Source of the DNA: Nocardia ninae NBRC 108245
Lineage (GTDB): Bacteria; Actinomycetota; Actinomycetes; Mycobacteriales; Mycobacteriaceae
DNA: 64,000 bases
Assembly: GCF_007990755.1 (NCBI RefSeq)
Contig: NZ_BJXA01000011.1
Coordinates: forward strand, 1-64,000
Reading direction: 5' to 3'
Shown: positions 1 to 64,000 of the stretch, one piece after another
How positions within the stretch are numbered: the first letter of the stretch is position 1
Layout: each line of letters begins with the position of its first letter
Notes under the pieces: model-generated
Told to the model about the DNA's origin: nothing
The model's database searches: none
Seen by the model: only the letters and a program-made list of their open reading frames with translations
Position numbers and translations under genes: made by a program

Positions 1-969
1 CGCGCCGTGCGCCCCCGCCGCGATCGCCGCGGCGACGGCGGCATCCAGCTCGGGCGTCGACACCTCGAAATCGTCCCGCAGCGAGGCATGTCCCTCGGTG
101 AGCACCGGCCCGATGGCACGCGGGTCGGCACCACTCCGCAATTTTTCCGCAACTGTCAACACTCGGGCGTTCTCGGTCACCACGTGTCGCGCCCGTCGGC
201 GCAACACCACATCGGTGATCCGGGCGAGCGCGGCCACCGAATCGGCGTCGCGCAGGGCGGGCACACCGAGTTCCGCGGCGGCAGCTTCACATTGGGCGCG
301 GCGCTCGCCGTAGCCACCGTCGACCAGCTCGTGCGGCTGGCCGGTATCGATCACCAACAGCTCCAGTTCGAATCGCGCCAAATCGAACGGAATCTGTTCG
401 TGCGCACCAGTATTCGCATCCGCATCGGTGGCCTCGGCGGCGAAGCGCCGGACGTCGAGGAACAGCGCGTGCCCTGCCGTGCAGAGGATCGAGGCCGATT
501 GGTCCAGCAAACCCGTCGGCGCGCCGACATAACCGTTCTCCGCGGCGCGGGCGAGGTCGATCAGCTCACGATCGGTGACGGCGGGCGCGAACAGATCCCG
601 CAGCGCGATGGCCACCGCACAGGACAGCGCCGCGGACGACGACAGCCCGGCGCCGATCGGCACGGCGCCGTCCAACTCGAGCTCGACCCCGCTGATCTCG
701 TGACCGCGTCGCACGAATTCGGCGACGACGCCGAGCGCGTACCGCGACCAGCCTGGCACCCCGTCCCGGCGTTTCGCGAGTTCGGCCACCTCGACCAGCA
801 CCGTCTCCGAGGGCCGCTGCCGGGAGACCACCCGCACCTGCCCGTCCACGCGCACCCGTGCCGCGCACTCCATCACCAGCGGCAGTGCGATGGGCAGCAC
901 GAAGCCGTCGTTGTAATCGGTGTGCTCGCCGATGATGTTGACCCGCCCCGGTGCCACCCACTTCTGCAC
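1..969 (-). CDS. galK: Galactokinase, C-terminus cut by window edge
   Basis: Phosphorylates alpha-D-galactose to galactose-1-phosphate with ATP, the first committed step of the Leloir pathway, in the cytoplasm. The galactokinase signature GRVNIIGEHTDYNDGF lies near the N-terminus (residues ~8-23), and the GHMP ATP-binding motif appears as PIGAGLSSSAALS. The reading frame stays open to base 1, so roughly 25 C-terminal codons, including the usual GGGFGG motif, are missing. GTG at 969 is the only start codon between the signature and an in-frame TAA, and GAGGGG lies just upstream. The N-terminus is therefore shorter than in E. coli GalK, which carries about 25 residues before this motif. The gene is divergent from the next one; the 170-bp gap presumably holds both promoters. 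Identity is secure from the motifs. Confidence 0.9.
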   Translation of the reverse strand, partial: MQKWVAPGRVNIIGEHTDYNDGFVLPIALPLVMECAARVRVDGQVRVVSRQRPSETVLVEVAELAKRRDGVPGWSRYALGVVAEFVRRGHEISGVELELDGAVPIGAGLSSSAALSCAVAIALRDLFAPAVTDRELIDLARAAENGYVGAPTGLLDQSASILCTAGHALFLDVRRFAAEATDADANTGAHEQIPFDLARFELELLVIDTGQPHELVDGGYGERRAQCEAAAAELGVPALRDADSVAALARITDVVLRRRARHVVTENARVLTVAEKLRSGADPRAIGPVLTEGHASLRDDFEVSTPELDAAVAAAIAAGAHGA

Positions 970-1139
970 TTGCCCCTCGCTGTCTGTCGAGTCCGGTTGC
1001 CCTGCCCCACGTTACGAGACACGCCGCACGAGCACTGCTTTCGGCCGCCGCAGGTGCGCGATTCGCGTTCCATGATGCACAGTCGAAACACCGAACAGGC
1101 TCAGATCCCCGCAAGCCTGGAAGTCCTGGAGTTACCCCC

Positions 1140-1706
1140 ATGAACGACCTGCGCATCACCGTCGAAACCAAGATCCCGGACGACCAGATAGCGATATTTC
1201 ACCGCCTTTACGAGGAGTCGTTCGGGCCGCTGCGCACTAAAACGATCGTCAAGCAAGTGCTGGACCCCGACGAATTCCATGCGGAAATGGTCGATCCCAG
1301 GGTGGACAAACACGTCGCATGGAACGACGTCGGGGAGCCGATCGGGCTGACCACCTTGACCAACCACCTCGAGACCATCTCCTGGATCAGTCCGGAATAT
1401 CTCACCGCCCGATATCCGGAGCACGCGGCGCGCGACGCGATCTATTACGTCGGTATCACCCTTGTTGCGCCAAGTGCGCGACAAGGACCCGCATTTCGTG
1501 CCATGATCGAGTCAGTTGTCCAGGTTCTGGTTGCCGACCGTGCCGCGGTCGGTTGGGACGTCTGCTCGTACAACAACACTCGGTTCTGGTTCACCGAATG
1601 TGTACAGGCGGTGCTCGACGCAGCGAATCTCGAGGTCTCGGTGGAGGATTCATTAACCTTCTACCGAGCCTGGTTCACAGGGGATGGAGCGACCAAGGGG
1701 GGCTGA
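1140..1706 (+). CDS. Hypothetical protein, possibly GNAT/acyltransferase-like
   Basis: Predicted soluble protein of 188 residues. I do not recognise a named family. The middle stretch (IYYVGITLVAPSARQGPAFRA, residues ~100-120) resembles strand beta-4 plus the acyl-CoA pyrophosphate loop of GNAT acetyltransferases, but without the canonical Q/RxxGxG/A motif, so this is a weak guess. The ATG at 1140 is chosen because the upstream in-frame extension runs through the galK promoter region. Its TGA overlaps the ATG of the GGDEF gene by one base (TGATG), so the two are very probably translationally coupled and functionally linked. It may modify or sense something for the membrane cyclase. Confidence 0.7.
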   Translation: MNDLRITVETKIPDDQIAIFHRLYEESFGPLRTKTIVKQVLDPDEFHAEMVDPRVDKHVAWNDVGEPIGLTTLTNHLETISWISPEYLTARYPEHAARDAIYYVGITLVAPSARQGPAFRAMIESVVQVLVADRAAVGWDVCSYNNTRFWFTECVQAVLDAANLEVSVEDSLTFYRAWFTGDGATKGG

Positions 1707-3274
1707 TGGCAGTCAGCGCAGAGCGGCAGTCGGAGCGGCGATACCTGCTCCGAACACGATGGTATGCACTGCTTCTCGGAGGCAGCGCGGCCATGATCGC
1801 GCTCCACCTGTGGGTCGATTCCCCGCTGCTGTCGTATCTCACGCTGACGGCCATCCTGGCGGGCACGCTGACCATGATCGGCTTCGGCCTCTGGACGCAC
1901 CGGCCCAGCCGTCCCCTGCCCTGGTATCTGCTGTCGGCCTCGGCCGTGCTGTCCGCGACAGGGGTGGCGCTGCGCGAAGCCGACCACTGGCTCAATGACG
2001 CGTTCACCCTGCTCGGGTACCTGACCGTGGGCCTCGCCGCGCTGATCTGGCTGCGCCCGCGCCAGACTCGCGGCAATCACGACCTGCTGCTGGACTCCGG
2101 GTTGATCGGGCTCGGCGCGCTGCTCGCGTCCTGGACTTTCCTCATCTCACCAATCCTCCAGTCGCACGACACGGTGCTGAAGACGATGGTGGCGGCGACC
2201 TATCCGGTGCTGGACGCGCTGCTGCTGACGCTGGTCGCGCATTCGGTGGCCACCTCGACCCGCTCGGAAACCTCGCTGGATCTGATCCATCTCGGGTTGA
2301 TCGCGGCACTGCTCGGCGATCTGGCCGACAACATGACGGCGGCGGGCACCGCGGCGATCAGCCGCGAGATCCAGGTGGCGCCGCTGCTGGCGGCGTACGC
2401 GATCGTCGGTGTCGCGGCACTGCACCCGACGATGACGAGTCTGGGTACGCCGCGCGAGATCCATCCACATCACTCGCGTCAGCGCGCCAGCTTCATCGCG
2501 GTCGCGTTGATCGTGGCCTCGCTGGTGCCGGTGGTCGGCTCCTCGCTGGACCCGCTGAACCGAGTGGTGGTGTCGTCGCTGTTCGCGCTGCTGCTCATCG
2601 GGGTGCTGGTCCGCAGTGAGCGCGCCATCGTGCGCAGCTCCCGCAGCGAGCGGCGCGCGCAGTACCAGGCCGACCACGACGTGCTCACCGGGCTGTTGAA
2701 CCGATCGGCGTTGTTACGCGCGCTGAACCGCAACAGCGAACGCTGGGCCGAACAGCCGCTGTGTCTGCTGTTCATCGACCTGGACGGCTTCAAGATGGTC
2801 AACGACAGCTACGGGCACGCGGTCGGCGACGAGCTGATCGCGAACGCGGCCTCGCGAATTCGCCGAGTAGTGCTGCGCGAGGATGTGGTCGCGCGCTACG
2901 GCGGCGACGAATTCGTGGTGCTGTCCCCGCTCGACCGGCAGCAGGCCGCCACGCTCGCCGAGCAGCTGCTCGGCGCGTTCGTCCGGCCGTTCGACCTGAG
3001 CGCGGGCGAGATCCCGATCACCGCGAGCATCGGCATCGCCTGCGGCAGCCCGCGCAGCGCCGAATCGACCGTCTACGACCTCATCCGAGATGCGGATTCG
3101 GCCATGTATCACGCGAAGGAATACTCGCTCGGCTACGCGTTCCACGACGACGCGCGGCACGCGCCCGATTCCCCCGTGCGACACATGACGAACGACCCGA
3201 CGCGGCATGCCGCCACCGAGCCGGGCCGGCGGATCTGGCGCGCGAGCCCCAGGTCCACCAGCACCGCGGTCTGA
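1706..3274 (+). CDS. Membrane-anchored GGDEF diguanylate cyclase
   Basis: Predicted to make cyclic di-GMP from two GTP at the inner face of the membrane. The first ~310 residues form about nine or ten hydrophobic helices with no recognised sensory domain. A soluble GGDEF domain follows from ~325 to 500, starting at the typical DxLTGLLNR (DHDVLTGLLNRSAL) and carrying an intact GGDEF catalytic loop (RYGGDEF, ~399-403) and FKMVNDSYGHAVGDE. The RxxD inhibitory I-site that would end six residues before GGDEF is not preserved (LRED), so product inhibition may be absent. There is no EAL domain. A basic disordered tail of about 45 residues ends the protein. It is coupled to the upstream gene by a TGATG overlap. 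Confidence 0.9.
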   Translation: MAVSAERQSERRYLLRTRWYALLLGGSAAMIALHLWVDSPLLSYLTLTAILAGTLTMIGFGLWTHRPSRPLPWYLLSASAVLSATGVALREADHWLNDAFTLLGYLTVGLAALIWLRPRQTRGNHDLLLDSGLIGLGALLASWTFLISPILQSHDTVLKTMVAATYPVLDALLLTLVAHSVATSTRSETSLDLIHLGLIAALLGDLADNMTAAGTAAISREIQVAPLLAAYAIVGVAALHPTMTSLGTPREIHPHHSRQRASFIAVALIVASLVPVVGSSLDPLNRVVVSSLFALLLIGVLVRSERAIVRSSRSERRAQYQADHDVLTGLLNRSALLRALNRNSERWAEQPLCLLFIDLDGFKMVNDSYGHAVGDELIANAASRIRRVVLREDVVARYGGDEFVVLSPLDRQQAATLAEQLLGAFVRPFDLSAGEIPITASIGIACGSPRSAESTVYDLIRDADSAMYHAKEYSLGYAFHDDARHAPDSPVRHMTNDPTRHAATEPGRRIWRASPRSTSTAV

Positions 3275-3275
3275 G

Positions 3276-4049
3276 CTAGTCGACCAGTTCGTCGAGCAGG
3301 CGCTTGGCGGCCTCCAGCTCGGCCTGTAACTGCTGCACCTTGGCCTCCTGCGCCTCCCTGGCCGCGTCGAGGATGCCGGCCACCACGTCGGCCACCTCGG
3401 GGTGCAGGATCTTGGCGGCCTGCGCCACGGCCGAACTCGGCACCGCGAGCCCGCGCACGGCGCGCTTCTTGCCGCTGACCACGTCGACGGACCATTCGCC
3501 GTCGGCGGTGCCGGTCAGGGTGACGGTGACCTCCGCCGTCTTCGCCTTCGGCCGGGCGGGAGCCTTGGCGGCCTTCGCCGGGGCCGGGGTGGACTTGGCG
3601 GCGGGCTTGCTCGCACCGCCGTCCTGATCGTCGGATTCCGGCGTGCTCGCAACGGGTTTCGGGACGACCGGTGGCGGCGTGACAGAACTGGGGGTGGGTG
3701 GTGTCGCAGTGCTCGTCAAGGTCGACGGCTGGGTCACGGGTGATTCCTTCCTGGTTGTCGACTTCGGCTGGGCAGTGGAAACAGGCGCCGCCCCGCGGGG
3801 CGGCTTGGTCAACGTCACTTCTGTCGGAGAAAAGGACAGTACATCCTTCGATCCGGTGGGCCGGACCTGCAGGAAGTCTCCGTCGGCCGGGTCGCCGAGG
3901 GAGATCACCTTTCCCGACCGTCCTTCCGGCACGCCCACCGCGGCGGCGGTGAACCACACCATGGGCGGTCGGCCACCGGCGATATCCGTGGCGATCCGCT
4001 GAATCTCGCTGTCCGACAATGGCTTGGGCTTGGTTTTAGGCGACGGCAT
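3276..4049 (-). CDS. Pro/Ala-rich actinobacterial DUF protein (DUF6319-like)
   Basis: Protein of 257 residues with three visible parts. An N-terminal domain (residues ~8-80) has the run MVWFTAAAVGVPEGRSGKV, followed by LQVRPTGSKDVLSFSP. A long low-complexity Pro/Thr/Ala/Lys linker (~85-175) follows, then a C-terminal part (VTVTLTGTADGEWSVDV...) that ends in an Ala/Glu/Leu-rich probable coiled coil. From memory this matches the actinobacterial DUF6319 type; I could not verify it. Function is unknown. The start at 4049 has GGAG seven bases upstream and removes a 19-codon extension. It is convergent with the GGDEF gene, with one base between stop codons. Confidence 0.75.
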   Translation of the reverse strand: MPSPKTKPKPLSDSEIQRIATDIAGGRPPMVWFTAAAVGVPEGRSGKVISLGDPADGDFLQVRPTGSKDVLSFSPTEVTLTKPPRGAAPVSTAQPKSTTRKESPVTQPSTLTSTATPPTPSSVTPPPVVPKPVASTPESDDQDGGASKPAAKSTPAPAKAAKAPARPKAKTAEVTVTLTGTADGEWSVDVVSGKKRAVRGLAVPSSAVAQAAKILHPEVADVVAGILDAAREAQEAKVQQLQAELEAAKRLLDELVD

Positions 4050-4211
4050 GGTGACTCCGAGCAATATTCGTGGATGGCTGCGTGCACAGATGATGCCGCA
4101 CCGCACCGACAGATTCGCAGGCCGCTACGAAATCGAGTCCCAGAACACGATTCTCGCGAGGCCAGCGAATATCGAGCTACGGCCGCATCCGGCGCCCGAT
4201 CGCCGGTTCGC

Positions 4212-4841
4212 TCAGTCGCCGTCGACCGGCGCGCGCAACGCCGGAAACCAAATATCGGTGAGCACCTCGGCCGCGCGTTCGGCGGAGACGTTGATGGTGC
4301 CCTGCACCGCCCAGCGGGTGAAAAAGCGCTCCAGTTGGGCGACAAGCAGTTCCACCCGCAGCCGCGCCTCGTCGGCGCGTTCGGCGGGCCAGCGGGCGAG
4401 GTAGGAGGTCATCGCGTTGGGCAGCGCCAGGATGCCGTTGCGGGCGATCTCCCGGAATTCCGGCTCCAGCGCGGTGGCCTCGTCCCAGGCGGGCAGCAGG
4501 TCCTTGTATTCGTGGAACCAGTCGATGGCCCTGGTCACCCAGGCGACGAATTCGGCGCGCGAGCCGGTGTCGAGCACCCGGTCCAGATCCTCGTAGAAGT
4601 GCAGGGCGGTGGGCGCGGTGCTCTGCTCGGCGATCGCGCGCAGTATCTCCAACTTGCTGGTGAAGTGCAGATAGAAGGTGGCCCGGCTGCACCCGACCGC
4701 CGCGACGATGTCGTCGACCCGCACCGCCGCGTAGCCGCGCGTGCTGAACAGCTCCTTGGCCCCGGCCAGCAGCCGGGTCCTGGTCTGCTGCTTCTGCTCC
4801 TCCCGCAGGCTGCCGCCCGTCGGCGTCGAGTTCGTGCGCAA
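4212..4841 (-). CDS. TetR-family transcriptional regulator
   Basis: DNA-binding repressor of 209 residues. The N-terminal TetR helix-turn-helix is clear at residues ~18-64: RTRLLAGAKELFSTRGYAAV, then VDDIVAAVGCSRATFYLHFTSK. The C-terminal ligand-binding domain is divergent and rich in Trp and Phe (IDWFHEYKDLLPAWDEA), suggesting a hydrophobic inducer. It is transcribed divergently from the monooxygenase operon. The intergenic region holds a perfect 7-3-7 palindrome and a flanking direct repeat that would suit its dimers, so it most likely represses both itself and the 5075-11254 operon. The inducer is unknown. Confidence 0.9.
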   Translation of the reverse strand: MRTNSTPTGGSLREEQKQQTRTRLLAGAKELFSTRGYAAVRVDDIVAAVGCSRATFYLHFTSKLEILRAIAEQSTAPTALHFYEDLDRVLDTGSRAEFVAWVTRAIDWFHEYKDLLPAWDEATALEPEFREIARNGILALPNAMTSYLARWPAERADEARLRVELLVAQLERFFTRWAVQGTINVSAERAAEVLTDIWFPALRAPVDGD

Positions 4842-4925
4842 CGGCTACCCCTTGTCGGTCGAAAGTTGTGCTGACGTGCGACTTTCGCTGGAGCAAGTCT
4901 ACTGATACCCGTGCCGCGCACGGCC

Positions 4926-4965
4926 TTCACTAGACAATACGTCATTCACTAGACACGCTGTCTAG
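4926..4965. promoter_or_regulatory. Probable TetR operator region
   Basis: A perfect palindrome, CTAGACACGCTGTCTAG (4949-4965, 7-bp arms and a 3-bp centre), lies between the divergent TetR gene and the monooxygenase gene. The 11-mer TTCACTAGACA occurs twice, 19 bp apart (4926-4936 and 4945-4955), so a half-site is repeated next to the full site. This arrangement is typical of TetR-family autoregulation. No other palindrome of this quality was seen in the 233-bp gap. Confidence 0.7.
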
Positions 4966-5074
4966 CCAGTGTTACGTTGTTGCCTACGTCACCCCCGAAG
5001 CCGCACGGCGACGGACGGTTTCGGCGCCGGGCGCGCCACCGCTGGTGACTCCCTCCCAGCACGAGGACAAGTGA

Positions 5075-6442
5075 ATGACTCGAACCGATCTGCCCAGGGT
5101 CTGCGTCATCGGCGCGGGCCCCTCCGGGATCACCGCCGCGAAACGCCTGCAGGACTTCGGCATTCCCTTCGAGGTGTTCGAAGCCTCGGACGAGGTCGGC
5201 GGCAACTGGTACTTCAAGAATCCCAACGGAATGTCGGCCTGCTACCAGTCCCTGCACATCGACACCAGCAAGTTCCGCCTGGCATTCGAGGACTATCCCG
5301 CGCCCGAGGGCTGGCCGGATTTTCCGCACCATTCGCAGCTGTTCCAGTACTTCAAGGATTACGTCGACCATTTCGGCCTCCGGGACAAAATCCTGTTCAA
5401 CACCAAGGTCACCGCGGCCGAGCGGCAGGCGGACGGCCGCTGGCTCGTCACCGCGAACGACGGCCGCACCCGCGACTACGACGCGCTGATCGTCTGCAAC
5501 GGTCACCACTGGGATCCGCGCATACCCGACTACCCCGGCGAATTCGACGGCGTACTGATCCACAGCCACGCCTACAACGATCCGTTCGATCCGGTCGATA
5601 TGCGCGGCAAGAAGGTCGTTGTCGTCGGTATGGGCAACTCCGGACTGGATATCGCCTCGGAACTGTCGCAGCGCTTCGTCGCGGCGAAGCTCACCGTCTC
5701 CGCCCGTCGCGGGGTGTGGGTGCTGCCGAAGTACGTGCACGGCAAGGTCGGCGACAAGCAGAGTGTGCCCGCGTGGATTCCGCGCAAGGTCAGCCTGAAA
5801 CTCAAGCAGCGCTTCGTTCGGAAATTCCGCGGTGACATGGAGTTCTACGGACTACCCAAGCCCGATCACGCGCCGTTCGAGGCGCATCCGTCGGCCAGCG
5901 AGGAGTTCCTGCACCGCGCCGGCTGCGGCGATATCGCGTTCAAGCCCGCCATAACGGCGCTGGAAGGTCCGCGGGTGCGCTTCGCCGACGGCAGCACCGA
6001 GGAGGTGGACGTGATCGTCTGCGCCACCGGCTACCACATCAGCTTCCCGTTCTTCGCGGATCCGAACCTGGTGCCGGACGCGCAGAACCGCATGCCACTG
6101 TTCCAGCAGATGATGAAGCCGGGCGTGGACAACCTGTTCTATCTGGGCCTGGCGCAACCGCTGCCGACGCTGGTGAACTTCGCCGAGCAGCAGAGCAAGC
6201 TGGTCGCCGCCTACCTCACCGGCAAGTACCTGCCGCCCAGCGAAGCGGAGATGCACGCGGCGACCCGTGCGGCCGAGCAGCGCAGGGCCGGGCGCTACTA
6301 CGACTCGCCGCGGCACACGATCCAAATCGAGTTCGAGCCGTACGTGCGTGACATGAACAAGGAAATGGCAAGGGGCGCAAAGCGTGCCGCGGCTAAGGGG
6401 TACGCGCTACCGGTGCCTGCCCGCGCCCTCGAGCATGCGTGA
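5075..6442 (+). CDS. Flavin-containing monooxygenase (class B)
   Basis: FAD- and NADPH-dependent oxygenase of 455 residues, predicted to oxygenate a soft nucleophile or carry out a Baeyer-Villiger oxidation. FAD-binding GAGPSG is at residues 13-18, EVGGNW at ~40-45, and the NADPH-binding GMGNSG at ~185-190. The class B fingerprint appears as FDGVLIHSHAY (F157, H163, Y167). That is the FMO form (FxGxxxHxxxY) rather than the type I Baeyer-Villiger form with Trp, although some FMO-type enzymes also perform ester insertion. It is the first gene of a same-strand group with an esterase, an alcohol dehydrogenase, an acyl-CoA ligase and a hydrolase, which fits ketone-to-ester catabolism. Substrate unknown. 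Confidence 0.88.
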   Translation: MTRTDLPRVCVIGAGPSGITAAKRLQDFGIPFEVFEASDEVGGNWYFKNPNGMSACYQSLHIDTSKFRLAFEDYPAPEGWPDFPHHSQLFQYFKDYVDHFGLRDKILFNTKVTAAERQADGRWLVTANDGRTRDYDALIVCNGHHWDPRIPDYPGEFDGVLIHSHAYNDPFDPVDMRGKKVVVVGMGNSGLDIASELSQRFVAAKLTVSARRGVWVLPKYVHGKVGDKQSVPAWIPRKVSLKLKQRFVRKFRGDMEFYGLPKPDHAPFEAHPSASEEFLHRAGCGDIAFKPAITALEGPRVRFADGSTEEVDVIVCATGYHISFPFFADPNLVPDAQNRMPLFQQMMKPGVDNLFYLGLAQPLPTLVNFAEQQSKLVAAYLTGKYLPPSEAEMHAATRAAEQRRAGRYYDSPRHTIQIEFEPYVRDMNKEMARGAKRAAAKGYALPVPARALEHA

Positions 6443-6452
6443 GTGAGCGACG

Positions 6453-7604
6453 ATGACTACTTCGGGTTTTTGCGCCGATCAATTCGCAAGCGTACGGACA
6501 GAATTGGCGAACCAGCTGGCCACAGGCGAGGAGCTCGGCGCGGCGATCTGCGTGACGGTCGACGGCGAACCGGTGGTCGATATCTGGGGCGGGCACCGCG
6601 ATATCGAGCGCACCGTGCCGTGGACCGAGGACACGCTGGTCGATGTCTTCTCGATCAGCAAGACGATGACCGCGCTGTCCGCCCTGCTGCTCGTCGACCG
6701 TGGCGAGCTGGATGTGCGGCAGCGGGTCGCGCACTACTGGCCGGAGTTCGCGGCGAACGGCAAGGGCGACATCGAGATTCGGCAGCTGCTCGGGCACACC
6801 TCCGGGGTCTCCGGCTGGGAGCAACCGATCGAGCTGGCCGACATCTACGACACCGAGGCGGCCAGTGCGCGGCTGGCGGCACAGGCACCGTGGTGGACGC
6901 CGGGCACCGCGTCGGGCTATCACGCGCTCAACTACGGGCACCTGGTCGGCGAGGTGATCCGCCGGATCACCGGCCGCGGCCTCGGGCAGTTCTTCGCCGA
7001 AGAACTCGCCGAGCCGCTGGCCGCCGACTTCCATATCGGCACCGCCCCCGAACACCATCACCGGATCGCGCCGCTGGTACCGCCACCGATGCTGCAGTTC
7101 GACATGGCCTCGCTCGACCAGACGAGCATCCTGGTCAAGACCCTCACCAGTCCCCTGCTCGATCTTCAGGAGGCCAACAGCGCCGCCTGGCGGCAGGCCG
7201 AGATCGGTGCGGTGAACGGTCACGGCAACGCCCGTTCGGTGGCCCGGATCCAGTCGCTGGTTTCCAACGGCGGCACGGTGGACGGGCGAAAGATGTTGTC
7301 GGAGCGGACGATCGAGCTGATCTTCGAGCAGCAGTCCGACGGCCCCGACCTGGCGCTGCTGCTGCCGCTGCGCTTCGGCCTCGGCTACGGACTACCGCAG
7401 CGACAGACCGCACCGGAGGTACCCGAGGGCCGGGTCTGCTGGTGGGCCGGGCTCGGCGGCGCCATCGTCGTCAACGACCTGGATCGCCGAATCACCTTCG
7501 CCTACACCATGAACAAGATGGCTCCGGGTTTGATCGGCTCCGCCCGCGCCGACGCCTACCTGCGCGCGGTCTTCACCGCGGTGGGTGCCGAGGCTCGCAC
7601 GTGA
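6453..7604 (+). CDS. Serine hydrolase, beta-lactamase/EstB esterase family
   Basis: Cytoplasmic-looking hydrolase of 383 residues with no signal peptide. It has the class C beta-lactamase/esterase fold motifs: SxxK as S67-I-S-K70, a Tyr motif in YHALNYGHLVG, and a late WAGLGG stretch in place of the KTG box. Members without a signal peptide are usually esterases of the EstB type rather than antibiotic resistance enzymes. The gene starts 10 bp after the monooxygenase stop and overlaps the next gene by one base. Its placement suggests that it cleaves the ester or lactone made by the monooxygenase; this is inference from context. Confidence 0.85.
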   Translation: MTTSGFCADQFASVRTELANQLATGEELGAAICVTVDGEPVVDIWGGHRDIERTVPWTEDTLVDVFSISKTMTALSALLLVDRGELDVRQRVAHYWPEFAANGKGDIEIRQLLGHTSGVSGWEQPIELADIYDTEAASARLAAQAPWWTPGTASGYHALNYGHLVGEVIRRITGRGLGQFFAEELAEPLAADFHIGTAPEHHHRIAPLVPPPMLQFDMASLDQTSILVKTLTSPLLDLQEANSAAWRQAEIGAVNGHGNARSVARIQSLVSNGGTVDGRKMLSERTIELIFEQQSDGPDLALLLPLRFGLGYGLPQRQTAPEVPEGRVCWWAGLGGAIVVNDLDRRITFAYTMNKMAPGLIGSARADAYLRAVFTAVGAEART

Positions 7605-8644
7605 TGCGGGCATTGCAACTCACCGAGCCGGGAGTGCTGGAGCTGCGCGAGGTTCCGGTCCCCGAGATCGGCCCTACCGAGCTGTTGCTGCGGGTGGGCG
7701 CGGCCGGGATCTGCCACTCCGATCTGCATGTGCTGCACATCCCGTTCCGGCTGCGCGACGAACCGCTGACCCTCGGACACGAGGTCGCGGGCACCATCGA
7801 GGCGGTCGGCGCCGAGGTCGACGGCCGCACCGCCGGCGAACGCGGCATCGTCTACCTGTGCTGGTCGTGCGGCGTGTGCCGGGAATGCGTTTCCGGCAAC
7901 GAGAATGTCTGCCTGGCCGCGGGCCGCACCGCGATGCCGCCGTGTCCCGGCCTCGGTCCGGACGGCGGCATGGCCGAGTACATCCGCATTCCGGCAAGCT
8001 CTTTCGTGCCGATCGGCGACCTCGACTTCCGCCAGGCCGCCCCGCTCGCCGATGCCGCGCTGTCCAGCTATCACGCGATTCGCGGTGCCCGCGAACACCT
8101 CCGACCCGGCTCGGTCGCGGTGGTGATCGGCATCGGCGGTCTCGGTCATGTCGCGGTACAGATCCTGGCCGCGACCAGCGCGACCCGGGTGATCGCGGTC
8201 GACGTCGGCACGGACAAGCTCGCCTTGGCCGCCCGGTGCGGCGCGGCCGAGGGCCTGCTCGCGGACGCCGACACCGCCCGCCACATTCTCGACCGCACCG
8301 ACGGTCGCGGCGCCGACGCGGTCTTCGACTTCGTCGGCGTCGATCAGACGGCCACGCTCGCCGTGGAATCGGTGGCCCCGAACGGCGCGTACCGGATGAT
8401 CGGCCTCGGCGGCGGCGCACCGGAGCTCACCGCGGGCCCCGCCGGTGGGCCGGGCTGGCCGTGGGGTGCGTCGGTTCGAAAGTCGTACGGCGGCACCAAA
8501 TCCGACCTGATCGAGTCCGTCGCCCTGGCCCGCTCGGGCAAGCTCACGGTCGAGATCGAGCAGTACGACCTGGCGGCCGGCCGCGAGGCGCTCGACCGGC
8601 TGGAGCGCGGCCTGGTCACCGGTCGCGCGGTATTGGTTCCGTAG
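7604..8644 (+). CDS. Zinc-dependent alcohol dehydrogenase
   Basis: Medium-chain dehydrogenase of 346 residues that oxidises an alcohol to an aldehyde or ketone with NAD(P)+. Catalytic zinc motifs are visible as GICHSDLH and LGHEVAG, and structural zinc ligands as CWSCGVCRECVSGNENVC. The nucleotide-binding motif is GIGGLGHVAVQ (~175), with an acidic VDVGTDK strand end that suggests NAD+. The ATG overlaps the upstream TGA by one base. In this operon it could supply the ketone for the monooxygenase or oxidise the alcohol released by the esterase. Substrate unknown. Confidence 0.9.
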   Translation: MRALQLTEPGVLELREVPVPEIGPTELLLRVGAAGICHSDLHVLHIPFRLRDEPLTLGHEVAGTIEAVGAEVDGRTAGERGIVYLCWSCGVCRECVSGNENVCLAAGRTAMPPCPGLGPDGGMAEYIRIPASSFVPIGDLDFRQAAPLADAALSSYHAIRGAREHLRPGSVAVVIGIGGLGHVAVQILAATSATRVIAVDVGTDKLALAARCGAAEGLLADADTARHILDRTDGRGADAVFDFVGVDQTATLAVESVAPNGAYRMIGLGGGAPELTAGPAGGPGWPWGASVRKSYGGTKSDLIESVALARSGKLTVEIEQYDLAAGREALDRLERGLVTGRAVLVP

Positions 8645-8661
8645 ACGAGGAAGTGCGGTAA

Positions 8662-10311
8662 ATGACAAAGCCTTTCGATCAGCAGGCGTTCGCGGCGGCC
8701 GCGGCGGCCCGGTTGACCGGGCCCGGTGGCCGTTTCGAGATGGTGGTCGAGGACGTACTCGGCGCGCCGCTGCCGGTGCTGCGGCACCGCGACAAGTCGC
8801 TCGGCGACGTGCTCGCGGCGTCGACCGCCTGGGGTGCCCGCGATTATCTCGTCACCGAGGTCCGCAGGATGTCGTTCGCCGAGCACGCGGCGGCGGTCGG
8901 TGCGCTGGCCACGGCGCTGCGCGACCGCTACGGCATCCGAAAGGGCGACCGCATAGGCATTCTGGCCGCCAACACCCCCGAGTGGGTCGTCACGTTCTGG
9001 GCGGCGCAATGCCTCGGCGCGATCGCGGTGGGCTACAACGCCTGGTGGACGCCCCGCGAAATCGCCTACGGCGTCGAGCACACCCAGCCCGCCGTACTCG
9101 TCGTCGACGCGAAACGCGCGGCGCTGGTGGCGGAGCTGGATATTCGAGTGCCCGTGCTCACCATGGAAGACGAGTTGCCCGGCGTGATCGCCGAATTCGG
9201 TGGGAGCGAAGTCCCGCGCACGGAGGTGGACGAAGACGACCCGGCGGTCATTCTGTACACCAGTGGCACCAGCGGGCGACCGAAGGGCGCGGTGCATTCG
9301 CATCGAAACGTGGTGGCGGTCATCGGCTATCACCTGTTCAACGACGCGATGGCCGCCGAGTTCACCGGCGCGACCGAACCGCCGAGCGGGCGGCGGTTCC
9401 TGCTCACCTCGCCGCTGTTCCACATCGCCAGCCTGCACAACCTGGTGGTGCCTCGGCTGGTGACCGGCGATACCGCCGTCCTCTACCAGGGCTCGTACGA
9501 CGCGAATCGGGTGCTGCGCCTCATCGAACGCGAGCGCATCACCAACTGGGGCGCCATGCCGACCATGGCTACCCGGCTGCTCGACCAGGACCTGTCCCGG
9601 TACGACCTGTCCTCGCTGGCCTCCTTCTCGCTGAATTCGGCGCCGTCCTCGGCCGCGCTGCAACAGCAACTGCGCGAACAACTTCCGGTGGCGCGGACCG
9701 CGCTGGTCACCAGTTACGGGCTCACCGAGTGCAGTACCGCGGCGACCCTGGCCAGTCCGGCCGAGCTCGCCGCGTTCCCGGATACGGTGGGCCGCCCCGT
9801 CATCGGGGCCACCGTGCAGGTCCGCGACAGCGCGGGCAACCCCGTACCGGACGGCACCGAAGGCGAGATCTGCCTGCGCAGCACCTACGTGATGCTGGGC
9901 TACTGGGACGACGAGGCGGCGACCGCAGCCGCGATCACCGAGGATCGCTGGCTGCGCACCGGCGATATCGGCGTGCTCACCGAGGGCAGGCTGCGATTGT
10001 CCGGCCGGCGTTCGGATCTCATCCTGCGCGGCGGCGAGAACGTCTACCCCACCGAGGTCGAGCAGTGCCTCGACGAGCACCCGGCCGTGCGCGAATGCGC
10101 GGTGATCGGGGTGCCAGACGCCGATCTCGGGCAGACGGTCGCGGCTTTGGTCGTTCTCGAAAGCGCTTCGGCGGCAACCGAAGAGGAGTTGCGCGCCTTC
10201 GCCGCCGAACGGATCGCCTACTACAAAGTGCCCGCGCGGTGGCGCCTGACCACCACCGCGCTACCGCGCAATGCGACAGGGAAGGTCGTTCGCAACGGCA
10301 TCGAAGTATGA
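8662..10311 (+). CDS. AMP-dependent fatty acyl/aryl-CoA ligase
   Basis: ANL-superfamily ligase of 549 residues that activates a carboxylic acid as acyl-AMP and then acyl-CoA. Core motifs are present: P-loop A3 [15 protein letters not shown] (~195), A5 [10 protein letters not shown]7 WLRTGDIG, A8 with [20 protein letters not shown], and the C-terminal catalytic lysine context [12 protein letters not shown]. The start is supported by GAGGAAG about 10 bases upstream. The acid is unknown; in this operon it would feed the acid released by the hydrolases into beta-oxidation. Confidence 0.9.
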
Positions 10312-10396
10312 AGCAGTCTTCGGACAGGCCGCCGCCGACCCCGTAAAATTGTGCACGGATCGGGCATCGCCGCTCGGCCGCTCGCAAGGAGTCGCT

Positions 10397-11254
10397 GTGG
10401 ACGTTTTCGAGCATCTGGGCAGGGCTGTCGCCTTCGATCGGGCCGGTAGCGGCGCGCCGGTGGTCTTCCTGCACAACGCGGGCACCCAACGCCATATCTG
10501 GGACGACCAGGTGACGGTGCTGCGGCGCGACCACGAAGTATTCGCGCTCGACCTCCCCGGTTATGGCGAGTCCGAGCAACCCGCGGACGGCTACCGCCTC
10601 GCCGACTACGTGCACATGCTCGGCGCGTTCCTCGACGCCCACCGCCTCTCCGACGTGGTGTTCGTCGGCAACTGCCTCGGCAGCGCCACCGCGCTGAGCT
10701 ACACGACGGGGCATCCCGAGCGGGTACGCGCGCTCGTCCTGATCAACCCGCTGACCTGGGACACGGTCAGCTCCGGGCAGTCGGCGGCGCTCGCCTGGGC
10801 GGATGCTCGGCTGCCGCTGGGACCGCTGGCCCGCAGGCTCGCGTTGCCCGGCCGCGCCGTGTCGATGATCGTGGCCAACCAGCTCGGCACCCGCGGCAAG
10901 CGGCAACGGCTCCAGGATTCGCCGCGACTGCGCGCCCACTGGTCCGATCGGGGTCGTTTGTTCGCCCTGCACGGCCTGGTCCAGGACTTCCCGGCCTATG
11001 CCGCCTTCGATCGGTTCGACCCGCCGCCGGACTTTCCGCCCATCTGCACGCTCTGGGGGAAGCAGAACCGCATTCTCTCGGCCCGCGCGGGCGCCCGCCT
11101 CAATCGCAGGCTGCACGTCCACACGGCGGTCGAGCTGCCCGACTGCGGGCACCTGCCGATGATGGAGGACGCGGAGCGGGTCACCGCGGTCATCACCGAC
11201 TTCCTGGCGACGACCGGCCGGGCCACGGTCCCGAAGGCCGTCGGCGGGTCCTGA
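10397..11254 (+). CDS. Alpha/beta hydrolase-fold protein with Cys at nucleophile position
   Basis: Protein of 285 residues with a full alpha/beta hydrolase layout: oxyanion loop FLHNAGTQRHIW, GYGESE, nucleophile elbow VGNCLGSA and a C-terminal DCGHLPMMED histidine. Two key residues differ from the family norm. The elbow Ser is Cys93 (GNCLG), and the usual acid in WGxxD is Asn (LWGKQNRI). Dienelactone hydrolases use a Cys nucleophile, so activity is possible but needs an acid from elsewhere. The GTG at 10397 is chosen because AAGGAG lies five bases upstream. It is the last gene of the monooxygenase operon. Confidence 0.82.
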   Translation: MDVFEHLGRAVAFDRAGSGAPVVFLHNAGTQRHIWDDQVTVLRRDHEVFALDLPGYGESEQPADGYRLADYVHMLGAFLDAHRLSDVVFVGNCLGSATALSYTTGHPERVRALVLINPLTWDTVSSGQSAALAWADARLPLGPLARRLALPGRAVSMIVANQLGTRGKRQRLQDSPRLRAHWSDRGRLFALHGLVQDFPAYAAFDRFDPPPDFPPICTLWGKQNRILSARAGARLNRRLHVHTAVELPDCGHLPMMEDAERVTAVITDFLATTGRATVPKAVGGS

Positions 11255-11262
11255 GCGCTGCC

Positions 11263-11547
11263 CTACAGCGGCCCTGCGGTCGGGTACAGCTCGGTGAAGC
11301 TGTCCGAGCGCACACCGCAACCGGCGCACTCGAATTCGACGCCGAGGGTGAGCAGCCAGTGGACGCGGGTGTGACATGTATCGCACATGAAGTCGACACC
11401 CTCGACGTGACAGCAGCCGCGTTTGCGAATGAACCATTCGGCGCGATGTCGGCAGGGCACGGTATCGAAACGGAAGGTGCAGCCGGGCGCGGCGGGTAGC
11501 GGGGCCACGATGGCCTCGAAAGTCGTTGGGGCCGTGGCGGTGTTCAT
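11263..11547 (-). CDS. Small Cys-rich probable zinc-binding protein
   Basis: Protein of 94 residues with eight cysteines and several histidines: FDTVPCRHRAEWF, RGCCHVEG, FMCDTCHTRVHW and FECAGCG. The CxxC pairs and CxxCxxxxH suggest one or two structural zinc sites. I do not recognise the family. The start at 11547 is supported by GGAAGG eight bases upstream and removes a 20-codon extension. It is convergent with the hydrolase gene. Function unknown. Confidence 0.7.
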   Translation of the reverse strand: MNTATAPTTFEAIVAPLPAAPGCTFRFDTVPCRHRAEWFIRKRGCCHVEGVDFMCDTCHTRVHWLLTLGVEFECAGCGVRSDSFTELYPTAGPL

Positions 11548-11747
11548 CGGCGGTACCTTCCGGCGGGCAGCTGAGCGACGACATGCGGATCCCTCGGATC
11601 CACACACTGCTGATCGTTAGCCAAATTATTGCTGTTACGCGGTGTAGATTCGACGTCCGATACGCCCGTTACTCCCCGCCCACCGGGTTTGATGCGACAC
11701 CTTCCGGGAACCCGGTCGAATAGAGCCGTCGAGGAAAGGGATCCGTC

Positions 11748-12812
11748 ATGTTGTTACGCCGACTTGCCCGCCCGCTTTTGGCCACTGTCTTTGTCGTGGA
11801 GGGTGTCGATACGTTGCGACGCCCGGAATCACGAGTGAAGGCGGCGACCGAGCTGGTGCAGCGAGGCCAGCGTCAGCTGCCCGAGCAATACGCCGCGAAG
11901 CTGCCGAGCGATCCGGGAACCGTCGTACGGATCAACGCGGGCGCACAGGTAGCCGGTGGTGTGCTGCTGGCCCTCGGCAAGGCGCCGCGCCTGGCCGCGC
12001 TGGTGCTGGCGGCCACCGTCGTCCCGGCCACGGTCACCGAACAGGACTTCTGGAACGAGCCGGATCCGGCGCAGAAGGCGACCAAGCGCAAGGCGTTCCT
12101 CAAGGATCTCGGGTTGCTCGGCGGGCTGATGATCGCGGCCGCCGATACCGAGGGCAAGCCCTCGCTCGGCTGGCGCGGCAAGCGGGCCGCCCGTGATGCG
12201 GCGGCTACGGTCACCGCGGCCCTGCCGTTCACCGGATCCTCCGACGGTGCGACCGGCGAGCTGCTGAAGCGCCGCGCCCACGAGGTCGCCGCCGCGGCAG
12301 GCAGTCTCGGTAGCGCCGCGGCCGCCAAGGGTTCCGAGCTCGCCGAGACCGTGCAGCAGCACGGCCCCGAATGGGCTTCCGCGGCAAAGGAACACGCGGC
12401 TCCGCTGGCCGATGTCGCCAAGGAGCGCGGCGCGGAGCTGGCCGATGTCGCCAAGCACCGCGGCGCGGAACTGGCCGACGTGGCCAAGCACCGCGGCGCC
12501 GAATGGGCCGAACTGGCCAAGGAACGCGGACCGAAGTGGGCCGAGTTCGCTCGTGAACGCGGCGCCGAGCTGGCCGAGCTGGCCAGGGAACGCGGCGCGG
12601 AGCTGGCCGACGTGGCCAAGCACCGCGGCGCGGAGTGGGCGGAGCTGGCCAGGGAACGCGGGGTGGAGTACGCGGAGGTCGCCAGGGAGCGCGCCGCCGA
12701 GCTGGCGGACACCGCGCGCGACCGTGGCCCGGAGCTCGCCGACACCGCGCGCAAGCGCGGCGGCCGGTTTGCCGACACCGCTCGGCATCGGGTCGAGAAG
12801 AGGCTGAACTGA
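11748..12812 (+). CDS. DoxX-family membrane protein with C-terminal 11-residue repeats
   Basis: Protein of 354 residues. Residues 1-140 look like a DoxX membrane domain (RRLARPLLATVFVVEGVDTL, an Ala/Leu-rich pair of helices, and VTEQDFWNEPDP before a further hydrophobic stretch at ~120-133). After a linker, residues 195-348 are fourteen perfect-length 11-residue units ending in a basic tail. The units follow GAELADVAKHR and should make one long amphipathic helix, resembling 11-mer repeats of membrane-surface proteins such as apolipoproteins and LEA proteins. An ECF-like GGGAAC followed 15 bp later by CGTC lies 22-42 bp upstream of the start. Function unknown. Confidence 0.8.
   Translation: MLLRRLARPLLATVFVVEGVDTLRRPESRVKAATELVQRGQRQLPEQYAAKLPSDPGTVVRINAGAQVAGGVLLALGKAPRLAALVLAATVVPATVTEQDFWNEPDPAQKATKRKAFLKDLGLLGGLMIAAADTEGKPSLGWRGKRAARDAAATVTAALPFTGSSDGATGELLKRRAHEVAAAAGSLGSAAAAKGSELAETVQQHGPEWASAAKEHAAPLADVAKERGAELADVAKHRGAELADVAKHRGAEWAELAKERGPKWAEFARERGAELAELARERGAELADVAKHRGAEWAELARERGVEYAEVARERAAELADTARDRGPELADTARKRGGRFADTARHRVEKRLN
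12330..12791 (+). repeat. Fourteen 33-bp in-frame units encoding 11-residue repeats
   Basis: Units begin at each Gly or Ala of the pattern [GA][APV]E[LW]A[DE][VLT]A[KR]xR and keep exact 33-bp spacing with no indels over 462 bp. The best conserved copies are units 4, 5 and 9 (GAELADVAKHR). DNA identity between neighbouring copies is high, so expansion by slippage or unequal crossover is likely and copy number could vary between strains. Confidence 0.9.
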
Positions 12813-12831
12813 GCTAGCAGTAGGCCGAAAG

Positions 12832-13263
12832 CTAGGCCGTCTCTTCGTATCCCACGGAGCTGTCGGCCAGCGCGGCGTCCAGCGACCGCACTCGGTGGAA
12901 GCTGGGCGCCAAGCCGGTCACCTCCAGCGCGCGCTCGACACAGCGCGCCTCGGTGATCAACACCATTCGGCGCCTGGTCTTTTCGGCCTGGGACTGCGCG
13001 TCCAGCAACACCCGCAGGCCGGCCGCGCCGAGGAAGGTGACCGGCGAGAGGTCGAGCACGACCATGGCGGCTCCGTCACCGAACAGTCGACGGAGCTGAT
13101 CACGGAAACTGGGCGCGGTGCCCAGATCGATTTCGCCGACCACCAGCATCACGGCGATATCGCGGCGCGGACGGCACACCGAAAAACGAAGAACTTCAGT
13201 AACTTCCAGCACCGAACGGTCCGGGGGCGGGCCGGAGAACCGCTCGTTGTTATTGAGGGACAT
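12832..13263 (-). CDS. STAS-domain anti-anti-sigma-like protein
   Basis: Protein of 143 residues with one STAS domain (~30-135). The core runs AVMLVVGEIDLGTAPSFRDQL and VVLDLSPVTFLGAAGLRVL. In regulated antagonists the loop after the beta strand is D/G-S-x-G and the Ser is phosphorylated by the anti-sigma kinase. Here that position is Ala (FLGAAGL), so it may be constitutively active or non-regulatory. No RsbW-type kinase is nearby. GAGGAG seven bases before the ATG supports the start. It is divergent from a TetR gene. Confidence 0.85.
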   Translation of the reverse strand: MSLNNNERFSGPPPDRSVLEVTEVLRFSVCRPRRDIAVMLVVGEIDLGTAPSFRDQLRRLFGDGAAMVVLDLSPVTFLGAAGLRVLLDAQSQAEKTRRRMVLITEARCVERALEVTGLAPSFHRVRSLDAALADSSVGYEETA

Positions 13264-13358
13264 TTGCCGACTCCTCGGTCTGTCACCACACGGGACAGAC
13301 CTGTCTTCCTAGTGAAGCATGGCCCGACAGCTCTGTACAGCGTTAGGGTTATACCGTG

Positions 13359-13946
13359 ATGGCAAGCGACGACGTGGTTGTCGGTGCCCGCGAACGGATC
13401 CTGTCCGCCGCCTACGAACTGTTCACTCGGCGTGGCATCCGAGACGTCGGCGTCGACGAGGTGATCGCCAGGGCCAGCATCGCGAAAGCGACGCTGTACC
13501 GGCACTTTCACACCAAGGACGAGCTGGTCCTCGCGGTGCTGGCCCGCCGCGAACTGCTGTGGACCTTCGGTCTGATCGAGCAACGGTCTCGCGGACTCGG
13601 CAGCACCGCGGAGGAACGACTGCTCGCCATCTTCGATGTGCTCGACGACTGGTTCGGCACCGACGGCTTCGAGGCGTGCACGTTCATCAATGTGCTGCTG
13701 GAGATGGGGCCGCAGCACCCCGCCGGACGGGCGAGCATCGACCACCTGAACAACATTCGCGGCGTCGTCCGGTCCCGCGCCGAAGAGGCGGGACTGCGCG
13801 ACCCCGACGACTTCGCCAGGTCCTGGCACATCCTGATGAAGGGCTCGATCGTGTCCGCCACCGAAGGCGATCGGCACGCGGCCCGACGTGCCCAAACGAT
13901 GGCGCGGAACCTCATCGACAGTCACCGCGTCGAGCCTGCGGCCTGA
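13359..13946 (+). CDS. TetR-family transcriptional regulator
   Basis: Protein of about 195 residues with a clear TetR HTH: ARERILSAAYELFTRRGIRDV then VDEVIARASIAKATLYRHFHTKDELV (~10-58). The C-terminal domain (DDWFGTDGFEACTFINVLLE) resembles regulators of oxidoreductase genes. GTG at 13356 or ATG at 13359 could be used. There is no ribosome binding site; TAGGGT lies about 11 bp upstream, so the mRNA may be leaderless. A CTGTACAG palindrome (13333-13340) overlaps the promoter and is a candidate autoregulatory site. It ends 108 bp before the isonitrile operon on the same strand but is probably separate from it. Confidence 0.88.
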   Translation: MASDDVVVGARERILSAAYELFTRRGIRDVGVDEVIARASIAKATLYRHFHTKDELVLAVLARRELLWTFGLIEQRSRGLGSTAEERLLAIFDVLDDWFGTDGFEACTFINVLLEMGPQHPAGRASIDHLNNIRGVVRSRAEEAGLRDPDDFARSWHILMKGSIVSATEGDRHAARRAQTMARNLIDSHRVEPAA

Positions 13947-13988
13947 CCCACTGAGCTCGGCGTAGTCCGACGACCGGTCACCCTGAGT

Positions 13989-14009
13989 GTCGGCTGGCTC
14001 ACAGCCGAC
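13989..14009. terminator. Hairpin between tetR and the isonitrile operon
   Basis: A perfect 8-bp inverted repeat, GTCGGCTG and CAGCCGAC around GCTCA, lies just before the operon promoter. There is no T-run. It could terminate the tetR transcript or be an operator placed 10 bp upstream of the -35 element. Confidence 0.45.
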
Positions 14010-14018
14010 GAGGTACCC

Positions 14019-14045
14019 GGGAACTACAGGGCGTAGTTGGCCGAC
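14019..14045 (+). promoter_or_regulatory. ECF-type promoter of the isonitrile lipopeptide operon
   Basis: GGGAACT starts at 14019 and CGAC lies at 14042-14045, with 17 bp between GGGAAC and CGAC. The ATG at 14055 is exactly nine bases after CGAC, as at the zinc-finger gene (25211), which predicts leaderless translation. The same GGAACT-N16-CGAC appears upstream of the zinc-finger gene and of copD-ctaG. The linked sigC gene is the obvious candidate to recognise it. Confidence 0.7.
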
Positions 14046-14054
14046 TACGTGGTT

Positions 14055-14930
14055 ATGCAGCGAACAGCCATGCGGATCAGCCCGCAGGGAGATTTCGGTG
14101 TGGTGGTCGAGGACTTCGACCCCACCTCGCCCGACGATGTCCGTGCGGTCAAGCGCGCCGTGTACCGCGAGCGGATCGCGGTGCTCAAGGGCATCGAGCT
14201 CGACCCGCACCAATTCGTCGCGCTGGCAAGCGGTTTCGGCGATCCGGTCCGGTACTACGAGCCGATCTACCACCACCCGGAAGTGCCCGAGGTGTTCGTG
14301 TCGTCCAATGTCGACACCGGCCGGCAGCGGGTGGGCGTGCCCAAGACCGGAAAGTTCTGGCACTCGGACTACCAGTTCATGGCACGGCCGTTCGACCTGA
14401 CGTTCACCCACACCCAGGTGGTGCCCACGCACAGCCGGGGCACCTACTTCATCGACCTGGCCCGCGCCTACCGCGAACTCAGCCCCGATTTGCGGAGGGC
14501 CGTCGCCGATACGGTCGCGACGCACAGCGTGCGCCGCTACTTCAAGATCCGGCCGAGCGATGTCTACCGGCCCGTCTCCGAGTTGCTCGCCGAGATCGAG
14601 CGGAAGACGCCGCCGGTGACGCTGCCGACGGTGCACGCGCACCCGCACACCGGGGAGCCGGTGGTGTACGTCAGCGAGGGTCTCACCGAATCCGTCACCG
14701 CGGCCGACGGCACCGACCGGCCCGATCTGCTGCACGAATTGCTCTCCGCCACCGGGCAACTCGATGACACCTTCGAGCATCCGGCGATCCGGCTACAGAC
14801 CTTCGAACGTGGTGATCTGCTCATCTGGGACAACCGCAGCCTGGTGCACCGGGCGCTGCACAACACCACCTGTGAGCCCGCGGTGTCGCACCGGGTCACC
14901 GTGTACGACGACGAAGGCATCCCGGCGTGA
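14055..14930 (+). CDS. scoE: Fe(II)/2-oxoglutarate isonitrile-forming oxidase (ScoE/Rv0097 type)
   Basis: TauD-like non-haem iron enzyme of 291 residues. In INLP pathways this family oxidatively decarboxylates an N-carboxymethyl-3-amino fatty acid to the isonitrile. The iron facial triad is visible as H103-x-D105 (FWHSDYQF) and a distal His ~265 (LVHRALH). The family-specific stretch RYYEPIYHH (~66-74) and FKIRPSDVYRP match Rv0097 as I remember it. The start at 14055 is set by the leaderless promoter spacing. The stop overlaps the next start (GTGA). It heads an eight-gene unit running to 24508. Likely regulated by the SigC-like sigma factor. Confidence 0.92.
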   Translation: MQRTAMRISPQGDFGVVVEDFDPTSPDDVRAVKRAVYRERIAVLKGIELDPHQFVALASGFGDPVRYYEPIYHHPEVPEVFVSSNVDTGRQRVGVPKTGKFWHSDYQFMARPFDLTFTHTQVVPTHSRGTYFIDLARAYRELSPDLRRAVADTVATHSVRRYFKIRPSDVYRPVSELLAEIERKTPPVTLPTVHAHPHTGEPVVYVSEGLTESVTAADGTDRPDLLHELLSATGQLDDTFEHPAIRLQTFERGDLLIWDNRSLVHRALHNTTCEPAVSHRVTVYDDEGIPA

Positions 14931-15466
14931 CCGCGGAGGTGTTCGCCAACGATCCGTTGCTGCTGTCGGAGGTGTTGCGCTGCTACAAGCCGCACTGCCG
15001 TTATCTGCGCGAGCTGACAGTCGAGGCACGGGGCGAACAAGCAACGGCCACCGGTACGTTCGAGATCGCCGAGTCCTGCTACATCGATGCGACCGGTCAC
15101 CTCAACTCGGTCGAGGTGAACATCTGTTACAACCAGATGCTCTACCAGACCATCGCGGTGCTGGTGCGCCATCGCGTCGGTCCGCTGTTCGGCGGCTGGA
15201 CCATGGACGACTACTGGCGGCGCCAGCTGCCCGGCATCCTGATCACCAGGCTGGACAGCGAGTTCCGGCGGCCGATCGATCCGCGGCGGTTCTACGGGGA
15301 GTTCGTCCTCGACGGTAGCCAGGAACGCGTCAGCTCGATCGATGGTGCGCCGTTCACCTCGTTGGACACGTCGTTTCGGTGCTGGGACGACGCAGGGGGA
15401 CGCTGCGCGGGCACGGTTCGGTTGGCCATCGTCGACGTGGCGCAACCGATGGGAGCGATGCGATGA
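14927..15466 (+). CDS. scoD: FcoT/ScoD-type thioesterase of isonitrile lipopeptide pathway
   Basis: Hotdog-fold protein of 179 residues equivalent to Rv0098 (FcoT). In INLP biosynthesis the family acts on the ACP-bound alpha,beta-unsaturated acyl chain, enabling glycine addition and release of the N-carboxymethyl amino acid. Family features seen are DPLLLSEVLRCYKPHCRYL at the N-terminus and the central IDATGHLNSVEVNICYNQM. GTG at 14927 overlaps the scoE stop, and its own TGA overlaps the ligase ATG. The exact catalytic residue cannot be assigned by eye. Confidence 0.88.
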   Translation: MTAEVFANDPLLLSEVLRCYKPHCRYLRELTVEARGEQATATGTFEIAESCYIDATGHLNSVEVNICYNQMLYQTIAVLVRHRVGPLFGGWTMDDYWRRQLPGILITRLDSEFRRPIDPRRFYGEFVLDGSQERVSSIDGAPFTSLDTSFRCWDDAGGRCAGTVRLAIVDVAQPMGAMR

Positions 15467-17001
15467 GTGTCCCCACGGTGACTTCGGTCCTCGCGAAGCA
15501 CGCGCGGAATCGTCCGGACACCCTGGCGATCGCCTGCGCTGGACTAGGACTCGACTACGCCCAGCTGCACGCCGACAGCATCCGACTGGCCCGTGCCTTG
15601 CACGCCGCGGACATCGGCAAGGGCAGCCGGGTGGCGTATCTCGGCAAGGAGTCCGTCTACTACTACGCGCTGTTCTTCGCCTGCGCGCGGCTCGGCGCGG
15701 TGCTGGTGCCGATCAACTTCCGGCTGACCGCGCCGGAGGTCGAACACATCATCCGGGACTCGGGCAGCGCGCTGGTGCTGGTCGACGCCGATACCGCCGA
15801 CATCGCGAGATCCGCCGCGCCACAAGTCCGCTCGGTTCGAATGGACGATGACGAGTTCGCCGGATGGCTGGCCGATGTCGCCGACCCGGTTCCCGGCGAA
15901 CGTCCATCGGGTCGCGACGACGCGGTAATCCAGCTGTACACCAGCGGCACCACCGGACTTCCCAAAGGTGTTGTGCTGGCGCAACGTAGCTTCTTCGCCA
16001 TCGCGGATGCACTCACGCAGGCCGGGCTGGACTGGATTGACTTCCGCGACGGCGACCGCAATCTCATCGGCATCCCCGGCTTTCACGTCGGTGGCATCTG
16101 GTGGGCCATGCAGGGTTTCGCGGCGGGCATCACCAATGTGGCGATGCCGCGATTCGACAGCACCACCGCGGTGGCGATCATCGAGGAAGCCCACATCACC
16201 ACCATGTGCGTCGTCCCGTCCATGCTGCGGCTGATCCTCGGCGAACCGCGGGTGACGCCGGAGGCCGTCGGGTCGGTGCGCAAAGTCGTCTACGGTGGAT
16301 CGCCCATTTCGGAGACGCTGCTGCGGGAAGCGTTGGAGCTCTTCGGCGCCGAGTTCGCGCAGATCTACGGGCTGACCGAAACCGGGAACACCGCGATCTG
16401 TCTGCCGCCCGCTGAGCACGCGGCAGGCAATCCGCGGTTGGCCGCCGCAGGACGGCCGTATCCCGGTGTGTCCGTGAAGATCATCGACGCGTCCGGTGCA
16501 CAGCGGCCACCCGGCGAGGTGGGGGAAATCTGCCTGCGCTCGCCCGCCGCCATGCTCGGCTACTGGAACCTGCCGGAGGCCACCGCGGAAACGCTGATCG
16601 ACGGCTGGATCCACACCGGCGACGCCGGATACGTCGACGCCGACGGCTACCTGTACATCCGAGACCGCTTGAAGGACATGATCATTGTCGGCGGCGAGAA
16701 CATCTATCCCGCCGAGATCGAGAACGCCCTGGCCCGGCATCCCGCCGTGGCCGACTCGGCGGTGATCGGTGTGCCGGACGACATTCTCGGTGAATCGGTG
16801 CACGCGTTCGTAACGTGCCGGCCCGGCGCGCAGGTTCGGGTGCGCGAGCTGATGACCTGCTGCCGGGAGCAGCTGGCGTGGTTCAAGATTCCGGCGCGCT
16901 TCGAGTTCGTCGACCGCATTCCGCGCAATCCCAGCGGCAAGATCCTGCGCTGGCAGCTGCGCGACCGGTTCTGGGCCGGCCGGGACAGACAGGTCAACTG
17001 A
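15463..17001 (+). CDS. scoC: FadD10/ScoC-type fatty acyl-ACP ligase
   Basis: ANL-family enzyme of 512 residues, equivalent to Rv0099 (FadD10). It adenylates a fatty acid and loads it on the dedicated ACP encoded next, rather than on CoA. Motifs: [14 protein letters not shown] (~150), [39 protein letters not shown] and the C-terminal [12 protein letters not shown] with its catalytic Lys. The start at 15463 overlaps the scoD stop (ATGA). The acyl chain length cannot be predicted from the sequence. Confidence 0.9.
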
Positions 17002-17006
17002 GCGCG

Positions 17007-17243
17007 ATGGAACCACTCACCTACGACAGCGTGCGCGCGGACATCGCCGACGTGCTGTATCTCGAACCGCACGAATTGAGCGACACCGAAGATCTGTTCG
17101 CCGCCGGACTCGATTCGGTGCGGTTGATCGGCTTGATCGATCGGTGGAAGTCCCGCGGTGCCGCACCGGCTTTCGTGGACCTGGCCGAGAACCCCACCCT
17201 CACCGCCTGGTGGCCGCTGCTCGCTCCACGGTCCGCGCCGTGA
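17007..17243 (+). CDS. scoB: Acyl carrier protein of the isonitrile pathway
   Basis: Stand-alone carrier protein of 78 residues, the same size as Rv0100. The phosphopantetheine Ser lies in [12 protein letters not shown]. It carries the acyl intermediate between the ligase, the thioesterase, the oxidase and the condensation domain of the NRPS. The gene begins five bases after the ligase stop, and its TGA overlaps the GTG start of the NRPS (GTGA). Too small to be recognised outside this context, but the context is unambiguous. Confidence 0.9.
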
Positions 17244-20200
17244 GCGCGCGTGCCCGAGCAATCGACGGAGCCGATGGGGCCGTGGGTTCGGCCGCGCGAC
17301 CGTTGACCGCCGCGCAGCTCGGCGTCTGGCTCGGCCAGCAGCTGGATCCGGCCTCAGCGGTCTTCAATATCGCCGAGTACGTCGAGATTTCAGGTCCGGC
17401 CGAGGTCGAGGCGCTGGTGGCCGCGATTCAGGCTGTGGTCGATGAGGCTGCGGCGTTGCACGTTCGGTTCGTCGAGGACGGTCCGCAACAGATCGCGGAA
17501 TCACTCGACTGGGCTGTTCAGGTGGTGGATGTTTCGGGCGAGCCCGATCCGCTGCGCGCCGCGCTCGAGCTGATGGATCGGGATGTCTCGCAGCCGGTGA
17601 GCCTGACCGATGGTGTGCTCTTCGCGCACATCGTCTTCCGGCTCGATACACAGCGGACGCTCTGGTATCACCGGGTGCACCACATCCTGCTCGATGGCTA
17701 TGGCATGGCGCTGATCGCACGTCGGGTTGCCGAGCTGTACACCGCGTCTGTAGCCGGAACAACCTCGCCGCCTTATGCATTCGGGGATTGGGATGCGGTA
17801 GTGGTGGCCGATCTCGCGTACGCCGAATCCCCCGAGCTCGACCGCGATCGCGCATTTTGGCTCGACTACCTCCGCGATCGCCCGGCCCCGGTCACCTTGT
17901 CCGGTGCCGCGCCTCGGCCGACTTCCGCTGCGGGCCGGGCACTTCGAGAGTTCACCACGCTCGATGCCGAGATCGTCGCGCTGCTGCGGAGCGTCGCACA
18001 GGCCGCACGTGCCAATTGGACCGACGTGTTCACCGCGGCGGTCGCCGCTTACCTGCACCGGATGGCCGGCGCCGCGCAAGTGTGTCTCGCGCTACCGGTG
18101 ATGCTGCGTACCGGGACGCCCGCGTTGCGAGTGCCGTGCATGACGCTCAACGGTGTGGCCCTGTGGGCCGATCTCGCGGACGACCCGACGCTGACCGAGC
18201 TGGCCGGCCAGGTCGCGCGCCAGCTCGTCCGCAGCCGCCGTCATCAGCGCTACCGCAGTGAGCAGGTGCGCCGCGACCTCGGCTTGGTCGGCAGCGACCG
18301 CAGTATGTACGGCCCGTCGGTCAACATCATGCTGTTCGACTACGACCTGCGCTTCGGTGCGTGCACCAGCACGGTCCGCAATGTCACCGCGGGCATGATC
18401 GACGACCTGGTCTTCAACCTCTACGACCGGATGGATGGCGCCGGGCCGACGCTGTATCTCGACGGCCATCCGAGCTCGTACACGGCGGCGGAGCTGGCGA
18501 CGCATCTGCAGCGCTTCACGACGTTTCTCCGACGCCTCCTGACGGAGCCAGATCGGCCCCTCGCTGCGGTCGATCTGTTCCTGCCCGGGGAACGAGAGTG
18601 GTTGCGTGCCAACAGCAGCGGCCCCGAACGTGCTCGGCACGACAGCACGGTGCATCACTTGCTGACCGCCCAGGTGGACCGCACCCCGTCGGCTACGGCG
18701 CTCGTGGCCACCGCTGCCGACGGCGCTCGGCAGGTGCTCACCTATGCCGAACTCGACAGCCGGACAGGGCTATTACGCGCCGCCCTAACCGCAGCGGGCA
18801 CTCGCCCTGGTCACGCCGTGGCGGTGCTGCTTCCCCGCACCAGCGATGCGATCGCGGCGCTGTTCGCCGTACTCGCCAGCGGTGCAACCTATGTCCCGCT
18901 CGATCCCGGACAGCCAGACGCGCGATTGGCGACGCTCCTGCAAGGCTTGGTCGAGGGAACCGAGCTCAGTGCCGTCGTGACCATGACCGCGCTGGCCACG
19001 AAGATCCCCGCCGCACTACGCGACCGAGCCGTCGTGCTGGATGACGGTGGCCTACCGGTAGTTCCGCACGCCCATCCCCCGCTCCGCCTGCATCCCGAGC
19101 ACCCGGCCTGGGTAATCCACACTTCGGGCACCACTGGGACTCCCAAAGCCGTGGTGATTCCACACGGCTCGGTGGCGAACCTGTACCACCACCATCGCGA
19201 GCACCTCATCGAGCCCGCGGTGGCGGCACGAGATGGGCGGCGGATGCGCGCGGCACTCACCGCATCGATGTCTTTCGACACCGCGTGGGAAGGGTTGTTC
19301 TGGCTGCTCGCGGGACACGAGCTGCATCTCATCGATGACGACCTACGCCGCGACCCCGACCGCCTGGTGCGCTACATCAGAGCGCAGCACATCGACTTTC
19401 TCGATGTCACGCCAACTTTCGCGCGCGAACTGCTGGCTGCCGGGCTCTACGCCGGGGCACATCGTCCGGAGGTGCTGGCGCTGGGCGGCGAAGCGGCCGA
19501 TCCGGCCTTGTGGATCGCGCTCCGTGCCGAGCCGGGCATCTCGGTCTACAACCTGTACGGCCCAACGGAATGCACGGTCGATGCCACCTGGACCACCCTC
19601 GCCACGCACACCGCGCCATCGATCGGTTCTCCCGTCACCAACGGCCGCTGCCACGTCCTGGATCGACACCTGCGGCCGGTGCCGCCCGGGGTCGTCGGTG
19701 AGCTGTACGTAGGCGGAATGCCGGTCGGGCAGCGGTATCTCGGTGCGCCTGCCGCTACCGCGACGCGATTCGTAGCCGACCAGTTCGGCGCGAACGGCAG
19801 CCGTCTCTACCGCACCGGTGATCTGGTGCGGTGGCACACCGACGGTCATCTGGAGTATCTGGGCCGCGGCGACGACCAGATGTCGTTGCGCGGCTATCGC
19901 ATCGAGGTCGGCGAGGTGGAGGCCGCGCTCATCGCACACCCGCAGGTCGGCGCGGCCGCGGTGCGTATCCACGACGAAGTCCTTGTCGCTTATGTGGTGC
20001 CCACGCCCGGCGCGGGTGCGCCCGACGCGCAGCACCTCCGCACACACCTGGCCGGTCGGCTACCCGACTACATGGTGCCGTCGGTCTATGTCTCGCTGGA
20101 TCGCTTGCCGCACACCACGAACGGAAAGTTGGATCGAGCCGCGCTGCCCGCACCGCCGAACGCCGAACCGACCGACCGAACCCCGCGCACGCCCACCGAA

Positions 20201-21634
20201 CGCGCGCTGGCCCGATTGTTTGCCGAGGCACTCGAGGTCGCGTCGGTGGGCATCGATGACGACTTCTTCGCGCGCGGCGGGCATTCGTTGCGGGCGGCAA
20301 GGGTGCTCAACGGTGTCCGGGAGGCCTTCGGAGTGCGGTGGGACCTGCGCGCCATGTTCGACACACCCACCGTCGCCGGGCTCGCCGAACGCCTCGAATC
20401 CGGCCGGAACAGCGGGTCATCCTGGACCGCAGCGGATCTCGAAGCGGACACCCGGCTCGACGACGACATCCGGGCGACCGCCGAACCAGGGACGCAGCCG
20501 CACGCGGTGTTGCTGACCGGCGTGACCGGGTTTCTGGGCGCGTTTTTGCTCGCTGCTCTACTCGAACGTACCGACTTTCAGGTGTACTGCCTGGTCCGCG
20601 CAGACGATGATGCCGCGGCACTGCGCCGAATCGAATCTGGTTGCACGCGTTACGGTCTCGACTTCCCGCCGGGGAACCGGGTCACGGCCATCGCGGGAGA
20701 CCTCACCCGCCCCCGGCTAGGCCTTCCGCCGACGCACTACCAACAGCTGGCCGACACCATCGACGTGATCGTCCACAATGGCGCCCGAGTCCACCACTTC
20801 GAGCCGTACTCCCGACTTCGGCCGACGAATGTCGAAGGCACCGAACGTATTCTGCGTTTCGCGACCACCGGCACGACCAAACCGGTCCACTTCGTCTCCT
20901 CCGTGGACACCGCGTTCGCCGTCGACGGCAACCCACCGGTCCTCTCCGAAGACCGACGGGTAGCCGCAACATCGTTGCCGCACAACGGATATGTCGCGAG
21001 CAAGTGGGTGGCGGAGGGCCTGGTGTACGCCGCCGCCGACCGCGGCGTCCCGACCACGGTGTACCGGCCCGGCCGCATCGGCGGCCACTCGGTAACCGGT
21101 GTTTCCGGCCGGGACGACGCGTTCTGGAGCCTGATCCGCGCGATGGTCGTGCTCGGAGCCGTCCCGGACGAGAGCTACGACGCGGGCACCGTCGACCTGG
21201 TACCGGTGGACTGGGTCGCCGCCGCCATCGCCCACTTTGTCGCCCATCGACCTACGGCCCCCACCTACCACCTGACCAGCCGCCACCCGCTGACATTCGC
21301 CACCGTCGTCGACGCACTGTGTGACCGCGGCTACCCGATCGCCACAATCCCCGGCCCGGTCTGGCACGCCCGGTTGACCGCTATGGCGGACCAGGCGTCC
21401 GCGCGAGACGACCATGCGTTGACCATAGCCCGCGCGCACGCCACGCACCTGGCACCCCCTGGCCGCGCCGTCAGCTACGGGCATGACAACTCCGCTGCCG
21501 CACTCGATCCCGCACTCCCGCAACCGGATCCCGTCACGGCACTCCTCGCCGGGATCGACTACCTGATCGACACCCGTTTCCTTCCGCCGCCACCGGCTGT
21601 GGCGGCGCAACGATCGAAGAGGCACCCATGCTGA
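17240..21634 (+). CDS. scoA: Monomodular NRPS, C-A-T-reductase (ScoA/Nrp type)
   Basis: Peptide synthetase of 1464 residues. Condensation domain: active site HHILLDG at 147-153. Adenylation domain: [11 protein letters not shown] ~627, [16 protein letters not shown], and [20 protein letters not shown]. Thiolation: [12 protein letters not shown], Ser ~1015. Terminal thioester reductase: GVTGFLG ~1095 with the Tyr-Lys pair in GYVASK ~1250. It joins isonitrile acyl groups to an amino acid and releases it as an aldehyde or alcohol. Aligning by eye to GrsA gives a tentative pocket of D-T-W-D-A-G-L-V-D-K, acidic and consistent with a diamino acid such as Lys or Orn. The mycobacterial Nrp is dimodular, so this one resembles Streptomyces ScoA. 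The GTG at 17240 overlaps the ACP stop. Confidence 0.93.
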
Positions 21635-22680
21635 TGAAACGCGCGCTGCTGCTGGCACTCGCGGCAAGCACCCTCACCGTCACCGGTTGCACGACCACGG
21701 TCACCGATGCGGCAGACCACCGGCCATCTGCGGCGGCAACTGAGGGTGTCACCAAATTTCCGGTGTCCCTGGACAATTGCGGCAAGACATACACCTTCAC
21801 CGAGGCACCGAAGCGCGTCGTCGTGATGAACGGTGGTTCCGTCGGCGAGGTATCTGCGCTGCTCGCACTGGGCGTCGCCGACCGCGTAGTGGCCAACGCC
21901 CAGTCCTACGGCGCCTCCGACGTACCGGACCGGGCCGCCGCGATCGACGCGTTGCCGACCGGCCAGATCGCCCCGAACAGCCTCCAGGACATCCCGCGCG
22001 AGGCCATGCTGAACCAGCACCCCGACCTGGTGATCTCCACCGGCGGCGGTGGTTTCGCCGCCGACCAGGGTTTCGCGACTCGGGACGAGCTGGCCGCCGC
22101 GGGCGCCAATACCTATGTGCCCCGCGCGAACTGCGGCGTGACGGGTGCCGTCACCGGCACGCCGACGATCGAGGACAGCTACGCGCTGCTCCGCGATCTC
22201 GGCACCATCTTCGACGTGCCCGGCCGGGCCGAACGGCTGATCGCCGACTCGCAGCGTGCGATCGCCGAGACGGCGGGCCGGGTTGCCGGGCAACCGAAGA
22301 AGAACGTGCTGCTCGTCTTCCCCGGCATGGGCATGGGCGATTCCTCGGACTTCTCCGCCATCGCGGCGGGCGGCATCTGGAACGACGTGATCGGCAAGGC
22401 GGGCGGGGTGAACCCGTTCGATCGCGACGACGGCACCACGTTCGTGACGATCAGCAAGGAGCAACTCGCGGTGACGCCGATCGACGGGCTCGTCGTGGTC
22501 AACTACCGCAGCCCCGACATCGACGCGGTCGCCAAACGCATACTCGCGCAGTTTCCGCAGTGGGCGGCCGCACGGACCGAAAACTATGCGGTGCTGTCCG
22601 ATTCGATCTACCTCGGTCCGAGCAACGACGTCGCGGTGCGGCGCATAGCGACCCTGGTGCACCCCGAGCAATTCCGATGA
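21628..22680 (+). CDS. Metallophore-binding lipoprotein of ABC importer (FecB/BtuF-like)
   Basis: Substrate-binding protein of 350 residues, exported and lipidated. The signal peptide [21 protein letters not shown] ends in a lipobox Cys at 21. A type III periplasmic-binding-protein body follows ([29 protein letters not shown] and [25 protein letters not shown]). The family captures siderophores, cobalamin and haem. The start overlaps the NRPS stop by seven bases, placing it in the INLP operon, so the ligand is most likely the metal-loaded isonitrile lipopeptide. This is inference from context. Confidence 0.88.
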
Positions 22681-23723
22681 CCCGCACCACTACCCGTGCA
22701 CCGTTGGCGACGACACCGCTGCCGATCGTGCTCACGATCTCGGCCGCGGTGCTGCTCGCCGTGATGCTGCTGTCGATCGCCGCGGGCTCGGTCACCGTCT
22801 CGATCGCAGACACCGGCCGCGTGATCCTGGCTCATTTATCCGGGAAGACACCGGATGTCGGCTTCACCGTCGACCAGATCGTCTGGCACTACCGACTCCC
22901 CCGGGTGATTCTGGCCGCGCTGTGCGGCTGTGGTCTCGCGGTGGCGGGCGTGATTCTGCAAGCGCTGGTGAACAATCCGCTGGCCGATCCGTATGTGCTC
23001 GGGTTGTCCTCCGGTGCCTCACTCGGCGCGGTGACCGTCATCGTCACGACGGGTGGCGTACTCGGCGGGGTCGGAGTGAGCGCCGCGGCCTTCTGCGGCG
23101 CGGTGGCGACCATCGCGGTGGTGTTCCTGCTCGGGCAGCAACGCGGCACCCTGGTGCCCACCCGGCTGGTGCTGGCCGGTGTCGCGGTCGGCTACCTCCT
23201 GCTCGCCGCCACCAACTACCTGCAATTGCGCGCCACACCGAACGAGCTACGGGCGGTGATGTTCTGGACGATGGGCAGTGTCGCCGGAGCGAGCTGGGAT
23301 CGGCTCGGGCCGGTCACCGTGGTGGTGCTGGTGACCGTGGCCATCGTGCTCGCCTTCGGCCGCAGGCTCAATGTGCTCGGCACCGGCGACGAGCAGGCCA
23401 CCGCGCTCGGTGTCGATGTGCGCACGCTCCGGATCGTCCTGCTGGTGCTGGCCTCGCTGCTGACGGGCGTGCTGATCGCGGTGGCCGGCGGTATCGGCTT
23501 CGTCGGCTTGATGATTCCGCATCTGGTCCGGCTCGGCTTCGGCCTGGACCATCGGCGGGTGCTGCCGCTGTCCGCCGTGATCGGCGCCGCGTATCTGGTT
23601 GCGGTAGACCTGCTTTCGCGCACCGTCGACGCGCCCAACGAGCTGCCGCTCGGTATTTTCACCGCGGCGTTCGGCGCACCGTTCTTCCTCTGGCTGCTGC
23701 GCCGCGGCGGCGGGCCGGCATGA
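22677..23723 (+). CDS. FecCD-type ABC transporter permease
   Basis: Membrane permease of 348 residues with about ten helices, the inner-membrane channel of the metallophore importer. Family marks are YRLPRVILAALCGCGLAVAGVILQALVNNPLADPYVLGLSSGASLGA near the N-terminus and GGIGFVGLMIPHLVRL near the C-terminus (the coupling region for the ATPase). ATG at 22677 overlaps the lipoprotein TGA (ATGA). Only one permease gene is present, so it should act as a homodimer. Confidence 0.92.
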   Translation: MTRTTTRAPLATTPLPIVLTISAAVLLAVMLLSIAAGSVTVSIADTGRVILAHLSGKTPDVGFTVDQIVWHYRLPRVILAALCGCGLAVAGVILQALVNNPLADPYVLGLSSGASLGAVTVIVTTGGVLGGVGVSAAAFCGAVATIAVVFLLGQQRGTLVPTRLVLAGVAVGYLLLAATNYLQLRATPNELRAVMFWTMGSVAGASWDRLGPVTVVVLVTVAIVLAFGRRLNVLGTGDEQATALGVDVRTLRIVLLVLASLLTGVLIAVAGGIGFVGLMIPHLVRLGFGLDHRRVLPLSAVIGAAYLVAVDLLSRTVDAPNELPLGIFTAAFGAPFFLWLLRRGGGPA

Positions 23724-24508
23724 GCGCCTCGGCCGAATTGTCGGTTGCCGGAGTGAGTGTCACGTTCGGCGACACCGCGGTCCTGGACAAGGTGACCCTG
23801 CACGCCCCGCCCGGCGCGGTCGTCGGCCTGGTCGGCCCCAATGGCAGCGGCAAGACCACGCTGCTGCGCACCGTCTATCGATCACTCCAACCCGCCACCG
23901 GCATCATCGCGATCGATGGTGCCGACATCGCCGGCATGTCGATACGCACGGCGGCCCAGACAACCGCGGCGGTCCTCCAGAACGGTTCCGGCGCACCGGA
24001 ATCGACCGTCGCCGAAGTGGTCGGCCTCGGCCGCAATCCACATCACGCCCTGTTCAGCCGGGACACCGCGGCCGACCAGCAGGCCGTCGCGGACGCCATG
24101 GCGCGCACCGGCGTCACCGCCTACGCCGACCGCACCGTCGGTTCACTGTCCGGCGGCGAACGTCAGCGCGTCCTGCTCGCCCGAGCCCTCGCGCAACAAC
24201 CACGCCTGCTGGTGCTCGACGAACTGACCAACCATCTCGACGTCCGGGCCCGCTTCGAACTGCTCGACCTGATCCGCGCCACCGGCATCACCACCCTCGC
24301 GGTGCTGCACGAACTCGATCTCGCCGTCCGCTGTTGTGACCGGCTGGTCGTGCTCGACCGCGGCGGCGTCGTCGCGGCGGGCGAGGTGCTCGAGGTGATG
24401 ACGCCGGTACTACTCCGCGAGGTGTTCGGTGTACACGCCACGGCGACGAGGCACGCCGACGGAATCATCCGATTGCATTACGCCGCAAACCCTTTGGCTG
24501 TGCTGTGA
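23720..24508 (+). CDS. ABC transporter ATPase for metallophore import
   Basis: Nucleotide-binding subunit of 262 residues (FecE/BtuD-like). Walker A GPNGSGKTT, signature LSGGERQRVLLARAL, Walker B LLVLDELTNHLD and H-loop LHELDLA are all intact. It energises the permease encoded just upstream, whose stop overlaps this start (ATGA). It is the last gene of the eight-gene operon and ends five bases before the convergent sigC stop. Confidence 0.93.
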   Translation: MSASAELSVAGVSVTFGDTAVLDKVTLHAPPGAVVGLVGPNGSGKTTLLRTVYRSLQPATGIIAIDGADIAGMSIRTAAQTTAAVLQNGSGAPESTVAEVVGLGRNPHHALFSRDTAADQQAVADAMARTGVTAYADRTVGSLSGGERQRVLLARALAQQPRLLVLDELTNHLDVRARFELLDLIRATGITTLAVLHELDLAVRCCDRLVVLDRGGVVAAGEVLEVMTPVLLREVFGVHATATRHADGIIRLHYAANPLAVL

Positions 24509-24513
24509 CGGCC

Positions 24514-25080
24514 TCAGCCGTGCGCGCGTCGCCTGCCGCCGAACCGCGTCGCGGCGACCAGATCTTCGCGGCCCCGCGCCACCCGCGAACGCACCGTGCC
24601 CACCGGGCAGCCGCACACCGCCGCCGCCTCGGCGTAGGACAGGCCGAGCACCTGGGTGAGCACCAACGCCTCGCGCCGCTCCGGCGCCAGGTCGTCGAGC
24701 AGCAGATTGAGCTCGACGATCTCGGTCAGCCCGTCCCGGCGCGGCACCTGCCGGTCCGCCGCCGCGGCCCAGTCGACGCCGTGCGCGATCTTCGGCCTGG
24801 CCACCGCCATCCGCACCTGATCGACCACGACGCGGCGCGCGATGGACAGCAGCCAGGTGCGCGCGCTGGCGCGGCCCTCGAAGCGCTTGATGCTGCCGAG
24901 GGCACGCAGGTAGGTCTCCTGGGTCAGGTCGTCGGCCCGGCCGACCTCGGTCAGATGGGCGAGCAGTCGCCACACGTCTTTCTGGGTGGCCCGGATGAAA
25001 GCTTCCAGTGCCCGCCGGTCGCCACGCGCCGCCGCCAGTGCCAGGCGGGTCGTCTCGTCATCCTCGGCGGGCGTCGGCAT
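24514..25080 (-). CDS. sigC: ECF RNA polymerase sigma factor, SigC-like
   Basis: Group 4 sigma factor of 188 residues. Region 2 (GDRRALEAFIRATQKDVWRLL then ADDLTQETYLRALGSIKRF) and region 4 (LGLSYAEAAAVCGCPVGTVRSRVARGRE) match M. tuberculosis SigC closely as I remember it, including the unusual CGCPVGT helix-turn-helix. In M. tuberculosis, SigC has been linked to expression of the nrp operon, ctpB and Rv0102 and to copper acquisition. Here the orthologous genes surround it. It is convergent with the importer ATPase and divergent from the zinc-finger membrane protein at 25211. It likely recognises GGAACT-N16-CGAC. Confidence 0.9.
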   Translation of the reverse strand: MPTPAEDDETTRLALAAARGDRRALEAFIRATQKDVWRLLAHLTEVGRADDLTQETYLRALGSIKRFEGRASARTWLLSIARRVVVDQVRMAVARPKIAHGVDWAAAADRQVPRRDGLTEIVELNLLLDDLAPERREALVLTQVLGLSYAEAAAVCGCPVGTVRSRVARGREDLVAATRFGGRRRAHG

Positions 25081-25174
25081 GGTGTCGACAATAACCGGCG
25101 GGTATCGCGGCAAGGGACCGGCCCGGCGGCCGTAATCCGCGTCACGGTGAGCGTTGCCACCGAAGACAACCTGC

Positions 25175-25201
25175 GGGAACTTCGGTGTCCGGATAGACGA
25201 C
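25175..25201 (+). promoter_or_regulatory. ECF-type promoter of the zinc-finger/ctp operon
   Basis: GGGAACT begins at 25175 and CGAC lies at 25198-25201 with the same 17-bp separation from GGGAAC as upstream of scoE. The GTG start at 25211 is again nine bases after CGAC. There is no ribosome binding site, so a leaderless message is expected. This also decides the start codon of the downstream gene. Confidence 0.7.
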
Positions 25202-25210
25202 AATCTGGAC

Positions 25211-25954
25211 GTGGAGTGCAAAGTGTGCCGGACGGCGCTGTCGGCCCGGATCGACGGCGAGCGCGAAACCGTTCCCGCGGCCAGGGTGGACGAGCACCTG
25301 GAGCAGTGCGCCGAGTGCTGCTCCTGGTACGTCGCCGCGGTGGAGACCTCGAAGCGGTTGCGCGCCGGCTCGTCGTACGCGCCGGACCTGACCGACGCGA
25401 TCTTCGCCGCCGCCCAGTTGGAGCGGCCGCAGCCGTCGCGGCTGTCCAGGCTGCGCGCCGCCGTACCGACCTCGCGCGCCGTTTCCGCCCGCATGCTGCT
25501 CGGCCTGCTCGGTGTCCTGCAGTGCGCGTTGGCGCTGGGCCAGCTGGCCGGGGTCGACTTCGGCATGAGCCACCACCACGCCGCCGAGATGACCCGCCAC
25601 CTGCTCAACGAGAGCACCGCGTGGAGCTTGGCCATCGGCGTCGGATTCCTCTACTGCGCGCTGCGGCCGCATGCCGCCTCGGGCGTGCTGCCGGTGTTGG
25701 GCGTGCTGGTCGCCGCGTTGAGCGCGTTCGTCGTGTCCGACCTGTACTCCGGTGTGGTGCCGGTTTCCCGGGTGCTTTCGCACGGCCTGCTCGTGATCGC
25801 GCTGGTGCTGGTCGTGGTCGTGCACCGGACCCGCCGCCCGGACACCTCGCCACCGACCAGCGACCGGGTCCCCACCGATCTGGTCCTGCCTGCGGGTGCC
25901 CAGCTCGGCAGGCGCACTCGTCACCTTCGTTCGACCCAGGATCCCGCCGCGTGA
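25211..25954 (+). CDS. Zinc-finger, His-rich membrane protein; candidate anti-SigC
   Basis: Protein of 247 residues. An N-terminal zf-HC2 anti-sigma motif is clear: C3-x2-C6 (ECKVCRTALSARIDGE) and H29-x3-C33-x2-C36 (EHLEQCAECC). About four membrane helices follow (~94-205). Between the first two is a Met/His-rich segment, FGMSHHHAAEMTRHLL (~118-132), that could bind copper. It resembles Rv0093c, which lies beside ctpA in M. tuberculosis (from memory). Divergent from sigC and 13 bp before the Cu ATPase. I infer that it holds SigC at the membrane and responds to copper. An alternative start at 25154 lies upstream of the promoter and is unlikely. Confidence 0.78.
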   Translation: MECKVCRTALSARIDGERETVPAARVDEHLEQCAECCSWYVAAVETSKRLRAGSSYAPDLTDAIFAAAQLERPQPSRLSRLRAAVPTSRAVSARMLLGLLGVLQCALALGQLAGVDFGMSHHHAAEMTRHLLNESTAWSLAIGVGFLYCALRPHAASGVLPVLGVLVAALSAFVVSDLYSGVVPVSRVLSHGLLVIALVLVVVVHRTRRPDTSPPTSDRVPTDLVLPAGAQLGRRTRHLRSTQDPAA

Positions 25955-25967
25955 TGAACGGACTGTC

Positions 25968-28241
25968 ATGACCATCGAGCTCGACCCGATCACTCGACCC
26001 GACTCGACCGACTCGCCGAACCGCATCTCCCTCGCCGTCACCGGTATGAGCTGTGCGGCCTGCTCCACTCGGGTGGAACGCAAGCTCAACAAGATCGATG
26101 GAGTCACCGCGTCGGTGAACTACGCGACCGGCATCGCGACGATCGACGCGGTCGGCGACCTGACCGCCGAGCAGCTGTGCGCCGAGGTCGAGGCCACCGG
26201 CTTCGGGGCGTCGCCGGTCACCGACCGCGCCGAGACGATCCGTTCGACGCCGGAGGACGCGCAGGTCAGCGATCTGCTGCGGCGGCTGGTCGTCGCGCTG
26301 ATGGCGTTCTTCCCGCTGGCCGACCTCTCGGTGATGTTCGCCACCATCCCGTCCACCCGGATCACCGGCTGGCAGCTGATCCTCACCGTGCTCGCGCTGC
26401 CCGTCGTGGTCTGGTCGGCGGCGCCGTTCCACCGCAAGGCTTTCGCCAATGCCAAGGCCGGTGCGGCCAGCATGGACACCCTGGTCTCGGTCGGCGTGCT
26501 CACCGCGACGCTGTGGTCGTTGGACACCATGTTCCTGCACCCGAACCGTTCCGAGCCTGCCCCCGACGGGGTCTGGGCGGCGATCTGGGCCAGTGACGCG
26601 ATCTACCTCGAGGTGGCCGCGGGTGTCACCGCATTCGTGTTGGCGGGGCGGTATTTCGAGGCGAAGGCCAAGCGCTCGGCGGGCAGCGCGCTGCGTGCGC
26701 TGGCCGCGCTCGGTGCCCGCGAGGTCACCGTGCTGACCCGCGACGACCGCGAATTACGCGTGCCCATCGGCGAACTCGTGGAAGGGCAGCGCTTCGTGGT
26801 GCGCCCTGGTGAGACCATCGCCACGGACGGCCTTGTCGTAGCGGGTGAATCGAGCGTCGACGCCAGCGCGATGACCGGTGAATCCCTCCCGGTCGACGTG
26901 ACGGCGGGCATGGCGGTGATCGGCGGCACCACCGCGCTCACCGGTCGCCTGATCGTGGAAGCCGCTGCGGTAGGGGCGGATACGAAGCTGTCCGGGATGA
27001 TCCGGCTGGTCGAACAGGCGCAGACCGGCAAGGCGCGCATGCAGCGGATCGCCGATCGGGTGTCGGCGGTGTTCGTTCCGTTCGTCTTCCTCCTGACCGC
27101 CGTGACCTTCGTGAGCTGGCTCGTCACCGGTGCCGGTGCGGATCGGGCCGCGGCCGCCGCGCTGGCGGTGCTGGTGGTGGCGTGCCCGTGCGCGCTGGGC
27201 CTGGCCATCCCGACCGCGCTGATGGTGGCCTCAGGACGCGGTGCGCAACTGGGCATTTTCATCAAGGGACATCAGGCGCTGGAAGCCACCCGCGACGTCG
27301 ACACCGTCGTGCTGGACAAGACCGGCACCGTCACCAACGGCGCGATGAGCGTGGTCGCGGTGACCGAGCGCGAGCCGTTCAGCACGGCGGAGGTGCTGCG
27401 CCTGGCCGGTGCGGTGGAGGCGGCGTCCGAACACGCGGTGGCCGCGGCGATCACCCGCCACGCCCGCGACGTGGTCGAGGAATTGCCCGCCGTCGAATCC
27501 TTCGAGGCACTACCGGGATTGGGTGCCAGCGGCACGGTAGATGGCCGCCGCGTGCTGGTGGGCCGAGCGCGGCTGTTCGACGATCAAGGCATCGGCATCC
27601 CACAGGAACTGAATCGCGCTGTCCGGCAACAGGAACGCTGCGGGCGCACCGTGGTGCTGGTCGCCGTGGACGGTGCGGTCGTCGCGGTGATCGCGGTGGC
27701 CGATACCGTCAAGGACACCGCGGCCGCCGCGATCGCCCGGCTGCACCGGCTCGGGCTGCGGGTCATGATGTTCACCGGTGACAACGCCTACGCGGCGCAA
27801 TCGGTGGCCGACGAGATCGGCATCGATGAGGTTGTCGCCGAACTGCTTCCGGAGGGCAAGGTCGACCTGATCGCCCGCATGCAGGAGCAGGGGCGCCGCG
27901 TGGTGATGGTCGGCGACGGCATCAACGACGGTGCGGCGCTGGCCACCGCCGACCTCGGCATGGCGATCGGCGCGGGCACCGACGTCGCGATCGCCGCCGC
28001 CGACGTCATCCTGGTGCGCGAGGACCTCGGCGCCGTGGCCGACGCCATCGAGCTGGCGCATGCCACGTTGCGCACCATCAAGGGAAACCTGGTGTGGGCC
28101 TTCGGCTACAACGTGATCGCCATCCCGGTGGCCGCGCTCGGGTTCCTGAATCCGCTGATCGCCGGGGCGGCCATGGCGTTCTCGTCGTTCTTCGTGGTCT
28201 CGAACAGCTTGCGGCTGCGGCGAGTTCGCTTCGATCGCTAG
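25968..28241 (+). CDS. ctpA: Cu(I)-translocating P1B-type ATPase (CtpA/CopA-like)
   Basis: Membrane pump of 757 residues that moves Cu(I) across the membrane with ATP. An N-terminal heavy-metal domain carries GMSCAAC (C29, C32). The CPC motif is in VVACPCALGLAIP, the phosphorylated Asp in DKTGTVTNG, and the hinge in GDGINDGAALATADLG. The last two helices have the Cu(I)-type residues (GYNVIAIP and MAFSSFFVVSNSLRL). It follows the zinc-finger gene by 13 bp and should share its promoter. In an acquisition setting it probably supplies copper to extracytoplasmic cuproenzymes rather than providing detoxification, as proposed for some mycobacterial Ctp pumps. Confidence 0.92.
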   Translation: MTIELDPITRPDSTDSPNRISLAVTGMSCAACSTRVERKLNKIDGVTASVNYATGIATIDAVGDLTAEQLCAEVEATGFGASPVTDRAETIRSTPEDAQVSDLLRRLVVALMAFFPLADLSVMFATIPSTRITGWQLILTVLALPVVVWSAAPFHRKAFANAKAGAASMDTLVSVGVLTATLWSLDTMFLHPNRSEPAPDGVWAAIWASDAIYLEVAAGVTAFVLAGRYFEAKAKRSAGSALRALAALGAREVTVLTRDDRELRVPIGELVEGQRFVVRPGETIATDGLVVAGESSVDASAMTGESLPVDVTAGMAVIGGTTALTGRLIVEAAAVGADTKLSGMIRLVEQAQTGKARMQRIADRVSAVFVPFVFLLTAVTFVSWLVTGAGADRAAAAALAVLVVACPCALGLAIPTALMVASGRGAQLGIFIKGHQALEATRDVDTVVLDKTGTVTNGAMSVVAVTEREPFSTAEVLRLAGAVEAASEHAVAAAITRHARDVVEELPAVESFEALPGLGASGTVDGRRVLVGRARLFDDQGIGIPQELNRAVRQQERCGRTVVLVAVDGAVVAVIAVADTVKDTAAAAIARLHRLGLRVMMFTGDNAYAAQSVADEIGIDEVVAELLPEGKVDLIARMQEQGRRVVMVGDGINDGAALATADLGMAIGAGTDVAIAAADVILVREDLGAVADAIELAHATLRTIKGNLVWAFGYNVIAIPVAALGFLNPLIAGAAMAFSSFFVVSNSLRLRRVRFDR

Positions 28242-28260
28242 CCGCGCCCCCGATAAGGCC

Positions 28261-30234
28261 TCAACGACGGGACTGGGCCAGTTGGTCCAGCATGGCGTTG
28301 TACGCGGCGAGATCGGAGTCGCCGTAGTCGTCGTCCTTGCGGTCGGTGCGCACCGCGGTGCGGCGGTCCTGGGCCACCCACTGGGTGAGCAGCGCACCGA
28401 CCACGAGCAGGATCGGGATTTCGCCGGAGACCCAGGCGATGCCGCCGCCGACGCGCTGATCGGCGAGCAGGTCGATCCGCCACGGCAGTTGCAGGTTCGT
28501 GTAGAAACGCGACCCGATGACGGTGTTCATCGACATCACCGCGACACCGAAGAAAGCGTGAAAAGGCATGACCGCGAACAGCATCCCGAGCCTGCCCAGA
28601 TGTGGCAGCCGGCGCGGGCCCGGGTCGATGCCGATGATGCCCCAGTAGTACAGGTAGCCGACGATCAGGAAGTGCACGTTCATCAGCACGTGCCCCCAGT
28701 GGTAGCGGATCAAGCTCTCGAACAGTGGCGTGAAATACAAGCCGTAGAGCGAGATCACGAACAACGACAGCGCGGTCGCGGGGTGGGCGATCACCGCGGT
28801 CGGTCGCGAATGCAGCAGCGCGAGTACCCATTCGCGCACACCGTGCACCGCGCCGCGCTTGGCCGCCGGGACCGCGCGCAGCAGCAGGGTCACCGGCGCG
28901 CCGAGCACCAGCAGCACCGGCACGAACATGTTCAAGGCCATGTGCGTGATCATGTGCATGCTGAACATCGCGAAACCGTAGGTGCCGATGCCCGAGGAGG
29001 TCGCGATCAGCAGCGCCACACAACCGCTGATCCAGGAAATGGTGCGCCACTTCGACCACTCGTCGCCGCGCCGCCACAACCGCAGCACGCCGAGCGCGTA
29101 CAGCACGATCGCGGCCACCGCGGCGGTGCCGAGCACGAGGTCGAAGCGCCACAACGTCATCAGCCGCAGCAGGTTCGGCCGGTCGAACAGGTCGAAGCCG
29201 AGGAAGACCTGCTGCGCGGTGAACGACCGGTCGGCGAAGGCCGGGGCGGGCTGTACCGCCATGGCCACCGTCGCGCCGAGCGCTATCGCGGAAAGCGCTC
29301 CGCCGGAAGCGATCAGGAAGGCGGTGCGGGGGCCGGGCTGCCGGTGGCGCAGCACGACGCGCATGGTCAGCGCGAGGTCGACGCCTACCGCGACCACCAC
29401 CAGTGCCAGCCGCCCGTACCCGGTACCGAGCACATCCCGCCAGGGCAGCAGGATCAGCCAGAGCACGAGGCCACTGAGGGTCGCCGCCGCCAGGCACAGC
29501 AGAGTGATCGTCGCACCGCGATGTACCGCGGTGCGCGCGTGTGACCCGTTGCGCCGCAGGTGTTCCGCGACGCACCACAGCAGTCCGGGCAGCACCGATA
29601 CCGCGAGCTGGAAGACGATCATCGCGCCGGTGCCGTAGTCGTGATTCGGACCCTCCCCCGCGTTGCCCACCATCGCGGGGGGCAGCACGCCGATGGCGGC
29701 CACCAGCATGAGCACCGCTGCCCCGTTCCAGGACAACATGATTCGAGCACCAAGGGTCACCACTGCGGCAAGCAGGGCGACCACGATCCACGCCTTCGGC
29801 TTTTCGCCGGCGTCGATCAGCGGGCCGAGCGCGCCCAGCCGGAAGAGACTGGAGACGGTCAATCCGCCCACATTCGCGGCGGTCACCGGGATCAGCGCCA
29901 ACGCCGACACCAGCCACACCGCACCGGCCCGCTCGGCCAGGCGCAGGCCGGAGTAGCCGTCGACATCGAGGCGGCCGCGGCCGGTGACCGCGGTACAGCA
30001 CACCGCGTAGACCAGGGCGCCGAGCGCGGTCGCACCCGCCAGCGCGGCGGCAACACGCAGCACCACGTACGCGAGCACGTCGACGAAGCCGGGATAGGCG
30101 GTTCCGGCGGCCCGGTACGGCGTCGCGCCCGCTTCCACCACCGAGCCGATGACGAGGGCGAGCAGAACGGCCGTCGCGACCAGCCAGACGAGGTGGACCG
30201 TCGAGCGTTTCACCTGCACGTTTCCGTCCACCAT
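28261..30234 (-). CDS. CopD-CtaG fusion, copper import/cytochrome oxidase assembly protein
   Basis: Polytopic membrane protein of 657 residues, like Rv0102. The N-terminal half is CopD-like (about eight helices). The C-terminal half is a caa3_CtaG domain with copper-binding-type Met/His patches: FAMFSMHMITHMALNMF, HWGHVLMNVHF and FAVMPFHAFFGVAVMSMNT. CtaG-type proteins deliver copper to cytochrome c oxidase. It is convergent with the Cu ATPase (19 bp apart). A GGAACT-N16-CGAC element lies 44-69 bp upstream of its start, so it is likely co-regulated with the isonitrile operon. The ATG at 30234 has only CGAGG adjacent, so the start is uncertain. Confidence 0.88.
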   Translation of the reverse strand: MVDGNVQVKRSTVHLVWLVATAVLLALVIGSVVEAGATPYRAAGTAYPGFVDVLAYVVLRVAAALAGATALGALVYAVCCTAVTGRGRLDVDGYSGLRLAERAGAVWLVSALALIPVTAANVGGLTVSSLFRLGALGPLIDAGEKPKAWIVVALLAAVVTLGARIMLSWNGAAVLMLVAAIGVLPPAMVGNAGEGPNHDYGTGAMIVFQLAVSVLPGLLWCVAEHLRRNGSHARTAVHRGATITLLCLAAATLSGLVLWLILLPWRDVLGTGYGRLALVVVAVGVDLALTMRVVLRHRQPGPRTAFLIASGGALSAIALGATVAMAVQPAPAFADRSFTAQQVFLGFDLFDRPNLLRLMTLWRFDLVLGTAAVAAIVLYALGVLRLWRRGDEWSKWRTISWISGCVALLIATSSGIGTYGFAMFSMHMITHMALNMFVPVLLVLGAPVTLLLRAVPAAKRGAVHGVREWVLALLHSRPTAVIAHPATALSLFVISLYGLYFTPLFESLIRYHWGHVLMNVHFLIVGYLYYWGIIGIDPGPRRLPHLGRLGMLFAVMPFHAFFGVAVMSMNTVIGSRFYTNLQLPWRIDLLADQRVGGGIAWVSGEIPILLVVGALLTQWVAQDRRTAVRTDRKDDDYGDSDLAAYNAMLDQLAQSRR

Positions 30235-30277
30235 CCTCGAGTACGAAAGTTGCCCCTGAACCAGGCCTCGCTGACCG

Positions 30278-30303
30278 GTCGGCCGCGGCGCCGGGAAAGT
30301 TCC
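30278..30303 (-). promoter_or_regulatory. ECF-type promoter of copD-ctaG
   Basis: On the minus strand GGAACT begins at 30303 and CGAC lies at 30281-30278, with 17 bp between GGAAC and CGAC, the same spacing as at 14019 and 25175. Unlike those two, the start codon is 43 bases further on, giving a short leader. Confidence 0.65.
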
Positions 30304-30361
30304 GACGTCGACCCGACTGCGATGCAGGTCACATTTCGTGGGTGGTGGTCGAGCTCGCGGC

Positions 30362-31192
30362 TCAGACGGTGTTCGCGCTGATTCCGCCGGAGATCGTCAG
30401 GGCCTCGCCGTTGAAGTGCCGCCCGTGCTCGGACACCAGCAGCAAGACCGCGTCAGCGACCTCGTCCGGTGCGATCAGATCGCCGTTCGGCGGGCCGGCG
30501 GCGAACATCTCCATCACGTCTTCCCTGGTGGGATTCTCCTTGTCCGGCAGCATCAGTCGATACATCGCCGGATTCTGGATCATGTCGGTATCCACGCCGC
30601 CGGGCAGCACCGCGTTGACGGTGATCCCGTACTCCACCACCTCCAGCGACACCGACTTGACCAGACCGACCACACCCCATTTCGCGGCCGCATAGTGTCC
30701 GGCGTTGCGCACGCCCATCCGGGCCACGATGGAAGAGGTGGCCACGATGCGGCCCCAGCGGCGTTCGATCATGTGCGGCAGCACCGCGCGGATGCTGTGG
30801 AAGACACCGTTGAGGTTGGTGTCGATCATGTCCTGCCACATCTCGTCGCCCATCTCGGCGATCGGCGCGTTGGACGCGATGCCGGCATTGGCGATCAGGA
30901 TGTCGATGTGACCGAAGTCATCGATGGCGCGCTGGGCGACCGCGTTCATCTCCGTCTGACTTCGTACATCGGCCCTGAGCGGCACGCAGCGGCGTCCGGT
31001 CTCCTCGACCAGCTTGGCCGTCTCGGCCAGATCGTCCTCGGCGCTCATCGGATACGGCACGCTCGCGATCTGCTCGGCGATATCGCAGACCACGATGTCC
31101 GCGCCCGCCGCCGCCAGCGCGACCGCATGAGCACGACCCTGCCCGCGGGCACCGCCGGTGATCACCGCTACCTTGTCATCGAGATTCCCCAT
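30362..31192 (-). CDS. SDR oxidoreductase, probably mycofactocin-coupled
   Basis: Short-chain dehydrogenase of 276 residues. The nucleotide motif TGGARGQGRAHAVALA (~11-26) and the catalytic Ser-Tyr-Lys (SSIVARMG, then YAAAKWG) are present. The long insert after strand 2 (ASVPYPMSAEDDLAETAKLVEETGRR) is the mark of the mycofactocin-coupled subfamily, which keeps a non-exchangeable NAD(H) re-oxidised by mycofactocin. No mycofactocin genes are in this window. Substrate unknown, probably an alcohol. Confidence 0.88.
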   Translation of the reverse strand: MGNLDDKVAVITGGARGQGRAHAVALAAAGADIVVCDIAEQIASVPYPMSAEDDLAETAKLVEETGRRCVPLRADVRSQTEMNAVAQRAIDDFGHIDILIANAGIASNAPIAEMGDEMWQDMIDTNLNGVFHSIRAVLPHMIERRWGRIVATSSIVARMGVRNAGHYAAAKWGVVGLVKSVSLEVVEYGITVNAVLPGGVDTDMIQNPAMYRLMLPDKENPTREDVMEMFAAGPPNGDLIAPDEVADAVLLLVSEHGRHFNGEALTISGGISANTV

Positions 31193-31424
31193 ATCGGGCC
31201 CCTCACCAAGATCGGCATGTGCTCGGCCGAAACCATCGTTTCACGCCGAATCGGTGTGCGGTTGCCGTTTACGTTCGTATTGTCCAGCCCAGTGCACGAA
31301 ACGTTCCGGGTCGGCGCAGCGACGAAGTGGATGCGGTGTGTGTCGCAGCATCCGGTAGGACTCGTCTGCGCCACAACACCCAGGCGCGCGGCCCAGCGCG
31401 CCCACAATGGTCCCAGGGGGCCAG

Positions 31425-31649
31425 ATGACCGATTGTGAGTACCGCGCCGTGGATCTCGACCAGCTCGTCCGACCTATCGACACCGACTACGACGTGACCG
31501 TGGTGCGCGCGCTGGACAGCCCGCGGCTGCGCAGGCTGATGTACACCGTGGTCGGGCTCTCGCACGACTCCATCGATCTGCTGTCGACCATGAGCGACCG
31601 GTTGCGCGCGGTCGAGGGCATGCTGGTGCGCGACCCGCTCGACTGCTGA
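31425..31649 (+). CDS. Small hypothetical protein
   Basis: Protein of 74 residues with no recognised family, acidic and without a signal peptide (YDVTVVRALDSPRLRRLMYTVVGLSHDSIDLL). It may form two or three helices. An AGGGGG motif four bases before the ATG supports the start. It lies alone between a divergent SDR and a convergent P450 gene. Confidence 0.6.
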   Translation: MTDCEYRAVDLDQLVRPIDTDYDVTVVRALDSPRLRRLMYTVVGLSHDSIDLLSTMSDRLRAVEGMLVRDPLDC

Positions 31650-31655
31650 GCGGGA

Positions 31656-32951
31656 TCAGACGGTACTACTGGCCGCGGGCAGTCCCGGCGCGGCCGGTAT
31701 CCGTTGATAGCCACGGAGATTGACCAGCCCGCGGCGCTCGGGCGGGCCGGTGAGCCGCAGCCCGGGGAAGCGCTCGTACAGCGCCGACAGGGCGATCACG
31801 CCCTCGGTCCTGGCCAGACTGGCGCCCAGGCAGGCGTGCACGCCGCTGCTGAACGACAGGTGGTCCTTCGCGTTGGGTCTGGTCACGTCGAATCGCGTGG
31901 GGTCGGCGAAGACGGCCGGGTCGCGGTTGGCGGCACCGAGCAGCAGCGACACCATCTCGCCGCGTGCGATCTTCTGGCCGGCTACCTCCCTGTCGCACAA
32001 CGCAATTCGGGCGGTCATCTGCACGGGGCTGTCGTAGCGCAGGATCTCCTCGACGGCCCCGGGCCACCGGTGCGGCTCGGCCCGCAGCAGGTCCAGCTGA
32101 TCCGGGTTCTCGTGCAATGCCACGATGCCGTTGCCGAGCAGGTTGACCGTCGTTTCGAAGCCCGCCCCGGTGACCAGCGTGGCGGTAGCCATCAGTTCCG
32201 GCTTGGTCAGCAGGCCGCCGACGGTCAGTTCGCTGAGGATGTTGTCGCCGGGATCGGCGCGCAATTGCTCGATGTGCCCTTCGAGATAGTCCTGACTGTC
32301 GCGCAGGGCGGCCATCGCGCCGCGGAACGCGCGCCAGGAGATGCCGACGTCGAGCAGTGGCGCGCCCGCGTGGCCGAGTTCCAGTAACTCGCCCTCCTTC
32401 TCCTTCGGCACACCGAGAATTTCGCAGATGATCGCCACCGGCAGTAGCCGCGCGAAGTCCTGGATCAGGTCGGCGGCGGGGCGGGTCGCCAGGTCGGCCA
32501 GGAGTTCGTCGGTCACCTCGGCAATCCGATCGCGCAAGCGGGCGACGGCGCGCGGGGTGAATTCCTGGGCGACGAGCTTGCGGTACCGGGTGTGCTCCGG
32601 CGGGTCGACCATCAGCATCGACGGCGGCTCCACCGGGTTCGCCAGCTTCGGATCGGTGGCCCGCAGCAGGCGCAGCACCGGGCCGGGCAGGTTCATCGTC
32701 TCCGGCGGGGTGACGCCGAAGTTTTTGTCGCGCAGAATGTTCCGGCAGACTTCATGGTCGGCGGAGACCCAGGAGAACGGAGTCCGGACCAGCCTGCCCT
32801 GCTCGCGGACGCGGTCACCGAACGGGTAGGGGTTCGGTCCGGCGCGCCGTCCCGCGAGGATCTCGGACACGGGATCGCCACGGCGGGCCCGCATTCGGAG
32901 GAACGCACCCGGGCCGCCGTGCAGTATCGCCCACCTGATCCAACTCTTCAT
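31656..32951 (-). CDS. Cytochrome P450
   Basis: Soluble bacterial haem-thiolate monooxygenase of 431 residues. The haem ligand Cys is in FSSGVHACLG (~375). The I-helix oxygen-activation stretch is VTGAGFETTVNLL, and the K-helix ExxR is EEILR. Typical HTRYRKLVAQEFTPRAV is near residue 120. Its redox partners are not encoded nearby. Substrate cannot be predicted. The neighbouring SDR on the same strand could act on the same compound, but 230 bp and a gene of opposite strand lie between them. Confidence 0.92.
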   Translation of the reverse strand: MKSWIRWAILHGGPGAFLRMRARRGDPVSEILAGRRAGPNPYPFGDRVREQGRLVRTPFSWVSADHEVCRNILRDKNFGVTPPETMNLPGPVLRLLRATDPKLANPVEPPSMLMVDPPEHTRYRKLVAQEFTPRAVARLRDRIAEVTDELLADLATRPAADLIQDFARLLPVAIICEILGVPKEKEGELLELGHAGAPLLDVGISWRAFRGAMAALRDSQDYLEGHIEQLRADPGDNILSELTVGGLLTKPELMATATLVTGAGFETTVNLLGNGIVALHENPDQLDLLRAEPHRWPGAVEEILRYDSPVQMTARIALCDREVAGQKIARGEMVSLLLGAANRDPAVFADPTRFDVTRPNAKDHLSFSSGVHACLGASLARTEGVIALSALYERFPGLRLTGPPERRGLVNLRGYQRIPAAPGLPAASSTV

Positions 32952-33150
32952 CGTGGCCCCCGCCTGTGTCGTCGAATTCCCTCACGGTACGCACCGGTAG
33001 CGCGGCGCGCATCGGCCCACGGTGGCAGCTGAGGCGAACCTTCGGCAAAGTCGATCAATCCCTGACATGAGACGGCGGTCACATGGTTTGGTGGAGACAG
33101 GCCGGTCGCGCCGGCCATAGCTGGACGGCGGTTCGGAGGTGGCGACAGCC

Positions 33151-34932
33151 ATGAGTGTGACGCAGACCGAACAACTTCAGGCGGTTCGACCTTATCCGCG
33201 ACGGATGGGGCCGAAGGGTTCCTACATCTGGAAGATGATCACGACCACCGATCCGAAGGTACTCGGGGTCATGTACCTGGTCTCGGCCATGTCGTTCTTC
33301 TTCATCGGCGGACTGATGGCGCTGCTGATGCGCGGCGAACTGGCGCGGCCCGGCATGCAGTTCTTGTCGCCGGAGCAGTACAACCAGCTGTTCACCATGC
33401 ACGGCACCCTGATGCTGCTGTTCTACGCCACCCCGATCGTCTTCGGTTTCGCGAATGCGGTGCTGCCCTTGCAGATCGGCGCGCCGGACGTCGCGTTCCC
33501 GCGGCTCAACGCGTTCAGCTATTGGCTGTATCTGTTCGGGGCGACCATCGCGACCGCGGGCTTCATCACCCCCGGCGGGGCCGCCGACTTCGGCTGGACC
33601 GGGTATACGCCGCTGAGCAACTTCCAGCACGCGCCCGGGGTGGGCGGCGATCTCTGGATCATGGGCCTGATCCTGTCCGGCCTCGGCACCATTCTCGGCG
33701 GCGTCAACATGATCACCACGATCATCTGCCTGCGTGCGCCCGGCATGATCATGTTCCGGATGCCCATCTTCACCTGGAACATCCTGATCACCAGCATCCT
33801 TGTGCTGCTTGCTTTTCCGATCCTCACGGCCGCGCTGTTCGCGCTGGCGATCGACCGCCACCTCGGCGCGCACATCTACGACCCGGCCAACGGTGGCGTG
33901 ATCCTGTGGCAGCACCTGTTCTGGTTCTTCGGCCATCCCGAGGTGTATATCGTGGCGCTGCCGTTCTTCGGCATCGTCACCGAGATCTTCCCGGTGTTCA
34001 GCCGCAAGCCGCTGTTCGGTTACACCGCACTGGTGTACGCGACGATCTCGATCGGCGCGCTGTCCGTTGCGGTCTGGGCACACCATATGTACGCGACGGG
34101 ATCCGTTCTGCTGCCGTTCTTTTCGCTGATGACCTTCTTGATCGCGGTGCCCACCGGGGTGAAGTTCTTCAACTGGATCTTCACGATGTGGCGCGGGCAG
34201 TTGACCTTCGAGACGCCGATGCTGTGGTCACTCGGCTTCCTGGTGACCTTCCTGTTCGGTGGACTGTCCGGCATCATCCTGGCCAGCCCGCCGCTCGACT
34301 TCCACGTCACCGACTCATATTTCGTGGTGGCGCACTTCCATTACGTGTTGTTCGGGACCATCGTGTTCGCGACGTTCGCGGGTATCTACTTCTGGTTCCC
34401 GAAGATGACCGGGCGGCTGATGGACGAGCGCCTCGGAAAGTTGCATTTCTGGACGACCTTCGTCGGCTTCCACACCACGTTCCTGGTGCAGCACTGGGTG
34501 GGTTCGGAGGGGATGCCGCGCCGCTACGCCGACTATCTGCCCAGCGACGGGTTCACCGTGCTGAACACCGTCTCCTCCATCGGCGCGTTCGTGCTCGGGG
34601 CGTCGATGCTGCCGTTCATCTGGAACGTCTTCAAGAGCTATCGGTACGGCGAAGTGGTCACCGTGGACGATCCGTGGGGTTACGGGAACTCGCTGGAATG
34701 GGCGACCACCTGCCCGCCGCCGCGGCACAACTTCTACGAGCTGCCCCGGATCCGGTCCGAACGGCCGGCCTTCGAGCTGCACTACCCGCACATGGTGGAG
34801 CGGATGCGGACCGAGGCGTACGCGGGCTGGGGTGCCGAGCAGCGGGCGGCGATGCTCGTCCAGGATCGTGCGATCGATGAGAACAGGCCCTCGCTGGAGA
34901 AAAAGCCGGGTATCGACAGCACGCCCGAATAG
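33151..34932 (+). CDS. ctaD: Cytochrome c oxidase subunit I
   Basis: Catalytic subunit (593 residues, 12 helices) of aa3-type oxidase, which reduces O2 to water and pumps protons. Haem a ligand region: [13 protein letters not shown]. CuB and cross-linked Tyr motif: [10 protein letters not shown]. The second CuB His pair is in WAHHMYATG, and the haem a3/a His pair in [11 protein letters not shown] at 33151 has GGAGG eleven bases upstream. Subunits II and III are not adjacent, so it may be a stand-alone or additional copy. It lies in the same 20-kb stretch as copper-acquisition genes, although no GGAACT-N16-CGAC element was seen upstream. Confidence 0.95.
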
Positions 34933-34992
34933 CTATTGCTGAATCGGCAAAGAAGTTTGCCAGAACAGCCTCGCGCGTGGATCGTGGTGCTC

Positions 34993-35658
34993 ATGACCGA
35001 GACACACAACCACGGCAGCAGCCAGATGACCCCCTACGACGGCGACGATACGGTGGGTTACTGGGAGCACTTCTACCAGGAGCGGGAACGCGTCTGGTCC
35101 GGTCTGCCCAATGTCTTCCTCGTTCGCGAGATCGAGTCGATGTCACCGGGTTCCGCCCTGGACCTCGGGTGCGCGGAAGGCGCCGACGCCGTCTGGCTGG
35201 CCCAGCACGGTTGGCGCGTCACCGCCGTCGACGTCTCGGAGACCGCGCTGGGCCGTGCGCGGGCCCACGCCGCCGACGAGGGCATCACCGACATCGACTG
35301 GCAGCAACACGATCTCGCGAACTCCTTCCCCGAAGGACAATTCGACCTCGTCAACGCCCAATACCTGCACTCCCCCGTCGCACAGGCCGACGAACGCGAG
35401 AAGATCCTGCGCCGCGCCGCCGACGCCGTCGCCCCCGGCGGCCAACTCCTCATCGTCGGCCACGCCGGCTGGCCCACCTGGGTCCAAGACCCACCCAACA
35501 TCCACCTCCCCACCACCGCCGAGGTCCTCGCGGGCCTCCACCTCACCCCCACCGAATGGACAGTCGAAGCCGACGAAGTCGTCGACCGCGAACACGCCGG
35601 CCCAGAAGGCGAACCCGGAACCCGCCAGGACAACATCCTCCGCATCCGCCGCCACTGA
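34993..35658 (+). CDS. Class I SAM-dependent methyltransferase
   Basis: Protein of 221 residues with a Rossmann-type methyltransferase core: motif I ALDLGCAEGADAVWLA (~54), then VTAVDVSETALGRA and a PGGQLLIVGHAG strand. An N-terminal YWEHFYQERERVWSG is typical of the small-molecule or tellurite-resistance-like group. Substrate unknown. The ATG at 34993 is chosen over an upstream GTG; ribosome-binding support is weak for either. It ends one base before the convergent kinase stop. Confidence 0.85.
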   Translation: MTETHNHGSSQMTPYDGDDTVGYWEHFYQERERVWSGLPNVFLVREIESMSPGSALDLGCAEGADAVWLAQHGWRVTAVDVSETALGRARAHAADEGITDIDWQQHDLANSFPEGQFDLVNAQYLHSPVAQADEREKILRRAADAVAPGGQLLIVGHAGWPTWVQDPPNIHLPTTAEVLAGLHLTPTEWTVEADEVVDREHAGPEGEPGTRQDNILRIRRH

Positions 35659-35659
35659 T

Positions 35660-36196
35660 TCACCTGCGCGTCCACCGAACAGCCACCCGCTCGACCTCCA
35701 CCGCCACCTCGACACCACAAACCGGCCGCGCCGTATCCACCCGAACCGTCGGCGCGAGGTCGAGCGGCGCGGCCTGCGCCGCCCACACCGCCCAGTCACT
35801 GACAAGGCGCTGCTCGTCCCGATGTATCGCGGCCCGGCGTCTACCCGCATAGCGGGCTTTCGCCAGTTCGGCGGGGATGTCACACCACACCTCGACGACC
35901 CGGTCAGCGCCGGACTTGTCGATTCCCGTTGCGGCAAAAGATAAGTCACGCGGCTTGAACCACCACGAGTCGATGACAACAGTCCCCGGCGTCGCCCGCG
36001 CCAACGCCCACACCGCATCCATCGCGATGCCACCCAACTCAGGGATGGCAGCGGAGTCGGCAACACAGTCCGCCAGGGCCTCCTTGACGGTGTCCTTCGA
36101 CAAGAATTGTGCCCCCAACGCCGCGGCCAGCGATCGCCCAAGCGTCGTCTTACCAGAGCCCGGCAATCCATTGACCAGCACTAAAAGTTCGGCCAT
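35660..36196 (-). CDS. P-loop NTPase, small-molecule kinase-like
   Basis: Protein of 178 residues with Walker A GLPGSGKTT (~10-18), a SKDTVKEALAD segment after strand 2 (as in phosphotransferases of the AAA_33/zeta group), and a lid-like basic stretch KARYAGRRRAAIHRDE. It probably phosphorylates a small molecule; there is no antitoxin-like partner. Substrate unknown. It is 12 bp downstream of the amidohydrolase and likely in operon with it. Confidence 0.78.
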   Translation of the reverse strand: MAELLVLVNGLPGSGKTTLGRSLAAALGAQFLSKDTVKEALADCVADSAAIPELGGIAMDAVWALARATPGTVVIDSWWFKPRDLSFAATGIDKSGADRVVEVWCDIPAELAKARYAGRRRAAIHRDEQRLVSDWAVWAAQAAPLDLAPTVRVDTARPVCGVEVAVEVERVAVRWTRR

Positions 36197-36208
36197 CTGC
36201 CGGTCTCC

Positions 36209-37033
36209 TCAGCGTTCGGGCGTCTCCAGGCGGAAGACTCGGCGGGCGTTGCCGGCGAGGAACAGGTCGCGGACTTCTTGGTCGAGGTTCAGGTCGTCGA
36301 GGCCGGTCAGGGCTCGGTTCGGCATGATCATTGGGTAGTTGGTGCCGAAGAGGACTTTTTCGCGGCCGTGGCCATGGAGGTAGGTCACCAGTTCGGGTGG
36401 GTATCGGCGGACGGTGTAGGCCGAGGTGTCGATGTGCACGTTCGGGTATTTCGTTGCGAGCGCGATCATTTCGGTGGTCCAGGGGTAGCCGATGTGGCCG
36501 CCGACGATGGTCAGTTCGGGGAAGTCCAGGGCGACGTCGTCGAGGTAGGGAATCGGTCGTCCGGTCTCCGAGGAACGCAGCGGGCCGGTGTGGCCGACTT
36601 GGGTGCAGAAGGGAATGCCGAGTTCGACGCACTCGGCGTACAGCGGGTAGTAGCGGCGGTCGTTCGGCGGCAAACCCCACAACCACGGCACGATGCGCAG
36701 CGCCCGCATGCCCAATTCGTGGACCGCACGGCGCAATTCATGCACTGCGACGATCGGCTTGCGCAGATCCACCGAGGCGACGCCGACCAGCCGGCCGTCG
36801 GATTCCGCGACGAACGAGGCGACCTCGTCGTTGGAGATCAACACCCCTTCCGGGCCATACCAGGCGCTGATCAATGCGACGTCGACGCCCCCGGTATCCA
36901 TGGCCGCGATCGTGGCGGACACCGGCGGCTGCTCGGTCGGTAGCGGTGCACCCCAGCGCCGCAGCGAATCGAACATGTCGTGCTGCACCATCCGTGCCGT
37001 CGGATGCTGCGCCCACGCATCGATGATCGCCAT
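36209..37033 (-). CDS. Amidohydrolase-family metal-dependent hydrolase
   Basis: TIM-barrel protein of 274 residues of the amidohydrolase-2 group, which includes decarboxylases such as ACMSD-like enzymes. Signature regions are IIDAWAQHP at the N-terminus, VGGHIGYPW (~190) and the late LFGTNYPM. The first metal motif lacks the usual HxH (it reads AWAQH), so the metal site may be reduced. The start at 37033 follows GGGAGG and drops an eight-codon extension. Substrate unknown. Confidence 0.82.
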   Translation of the reverse strand: MAIIDAWAQHPTARMVQHDMFDSLRRWGAPLPTEQPPVSATIAAMDTGGVDVALISAWYGPEGVLISNDEVASFVAESDGRLVGVASVDLRKPIVAVHELRRAVHELGMRALRIVPWLWGLPPNDRRYYPLYAECVELGIPFCTQVGHTGPLRSSETGRPIPYLDDVALDFPELTIVGGHIGYPWTTEMIALATKYPNVHIDTSAYTVRRYPPELVTYLHGHGREKVLFGTNYPMIMPNRALTGLDDLNLDQEVRDLFLAGNARRVFRLETPER

Positions 37034-37606
37034 CGTCCCTCCCCACGGATATCGCATCGGTCAACGCCGCTTACGGTAGTCAGTGTCCCGGCGCCGCTCA
37101 GGCGGATCGGCGAATCCAGGCACGCAATCGAAATCCGCTCTGGCGCCGAAACGTACCGGCCGCCGAGTTCACCGGCAGCCGCGAGCGCCACGCCTAGGTG
37201 CGCCGCCAGCCAAGCGCACCGCCGCCCAAGCCCGCCGCCAGCCAAGCGCACCGTCAGCCAAAGTGCACCGCAGCCCAAGCGCACTGGCAGCCAAGCGCAC
37301 TGGCATCGAAGCGCCATGCGGAAGGTCCGCGAAAATTCGTGGGGTGATCCGCGCACCGAATGGGTATTAGGTCTTTACGCCGTATCGCCGACGATCGGTA
37401 GCTGAGCCAACCGGCCCGGGTGTCCGCATCGCAACGGCGCGGCGCGGGCACCCCTCCGCTGGCGGCGCTCACAGGGAATCCCCAGCTCGCTCGCAGGTCG
37501 GCCAGCGGTTGCCGGGCGATCATGGGCGCATGGTCGGTACTTATCTCGCGTGGATCGGCGCGTTCGGCGCTGGTCGGCAGCCGTGTGTGGCACGGGCGAG
37601 CCGGGC
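37034..37606. other. 573-bp intergenic region, no supported gene
   Basis: Between the divergent amidohydrolase and histidine-kinase genes. Open frames here are low-complexity products of repeats and show no family features. It holds the degenerate 16-bp repeats listed separately. The sensor kinase lacks a partner regulator, and this is where one would normally be, so the region may be a scar of a lost gene. Confidence 0.6.
37205..37317 (+). repeat. Degenerate 16-bp tandem repeat, seven units
   Basis: Seven head-to-tail copies of about GCCAGCCAAGCGCACC, 16 bp each except the fourth (17 bp). Units 1 and 3 are identical; the others have one to seven changes, and the last is the poorest. There are no spacers, so it is not a CRISPR array. 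It resembles a decaying minisatellite. Confidence 0.75.
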
Positions 37607-39121
37607 ATGAGCGCGCGGGCGCGGGTGGCGCGGCGGGTGGCGTCGGTTCCGTTGCGGATCGGGTTGGTGATCGCGTTGCTGCTGCTGACCGCGGCGGCCC
37701 TGCTCGCCTCGGGTGTGGCGGTGACCTCGGCATTGAGCCAATCGCTGACCCAACGCACCGACGAGCAGCTCTACGATGCGGCACGGTCGTGGGCCCAGCC
37801 GCGGCCGATGAAGCAGGTGCGCACGAGTGACGGTGCCGTGCAATGGGTCCCGGCCGACGCTCCCGGCCCACTGCCGCGGTTGCCCGGCGACCAACCGCGC
37901 CGGTTCTTCGAACTGCACAAGAGCGCGGGCGGGCAGGTGTTCTTCGAGGTCGCGGGTGGCGGCAATGCTTCGGGCATACCGGATCTCGCGGGGCAGTCCG
38001 GGGACGCTCCGGTGACGGTCGACTCGGCCGACGGCTCGTCCGTGCGTTGGCGGGTATTGACCACCGAGAACCAGTACGGCTCGACCACCGTCGGCCTGCC
38101 GCTGACCGACAACCAGGAGACGGTCTCGCACTTGATCTTCATCGAGATCGCTACCGGCACAGCGGCGTTGATCACCCTCGGCGTGGTCGGCTACCTGGTG
38201 ATCCAGCGGAGCCTGCGACCGCTGCGCGAGGTGGAGGACACCGCGGCCGCCATCGCGGGCGGCGATCTGCACCGGCGGGTCCCGGTCCGCGGCGTGGATA
38301 CCGAGGTCGATCATCTGGCCCGCTCGTTGAACGAGATGCTCGCCCGGATCCAGTACGGTGTCGCGGCCACGGAGGCGTCCGAGGAGGCCGCCCGCCGTTC
38401 CGAGGCCACGATGCGCCGGTTCGTCGCCGACGCCAGCCACGAGTTGCGGACCCCGCTGACCACCATTCGTGGCTTCGCCGAGCTGTATCGGCAGGGTGCG
38501 AGCACCGATGCCGCCATGGTGATCGGCCGCATCGAGTCCGAGTCCGAACGGATGAGCCTGCTCGTCGAAGACCTGTTGCTGCTGGCGCGACTGGACGAAA
38601 AGCGCCCGCTGGAGCGCAAATCGGTGGATCTGCTGGCCCTGGCCGGTGATGCCGTGCACAACGCCCAAGCCATGGCCGCCCGCCAGAAGCCAACGCCCGC
38701 AACGCCCGAGCGGCGTATCGGCGTGGTGGTCGACCGCGGCGAAGGCACGATGGAAGTGATCGGCGACGAACCACGACTGCGCCAGATCCTGGCCAACCTG
38801 CTCGGCAACGCCCTCGCGCACACGCCGTCGCAGGCCGCGATCATCGTGCGGCTCACCCCGTTTCGCGACGAGGTGCGCCTCGACGTGATCGACTCCGGCC
38901 CCGGACTCGCGCCCGAGGCCGCCGCCCGCGTCTTCGAACGCTTCTACCGCACCGACAGCTCCCGCAACCGGGCGAGCGGCGGCGCAGGCCTCGGCCTCTC
39001 GATCGTGCACGCATTGGTGGCGGCACACGGCGGCCGAGTCACGGTGCACAGCCAGCCGGGCGAGGGAGCCATCTTCACGGTCACGCTGCCCCGCGAGCAA
39101 ACCGCCTGTGCGACAACCTGA
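37607..39121 (+). CDS. Membrane sensor histidine kinase, orphan
   Basis: Protein of 504 residues. A basic N-terminus and first helix (~14-38) are followed by a ~130-residue extracellular sensor, a second helix (~180-202), HAMP (~203-255), HisKA with the phosphorylated His in VADASHELRTPLTTIRG (~282) and HATPase with NLLGNALAHTP and GAGLGLSIVHAL. It resembles TcrY/TrcS-type kinases. No response regulator is adjacent, which is unusual for this class. Signal unknown. The start at 37607 is the first Met of the typical short basic leader. Confidence 0.9.
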   Translation: MSARARVARRVASVPLRIGLVIALLLLTAAALLASGVAVTSALSQSLTQRTDEQLYDAARSWAQPRPMKQVRTSDGAVQWVPADAPGPLPRLPGDQPRRFFELHKSAGGQVFFEVAGGGNASGIPDLAGQSGDAPVTVDSADGSSVRWRVLTTENQYGSTTVGLPLTDNQETVSHLIFIEIATGTAALITLGVVGYLVIQRSLRPLREVEDTAAAIAGGDLHRRVPVRGVDTEVDHLARSLNEMLARIQYGVAATEASEEAARRSEATMRRFVADASHELRTPLTTIRGFAELYRQGASTDAAMVIGRIESESERMSLLVEDLLLLARLDEKRPLERKSVDLLALAGDAVHNAQAMAARQKPTPATPERRIGVVVDRGEGTMEVIGDEPRLRQILANLLGNALAHTPSQAAIIVRLTPFRDEVRLDVIDSGPGLAPEAAARVFERFYRTDSSRNRASGGAGLGLSIVHALVAAHGGRVTVHSQPGEGAIFTVTLPREQTACATT

Positions 39122-39129
39122 CCCGGGCG

Positions 39130-40455
39130 CTACATCCCGACGCATTCGATGATCGGCGCCGGGTAGACGCTCGGATCGACGTTCTCGCGCCACGGGGTGT
39201 GCACGGCGGCGCCCGGAATGTGCGCCAGTTCGGGCAGCCAGCGGCGCGCATAGTCGCCGTCCGGGTCGTAGCGCTTGGCTTGGCGCAGCGGATTCAGCAC
39301 CCGATTCGGCCGGGTGTCGGTGCCGGTGCCTGCCACCCACTGCCAGTTGAGTTGATTGTTCGCCAAGTCGGCGTCGACCAACCAGTGCAGGAAGTGGGCG
39401 GCCCCGACGCGCCAGTCCACCCGCAGCGATTTGGCCAGGAAGCTGGCGGTGATCAACCGGGCGCGCCCCGGCATCCACCCTTCGGCGCGCAATTGCCGCA
39501 TGGCCGCGTCGATGACCGGGTAGCCGGTGCGTCCGTCCTGCCAGGCCGTGACGGCCTGCGGATCATCGCGCCAGGTGACCGACCGGGGCCGATAGTCCGA
39601 CCACGCCGCGTCCGGCCTGGCGGCGAGCAGCTGATGATGGAAGTCGCGCCAGGCGAGCTGCCTGGCGAAGGCATGCCCGCCCGGCGTCGCCATGTCCACC
39701 CGGTGCACCAGTTCCACCGGCGATACGCACCCGAAGTGCAGATACGGCGAGAGGTGCGAGGTGGCGTCGGCGGCGAGATCGTCATTGTTGTCCTCGTAGC
39801 CCGCGATCGGCCCGGACAGCCAGTCCCGCAGTATCTTTCGTCCGGTTGTCTCACCACCCACGGCGAGCTGCGGCGAGGTCGGACCCGCACAGAGTTGCTC
39901 GGCTTCGGGCAGCGGATCGCTCGCCACGGGCGGCATGGTGAGCTCGCGCGGCTTGCCGAACGGTTTGCGCTGATGCGCCTCGGACCAGCGGCGGAAGTAC
40001 GGGGTGAAGACGGCGAAATGGTCCCGCCCGGTGGACGGAACGAGCACCTCGGGATCGGCGGCGGTGATCGTGGCGGCATGGCTGTGCAGCAGGCAACCGC
40101 GCTCTTCGAGGCGTTCCCGCAGGGCCTGTTCGCGCCTGCGGCTGTACCCGCTCACGTCGGCGGCGATGTGCACGCTGTCGGCGTGCACCTGCGCCGCCAC
40201 CTCGGCAACCACGTCGACGACGTTGCCGCGCCGCACCACCAGCCGGCCACCGATGGCCCGCAATTCGGCGTCCAGCTCGCCCAGTGCGGCGGCGAGGAAG
40301 CGCGCCCGGTTCGGCGCGGCGAAACGCCCGGCCGCGATGGCGTCGTCGATGACGAACAGCGGTACCACCGCCGCGCCCTCGCGATGGGCGGCGGTGAGCA
40401 CCGGATTGTCGTGCACCCGCAGGTCACGGGTGAACACTGCGATGGTGACGGTCAT
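39130..40455 (-). CDS. phr: Deoxyribodipyrimidine photolyase
   Basis: Light-driven DNA repair enzyme of 441 residues that splits cyclobutane pyrimidine dimers using FADH-. The N-terminal antenna domain begins TIAVFTRDLRVHDNPVL. The FAD domain has ARQLAWRDFHHQL, WRVGAAHFLHWLVDADLANNQLNWQW and the signature RPNRVLNPLRQAKRYDPDGDYARRW. AGGAG lies just before the ATG at 40455. It is downstream of the lipocalin gene on the same strand (125 bp) and probably in the LitR-controlled unit. Confidence 0.93.
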   Translation of the reverse strand: MTVTIAVFTRDLRVHDNPVLTAAHREGAAVVPLFVIDDAIAAGRFAAPNRARFLAAALGELDAELRAIGGRLVVRRGNVVDVVAEVAAQVHADSVHIAADVSGYSRRREQALRERLEERGCLLHSHAATITAADPEVLVPSTGRDHFAVFTPYFRRWSEAHQRKPFGKPRELTMPPVASDPLPEAEQLCAGPTSPQLAVGGETTGRKILRDWLSGPIAGYEDNNDDLAADATSHLSPYLHFGCVSPVELVHRVDMATPGGHAFARQLAWRDFHHQLLAARPDAAWSDYRPRSVTWRDDPQAVTAWQDGRTGYPVIDAAMRQLRAEGWMPGRARLITASFLAKSLRVDWRVGAAHFLHWLVDADLANNQLNWQWVAGTGTDTRPNRVLNPLRQAKRYDPDGDYARRWLPELAHIPGAAVHTPWRENVDPSVYPAPIIECVGM

Positions 40456-40580
40456 CTGCTCCTCTTCGGACAGTGCGGGGACAAGTAACTCCGGCACCCA
40501 CAAGGGTGGCGCCACGGTGCCACGGGCGGCTCAATGCTGGACCCCGTCGACGCGACCCTGGCGGGTGCCGGAGCACTCGG

Positions 40581-41192
40581 TCAGAGCGTGCAGAGCGGGA
40601 CGATATCCGTCCGGCCGACGGTGCTGGGTGAGGTCAGGTACAGGCACGGGTCCTGGCCTGCCGCAACGATTTCCGCGCGCACCCGCGACCATGCGGCCGA
40701 ATCCAGCATCGGTGCGCGGGCCAGCACGAAACCCGATGTCCGCTCCGGGTTCGTCACGAGCGCCCACGAATAGTCCGGGCCGAGGGCCGTCACGATGTAA
40801 TTGGTCGGCCCGTCGAGCCGGTCCTGGGTGGGCACCCCGGGAAAGCTGACGTGCAACTGCGCACCGGTGGCCCGGTCGTTGACCGTCGCGGTGCCCATGA
40901 TCTCGTTGTTCGTGTTCGTCCAGGTGGTGCAGGTGTTGCGCACCGAGATGTTGCCTTGCTGGTCGAGCGCGTAGTTGGCCTGGGTATCGCGCGCACAGAC
41001 CAGATTGAAGTACTGCGGGACCGCCGCGAGCTGATTCCAGGTACCGAGGTACCGGTTCAGGTCCAGCGATGGGACCGGTGCCGGTGCGGCAACGGGGGCG
41101 GCTTGCGCACCACCCACGGCCAAGAATGAGCCGGCCAGACCGGCCAGGGCAACGAGCAGGCGAACGGGATACCGCTTCGTTCGTGATGTCAC
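40581..41192 (-). CDS. Secreted lipocalin (Blc-like)
   Basis: Exported protein of 203 residues. A signal peptide spans residues ~1-32 (basic start, LLVALAGLAGSFLAVGGAQA then APVAA) with no lipobox. The lipocalin body has the first motif as YLGTWNQLAAVPQYFN and CARDTQANYALDQQGNISV. It binds fatty acids or similar lipids. Bacterial Blc-type lipocalins recur in LitR light-inducible clusters with photolyase and Cfa genes. GTG at 41192 is chosen because GAGGAG lies five bases upstream. It starts 35 bp from the LitR-type repeats. Confidence 0.88.
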   Translation of the reverse strand: MTSRTKRYPVRLLVALAGLAGSFLAVGGAQAAPVAAPAPVPSLDLNRYLGTWNQLAAVPQYFNLVCARDTQANYALDQQGNISVRNTCTTWTNTNNEIMGTATVNDRATGAQLHVSFPGVPTQDRLDGPTNYIVTALGPDYSWALVTNPERTSGFVLARAPMLDSAAWSRVRAEIVAAGQDPCLYLTSPSTVGRTDIVPLCTL

Positions 41193-41235
41193 GCGAACTC
41201 CTCGGGAATCGACGACACCGACCATGGTAGCCGAT

Positions 41236-41255
41236 AACGATGCACAAGTGATTCA
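41236..41255 (+). promoter_or_regulatory. Candidate LitR operator, lipocalin/litR gap
   Basis: AACGATGCA (41236-41244) and AGTGATTCA (41247-41255) are direct repeats 11 bp apart (six of nine bases equal). The same spacing and sequence occur at 42232 and 45276. CarH-type regulators bind 11-bp direct repeats, so this site could control both litR and the lipocalin-photolyase unit. Confidence 0.6.
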
Positions 41256-41374
41256 ATGTGTCGAGATTTGCGAAGCGAGCCACCACCCGGAACCGATTGC
41301 CGCGGGCGTCCCGCGCGATGCGCAGCCGCCCGGGCGTGGTGAAGCGGGCGAACCGGAACAGGCAGAATAGGGCG

Positions 41375-42220
41375 ATGTCCGCCGGTTCCGCTCCCGTTTC
41401 CGACGCGGCCGGGTACACGGTCCGCGCGGTCGCCGAGCGCCTCGGCATCCCCACGGCGACCCTGCGGAGCTGGAACCGCCGCTACAACATCGGCCCGCCC
41501 CAGCACCGCCCCGGCAAACACCGCCTCTACACCGAGGCCGACATCGCGCTGCTCGGCCGGATGCTGACCCTCATCCAGGACGGCGCCAGCCCGGCGGGCG
41601 CGGCAGCGGCGGTACGCGGCCCGGCGCCGCAGCTCGGTGACCGATTCCCGTTGCTCGCCGCGGCCTTCACGCTGGAGACGCGCGCGGTGTCCAACTATCT
41701 GGAGGCGCACTTCCGCGCCTACGGCGTGGTGGACACGTGGGATCAGTTGTGTCGCCCCGCATTCGCCGACATCGTCGCGCGCCAGGGTGCGGGCGAAGGC
41801 TGCATCGACGTGGAGCATCTGCTGTCGTGGTGCATCACCTCGGTGCTGCATCGCACCAATCCGCCGCCCGACGCGCCCGCGCCGCAACCGGTGGTGCTCG
41901 CCTGCACCAGCGGCGAGACGCACGCGCTGCCGCTCGAAGTACTGCGCGCGGCGCTCGCCGAGGGCGAAGTCGGCGCGCACATGCTCGGCGCGGACGTCCC
42001 GACCAGCGCACTGACCGACAGTCTCGCGCGCCACGATCAGCCCGCCTCGGTGGTGCTGTGGTCCCAGCAGGAATCGACGGCGCTGACCTCGGCGGTGCGC
42101 GCCTGCCAGGAAGCGGGCGCACGAGTGTTCGTCGGCGGGCCGGGCTGGGATTCGGTGATCCTGCCCGAGTCGACCGAGCGGGTGACGAGCCTGACGGACG
42201 CCGTCGAGCATCTGAGCTGA
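41375..42220 (+). CDS. litR: MerR-type regulator with B12-binding domain (LitR/CarH-like)
   Basis: Transcription regulator of 281 residues. A MerR winged helix is at ~13-80 (YTVRAVAERLGIPTATLRSWNRRYNIGPP). A helical bundle (~90-160) holds E147-H148 of the W-x9-EH motif, but the Trp position is Gln137. The C-terminal Rossmann-like cobalamin domain carries the lower-ligand His in GETHALPLEVL (H183). Relatives bind adenosylcobalamin in the dark to repress and release DNA on illumination. Neighbours (photolyase, lipocalin, Cfa, epimerase) are the usual LitR targets. The start at 41375 drops a 39-codon extension lying over the operator. Confidence 0.85.
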   Translation: MSAGSAPVSDAAGYTVRAVAERLGIPTATLRSWNRRYNIGPPQHRPGKHRLYTEADIALLGRMLTLIQDGASPAGAAAAVRGPAPQLGDRFPLLAAAFTLETRAVSNYLEAHFRAYGVVDTWDQLCRPAFADIVARQGAGEGCIDVEHLLSWCITSVLHRTNPPPDAPAPQPVVLACTSGETHALPLEVLRAALAEGEVGAHMLGADVPTSALTDSLARHDQPASVVLWSQQESTALTSAVRACQEAGARVFVGGPGWDSVILPESTERVTSLTDAVEHLS

Positions 42221-42231
42221 CCCGCGCGGCA

Positions 42232-42251
42232 AACGATGCAATAATGAGGCA
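42232..42251 (+). promoter_or_regulatory. Candidate LitR operator upstream of cfa
   Basis: AACGATGCA (42232-42240) and AATGAGGCA (42243-42251) are 11 bp apart with seven of nine bases equal. The site lies 11 bp after the litR stop, in the 407-bp region before the Cfa-like gene. Confidence 0.6.
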
Positions 42252-42268
42252 CTCGGCAATCGGCCCGT

Positions 42269-42631
42269 TTGCCAGATAACCGTCGGGTTATCCACTGCCT
42301 TATGTGCGGTGGCAACCGATCAGTCACCTCCCTGCCGCGTGGGACCGGCGGTCGGCGGGGGCACCTCGACCAGCGCGCCGAGCCGAAGCAGCCCGTCGAT
42401 CGAATCCGGGCCACCCGCACCGCCAGAGTTGGCCGACCGATTTTCGCCGCCTCGATGACCGGGCGTTGCTCTTCGGCCACCGTCCGTACCACCCTGCGCG
42501 CGACAGTGGCGGTACCCCCTTGCCCCACTTGTGGTCTCGGCGCTCCTGCGCAGGCCCGGCGTACCTCTCCGAGCACGCGGCCTGCCACTCGTCCCGGGCC
42601 ACCCCAACACTTCGAGGAGTCTTCGCGGTGA
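42269..42631 (+). CDS. Possible small protein with two CxxC motifs (doubtful)
   Basis: Open frame of 120 codons filling most of the litR-cfa gap. It has CLMC (~10) and PCPTC (~87) and ends with TGA overlapping the GTG of the Cfa gene (GTGA), as coupled genes in this genome do. Against it: no clear ribosome binding site, a low-complexity Arg/Pro-rich middle, and third-position GC content that looks lower than in neighbours. No family recognised. It may be a long leader instead. Confidence 0.25.
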   Translation: MPDNRRVIHCLMCGGNRSVTSLPRGTGGRRGHLDQRAEPKQPVDRIRATRTARVGRPIFAASMTGRCSSATVRTTLRATVAVPPCPTCGLGAPAQARRTSPSTRPATRPGPPQHFEESSR

Positions 42632-43890
42632 GCATCCAATCGCACGTCACGGCACGACCCTCGACCTCATGGCCCGATGTCGAACACGTGCCCACCGGCA
42701 CCCGCGCCACCATCGCCGCCGCGCTGGCGGATCGGCTGTTCCGGCGCGCCGTGCGCACGTTGCCGATCCGGGTCGAATACCCGGACGGGACGGTGCTCGG
42801 CCGCGGCGGGGCGGACGCGCCGCGGCTGATCCTGCACCGGCCGGCGGACTTCACCGCGCGGCTCGGGGTAGGCGGCCTGATCGGCTTCGGCGAGTCGTAC
42901 ATGGCCGGCGACTGGTCGTCGCCGGATCCGGCGGCGACGCTCACGGTGTTCGCGGCCCGCATCGACCGGCTCGTCCCCGCCCCGCTGCGGGCGCTACGCC
43001 GCCTATACGTGTCGAAACACCCCGCTGCCGAGCACAACAGCGAGTCGAACAGCCGCAGCAATATCGCCAGGCACTACGACCTGTCGAACAACCTGTTCGA
43101 GCTGTTCCTCGACGAGACGCTGACCTACTCCAGCGCGCTGTTCCCCGCGACCGCGCCGCCGCCGCGGTGGGCCGACCTCGCCGCCGCGCAGCAGGCCAAG
43201 ATCGACCGAATACTCGACCGCGCGGGCGTCGGTCCGGGCACCCGGATGCTCGAAATCGGTACCGGCTGGGGCGAATTGGCGCTGCGCGCGGCCGCTCGCG
43301 GCGCGTCGGTACGGTCGGTGACGCTGTCCACGGAGCAGCGCGCACTGGCGCTCGACCGGATCGCCGCCGCGGGCCTGTCCGAGCGCGTCACCATCGATCT
43401 GCTCGACTACCGCAGGGTGACCGGCGAGTTCGACGCGGTGGTCTCGGTGGAGATGATCGAGGCCGTCGGTTACGAATACCTGGACACCTTCTTCGAGACC
43501 ATCGACCGGGTGCTCGCGCCGGGTGGCCGCGCGGTGATCCAGGCGATCACCATGCCGCACCACCGCATGCGCGCCACCCGCGACACCTACACCTGGGTGC
43601 ATAAGTACATCTTCCCCGGCGGCTTCCTGCCGTCCACTCGGTTGCTCGCCGACGTGGCCGCCCGGCGCACCGAACTCGTTGTCCGCGAACAACTGTCGAT
43701 GGGCGAGCACTACGCGCACACCCTGCGCCTGTGGCAGCAGCGGTTCAACGCGCGCGCCGATCGCGTCGCGGAACTGGGTTTCGATCCGATCTTCCGCCGG
43801 ATGTGGCGGTTGTACCTGGCGCACGCCGAGGCCGGGTTCCGCTGCGGCTATCTCGATGTGCACCAGATTCTGCTCACCCGCGACGCGTGA
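42628..43890 (+). CDS. cfa: Cyclopropane-fatty-acyl-phospholipid synthase family protein
   Basis: SAM-dependent methyltransferase of 420 residues that modifies unsaturated acyl chains of membrane lipids. The N-terminal Cfa extension is present (LGVGGLIGFGESYMAGDW), then SRSNIARHYDLSNNLFELFLDETLTYSSALF, SAM motif LEIGTGWGELAL, and the active-site stretch VSVEMIEAVGYEYLDTFF. The N-terminal extension and E-A-V-G form fit bacterial Cfa better than mycolate cyclopropane synthases. GTG at 42628 has GAGGAG nine bases upstream. Cfa genes are common in LitR clusters. Confidence 0.88.
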   Translation: MSIQSHVTARPSTSWPDVEHVPTGTRATIAAALADRLFRRAVRTLPIRVEYPDGTVLGRGGADAPRLILHRPADFTARLGVGGLIGFGESYMAGDWSSPDPAATLTVFAARIDRLVPAPLRALRRLYVSKHPAAEHNSESNSRSNIARHYDLSNNLFELFLDETLTYSSALFPATAPPPRWADLAAAQQAKIDRILDRAGVGPGTRMLEIGTGWGELALRAAARGASVRSVTLSTEQRALALDRIAAAGLSERVTIDLLDYRRVTGEFDAVVSVEMIEAVGYEYLDTFFETIDRVLAPGGRAVIQAITMPHHRMRATRDTYTWVHKYIFPGGFLPSTRLLADVAARRTELVVREQLSMGEHYAHTLRLWQQRFNARADRVAELGFDPIFRRMWRLYLAHAEAGFRCGYLDVHQILLTRDA

Positions 43891-43899
43891 GCGAGTAAT

Positions 43900-45246
43900 T
43901 CAGCGGGTGCGACCGAGCAGATGTTTCAGCGCGGACGCGAGATCCGGTGTGCGGAAACGATGCCCGGCCTTGTCGAGCACAGCGGGCACCACCCGCTGAC
44001 TCGCGGCGGCCAGTTCCCGCGCGCCTTGCCCGCCGAGCAGCAGGGCCGGACCGAACTCGGGCACCGGAAGCAGGGCGGGCCTGCGCAGCACGCCGGCCAG
44101 AACATTGGTGTACTCACTGTTGCGAACAGGTTGCGGGGCAACGGCATTCACCGGCCCGGACACGGAGTTGTCCCATAGCGCCCGATAATAGATATCCACC
44201 AGATCGTCGATGCCGATCCAGGACAGCCACTGTTCGCCGTCACCGATCCGGCCGCCGAGCCCGGTTGCGAACAGCGGCCGCAGCAGGCGCAGGGTGCCGC
44301 CGCGCGGCGACTGCACGATGCCGGTGCGCACCTTGACCACCCGGGCCCCGCCGTCGGCGGCGGCGCTGGTGGCCGCCTCCCACGCGTCGACCACGTCGGC
44401 GAGGAAGCCGTCACCGCGCGAGGCGTCTTCGGGTAGTCGGTCGTCGCCGCGGTCGTAGCCGTAGTAGCCGATGGCGGACGCGCTGACGAAGGTCGGGACA
44501 CCCGCGCGGGCGGCGAGGGCGGCAAGCTGCTCGGTCGGGCCGATCCGGCTGTCCACGATGGCCTGTTTGTGTTCGTCGGTGAACCGGCCCGCGATCGAGG
44601 CACCCGCCAGGTGCACCACCGCGTCGACCCCGTCGAGCAGGTCGGGCGCGGGATCGTCCGGGTTCCATTGCCTTTCACCGGCTTGCGGCGCATGGCGGAC
44701 CAGGCGGAGCACGGTGTGGCCGCCGGTCGACAGAAAGGCGGTCAAGGCCGAGCCGACCAGCCCCGACGCACCGGTCACCGCGATCGTCTTGGCGGTGAAG
44801 CCGGCGCGGGCCGCGTCGGCGTGCGCCGCCAGGTCGTCGGCCAGCTGCCGGTATCGGTAGTCGAACATCGGGCGCAGGGTGAACGCGGGCACCGGCGACT
44901 CGACCCGATCCACCACCCTGGTGTGCGTGTCGTCGACGATCTCGAAATCGTGGGTGTGCCGCCAGCGCAGCAGCAGGCCCGCGGGCAGCGAGCCGAGACC
45001 GTCCACGGCGATCCGGTCTACGAACCGCTGCGGCGGGTCATAACCAGCCGGGTCGTGTTTCGCCACCCACCGCAGCCCACCGGGCAGGCCGAGCACGGCC
45101 CGGCCGTCGGCCAGCGAATCGGCCTCCGCGAGCACCGACACCGGCTGCCACGGCGGCGCTAGCCGCGCGAACGCGCCTGGTCGGGCGTGCCACTCGAAGA
45201 CCTCGGACCGGGGTGCCGCGACGACGCTCGAACACTCGATGCCCAT
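43900..45246 (-). CDS. SRPBCC domain fused to TIGR01777-type NAD-dependent epimerase
   Basis: Two-domain protein of 448 residues. Residues ~1-145 form an SRPBCC/START-like lipid-binding domain (SSVVAAPRSEVFEWHARPGAFARLAPPWQPV). Residues ~150-448 are an SDR-like epimerase of the TIGR01777 (YfcH) group: GASGLVGSALTAFL, VVHLAGASIAGRFT, SASAIGYYG and WLSWIGIDDLVDI. The same fusion occurs in light-induced LitR gene sets. Biochemical role unknown. ATG at 45246 is preferred over the GTG three bases upstream. It is convergent with the Cfa gene (9 bp). Confidence 0.85.
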   Translation of the reverse strand: MGIECSSVVAAPRSEVFEWHARPGAFARLAPPWQPVSVLAEADSLADGRAVLGLPGGLRWVAKHDPAGYDPPQRFVDRIAVDGLGSLPAGLLLRWRHTHDFEIVDDTHTRVVDRVESPVPAFTLRPMFDYRYRQLADDLAAHADAARAGFTAKTIAVTGASGLVGSALTAFLSTGGHTVLRLVRHAPQAGERQWNPDDPAPDLLDGVDAVVHLAGASIAGRFTDEHKQAIVDSRIGPTEQLAALAARAGVPTFVSASAIGYYGYDRGDDRLPEDASRGDGFLADVVDAWEAATSAAADGGARVVKVRTGIVQSPRGGTLRLLRPLFATGLGGRIGDGEQWLSWIGIDDLVDIYYRALWDNSVSGPVNAVAPQPVRNSEYTNVLAGVLRRPALLPVPEFGPALLLGGQGARELAAASQRVVPAVLDKAGHRFRTPDLASALKHLLGRTR

Positions 45247-45275
45247 CACTCGACTCTAGCGAGGTAGCGACGCTT

Positions 45276-45295
45276 TGCAACGTTCATGCATCGTT
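45276..45295 (-). promoter_or_regulatory. Candidate LitR operator upstream of the epimerase gene
   Basis: On the minus strand AACGATGCA (45295-45287) and AACGTTGCA (45284-45276) are direct repeats 11 bp apart with eight of nine bases equal, the best of the three pairs. They lie 30-49 bp before the epimerase start and within the divergent gap to the NTF2-like gene. Confidence 0.65.
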
Positions 45296-45400
45296 ATTCC
45301 GAAAATCGCCCCGGATCGGCCGCCCTCTCCCGCGCGATACCGTGCAATTGAAACTTGTTCTACCATATGACGAGTCATCGTCGACATCGGAGGATTTGTC

Positions 45401-46207
45401 ATGCCGCTGGAACCCTCGGCCGCGGAGCTCTTGACCGCCGTCCAGGCGTCGCCGACCGCGGTCGCCGCGCACGACAAGTCCGCGTGGGTCGACTTATTCG
45501 CCGTCGACGCCGAGGTGAACGACCCGGTCGGCGCCCGCCCGCATGTCGGGCGCGCCGCCATCGAGCGCTTCTACGACACCTTCATCGCCCCGAACGACAT
45601 CGCCTTCCGGGTGGAGCGCGACATCGTGCACCCGCCGACGGTGGTGCGCGACCTGACCATCGAGACCACCATGTCGACCGGCGCCAGGGTCTCGGTCCCG
45701 ATGCACCTGCGCTACCAGCTCACCGAGGACACCGACGGCTGGAAGATCACCCAGCTGGCCGCGCACTGGGAACTGGCGCCGATGATCGTGCAGCTGTTGC
45801 GCACCGGGCCGAGCGGGTTCGGCGCCGCGCTACAGCTCGGACCGCAACTGATTCGCCACCAGGGTGTCAGCGGCGCGTTGGGCATGCTGCGTGCGCTCGG
45901 CGGGGTGGGGCGGACAGGTAAGCGCGTGTCCTCCCGGCTGTTCGCCGCGGCGGGCAGCACGGACATCGTTCGCGTCCGCGGGCTGCTCGGACACTATGCC
46001 GTTGTCGAGTTCCCTGCGGGCACACCGGTTTCGGCGGAGGAGTTCACCAATCGGGCGCGAAACATGCGGTGGGGCAAGCTGATCGCCGCGGGTCGCACGG
46101 TGAGCGCGAGCGTTCGGTTCGGTGATACTCGCGGGGTGGCGTTCGTTGAATTCGCCGCAGGCGCGCCGAGCATCGCGAGCCTGCGCTTCTTCCTCGATCG
46201 CGCGTGA
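45401..46207 (+). CDS. NTF2/SnoaL-like protein
   Basis: Protein of 268 residues. The first ~130 resemble the SnoaL/ketosteroid isomerase fold (WVDLFAVDAEVNDPVGARPHVGRAAIERFYDTFIAPNDIAF, then DGWKITQLAAHWEL). The rest (~140-268) is a second, Gly/Arg-rich part, perhaps another NTF2-like half. Members act as isomerases, hydratases or ligand-binding proteins; no activity can be assigned. GGAGG lies eight bases before the ATG. It is divergent from the epimerase gene and might share the LitR-type site. Confidence 0.75.
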   Translation: MPLEPSAAELLTAVQASPTAVAAHDKSAWVDLFAVDAEVNDPVGARPHVGRAAIERFYDTFIAPNDIAFRVERDIVHPPTVVRDLTIETTMSTGARVSVPMHLRYQLTEDTDGWKITQLAAHWELAPMIVQLLRTGPSGFGAALQLGPQLIRHQGVSGALGMLRALGGVGRTGKRVSSRLFAAAGSTDIVRVRGLLGHYAVVEFPAGTPVSAEEFTNRARNMRWGKLIAAGRTVSASVRFGDTRGVAFVEFAAGAPSIASLRFFLDRA

Positions 46208-46262
46208 GATCGACTGTGGGATAGCGAAATCCGGGCGATGTGTCGCATCGCCCGGTACACGC

Positions 46263-47153
46263 TCAGGTGAGCTGGACCGACTGCGCTTGCCGCACCGGCT
46301 CCGGCACGCCGCCCTCGGTCCAGCCGGGCGGACCGAAGATATAACCGAGGCGGCCACGCCACGTGTGTGCGCCGCGCACGTCACGAACGAGCCCGGCCAG
46401 CTCGTGATAATTGACCTTCACCGGATTGTGCGTATCGATGTTCTTGGTGAGCCCGTACCGGATCGGCTCGGACTCGGCGGCGAAGCTGCCGAACATCCGG
46501 TCCCAGATGATGAAGATGCCGCCGTAGTTCCGATCGAGGTAGGGCTGGTTCGACCCGTGGTGGACGCGATGGTGGGCGGGAGTATTGAACAGGAACTCGA
46601 TCGGACGCGGCAGCGTGCCGACGCGCTGGGTGTGGATCGGGAACTGATACAGCAGCCCGATGCTTTGCAGCACGAAGATCATCCACACCGGCAGGCCGAG
46701 CAAAGCCGCCGGCACCCAAGCCATTCCGCGCAGCACATTGGTCACCGGATGTACCCAGGGCAACCGGATCGCGGTGGACAGATTGAAGTGCTCGCTGGAG
46801 TGGTGCACGCTGTGCGAAGTCCACAGCAGCCGGACCCGATGGTCGGCCCGATGCGCCCAGTAGTAGCAGAAATCGGTCACCACCAGGCCGAGCACCCAGA
46901 CCCACCACGCCTTCGCGGACAGGTGCAGCGGGGTGATCGCGGCGGCCCCGACCACCGCGGAGAACGGAATCAGGTACTGCGTCAGCGGTTTGGTGAGCCG
47001 GCCGATCGTGAACGTCGCCACGTTGGTTGCGGTGTCGCGGCCGGACCCGGCGTTGCTGGGGCGGTCGGGATCGCGGCGGTAGGCGAACCACTCCACGAGC
47101 ATGAACAACGCGAAAGCGGGGACGGCATAGCTCAACAGCTCCACTCTGCCCAC
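46263..47153 (-). CDS. Sterol desaturase/fatty acid hydroxylase family protein
   Basis: Di-iron membrane oxygenase of 296 residues. The histidine clusters are intact: HRADHR, HSVHHSSEH and HHRVHH. About four membrane helices surround them. The family hydroxylates or desaturates sterols, carotenoids or fatty acids. The GTG at 47153 follows AAGGAG by five bases. It is adjacent to a divergent two-component system. Substrate unknown. Confidence 0.9.
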   Translation of the reverse strand: MGRVELLSYAVPAFALFMLVEWFAYRRDPDRPSNAGSGRDTATNVATFTIGRLTKPLTQYLIPFSAVVGAAAITPLHLSAKAWWVWVLGLVVTDFCYYWAHRADHRVRLLWTSHSVHHSSEHFNLSTAIRLPWVHPVTNVLRGMAWVPAALLGLPVWMIFVLQSIGLLYQFPIHTQRVGTLPRPIEFLFNTPAHHRVHHGSNQPYLDRNYGGIFIIWDRMFGSFAAESEPIRYGLTKNIDTHNPVKVNYHELAGLVRDVRGAHTWRGRLGYIFGPPGWTEGGVPEPVRQAQSVQLT

Positions 47154-47362
47154 GAGATCTCCTTGACTCCTCCGGCGGTGATCCCGACGCTACGGGCGAT
47201 GGCCTGCGCAAACATCGCGCCGCCGAGGGATTCGGCGTCCCTCGCGCGGGGGACGCGGCCACACCCGCCGACGGGCAGAGTTGTCACAGGCAGCGCGCGA
47301 CCCCGGCGCACCGAGCTGGCTAGGATCGAGAGCTCCGACGACGCGAAGGCGGTGGCGAACCA

Positions 47363-48532
47363 GTGGACGTGAGCCGGTCGCTCGCTCGCCAGTCGTTGCT
47401 GGTCGCGGTGGTGGCGGCGCTGATCGACGCGATGGTGCTCGGTCTGAGCGGGGTGTTCAGTGTCGCGCCGTGGCAGACCGTCGCCGCGGTGGCGGGCTTC
47501 GTCGCCGTCGATCTGGCCCTGGCCGCACCGCCTCGCACGGCCGGTGTGGTCGCGGTGGCCCATGTCGTTGTCCGGCTGATGGGCGCGTGGCTGCTGCACT
47601 GGCACGGTTTCGGCGCGCGCTTCGCCGATGTCGGCTTTCTGGTGGCCGGTTATCGGGCGGGTGCGTGGCTGGCCGGACCGACATCGGTGCTGACCATGCT
47701 GGTGATGTGTGGCGGTGTCGCGGCGGGGCATCTGCTGACCGCGAGTTACGCCACCCGCGACTGGCGAATACTGGTCACCTCGACGGTCGCCGCGGGCTGC
47801 GTGCCGTGGCTGGTCGGGCGCTACACCGCGGCGCGCGGCGCCTATATCGCGGACCTGGAGCAGCGCGAGCGCCTGCGGCGCCGGGATCATCAGGTGGCGC
47901 TGGAGCGGGCGGTGACCGAAGAACGCGCCGCCATCGCGCGGGACCTGCACGATGTGATCTCCCACCATGTCAGCGCCATCGGCATCCACGCGGGCGCGGC
48001 GCGAATGGCCTTGTCGGACAGCACAAATGGTGCGGCTACCCGCTCCCTCACGGCGGTCGAGTCGAGCAGTAGGGCCGCGATGGTGGACCTGCGGCGGCAA
48101 CTCGATCTGCTGCACGGCCGCGACGACGAGGGGCAACGCCAACCCGGCCTGGTCGATATCGACGGCTTGGTCGAGCATGTGCGGGCCGCCGGGCTGGCCG
48201 TCGAGGTCGCCGTGCGCGGTGCGGTGGTCGACCTGCCGGAGTCGTTGGATGTCACGGTGTATCGGATCGTGCAGGAGATGCTGACCAACGCGCTGCGCCA
48301 CGGTGACGGCGAACATGCGCGGCTGACGGTGGAGTACCTCCCCCATCGGGTGGTCATCCGCGCTACCAATCCGATGCCACCGGCACCGACCGCCACCGAT
48401 ACCGCGGCACCGCGCGGCCTCTGCGGGATTCGCCGCCGCACCGAGCTTTTCGACGGCACACTCGACTACGGTCTCGATCCCGCCGGAACCTGTTGGCACA
48501 CCACGGTTTCCGTACCGATCGGTAGCGTATGA
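47363..48532 (+). CDS. NarL-type sensor histidine kinase
   Basis: Protein of 389 residues. Five or six membrane helices (~8-155) form the sensor. A HisKA_3 dimerisation helix follows, with the phosphorylated His in IARDLHDVISHHVSAIG (~197), then a HATPase domain (IVQEMLTNALRHG, and GLCGIRRRTELF replacing a canonical G2 box). It phosphorylates the regulator encoded next, whose ATG overlaps this stop. Start is GTG at 47363. Signal unknown. Confidence 0.9.
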   Translation: MDVSRSLARQSLLVAVVAALIDAMVLGLSGVFSVAPWQTVAAVAGFVAVDLALAAPPRTAGVVAVAHVVVRLMGAWLLHWHGFGARFADVGFLVAGYRAGAWLAGPTSVLTMLVMCGGVAAGHLLTASYATRDWRILVTSTVAAGCVPWLVGRYTAARGAYIADLEQRERLRRRDHQVALERAVTEERAAIARDLHDVISHHVSAIGIHAGAARMALSDSTNGAATRSLTAVESSSRAAMVDLRRQLDLLHGRDDEGQRQPGLVDIDGLVEHVRAAGLAVEVAVRGAVVDLPESLDVTVYRIVQEMLTNALRHGDGEHARLTVEYLPHRVVIRATNPMPPAPTATDTAAPRGLCGIRRRTELFDGTLDYGLDPAGTCWHTTVSVPIGSV

Positions 48533-49200
48533 CCGCGCCGCTCCGGATTCTGATCGCCGACGACCACAGCATGTTCCGCTCCGGGTTGCGCGCGGTCCTG
48601 GACAGCCAGGCCGACCTCGACTGCGTCGCAGAGGTCAGCGACGGCCGCACCGCCATCGCCGAAACCGCCCGGCTGCGACCGGATGTCGCGATTCTCGACG
48701 TGCGCATGCCCAAACTGGACGGGCTCGCCGCCACCGAGGCCATCGTCGCCGCAGGTGGCACCCACGTGCTGGTGCTCACCACCTACGACAGCGACGCCAA
48801 CCTCTACCGAGCGCTGCGCGCGGGGGCGAGCGGATTCCTGCTGAAGAGCCTGCCGCCGGAAGAACTCGTCGCCGCGATCCGGATCGCCGCCCGCGGCGAC
48901 GCGCTGATCGATCCTTCGATGACCCGCCGCCTGGCCGCCCGCTTCGCCGCCACCCTCGCCCCGCCGACCGACCCACCCGAGATCGGGCAGCTCACCGCCC
49001 GCGAACTCGAAGTGCTACTGCTGCTCGCCGACGCCCGCAGCAATGCCGAGATCGCCGGCCTGCTCGGCGTCGGCGAGGAAACCGTGAAGACGCACGTCTC
49101 CCGCGTACTGGCCAAACTCGGTGTGCGCGACCGCATCCACGCGGTCGTCTACGCCCACCAGCACGGCCTTGTCCCCCGCACCCCACCCGGCCCTCGATGA
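48529..49200 (+). CDS. NarL/LuxR-family response regulator
   Basis: Protein of 223 residues. Receiver domain: IADDHSMFRSGLRAVL, phospho-Asp in VAILDVRMPKLDG (~64), and VLVLTTYDSD with a KSLPP Lys. LuxR-type DNA-binding domain: LTARELEVLLLLADARSNAEIAGLL and EETVKTHVSRVLAKLGVRDR. Partner of the kinase upstream (ATGA overlap). Targets unknown; the divergent desaturase-like gene is a candidate. Confidence 0.94.
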   Translation: MTAPLRILIADDHSMFRSGLRAVLDSQADLDCVAEVSDGRTAIAETARLRPDVAILDVRMPKLDGLAATEAIVAAGGTHVLVLTTYDSDANLYRALRAGASGFLLKSLPPEELVAAIRIAARGDALIDPSMTRRLAARFAATLAPPTDPPEIGQLTARELEVLLLLADARSNAEIAGLLGVGEETVKTHVSRVLAKLGVRDRIHAVVYAHQHGLVPRTPPGPR

Positions 49201-49691
49201 CCGATGCGGCAGTGCGCATCATGGATGGCATGAATGATCACGCCATTGCCGAAGAGCTTGCCGAGGTCGTCCGGCGTCGCGGTCTGACGGTGGCGGTCGC
49301 GGAGTCGTTGACCGCCGGTCAGATCGCGACCTCCTTGGGCGCCGCACCCGACTCCGCCGAGTGGTTCCGCGGCGGCATCGTCGCCTACGCGGCAGAGGTC
49401 AAGCACAAAGTACTCGGCGTGCCCCGGGTGCCGGTGGTGTCGGAGACGGCGGCCAAGGCGATGGCCGAAGGGGTCAACTCCCTCCTGGGCGCGACGCTGT
49501 CGGTCGCTGTCACCGGCGTCGGTGGACCGGGCCCGCAGGATGGCGAACCCGCCGGGTCGGTGTGGTTCTCCGTCGCCGATGACAGCGTGACGGCCTCGCA
49601 TCGCCAGTTCGACGGCGATCCGGAGCAGGTGCTGGAGCAGACCGTGCAGCGCGCCCTCGAACTGCTACTGGAGGCGGCGCGGCGGCACTGA
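49197..49691 (+). CDS. pncC: CinA C-terminal domain protein (NMN deamidase-like)
   Basis: Stand-alone CinA C-terminal domain of up to 164 residues. The family (PncC) deamidates nicotinamide mononucleotide in NAD recycling. Motifs: VAVAESLTAGQIATSLGAAP (catalytic Ser region), FRGGIVAYAAEVKHKVLGV and VAVTGVGGPGPQDGEPAGSVWF. The upstream ATG at 49197 overlaps the regulator stop (ATGA); Met codons at 49221 and 49230 are alternatives nearer the family's usual start. Confidence 0.88.
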   Translation: MTDAAVRIMDGMNDHAIAEELAEVVRRRGLTVAVAESLTAGQIATSLGAAPDSAEWFRGGIVAYAAEVKHKVLGVPRVPVVSETAAKAMAEGVNSLLGATLSVAVTGVGGPGPQDGEPAGSVWFSVADDSVTASHRQFDGDPEQVLEQTVQRALELLLEAARRH

Positions 49692-50498
49692 TCAGGTACC
49701 CGTCGGCGGCTCACCCACTGTCGTCGACGGGTCGACCAGGCCGAACGCCTCGCCCTGTGGGCCCTGGACCACGCCCATCCGGCCGAACGGGCTGTCGAAC
49801 ACGTCCATCAGGACCGTCGCGCCCAGCTCGGTGGCCTTGGCGACGGCCGCGTCGGTGTTGTCGACCTGGAACCAGACCAGCCAGAACGACGGCGAGTCCC
49901 CGGGCGTCTTTGTAGCGTCGTTGATGCCGCCGACCGGGTCGCCGTCCTGGGTCAGGCCGAAGGTGGAGTAGACGAAGTTCTGGCCGTCCCCGATTTCGGT
50001 GTAGTGCCAGCCGAATACGGCCGCGTAGAACTCCTGCGCCTGCTTGTACCGATCGGTGTGCAGCTCGTTCCAGCAGTAGGCGCCGTGCTCGTTGTGGATC
50101 CCGGCCCCGTTGTGCGCCTTGGCTTCCCACACACCGAACACCGCACCGGCGGGATCGGTCGCGACGAACATCCGGCCGACATCGAGCACGTCGAAGGGTG
50201 CCATCAGCACCGAACCGCCTGCCGCCGTGACTTTCTCGGCAATCGCGTCGGCGCTGTCCGCGGCGAAGTAGGTGGTCCACACCGACGGCATCGCCATGCC
50301 GTCGGGTTTGGGCCCGATGCCCGCGGCGGGCCTGCCGTGCCGTAGTGCCATCAGATAGCCGCCTGCGTCCGGCGGGCCGTCCATGATTTCCCAGCCGAAC
50401 AGTTCCCCGTAGAACTCGCGGGCCCGCGCGGTGTCGTCGACCTGACTGTCGACCCAGCTCGGTGTCCCCTGCGGCCATTTTCCGTCGTGCGTGGGCAT
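49692..50498 (-). CDS. Two-domain VOC (glyoxalase/bleomycin-resistance-like) protein
   Basis: Protein of 268 residues made of two vicinal-oxygen-chelate halves (~10-125 and ~135-260): PSWVDSQVDDTARAREFYGELFGW, and AYCWNELHTDRYKQAQEFYAAVFGW. Similar actinobacterial proteins are annotated as CFP-30B-like glyoxalases. Activity unknown. GGAGG lies ten bases before ATG 50498, which removes an 18-codon extension. It is convergent with pncC, with no gap between stop codons. Confidence 0.85.
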   Translation of the reverse strand: MPTHDGKWPQGTPSWVDSQVDDTARAREFYGELFGWEIMDGPPDAGGYLMALRHGRPAAGIGPKPDGMAMPSVWTTYFAADSADAIAEKVTAAGGSVLMAPFDVLDVGRMFVATDPAGAVFGVWEAKAHNGAGIHNEHGAYCWNELHTDRYKQAQEFYAAVFGWHYTEIGDGQNFVYSTFGLTQDGDPVGGINDATKTPGDSPSFWLVWFQVDNTDAAVAKATELGATVLMDVFDSPFGRMGVVQGPQGEAFGLVDPSTTVGEPPTGT

Positions 50499-50701
50499 AT
50501 CCGTGGCCTCCTGACCTCGGTGCGCTGAAGTGCGGCCGGTCGCGGCCTGCACGGCGCCAAGTCAACCATCGCGGCACTCGCGAATCAGCCGATCGACAAT
50601 TCCGGCACAGCACACCGAATCCATAATCGGAGAAGCTTCGCGAACCGGACACACCGTACTGATTTGTTGCCCTGACAAGGGATGATCAGGAGTATGGCGG
50701 G

Positions 50702-51964
50702 ATGATCACAACATCCGACGTCGGGCGCGAACGTCTGCGGCTGGACGAACTTCCGGTTCGTCCCATTCATCGCAAATTGGTCCTGCTCGTCGGTGCCGGA
50801 TTGTTTTTCGATCTGTATGAATTGTTTCTCGCCGGGACCATTACCGGGGTGCTGAAACAAGAGATGCACCTGTCGACGTTTCAACTCAGCGGGATCGTAG
50901 GGTCGGCGTTCGCCGGACAGTTCCTCGGCGCGCTGGTGATCGGCCGGTTGTCGGATGTGTTCGGCCGGCGCCGCATGTTCATGATCAATATCGCGTTGTA
51001 TTCCGGATTCACGCTGCTGGGCGCGTTCAGCCCGAACATCACCTTTCTGATGGCGACGCGGTTCCTGGCCGGACTCGGGATCGGCGCCGAGATGACCGTG
51101 TCGGACACCTATCTGTCGGAAGTTGTTCCGCCACAGGTGCGTGGGCGGATGATCGCCATGGCGTACACGATCGGTTTCTGTGCGGTGCCGACCGTCGGGT
51201 TCCTCGCCAAGTGGCTGGTTCCGTTGCAGCCCTTCGGCATCGAGGGCTGGCGCTGGTTGTTCGTGATCGGCGGGCTCGGCGCGGCCGTGGTGGTGTTCGC
51301 ACGGCGTGACATGCCCGAATCGCCGCACTGGATTGCGCGGCAGCAGAACAAGACCGCTCTCACGCCGTTCAGCGCGATCGTCCGGCCGCCCTATCGGGCG
51401 AGGACCACACTGTTCTCCGCCGTGATGATCCTGCAGGTCTTCGGCTACTACGGGTTCGGCACCTTGGCGGTACTCGTGTTGGACCGCAAGGGATTCGAGG
51501 TGGTGACCTCACTGAGCTACCTGGCCGTCACCTATCTCGGCTATCCGCTCGGCTCCCTGCTGGCGATCCCGCTGATGGAGCGGATCGAACGCAAGCACCT
51601 GGTCATGGGAACCGCCACGCTGATGGCGATCTTCGGCCTCATCTTCGGCTTCGCCACCAGTGTGCCGCTGATCCTGTTGTCGGGCGGGCTGTTCACCGTG
51701 GCGAGCAACGTCTTCTCCGATGCCATCCACGCCTACCTACCCGAGTCGTTCCCCACCGCGGTGCGCGGAACCGCCTCCGGCGCAACCTATTCGCTGTCGA
51801 AGGTCAGCACCGCCCTGCTGCCGTTCCTGCTGCTTCCGCTGCTGGACCGACCGAACGGGCCGGGCCTGGTGTTCTCGGCGATAACCGTCGCGCTGCTCGC
51901 CATGGTTGCCCTGGTCGGCATCTGGGGCCCGCTCACCGGCAGGCGGGCGCTGGACGCGGAGTGA
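50702..51964 (+). CDS. MFS transporter, sugar-porter/aromatic-acid-like
   Basis: Integral membrane transporter of 420 residues with about 12 helices. The major facilitator motif between helices 2 and 3 is GRLSDVFGRRRMFM, and the mid-protein R-x-W-R is GWRWLFVIGG. The opening LVLLVGAGLFFDLYELFL has the Asp typical of organic-acid and sugar porters. Direction and substrate unknown. It is not clearly linked to its neighbours; ribosome-binding support is modest. Confidence 0.88.
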   Translation: MITTSDVGRERLRLDELPVRPIHRKLVLLVGAGLFFDLYELFLAGTITGVLKQEMHLSTFQLSGIVGSAFAGQFLGALVIGRLSDVFGRRRMFMINIALYSGFTLLGAFSPNITFLMATRFLAGLGIGAEMTVSDTYLSEVVPPQVRGRMIAMAYTIGFCAVPTVGFLAKWLVPLQPFGIEGWRWLFVIGGLGAAVVVFARRDMPESPHWIARQQNKTALTPFSAIVRPPYRARTTLFSAVMILQVFGYYGFGTLAVLVLDRKGFEVVTSLSYLAVTYLGYPLGSLLAIPLMERIERKHLVMGTATLMAIFGLIFGFATSVPLILLSGGLFTVASNVFSDAIHAYLPESFPTAVRGTASGATYSLSKVSTALLPFLLLPLLDRPNGPGLVFSAITVALLAMVALVGIWGPLTGRRALDAE

Positions 51965-52021
51965 GCATCCGCCGCTAGGGACTTCGCGCGGTGCGGCCGC
52001 CGGAAAAACGGCTCGTCTATT

Positions 52022-52037
52022 TATCACGCCCGTGATA
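52022..52037. promoter_or_regulatory. TetR-type operator before the ABC-F gene
   Basis: The perfect palindrome TATCAC-GCCC-GTGATA ends 10 bp before the ATG at 52048. A near-identical site lies 10 bp before the tetR start at 53785, so one regulator probably controls both. Confidence 0.75.
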
Positions 52038-52047
52038 CTTTCGCGGC

Positions 52048-53727
52048 ATGGGGCACATCGACATCAACGGGATCGGGTATGCGCTTCCCGACGGTCGCGT
52101 TCTGCTGGACGAGATTTCGTTCCGGGTCGGCGAGGGCTCGAAGGTCGCCCTGATCGGCGCGAACGGTTCCGGGAAGACCTCGCTGCTGCGCATCGTCGCC
52201 GGAGATCTGACGCCCAGCACCGGCGCGGTGACGCGCAGCGGCAGCCTCGGCGTCATGCGGCAGTTCATCGCCCGCGAGGACGCCGACGTGCGCGACCTGC
52301 TGTTGTCGGTGGCGGCGCCGCGATTACGCCAGGCCGCGGCAACGGTAGCCGCGGCGGAGGCGAAGATGTTGGCGCGCAACGACATCGACACACAGATGGC
52401 GTACGCGTCCGCACTGGCCGAATGGGGCGACGCGGGGGGATACGACGCCGAGGTGCTGTGGGATGTGTGCACCATCGAGGCGCTCGGCGTGCCGTTCGAC
52501 CGATGCCTGCGGCGTGCGGTGCGGACGCTGTCCGGTGGCGAGCAGAAGCGTCTCGTGCTGGAGGCTTTGCTGCGCGGCACGGACGAGGTACTGCTGCTGG
52601 ACGAGCCGGACAACTTCCTCGATGTGCCCGGCAAGCGCTGGCTGGAGAGTCGGCTGATCGAGACGCCGAAGAGCGTGCTGTACGTCAGTCACGACCGCGA
52701 GCTGCTCGCCCGCACCGCGCAGCGGATCGTCACCGTCGAGCTCGGCGCGGCCGGGAACACCGCGTGGGTGCACCCGGCCGGGTTCGAGACGTATCAGGCC
52801 GCGCGCGCCGACCGGTTCGCGCGACTCGACGAGCTGCGACGGCGATGGGACGACGAACACGTCACGCTCAAAGAGCTGGTGCAGATGTATAAGCAGAAGG
52901 CGGCTTACAACTCGGACATGACGTCGCGGTACCGCGCGGCGCAGTCCCGACTCGCACGGTTCGAGGAGGCCGGGCCACCCGAGGCGCAGCCACGGCAGCA
53001 GCACGTGGCGATGCGGTTGCGCGGCGGGCGGACCGGTAAGCGCGCCGTGGTATGCGAGCGCCTGGAGCTCACCGGCTTGATGCAGCCGTTCGACCTGGAG
53101 GTCTGGTACGGCGATCGGGTTGCCGTGCTCGGCGCCAACGGCTCGGGCAAGTCGCACTTCCTACGGCTGCTCGCCGCCGGCGGCACCGACCCGGATCCCG
53201 AGCATCGACCGGTCGGCGACCTGACCGTCGAACCGGTGTCACACACCGGGCGGGCGCGGCTCGGGGCGCGGGTGCGCCCGGGGTGGTTCGCGCAGACCCA
53301 CGGTCGCCCCGACCTGGCCGGCCGCACGCTGCTGTCGATCCTGCACCACGGTGACGAGCATCGGACCGGGTTGCCGCGCGAGGAGGCGTCCCGGGTGCTG
53401 GCCCGATACGAACTGGCAGGCGCGGCGGAGCAGACGTTCGACTCGCTCTCGGGCGGGCAACAGGCGCGGATGCAGATCCTGCTGCTCGAACTCGGCGGCG
53501 CGACACTGCTGCTGCTGGACGAACCGACCGACAACCTCGATCTCGTCTCCGCCGAGGCCTTACAGCAGGCGTTGAACAGCTTCGACGGAACGGTGCTCAC
53601 GGTTACCCATGACCGATGGTTCGCCAGGGACTTCGATCGCTTCCTCGTCTTCGGCGCCGATGGTGGTGCCTACGAGTCGGCCGAGCCGGTGTGGGACGAA
53701 GGGCGCGTCACCCGGCACAGAGCCTGA
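52048..53727 (+). CDS. ABC-F family ATPase
   Basis: Soluble protein of 559 residues with two ATPase domains and no membrane segments. Walker A: GANGSGKTS and GANGSGKSH. Signatures: LSGGEQKR and LSGGQQAR. Walker B: LLLDEPDNFLD and LLLDEPTDNLD. The inter-domain linker (WDDEHVTLKELVQMYKQKAAYNSDM) would contact the ribosome. Such proteins act on translating ribosomes, some protecting against ribosome-targeting antibiotics. The dedicated TetR gene with a shared operator suggests drug induction, but resistance is not shown. There is essentially no room for a ribosome binding site, so translation may be leaderless. Confidence 0.9.
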   Translation: MGHIDINGIGYALPDGRVLLDEISFRVGEGSKVALIGANGSGKTSLLRIVAGDLTPSTGAVTRSGSLGVMRQFIAREDADVRDLLLSVAAPRLRQAAATVAAAEAKMLARNDIDTQMAYASALAEWGDAGGYDAEVLWDVCTIEALGVPFDRCLRRAVRTLSGGEQKRLVLEALLRGTDEVLLLDEPDNFLDVPGKRWLESRLIETPKSVLYVSHDRELLARTAQRIVTVELGAAGNTAWVHPAGFETYQAARADRFARLDELRRRWDDEHVTLKELVQMYKQKAAYNSDMTSRYRAAQSRLARFEEAGPPEAQPRQQHVAMRLRGGRTGKRAVVCERLELTGLMQPFDLEVWYGDRVAVLGANGSGKSHFLRLLAAGGTDPDPEHRPVGDLTVEPVSHTGRARLGARVRPGWFAQTHGRPDLAGRTLLSILHHGDEHRTGLPREEASRVLARYELAGAAEQTFDSLSGGQQARMQILLLELGGATLLLLDEPTDNLDLVSAEALQQALNSFDGTVLTVTHDRWFARDFDRFLVFGADGGAYESAEPVWDEGRVTRHRA

Positions 53728-53758
53728 TCCGCCACCAACGGTGTTGCGCCCCAGCGTT

Positions 53759-53774
53759 TATCACAGCTGCGATA
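53759..53774. promoter_or_regulatory. TetR-type operator before the tetR gene
   Basis: TATCAC-AGCT-GCGATA matches the ABC-F operator with one base change in the second arm (GCGATA for GTGATA). It ends 10 bp before the start codon, the same distance as at 52048. Confidence 0.75.
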
Positions 53775-53784
53775 CATTGGCCCG

Positions 53785-54375
53785 ATGCCAGCTCGCATCG
53801 ACGCCGAACAGCGCCGCCGCCACGTCGTCGAGGCGGCCTTCCGCCTAGTGGTCGCCGAAGGCCTCGACGCCCTTTCCCTGCGAAAGGTCGCCGTCGAATC
53901 GGGATTGAACATTGGCTCGGTGCGGCACTACTTCGATGACCACCAGGACCTCCTCGCCGCCGCGGCAGCCGAGGTCGGCGACCGCATGGGACAACGACTT
54001 TCCCGCCATCCCATCGCAGCCCTGCGCGGATTGACCGGCCGTCGCGCCGTCGACGCCCTCCAGTCGCTACTCGAAGAGCTGCTTCCGATAGATGAGGAAC
54101 GCCGAACCGAGTCGATCGTGCTGCTGGAGTTCATCGTTGCCGCCCGGACGAAGCCGGTATTCCGCCCGGTCACCGAACAGATGGCCGCCGATCTGCGCCA
54201 GGTGGTCACCGATTCCCTGCGCGCCCTCGCCGTCCCCGCGCCGCGAGAACAGGCCGCACAACTCACCGCGATCATAGAAGGGCTGAGCTTGGATGCGGTG
54301 ACGCCACACGGTTCGCTAACGGTCGAGCGCCTCCGCAAAACCCTTCGAGCGCATCTGCGTTCGCTGCTCGGCTAG
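53785..54375 (+). CDS. TetR-family regulator of the ABC-F gene
   Basis: Repressor of 196 residues. HTH: RRRHVVEAAFRLVVAEGLDALSLRKVAVESGLNIGSVRHYFDDHQDLL (~8-55), the RutR/AcrR-like type with SLRKVA. The C-terminal domain (VDALQSLLEELLPIDEERRTE...) is repeated nearly intact in a truncated copy at 57345-57751. Operators before this gene and the ABC-F gene predict autoregulation and control of the ABC-F protein. Likely ligand: the compound against which the ABC-F protein acts. Confidence 0.9.
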   Translation: MPARIDAEQRRRHVVEAAFRLVVAEGLDALSLRKVAVESGLNIGSVRHYFDDHQDLLAAAAAEVGDRMGQRLSRHPIAALRGLTGRRAVDALQSLLEELLPIDEERRTESIVLLEFIVAARTKPVFRPVTEQMAADLRQVVTDSLRALAVPAPREQAAQLTAIIEGLSLDAVTPHGSLTVERLRKTLRAHLRSLLG

Positions 54376-54387
54376 CGAATCAGTCGT

Positions 54388-54579
54388 TCAGACGTGCGTG
54401 TCATCGCCCACCCTGGCCGAGCAGTTGTCAGGCTGGCTTCGGGCCACCGTAACACCGTTCAAGATAGTCTCGCCTTCGAGGGTTGAGTAAATGCCGCCAC
54501 CGAATCGGTCACCGCCGCTCTTCAATTCACAAGGGAATACAATTGGTTGTTGGAGAGAGCGTTTCTGACCGCTAGAGGC
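54388..54579 (-). pseudogene. Remnant of a beta-helix secreted protein (C-terminal end)
   Basis: A 64-codon open stretch convergent with the intact tetR. It reads GGDRFGGGIYSTLEGETILNGVTV and then ARSQPDNC, the pattern of a last parallel beta-helix coil followed by the common N-x-PDNC end. Stop codons lie immediately upstream and there is no start or signal peptide. It corresponds in position to the frameshifted beta-helix gene beside the truncated tetR at 57.3-58.6 kb. Confidence 0.65.
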
Positions 54580-54645
54580 TTAATGTTACCGGCAGTCAGC
54601 CGGAACCGGGCAGGTGCAACAAATGAGAACCCTAAAGATCAACCA

Positions 54646-54680
54646 CGCTTCACCGGGGTTCTTTTAACCCCGGCGAAGCG
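54646..54680 (-). terminator. Intrinsic-type terminator hairpin
   Basis: CGCTTCACCGGGGTT and AACCCCGGCGAAGCG form a 15-bp stem with one mismatch around a 5-base loop. It lies 23 bp past the stop of the small secreted-protein gene. There is no long T-run on either strand, as is common in actinobacteria. Confidence 0.75.
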
Positions 54681-54703
54681 GCGTGTTCCCAGGTTCCGTG
54701 TTG

Positions 54704-54967
54704 TCATCGGTTAATTCGGTTGCGGTTGACCGAGTACGACCACCCGTTGCCATCCGATGTGGCGACCCAGGTACATGAGGTCGAGGCCCTATCATCCCTG
54801 TAGCGGGCGTCTACGCATTCGTTACGAGTGCCGAAGGAGAATGATTCGGTCGGGAGGTGGTGTGCGAAGCCTGGATCCGTGGGGCGTTCCGGGTCCGCAG
54901 CGGCAACACCAGCGGAAAAAGCGGCAGCCGCGAACATCATAATCCCGACAGTGCTTGCTTTGCGCAT
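54704..54967 (-). CDS. Small secreted protein
   Basis: Protein of 87 residues. A signal peptide spans ~1-24 (MRKASTVGIMMFAAAAFSAGVAAA, cleavage before DPERP). The mature part of ~63 residues has two Cys (NECVDARYRDDRASTSC) that could form a disulphide, and a Trp/Ser/Asn-rich end. No family recognised. GAAGGAAG lies about nine bases before the ATG. Base composition is lower in GC than the flanks, suggesting recent acquisition. Confidence 0.75.
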   Translation of the reverse strand: MRKASTVGIMMFAAAAFSAGVAAADPERPTDPGFAHHLPTESFSFGTRNECVDARYRDDRASTSCTWVATSDGNGWSYSVNRNRINR

Positions 54968-55329
54968 GATTAATTCTTCCTTCTACGGTAGGTCGATAGG
55001 CTCAATCACCATCGACGTTGTCCTTCGAGCAGCGACAATCGGCGGCGCTGACGCGTCGCATCATCTATGCTGAATTCTTTGCGCTATACGGATTGGTCAG
55101 CAGCGAACAAATCTAAGAAAATGTTGCGCTACCTCCGTAAAGCCGGAGGCCGCAGCCACCTTCACTGAAATATATTGACGCTCCACGTGATAGCGAACCC
55201 TCGTCCGGCGAACTCACAAATTCCCCCCTTGGGCATGATTCGATCTTATCAATCAGTATCGTCATACAAAGAGGAAAGCGCTGCAATATGTCTGCCAAAA
55301 CATGGCAGACATATGCCACGTTGTGGCAG
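54968..55329. other. AT-richer intergenic region with a strong stem-loop
   Basis: Gene-free and clearly lower in GC than the rest of the window. At 55286-55314 there is a perfect 12-bp inverted repeat, ATATGTCTGCCA and its complement around AAACA, followed by a smaller GCCAC-GTT-GTGGC. These sit just past the stop of the AftA-like gene (minus strand) and probably end its transcript. No gene, RNA or mobile-element ends were recognised. Confidence 0.65.
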
Positions 55330-57177
55330 TCAGCGGTGCACTAAGACGGTGAACGGGCCGACCTCGGTACGAGTGAACTCCGCGCCGTCGAAAAGGGCGC
55401 CCGGGAACGAGATCGTTGTGTAGGTGCGGGTGCCGCCGTTGTCGTGCAGTGGATCGCTGGCCAGCCTCAACAGGTAGTCGGATCCGGAGCGGCGCAGCAC
55501 GAACACCGTGGGAGCAGGGCGTGGACTGCGATCGAGTTCGCCAACCAGCTCGCTGGGCGTGCTCAGTGCTGCCCAGTTACGGATCTGCTGCACACGGGAG
55601 TCATAGGAAGACAACGGATTCGAGTATCGGGCGCTTTGGGCGAGGAACCCTCGGTACGGATAGATCGCCAGCAGAGTTGTGTCCCCGGTCAAGACCACGC
55701 TGTCGCGGCGGGTCCGGCGCGTCATGTCGATGATAGCCGCATCGACGCGCTCGTATTCGGCCACCGATGAGACCGGGTATCCATCAGCGCGCACCCCGTC
55801 GCCATCAGTGTCGGTGTAAGCAGCGCCGATTGGCACGCCGAGTACATCCGGGACATGCTGGGAGAACCCCAGCACGCCGATCACTGCGACAGCGGCCGTG
55901 ACGCGATGAAACTGTGCGGGCCGGCGCAGGATCGTTGAGATCGCGCGGATCATCGTGGCTGCCGTGAACACCCCAATAGCAGCGATGAAAACCCGACCTG
56001 TAGCGCCCCATTCGTCCGCATAGACCTCGGTCTCGCTCAATGCCTCAATCCCACGCAGCCGCAGGTATGTGCTCCAGGCCAGCGCGGCGAGAATAACCGC
56101 TGACGAAGTCATGAACAGCCATCGCCCTAGGACGCTCTGCCACTTTGGCCATCCTTCGATGGCAGCGACTCGATTGGTCGACACAGTCAATGCCAGCAGC
56201 GCGACGAACGTCACCGCACCGGTAGCGATCACGAAGGAGGCTTTGTTGAACGCCGCACACAGCCCCAGATAGGCCACCACACCTACGAGCCGCGCCCACA
56301 CCTCAGCCGCGCTGGTGGCACGACGCGTGATCCCCGCGGTTGCGGATTGGCCTGCAGGACCTCGCAGCCCGGTCCACGCTGCGAACAGTGCAGGAACCAA
56401 CAACAGCAGACAGATCGTGAACGCCGGATCCGGTGCGGCGTAGGCAACAGCCACCGCCGTGGTGACGCTTGCGAGCACGATCGCGATGTCGGTGCGTAGC
56501 ATCCGTGACCACCAGACCAGTGCGAGAACCGCCGCAGCTGCGATCGAAGCAATCGCATACGGTTTCAACGCCTCCCACCCTGGTACCCCAGCAACCACCG
56601 CTACACGGCCACCCAGCCAGTACCAGCCGGCAGACTGATCCGGAGGCAGGCCGACATAGGTGCCGTCTTGCCACGCCGGACTATCGGCGAAACGCGTCAG
56701 CAACTCGCTACGCCACTGCTGATCAGGCGACAAACCCGACAGGTACAGGCGCGACGCGGCCAATGGCATGCCGATGGTGACCGCCACAAAACCTGATAAC
56801 CCGATCCACCCCAGCACTCGCGTCAACTTCATCCGCAACCTCGCAGCCGGTACCGAGAGTTGCCTGCGCGCCATCACCACCGCGGCACACAATACAGCGA
56901 TTGCCGAGACCTGACCGACTGTAGTCAACGCCCGCAGCACGTGAGAGGTGGTGAACGCGGGCCACCTAACACTCGACTCCACCACTACGACGACGGCCGC
57001 AACCGCCACCGCAACACCAACGGCAACAACACTTTCAACGATTGCCGAAGTGAGTTGTAGCCCCTCGGGACGATCGTCGCGCACTGATCTGCCTGGCACG
57101 TGCTGCGGATCCCCGGCAGCCTCCACGTCCTTGCGCCGTGAATCGTTCTGTCCGCACAAGACCGGAGAAACCTTCAT
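55330..57177 (-). CDS. AftA-like arabinofuranosyltransferase paralogue
   Basis: Membrane protein of 615 residues with about eleven helices and a C-terminal extracytoplasmic domain (~480-615). The loop LSPDQQWRSELLTRFADS then GTYVGLPPDQSAGWYWLGGR resembles AftA, the GT-C enzyme that puts the first arabinofuranose on cell-wall galactan from decaprenyl-phosphoarabinose. AftA is about 640 residues, so the length fits. The region is lower in GC and is bracketed by a partly duplicated tetR, so it is more likely an acquired paralogue than the housekeeping gene. The start at 57177 has weak ribosome-binding support. Confidence 0.78.
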   Translation of the reverse strand: MKVSPVLCGQNDSRRKDVEAAGDPQHVPGRSVRDDRPEGLQLTSAIVESVVAVGVAVAVAAVVVVVESSVRWPAFTTSHVLRALTTVGQVSAIAVLCAAVVMARRQLSVPAARLRMKLTRVLGWIGLSGFVAVTIGMPLAASRLYLSGLSPDQQWRSELLTRFADSPAWQDGTYVGLPPDQSAGWYWLGGRVAVVAGVPGWEALKPYAIASIAAAAVLALVWWSRMLRTDIAIVLASVTTAVAVAYAAPDPAFTICLLLLVPALFAAWTGLRGPAGQSATAGITRRATSAAEVWARLVGVVAYLGLCAAFNKASFVIATGAVTFVALLALTVSTNRVAAIEGWPKWQSVLGRWLFMTSSAVILAALAWSTYLRLRGIEALSETEVYADEWGATGRVFIAAIGVFTAATMIRAISTILRRPAQFHRVTAAVAVIGVLGFSQHVPDVLGVPIGAAYTDTDGDGVRADGYPVSSVAEYERVDAAIIDMTRRTRRDSVVLTGDTTLLAIYPYRGFLAQSARYSNPLSSYDSRVQQIRNWAALSTPSELVGELDRSPRPAPTVFVLRRSGSDYLLRLASDPLHDNGGTRTYTTISFPGALFDGAEFTRTEVGPFTVLVHR

Positions 57178-57344
57178 GGTCGAAAGCTACGGGATCTTGC
57201 TGTCTGCCTAGCATCAGACCTCCTGGCAACACCCGACTCTCAAACCGGCACCCCAGGTGACGCGCGAACTGACCAGCCTCGTCGGCCCTGGAGTCTCCTG
57301 CACTCGATGACTAACTGTGACGATGCGCGGCGTGTCGCGGTGCG

Positions 57345-57751
57345 CCGAGGTAGGCGACCGCATAGGACAACGACTTTCCTGCCATCGCAGCGCGGCATTG
57401 CGCGGATTGACCGGCCGCCGAGCCGTCGACGCCCTCCAGTCACTGCTCGAAGAACTGCTGCCGATCGACGAGGAACGCCGAGTCGAAACGATCGTGCTGC
57501 TGGAGTTCATCGTCGCTGCCCGGACGAAGCCGGTGTTCCGCCCGGTCACCGAACAGATGGCCGGCGACATGCGCCAAGTGGTCACCGATGCCCTGCGCGG
57601 CCTCGCCGTCCTTGAGCCACGAGAACAGACCGCACTACTCACCGCGATCATAGAAGGGCTGAGCTTGGATGCGGTGACACCGAACGGTTCGCTCGGCGTC
57701 GAGCGCCTCCGTAGAACCCTTCGGGCGCACATACGTTCGCTGCTGGTCTAG
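57345..57751 (+). pseudogene. Truncated duplicate of the TetR gene
   Basis: From VGDR onward it matches the C-terminal 134 residues of the TetR protein at 53785-54375 with about 19 differences, for example ALQSLLEELLPIDEERR identical. The DNA-binding half is missing; the sequence before 57345 is unrelated, although an ATG at 57317 keeps the frame open. Similarity also runs a few bases past the stop. Without the HTH it cannot bind DNA; at most it could be a dimerising dominant-negative protein. Confidence 0.85.
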
Positions 57752-58580
57752 CGATTCGGTCGCTCGAACACCAAGGTGACCGTGCCTTCGGCACCGTAGA
57801 TGCCGCCGCCGTATGCGGTGGTTCCGTCTTCCACCACGATTTTGTTGCCGCTGACCGTGCTGCCGGTCAAGACAAGCGTTGCGGCGGAGTTGTAGATCCC
57901 ACCCCCATACGACGCGGTGTAGGCATTGAGGTCGTCGTCCTCGCTGACGCGTTGGGCCACAGCAATATTGTCGGTGACCTTGCTGTTGTCGAGAGTGGCC
58001 GTGCCACCATCGCTGTTGTAGTAGCCGCCACCGGAGCTCTTGTACTTCTGTTGCGCTTCAGCACGATTGTTGGTGACGGCGGTGTTGGTCAGCTTCAGCG
58101 TGCCGCCCTGGTTGAAAATGCCGCCGCCATCGCGGGCCTTGTTGCCGGTAACGAGGCTATCGGTCAACGTGACCGACCCTTCGAGTTGGTGAAAGCGCCG
58201 CCACTGGTGCTCGACGAGTCGGCGCCGGTGAGGATGACATTGGTCAGCGAGAGCGTCCCGCCCTCCTTCACTTTGATGAAGCCATAGTGATCGTCGTTCT
58301 GATGCTTCAGGGTGAGTTTGCCGCCTTTGGCGGTCAGGGACAGGGTGCCGTTGACGGGGTGTTGCCGTTCGGTGACGGTCACGACGCACCCCGCCTCGGG
58401 CGTCTCGATCGTCTCTTCGACCGTGCCGTCGTCGTTCGCCTTATCCATCCAGGCGGTGAACATCTCTGCCGTGGGGCATGAGTCCGCTTGTGCGGCAGGG
58501 ACAGTCGGCGTGAGAACGAATAAGCCCATACATGCGACACTCGCCAGAATCCTCGCGGTTACGGCCATGAATGCGGTCAC
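57748..58580 (-). pseudogene. Secreted beta-helix repeat protein with a frameshift
   Basis: The N-terminal frame (58580-58164) has a signal peptide (ASVACMGLFVLTPTVPAAQA) and enters beta-helix repeats (GTLSLTNVILTGADSSSTSGGAFTNS). The repeats continue in another frame to 57748 (GSVTLTDSLVTGN, GGGIFNQGGTLKLTNTAVTNN, GGGIYNSAATLVL). The switch is near 58176-58184, where one base seems to be missing. The repeats of ~25-40 residues with GGGI[FY]N resemble polymorphic outer-membrane-type parallel beta-helix proteins. Probably a pseudogene, or a sequencing error. It is convergent with the truncated tetR. Confidence 0.75.
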
Positions 58581-58778
58581 ATCTCCAGTTCTTCCTCGGG
58601 GAATGGGCGCGGGCAGCGCGCGATCGCTATTCGCTGCCCGGACCCAGGTGGATGGGTGCGCGGGAGCGTGGGCGGGCGGGTTGCGCGAGTCAAGTCACTG
58701 CGCCTGCAACAGGACGGCCATCACCGAATCGGCGCCGAACCACCAGGCAGCTACGCCCGGCACCCGGGCATAAGAAAA

Positions 58779-58806
58779 GAGGCTCCCGGAGTGATCCGGA
58801 AGCCTC
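58779..58806 (-). terminator. Intrinsic terminator of the tRNA gene
   Basis: On the minus strand GAGGCTTCCGG and CCGGGAGCCTC pair around ATCACT with one mismatch, followed by TTTT. It lies ten bases past the tRNA 3' end. Confidence 0.9.
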
Positions 58807-58815
58807 TTCCATTTG

Positions 58816-58889
58816 TAGCGGGGACAGGATTTGAACCTGCGACCTCTGGGTTATGAGCCCAGCGAGCTACCGAGCTGCTCCACCCCGCG
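58816..58889 (-). tRNA. tRNA-fMet (initiator, CAT)
   Basis: A 74-base cloverleaf starting CGCGGGG with 3' arm CCCCGCT plus discriminator A. The anticodon loop is CTCATAA. Initiator marks are present: no Watson-Crick pair at 1:72 (C and U) and three G-C pairs at the base of the anticodon stem (CTGGG with CCCAG). The T-arm has GGTTCAAATCC. CCA is not encoded. Confidence 0.95.
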
Positions 58890-59111
58890 TCGGTAAACAC
58901 AACATTACACACGGGTTCACGTCGATGCCAAATCGCCTGGTCGGCGGGCATATTTGCGATGACTGAGCGCCGTTCGCGGCGGGCGTACCCGCAGCCGGAA
59001 ATCGAGCCGGAGACCACGGGCCACACACGGCGGGAGCCGGCGAGCCGTGCCCGAAGCACCCGGTTTCGCTATGCCGATGGGCCTATCACTGCCGACGGCA
59101 ACCGCTTAAAC

Positions 59112-59125
59112 GTGATCCGGGTCAC
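59112..59125. promoter_or_regulatory. CRP-like binding site upstream of rpf
   Basis: GTGA-TCCGGG-TCAC is a perfect palindrome of the cAMP-receptor-protein half-site with 6-bp spacing. It lies about 30 bp before TATAAC (59150s), a plausible -10 element. In M. tuberculosis, rpfA is a CRP target, so the arrangement is credible. Confidence 0.65.
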
Positions 59126-59215
59126 TATATCGTAGTGATCTCGAACACATAACGTTGCTATAACAGACCGTCCAGAATGCGTGTCGATGCCATTTCCGAC
59201 CTGCGCAAAGGATGA

Positions 59216-60001
<786 letters not shown>

Positions 60002-60020
60002 GCGCCTGCAGCACAACGAA

Positions 60021-60056
60021 AGCGGCGCTGCTGTCCCTGGGGACGGCAGCGCCGCT
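60021..60056. terminator. Bidirectional terminator between rpf and UPF0182 genes
   Basis: AGCGGCGCTGC and GCAGCGCCGCT form a perfect 11-bp stem, extended inward by GTCC/GGAC, in the 78-bp gap between the two convergent stop codons. There is no T-run. Confidence 0.85.
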
Positions 60057-60079
60057 TCGCGTTTCGGTTCGGACCTACC

Positions 60080-63000
60080 TCAGCGACCGGCGTCCTGGTA
60101 CGCCTTCGCTGCGGCGTCCAGCTCGTCCAGCGCCTTGCCCAATTCCTGGAAGTTGCCTGAACGCATGGCATTTCGCAAGGCGTCGATCTTCCGGTTCAGC
60201 TCAGCGGCTGCGGCGTCCTTGGCGGGCGACGAGCCGGGTGGCGGGGTGACACTGCCCGGCGGCGGGGTGGGTGTGCCACCGGTGTTCGGCGGCGGCGTGG
60301 TGCCTTCCGCGGGTGGCGGCACGGTACCGGGGCGCGGCCTAGTACCGGAATCGCCACCGAACGGAGTGGCCAGCGCACCGCTGCCGGGCAGCACCTGGTT
60401 CAACGCCTCAGCCAAAGTCGAGGCGTAGCCCACCTTTACGCTGCCCGCGTCATCCCGGTAACTCACCAGGACGCGCAGCAGCTGCGGGAAGGTCGCGGTG
60501 TTCGCTCCGGTGTTGCGTTCGTTGTAGAACGGCTCCACGTAGAGGATGCCGCCGTCGGCGATCGGCAGGGTCAGCAGGTTGCCATATTTGATCTTGTTCG
60601 AGTTGGACAGCAGCGTCTTCTCCCGGGAGACCTCCGGCGCTGTCGTCATCCGGTTCTGGGTCTGCTGCGGGCCGAGGGTCTGCGTATCGGTCGGCAATCG
60701 CAGGATCGTGAACTTGCCGTAGTCGTCCGGATCCGACCGCACGGAGATATACGCCGACAGGAACTGCCGGTTGTAGCCGACCATCGCACTGGTCAGGTTG
60801 AAGACCGGCTTGTTTCCGCCCTTCGAGTCACCCAGCAGCACGTAGTAGGGCGGCTGGTTGGCCGGTGCCCCACCCTCGATCGTCGGATCGGCCGCCACCG
60901 ACCAGAAGGCGTTGTTGGTGAAGAACTCTCGCGGATCGTCGACGTGGTACTTCGTCAACATCTCGCGCTGCACCTTGAACAGATCCTCCGGATACCGGAA
61001 GTGTGCGCGCAACTCCGGAGTGATCTCACTCTCCGGCTTGACCGCCCCGGGGAACACGCCGCGCCAGGCCTTCAGCACGGGATCCTTCGAGTCCACCTCG
61101 TACAGGTTCACCGTGCCGTCGTAGGCGTCGACGGTGGCCTTCACCGAGTTACGGATGTAGCTGACCTCCTTGCGCGGAATCAGCCTGCCGGTCTTCTTGT
61201 CGATGCTGTCCTCGATGCCGTCCAGCGAGGTCTTCTGCGCGTACGGGTAGTTGTCGAGGGTGGTGTAGGCGTCGACGATCCACTGGATCCGGCCGTCTAC
61301 GACCGCCGGGTAGGCGTTGCCGTCGGTGGTCAGCCACGGCGCCACCTTCTGCACCCGGTCGCGCGGGTCACGATTGAAGATGATCTTGGAGTTGTCGCCG
61401 ATGGCCGAGGAGAACAGGATGTTGCGCTCGGCGTACTTGGCGGCGAAGGCGAGCCGGTTGAACCAGTTGCCGATCGGCACGCCACCCTTACCGTCGTAGG
61501 TGAACTGCGCGGTGTCGGAATCGTATTCACGGGGCCGCTGGCCTTCCGTGGTGCCGACGATCGAGTAGTCCGGGGTGGCCTGCGAAATCACCTCGCCGAA
61601 ATAGATACGCGGCTGGTCTACCTTGATCCGCTGCTTGTCCTTCGGCGTGAACAGGTCGCTGACCATGAAGATCGGGTAGCCGCTGTCGCTGCTGCCGCCT
61701 GCCGCGTTCGGATCGTCGGACTGCGGCTTGTTGACCCGGTTCGCCGGCGCGGCGACGAAACCGTTGCCGTGGGTGTAGACGGTGTGCTGGTTGATCCAGT
61801 CCTTCTGGTTACCGCTCAACGCGGCGGGCGAGAGCTCGCGCGCGGCGACGATGTAGTCCTGCACATCGCCGTCGAGGTTGTAGCGGTCGATGTCCAGCGA
61901 CTCGGGGAAGCCGTAGAAGTTCTTCAGCTGGCGCAGCTGGGTGAAGGTGGGCGACAAGATGTTCGGATCGAGCAGCCGAGCATTGCCGATGGTCGCGGCA
62001 TCGACCGGCACGTCCAGCGGGTTCTTCTTGCTCTCGCCCTTGTAATCCTGATAGTTGATCTTGTCGTCGGTGATCCCGAACGCCTGCCTGGTCGCGGCGA
62101 TGTTGCGTTGGATGTACTCGCTTTCCTTGTCCGCGGCGTTCGGACGTACTGAGAACTGCTCGACCACCAGCGGCCACACCGCGCCGACCAGGATCGAGGA
62201 CAGCACGAGCAGCGCGGCCGCCATCGCGGGCACCCGCAGATCGCGCAGCACGATGCCTGCGAAGAAGGCGAGCGCGCAGATCACCGCGATGGAGAGCAGG
62301 ATCAGCTTGGCGGGCAGCACCGCGTTGATGTCGGTGAAGGAACCACCGGTGAAGGTGGGCTCCTTACGACTGCTCATCAACAGCTCATAGCGATCGAACC
62401 AGTACGCGATCGCCTTGAGCAGCACGAAAACCCCGGCCAGCACGGCCAATTGGATGCGCGCGGCGCGGGTCAGCGTGCCCTCGCGACCACTCAGCCGCAG
62501 ACCGCCGAAGATGTAGTGCGTCACCAAGCTGGCGAAGAACGCGATGACCACCGCGACGAACAACCAGTTCAGCACCATCCGATACAGCGGCAGCTCGAAG
62601 GCGTAGAAGCTGACGTCGAGATGGAACTGCGGGTCCTCCTCGCCGAACTTGCTGCTGTTCAAAAACAGCTGCACGGTGACCCAATTCGACTGCGCCACCA
62701 AGCCGGACAGCAATCCGAGCAGTACCGGGATGCCGACACCGAACAACCGCAGCCTGCTCATCACGGTGGTGCGGTAGCGCGCGATCGGATCGTTCGGCCC
62801 GGCCACCGGCACGAACACCGGCCGCGAGCGATAGGCCATCAGCAACGCCAGCCAGACGATCACGCCGACGAAGATCGCCACGCCGACGAACAACAGGATC
62901 CGGGTCACCAAGACCGTGAGATACACCTCGCGGAAACCGACTTCGCCGAACCACAACCAATTGGTATAGGTGTCGGTCAGCCGTGGACCGAGTAGCAGCA

Positions 63001-63085
63001 ACGCCGCTAAGGCAATGGCCGCCAGCAGCAGCACGCGGCTGCGTCGGGAAAGCGAAGGTAAGCCGGTGGGGGGCCGCATGCCCAC
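60080..63085 (-). CDS. UPF0182 family membrane protein
   Basis: Large protein of 1001 residues. About seven helices occupy the first ~310 residues (LTDTYTNWLWFGEVGFREVY is family-typical), followed by a ~600-residue extracytoplasmic region (GWINQHTVYTHGNGF-like motif read as KDWINQHTVYTHGNGF, and FNRDPRDRVQKVAPWLT) and a Pro-rich linker before a short C-terminal helix. It matches Rv3193c/Rv0064 as remembered. Function unknown. GTG at 63085 is chosen because GGAGAG lies seven bases upstream; TTG 63100 and ATG 63079 are alternatives. Confidence 0.9.
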   Translation of the reverse strand: MGMRPPTGLPSLSRRSRVLLLAAIALAALLLLGPRLTDTYTNWLWFGEVGFREVYLTVLVTRILLFVGVAIFVGVIVWLALLMAYRSRPVFVPVAGPNDPIARYRTTVMSRLRLFGVGIPVLLGLLSGLVAQSNWVTVQLFLNSSKFGEEDPQFHLDVSFYAFELPLYRMVLNWLFVAVVIAFFASLVTHYIFGGLRLSGREGTLTRAARIQLAVLAGVFVLLKAIAYWFDRYELLMSSRKEPTFTGGSFTDINAVLPAKLILLSIAVICALAFFAGIVLRDLRVPAMAAALLVLSSILVGAVWPLVVEQFSVRPNAADKESEYIQRNIAATRQAFGITDDKINYQDYKGESKKNPLDVPVDAATIGNARLLDPNILSPTFTQLRQLKNFYGFPESLDIDRYNLDGDVQDYIVAARELSPAALSGNQKDWINQHTVYTHGNGFVAAPANRVNKPQSDDPNAAGGSSDSGYPIFMVSDLFTPKDKQRIKVDQPRIYFGEVISQATPDYSIVGTTEGQRPREYDSDTAQFTYDGKGGVPIGNWFNRLAFAAKYAERNILFSSAIGDNSKIIFNRDPRDRVQKVAPWLTTDGNAYPAVVDGRIQWIVDAYTTLDNYPYAQKTSLDGIEDSIDKKTGRLIPRKEVSYIRNSVKATVDAYDGTVNLYEVDSKDPVLKAWRGVFPGAVKPESEITPELRAHFRYPEDLFKVQREMLTKYHVDDPREFFTNNAFWSVAADPTIEGGAPANQPPYYVLLGDSKGGNKPVFNLTSAMVGYNRQFLSAYISVRSDPDDYGKFTILRLPTDTQTLGPQQTQNRMTTAPEVSREKTLLSNSNKIKYGNLLTLPIADGGILYVEPFYNERNTGANTATFPQLLRVLVSYRDDAGSVKVGYASTLAEALNQVLPGSGALATPFGGDSGTRPRPGTVPPPAEGTTPPPNTGGTPTPPPGSVTPPPGSSPAKDAAAAELNRKIDALRNAMRSGNFQELGKALDELDAAAKAYQDAGR

Positions 63086-63310
63086 GATGCCACTCTCCAA
63101 GGTCCGGCGGCACTCGCGCCGATACAGCAGGCCGAGACGCCGCAGTCCGATAGTGCGGGGTGGTCCTTACGGACCGTCGGGGCCCACTCTACGGAATCGG
63201 ACACTGATCACATGCTCTGCCCGCGATTCGACGCTCGAAAATCCGCTCCCGGCGCAAATTCGAGCGCCGAACTCGGGTTTGTGAATAGCGTGTCCAGTCG
63301 ATTTGATTGG

Positions 63311-63916
63311 ATGTCCCCCGTGACTCCCGCAGATCTGCACGCCGAATTGGTACTCGCCCGCGCCGTCCGGGAGGTGGCCGATTTCGTCGACGCCGAAGGG
63401 TGGGGAAGACCGCCGCAGATGTTCGCGCTGGTACCCACCGCCGACCTGATCGCGGCGCAGCCGGAGCTGCTCGAGGAGGTCGACGAGGCCGCCGAGCTCA
63501 CTCCTGTTGCGCAGGAGTCGTATCCGGACGAGGTGACCGGCGGCTCGGTGGCGCTGGACGAGTACCTCGCGACCACCAGCTGGCCGCCCGCCGTCCAGGG
63601 CTGCGTGCTGGTGCAGGAGATCGTGGTGCTGCCGCCCGACGCCGAGTCCTCCCTGGACGAGGCGCTGGTGCCGCTGCTCGCCGACCACGAGGCGGCCGAC
63701 GCCGCCGCCAGGGCCGCGGCCGAGTCGCATCCGGAGCGGCGCGAGGCCCGTCTGTTCGCCGCGGTGCTGCGCGAGGGCGCGTCGCTGAGCCTGCTGCAGT
63801 TGCGACCCGAAGAGGACGCCGACGACTTCGGCGATCTGGACCTGCGCACCTACCCGAACCTGGCGCCCAACCTCATCGACGCGCTGCACGCCACCCTGGA
63901 GTGGGCAGGCGACTGA
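63311..63916 (+). CDS. PPA1309-family protein
   Basis: Acidic cytoplasmic protein of 201 residues (AELVLARAVREVADFVDAEGWGRPPQMFALVPTADLIAAQP, then WPPAVQGCVLVQEIVVLPPDAE). It matches the conserved actinobacterial PPA1309 family, found beside UPF0182 and PDZ-protease genes. Function unknown. ATG at 63311 is the first start close to the conserved block; a GTG twelve bases later is possible. Confidence 0.85.
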   Translation: MSPVTPADLHAELVLARAVREVADFVDAEGWGRPPQMFALVPTADLIAAQPELLEEVDEAAELTPVAQESYPDEVTGGSVALDEYLATTSWPPAVQGCVLVQEIVVLPPDAESSLDEALVPLLADHEAADAAARAAAESHPERREARLFAAVLREGASLSLLQLRPEEDADDFGDLDLRTYPNLAPNLIDALHATLEWAGD

Positions 63917-63921
63917 CCGGC

Positions 63922-64000
63922 TCAGCCGCAGCTGACGGTCTCCTTGCCCGCGTTGATGTCGTTGAGCGATTGCACGGCGCCGGTGAGGTTTTCGACCTTG
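63922..64000 (-). CDS. C-terminal end of a PDZ-domain (YlbL/Rv3194c-like) protein
   Basis: Only the last 26 codons are in the window: VENLTGAVQSLNDINAG then KETVSCG and stop. The ending and the position next to PPA1309 and UPF0182 genes fit the YlbL-type PDZ membrane protease. The identification rests mainly on conserved gene order. Confidence 0.6.
   Translation of the reverse strand, partial: KVENLTGAVQSLNDINAGKETVSCG

What the first reader, a model, noticed from the sequence alone, without database searches (positions are those of the whole stretch)
14019..30303. Shared GGAACT-N16-CGAC promoter with leaderless starts marks a SigC regulon
Seen: the element is present before scoE (14019-14045), before the zinc-finger/ctpA unit (25175-25201) and, on the minus strand, before copD-ctaG (30303-30278), always with 17 bp between GGAAC and CGAC. 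At the first two, the start codon is exactly nine bases after CGAC and no ribosome binding site exists. A SigC-like gene lies among them. Inference: one sigma factor drives isonitrile synthesis, copper pumping and oxidase assembly. An exhaustive scan of the window was not possible by eye.
Basis: partly seen in the sequence, partly recalled or inferred. Interest (0 to 1): 0.9.

Follow-up and report, generated by a model that had tools for sequence, protein, structure and literature searches.

The report
SigC copper-starvation promoters and their anti-sigma
In this Nocardia-like bacterium a shared promoter links genes for a copper-scavenging molecule, a copper pump and oxidase assembly to the sigma factor SigC, and comparison with relatives points to the neighbouring membrane zinc-finger protein as a likely off-switch and possible copper sensor for SigC.

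Summary
In detail: GGAACT-N16-CGAC occurs three times in the window (0.13 expected; 0 of 100 shuffles reach 3), at the stated places; two sites have the start codon exactly 9 nt after CGAC. The bare motif means nothing genome-wide (39 hits vs 38 for the reversed control); register and conservation carry the case. Before the zinc-finger gene the element with a start codon 8-10 nt behind it is kept in 71 of 80 named relatives; it also precedes scoE in 8 of 18 loci. The copD-ctaG site is kept in 12 of 13 close Nocardia loci but only 3 of 45 other named ones. The gene at 24514-25080 (-) is SigC (NCBIfam equivalog). Beyond that: the zf-HC2 membrane protein co-occurs with SigC (200 genomes both, 4 SigC only, 1 zf only, 93 neither), is often its divergent neighbour, is sometimes fused to it, and is itself a SigC-type target: a candidate for the anti-SigC factor reported as unidentified. 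Invariant H130, E134, D177, H191, read as lying at the outer membrane face, suggest metal sensing.

The parts
14020..14045 (+). SigC-type promoter of scoE (GGAAC-N17-CGAC), predicted leaderless start at 14055
   Evidence: element within 300 bp upstream in 8 of 18 scoE loci, this one included
14055..14930 (+). scoE, isonitrile-forming oxygenase
   Evidence: NCBIfam NF049937 410.6 bits, cut-off 400; Pfam TauD
14927..15466 (+). fcoT/scoD-like thioesterase or glycyltransferase
   Evidence: Pfam FcoT 4.7e-59; NF049938 216.9 bits, below its cut-off of 250
15463..17001 (+). fadD10-like acyl ligase
   Evidence: Pfam AMP-binding; NF004837 over cut-off, the FadD10 model below its cut-off
17007..17243 (+). 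acyl/peptidyl carrier protein
   Evidence: Pfam PP-binding 7.7e-9
17240..21634 (+). nrp, peptide synthetase with reductase end
   Evidence: Pfam Condensation, AMP-binding, PP-binding, NAD_binding_4
21628..22680 (+). siderophore-type binding protein (candidate chalkophore uptake)
   Evidence: Pfam Peripla_BP_2
22677..23723 (+). FecCD permease
   Evidence: Pfam FecCD 1.3e-93
23720..24508 (+). ABC transporter ATPase
   Evidence: Pfam ABC_tran
24514..25080 (-). sigC, ECF sigma factor
   Evidence: NCBIfam NF007231 SigC equivalog over cut-off; PDB 2o7g/2o8x best matches
25176..25201 (+). SigC-type promoter of the zf-HC2/ctpA unit, predicted leaderless start at 25211
   Evidence: kept in 71 of 80 named relatives
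25211..25954 (+). zf-HC2 membrane protein, probable anti-SigC factor
   Evidence: Pfam zf-HC2; co-occurrence with sigC; fusion in mycobacteria; invariant residues
25896..28241 (+). ctpA, Cu-translocating P1B-type ATPase (open frame; true start probably inside it)
   Evidence: Pfam; TIGR01511 504.5 bits, cut-off 397
28261..30234 (-).
   Evidence: Pfam Caa3_CtaG 4e-90 over residues 377-621
30278..30303 (-). SigC-type promoter of copD-ctaG; predicted transcription start near 30268, leader about 34 nt
   Evidence: kept in 12 of 13 close Nocardia loci and 3 of 45 other named loci

Best explanation
The three elements are promoters of the ECF sigma factor SigC encoded among them. When copper is scarce, SigC-RNA polymerase transcribes (1) the isonitrile (chalkophore) synthesis and uptake operon from scoE, (2) the zf-HC2 gene with ctpA, and (3) copD-ctaG, so that copper is scavenged, moved across the membrane and put into cytochrome oxidase. 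Units 1 and 2 start transcription on or next to the start codon (leaderless). The zf-HC2 protein is the anti-sigma factor: its cytoplasmic zinc finger (C3, H29, C33, C36) holds SigC at the membrane while outer-face residues (H130, E134, D177, H191, and a His/Met-rich loop) report copper; loss of copper frees SigC. Because its own gene is under SigC, release is limited by negative feedback. Shown here by sequence: the promoters and their conservation, SigC identity, pairing, co-occurrence and fusion, invariant residues. Inferred: SigC dependence in this organism, anti-sigma action, topology, copper as ligand, direction of the switch.
For: Window statistics. Positions outside the searched core are conserved too: T or A at the two positions after GGAAC (83% and 78%), T/A, A 84%, T 78% after CGAC, in 38 spacer-nonredundant sites. 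scoE 8 of 18 loci. ctpA 11 of 18 and 13 of 34 other named loci. copD-ctaG 5 of 10, 12 of 13 close Nocardia. sigC 3 of 59 and 0 of 49: not a general target, as for M. tuberculosis (PMC7924339 passage). Order-wide 224 of 298 vs 85 of 298 for the wrong spacer; with sigC 175 of 204, without 49 of 94. Co-occurrence 200/4/1/93 of 298. In-frame zf-SigC fusions in 14 loci (11, 3; 12 of 14 rechecked). Behind sites in other genomes lie zf-HC2, MauE-like, YcnI-like and CopC-CopD genes (30 of 50 examined sites, a partly hand-picked sample). [quoted passage not shown]
Against: Bare motif at chance level in the own genome. copD-ctaG has a leader, and its element is rare outside close Nocardia: 3 of 45. 10 of 18 scoE loci show no element within 300 bp. 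Some mycobacterial zf genes and all fused ones examined lack it. 49 of 94 genomes without sigC also have a leaderless match, above the wrong-spacer rate, so single matches are weak. 20 of 50 examined sites lead to unrelated or very short frames. Four genomes have sigC without detected zf-HC2. In 42 of 80 named loci sigC is farther away or not in the stretch held. NCBIfam's anti-sigma model matches far below its cut-off (23.7 vs 100). In M. tuberculosis ctpB was not higher in wild type than in a sigC mutant in low copper (PMC7924339 section 2.4), SigM raises part of the nrp operon (section 2.8), and conformational control of SigC has been proposed (PMC8999054 passage). No structure could be predicted.
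Confidence: 0.77

Rival explanations
1. The elements are generic GGAAC-type ECF promoters read by another ECF factor (for example SigM), or by several, and SigC is only a neighbour.
For: ECF -35 elements resemble each other (general knowledge); SigM overexpression raises rv0098-rv0100 in M. tuberculosis (PMC7924339 section 2.8); 49 of 94 genomes without sigC have at least one leaderless match.
Against: The most conserved copy sits before a gene that co-occurs with sigC; matches follow sigC presence, 175 of 204 vs 49 of 94; of 16 scoE-bearing genomes the one without sigC (G223, L317) lacks the element before scoE, a single case; SigC drives ctpB in vitro according to PMC7924339 (passage).
Confidence: 0.1
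2. The zf-HC2 membrane protein is a SigC target with another job (copper binding or delivery), and SigC is controlled by its own fold or by its amount.
For: Conformational control proposed for M. tuberculosis SigC (PMC8999054 passage); the gene overlaps ctpA; only a weak match to NCBIfam's anti-sigma model.
Against: zf-HC2 finger over the Pfam cut-off, co-occurrence with sigC, in-frame fusion to SigC, also noted for the M. avium complex with an anti-sigma signature (PMC7563442 passage).
Confidence: 0.15
3. Chance matches in a GC-rich genome.
For: Own-genome counts equal or fall below the reversed control.
Against: 0 of 100 window shuffles give 3; fixed register in 71 of 80 named relatives.
Confidence: 0.02

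Closest known systems
SigC (ECF36) copper-starvation regulon of Mycobacterium tuberculosis
   Same: SigC equivalog; isonitrile/nrp operon and a CtpA/CtpB-type copper ATPase as targets; near-identical -35/-10 elements described; sigC not autoregulated (PMC7924339 passages)
   Different: Here sigC lies inside the cluster, divergent from the zf-HC2/ctpA unit; scoE is first in its operon; an ABC uptake system and copD-ctaG are included; in M. tuberculosis sigC is monocistronic (PMC7924339 section 2.8)
Rv0093c and the sigC-Rv0093c fusion of the M. avium complex
   Same: Protein with anti-sigma signature joined to SigC (PMC7563442 passage)
   Different: Here two divergent genes; that P0001 is an Rv0093c orthologue is inferred from the shared architecture, no direct alignment was made
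Zinc-finger (ZAS) anti-sigma factors such as RsrA/RskA (recalled)
   Same: N-terminal H-x3-C-x2-C zinc finger
   Different: Several hydrophobic segments with invariant His/Glu/Asp/His instead of (as recalled) none or one helix
Bacillus subtilis ycnKJI copper-uptake operon (search listing with starts of abstracts only: PMC8424229, PMC12362106, PMC13344008)
   Same: YcnJ and YcnI as copper uptake proteins; CopC-CopD and DUF1775 proteins lie behind the element in relatives
   Different: There a copper-dependent repressor, YcnK; here a sigma-factor promoter

Membership tests
SigC (ECF36) sigma factors | NCBIfam SigC equivalog score above cut-off | tested here: met
   NF007231 228.7 vs 219 bits
SigC (ECF36) sigma factors | Best solved matches named sigma-C; sigma regions 2 and 4 | tested here: met
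   2o7g 2.5e-35, 2o8x 5.4e-20; Sigma70_r2 and r4_2
SigC regulon | Promoter element like those before ctpB and ppe1 in mycobacteria | not testable with these tools
   The 2007 ChIP paper is not held; only its description in PMC7924339 was read
SigC regulon | Isonitrile operon and copper ATPase behind the element | tested here: met
SigC regulon | Transcripts depend on SigC and rise in copper starvation | not testable with these tools
   needs RNA data
zf-HC2 anti-sigma factors | zf-HC2 zinc finger at the N terminus | tested here: met
   Pfam zf-HC2 30.3 bits, cut-off 22.2; C3, H29, C33, C36 invariant
zf-HC2 anti-sigma factors | Gene next to, or fused with, its sigma factor | tested here: met
   In the window and in 38 of 80 named loci (31 divergent, 4 same strand, 3 fused); 11 more fusions
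zf-HC2 anti-sigma factors | Match to NCBIfam NF052375 anti-sigma factor | tested here: not met
   23.7 bits, cut-off 100; so it is not filed under that named family
zf-HC2 anti-sigma factors | Binds and inhibits the sigma factor | not testable with these tools
   structure prediction switched off

The most novel reading that the evidence does not exclude
SigC and this zf-HC2 protein form a copper-starvation sensor spread through the order: a membrane anti-sigma factor that binds copper at the outer face of the membrane through H130, E134, D177 and H191 and lets SigC go when copper is lost. It would supply the anti-SigC factor reported as unidentified in M. tuberculosis, and in some mycobacteria sensor and sigma factor are one membrane-tethered chain.
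Probability: 0.5. Interest if true: 0.82.

Novelty: new variant of a known kind. Interest (0 to 1): 0.67.

Why it matters
How bacteria with SigC sense copper deficiency is stated as an open question (PMC7924339 section 2.8). The comparison names one candidate protein, its possible ligands and its promoter, and a candidate target set in several genera (chalkophore, CtpA, CopD-CtaG, CopC-CopD, YcnI-like, MauE with a thioredoxin), so the question becomes testable in harmless strains.

Tried and rejected
Bare-motif genome scan: no enrichment, dropped as evidence. A loose leaderless scan of the own genome (112 vs 62 reversed control) was not followed up site by site. GC3 and open-frame check of own-genome sites (58 loci: 30 of the 39 hits and the 28): nothing convincing beyond the three window sites, by a crude heuristic without gene calls. 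Autoregulation of sigC: 3 of 59 and 0 of 49, rejected as general. SigC-type promoter before fused zf-sigC genes: none of 14. Distribution beyond the order: zf-HC2 profile in 18 of 148 genomes at class level, 5 of them from the order itself. Structure prediction: switched off; replaced by hydropathy on one sequence and the alignment, which is weaker. My pattern test for fusions was wrong and flagged none; fusions were judged there from frame distance and open-frame length, and one search matched 12 of 14; for L137 and L138 only the frame arithmetic stands. Rows dropped: zf hits under 60 bits (L093, L099); L140 (stretch cut inside the gene) is counted there as a miss but could not be assessed; in L125 and L129 the start codon behind the element lies upstream of the aligned zf start. 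For one search sigma hits weaker than 1e-20 (49 of the 253 genomes) were taken as other sigma factors.
Full report
What is there. The window is contig C11 of a 9.7-Mb genome. Its zf-HC2 protein is 96% identical to that of Nocardia suismassiliense S-137, and the zf promoter there is letter for letter the same, so the genome is a close relative. Gene order: scoE, fcoT/scoD, fadD10-like, carrier protein, nrp, binding protein, FecCD permease, ATPase (all +, 14055-24508), sigC (24514-25080, -), zf-HC2 and ctpA (25211-28241, +), copD-ctaG (28261-30234, -).

The observation. GGAACT-N16-CGAC: 3 hits, 0.13 expected, 0 of 100 shuffles reach 3. The start codon is exactly 9 nt after CGAC at scoE and zf-HC2; at copD-ctaG the ATG is 43 nt away.

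The sigma protein was searched in 298 genomes of the order (253 with a hit at 1e-15). I took 39 stretches around sigC and 20 more and looked upstream of the best relative of each window gene. Element plus start codon 8-10 nt on: zf-HC2 27 of 43. Element within 200 bp: ctpA 11 of 18, copD-ctaG 5 of 10, scoE 3 of 4, binding protein 2 of 6, sigC 3 of 59, fadD10 0 of 6, fcoT 0 of 4, ABC ATPase 0 of 5, the SDR control gene 0 of 5, nrp 0 of 1. The 16 zf misses are L092, L094, L096, L097, L140 (cut) and 11 fused genes. scoE was found in 16 of 298 genomes (18 loci); 8 of the 18, the window included, have the element within 300 bp. Several of the others lie behind another gene and may not be first in their operon.

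Conservation in named genomes. Of 561 zf relatives the best 80 were returned. 71 of 80 keep the zf promoter; the 9 misses are L265, L280, L285, L288, L290, three fused genes (L289, L298, L301) and L305, which has spacer 16. Distance to the start codon: 9 nt in 61, 10 in 9, 8 in 1. In 38 spacer-nonredundant sites positions next to the core that were not searched for are also conserved, and the middle of the spacer is not; the core itself is fixed by the search. copD-ctaG: 12 of 13 close Nocardia loci (two are N. brasiliensis) but only 3 of 45 other loci, all Amycolatopsis. ctpA with its own element: 0 of 13 Nocardia (it follows zf-HC2 there), 13 of 34 others. sigC: 0 of 49.

Order-wide. The leaderless pattern is in 224 of 298 genomes, with spacer 14 in 85 of 298. 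Genomes with sigC (E up to 1e-20) have it in 175 of 204, those without in 49 of 94, so there is a clear background. I looked behind 50 distinct sites, 20 loci picked by me from the listing and 30 returned by the search; by N-terminal sequence 18 lead to zf-HC2 relatives (one, L199, only a 34-aa frame), 7 to MauE-like, 3 to YcnI-like and 2 to CopC-CopD genes, 9 to short frames and 11 to others, many of them plainly coding DNA. The sample is partly hand-picked, so these are not rates. The two CopC-CopD frames (L183, L184) open at the leaderless codon but may start further in; at similar sites in L181, L182 and L185 the codon opens only 15-42 aa. Pfam confirmed five proteins: CopC+CopD and, next to it, DUF1775 (L183); MauE/DoxX and, next to it, Thioredoxin_4/DSBA (L188); SCO1-SenC, downstream of a zf gene (L198).

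The anti-sigma. zf-HC2 and SigC are found together in 200 genomes, SigC alone in 4, zf alone in 1 (a 63% complete genome), neither in 93 (typed). They are divergent neighbours in 22 of 36 unnamed loci outside genus g2 and 31 of 80 named loci; in 4 named loci sigC is just upstream on the same strand, in 3 fused, in 11 farther off, and in 31 not in the stretch held. Fusions: one open frame in 11 loci of g2 and in two Mycobacterium interjectum records and Mycobacterium sp. Marseille-P9652; 12 of these 14 were rechecked. PMC7563442 (passage) reports such a fusion with Rv0093c in the M. avium complex, function unknown. Invariant in both alignments (23 and 37 sequences): C3, H29, C33, C36 of the finger and H130, E134, D177, R187, H191 in the membrane part. 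Hydropathy of the window protein gives hydrophobic stretches at 89-119, 135-153, 153-186 and 181-209. My reading, with the finger inside: four helices, with H130/E134 at the outer start of the second, D177 at the outer end of the third and R187/H191 at the outer start of the fourth. The loop before H130 has a His in 34 of 37 sequences and two or more His/Met in 35 of 37. Topology and copper as ligand are inference.

Known and new. SigC's role in copper starvation with ctpB and the nrp operon is published for M. tuberculosis (PMC7924339: abstract, passages, sections 2.4 and 2.8; PMC9147137 and PMC9600254: passages). Against a simple picture, ctpB was not higher in wild type than in the sigC mutant in low-copper medium (section 2.4). 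SigC is group ECF36 with conformational control proposed (PMC8999054 passages). Leaderless transcripts are common in M. tuberculosis (PMC3898074 passages). In the listings of my ten paper searches and the passages read I saw no demonstrated anti-SigC factor and no order-wide SigC promoter; the 2007 ChIP study and the 2021 ECF classification are not held, so mention there cannot be excluded.

Verdict. A real, conserved SigC-type promoter set, known in kind; firm for the zf-HC2 gene, good for scoE and ctpA, and for copD-ctaG good mainly within Nocardia. The newer part is the candidate anti-SigC membrane sensor and the wider target set.

Noticed in passing
L104, L105, L131-L139, L289, L298, L301: zf-HC2 and SigC form one open frame (444-460 aa in the 12 measured) in mycobacteria, with a Met near the usual SigC start inside the frame; none of these genes has the SigC-type promoter.
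   Followed up: partly
L262 and L291: Records titled as Bifidobacterium breve MAGs carry zf-HC2, ctpA- and copD-type matches and a zf promoter like those of mycobacteria; probably mis-binned or mislabelled contigs.
   Followed up: no
L099: A zf-HC2-like frame of 84 aa ends early, its start 741 bases upstream of sigC on the same strand, in a genome with a second sigC; looks split or decayed, left as it is.
   Followed up: no
genomes G021, G134, G218, G238: SigC detected without a detectable zf-HC2 partner; lost, diverged or missed.
   Followed up: no
L092 and L093: In two genomes of the window's genus the binding-protein gene of the uptake system has its own GGAAC-N17-CGAC element upstream.
   Followed up: no
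L181 and L182: The leaderless codon behind the element opens the same 15-aa frame in two genomes, possibly a leader peptide or a chance start.
   Followed up: no
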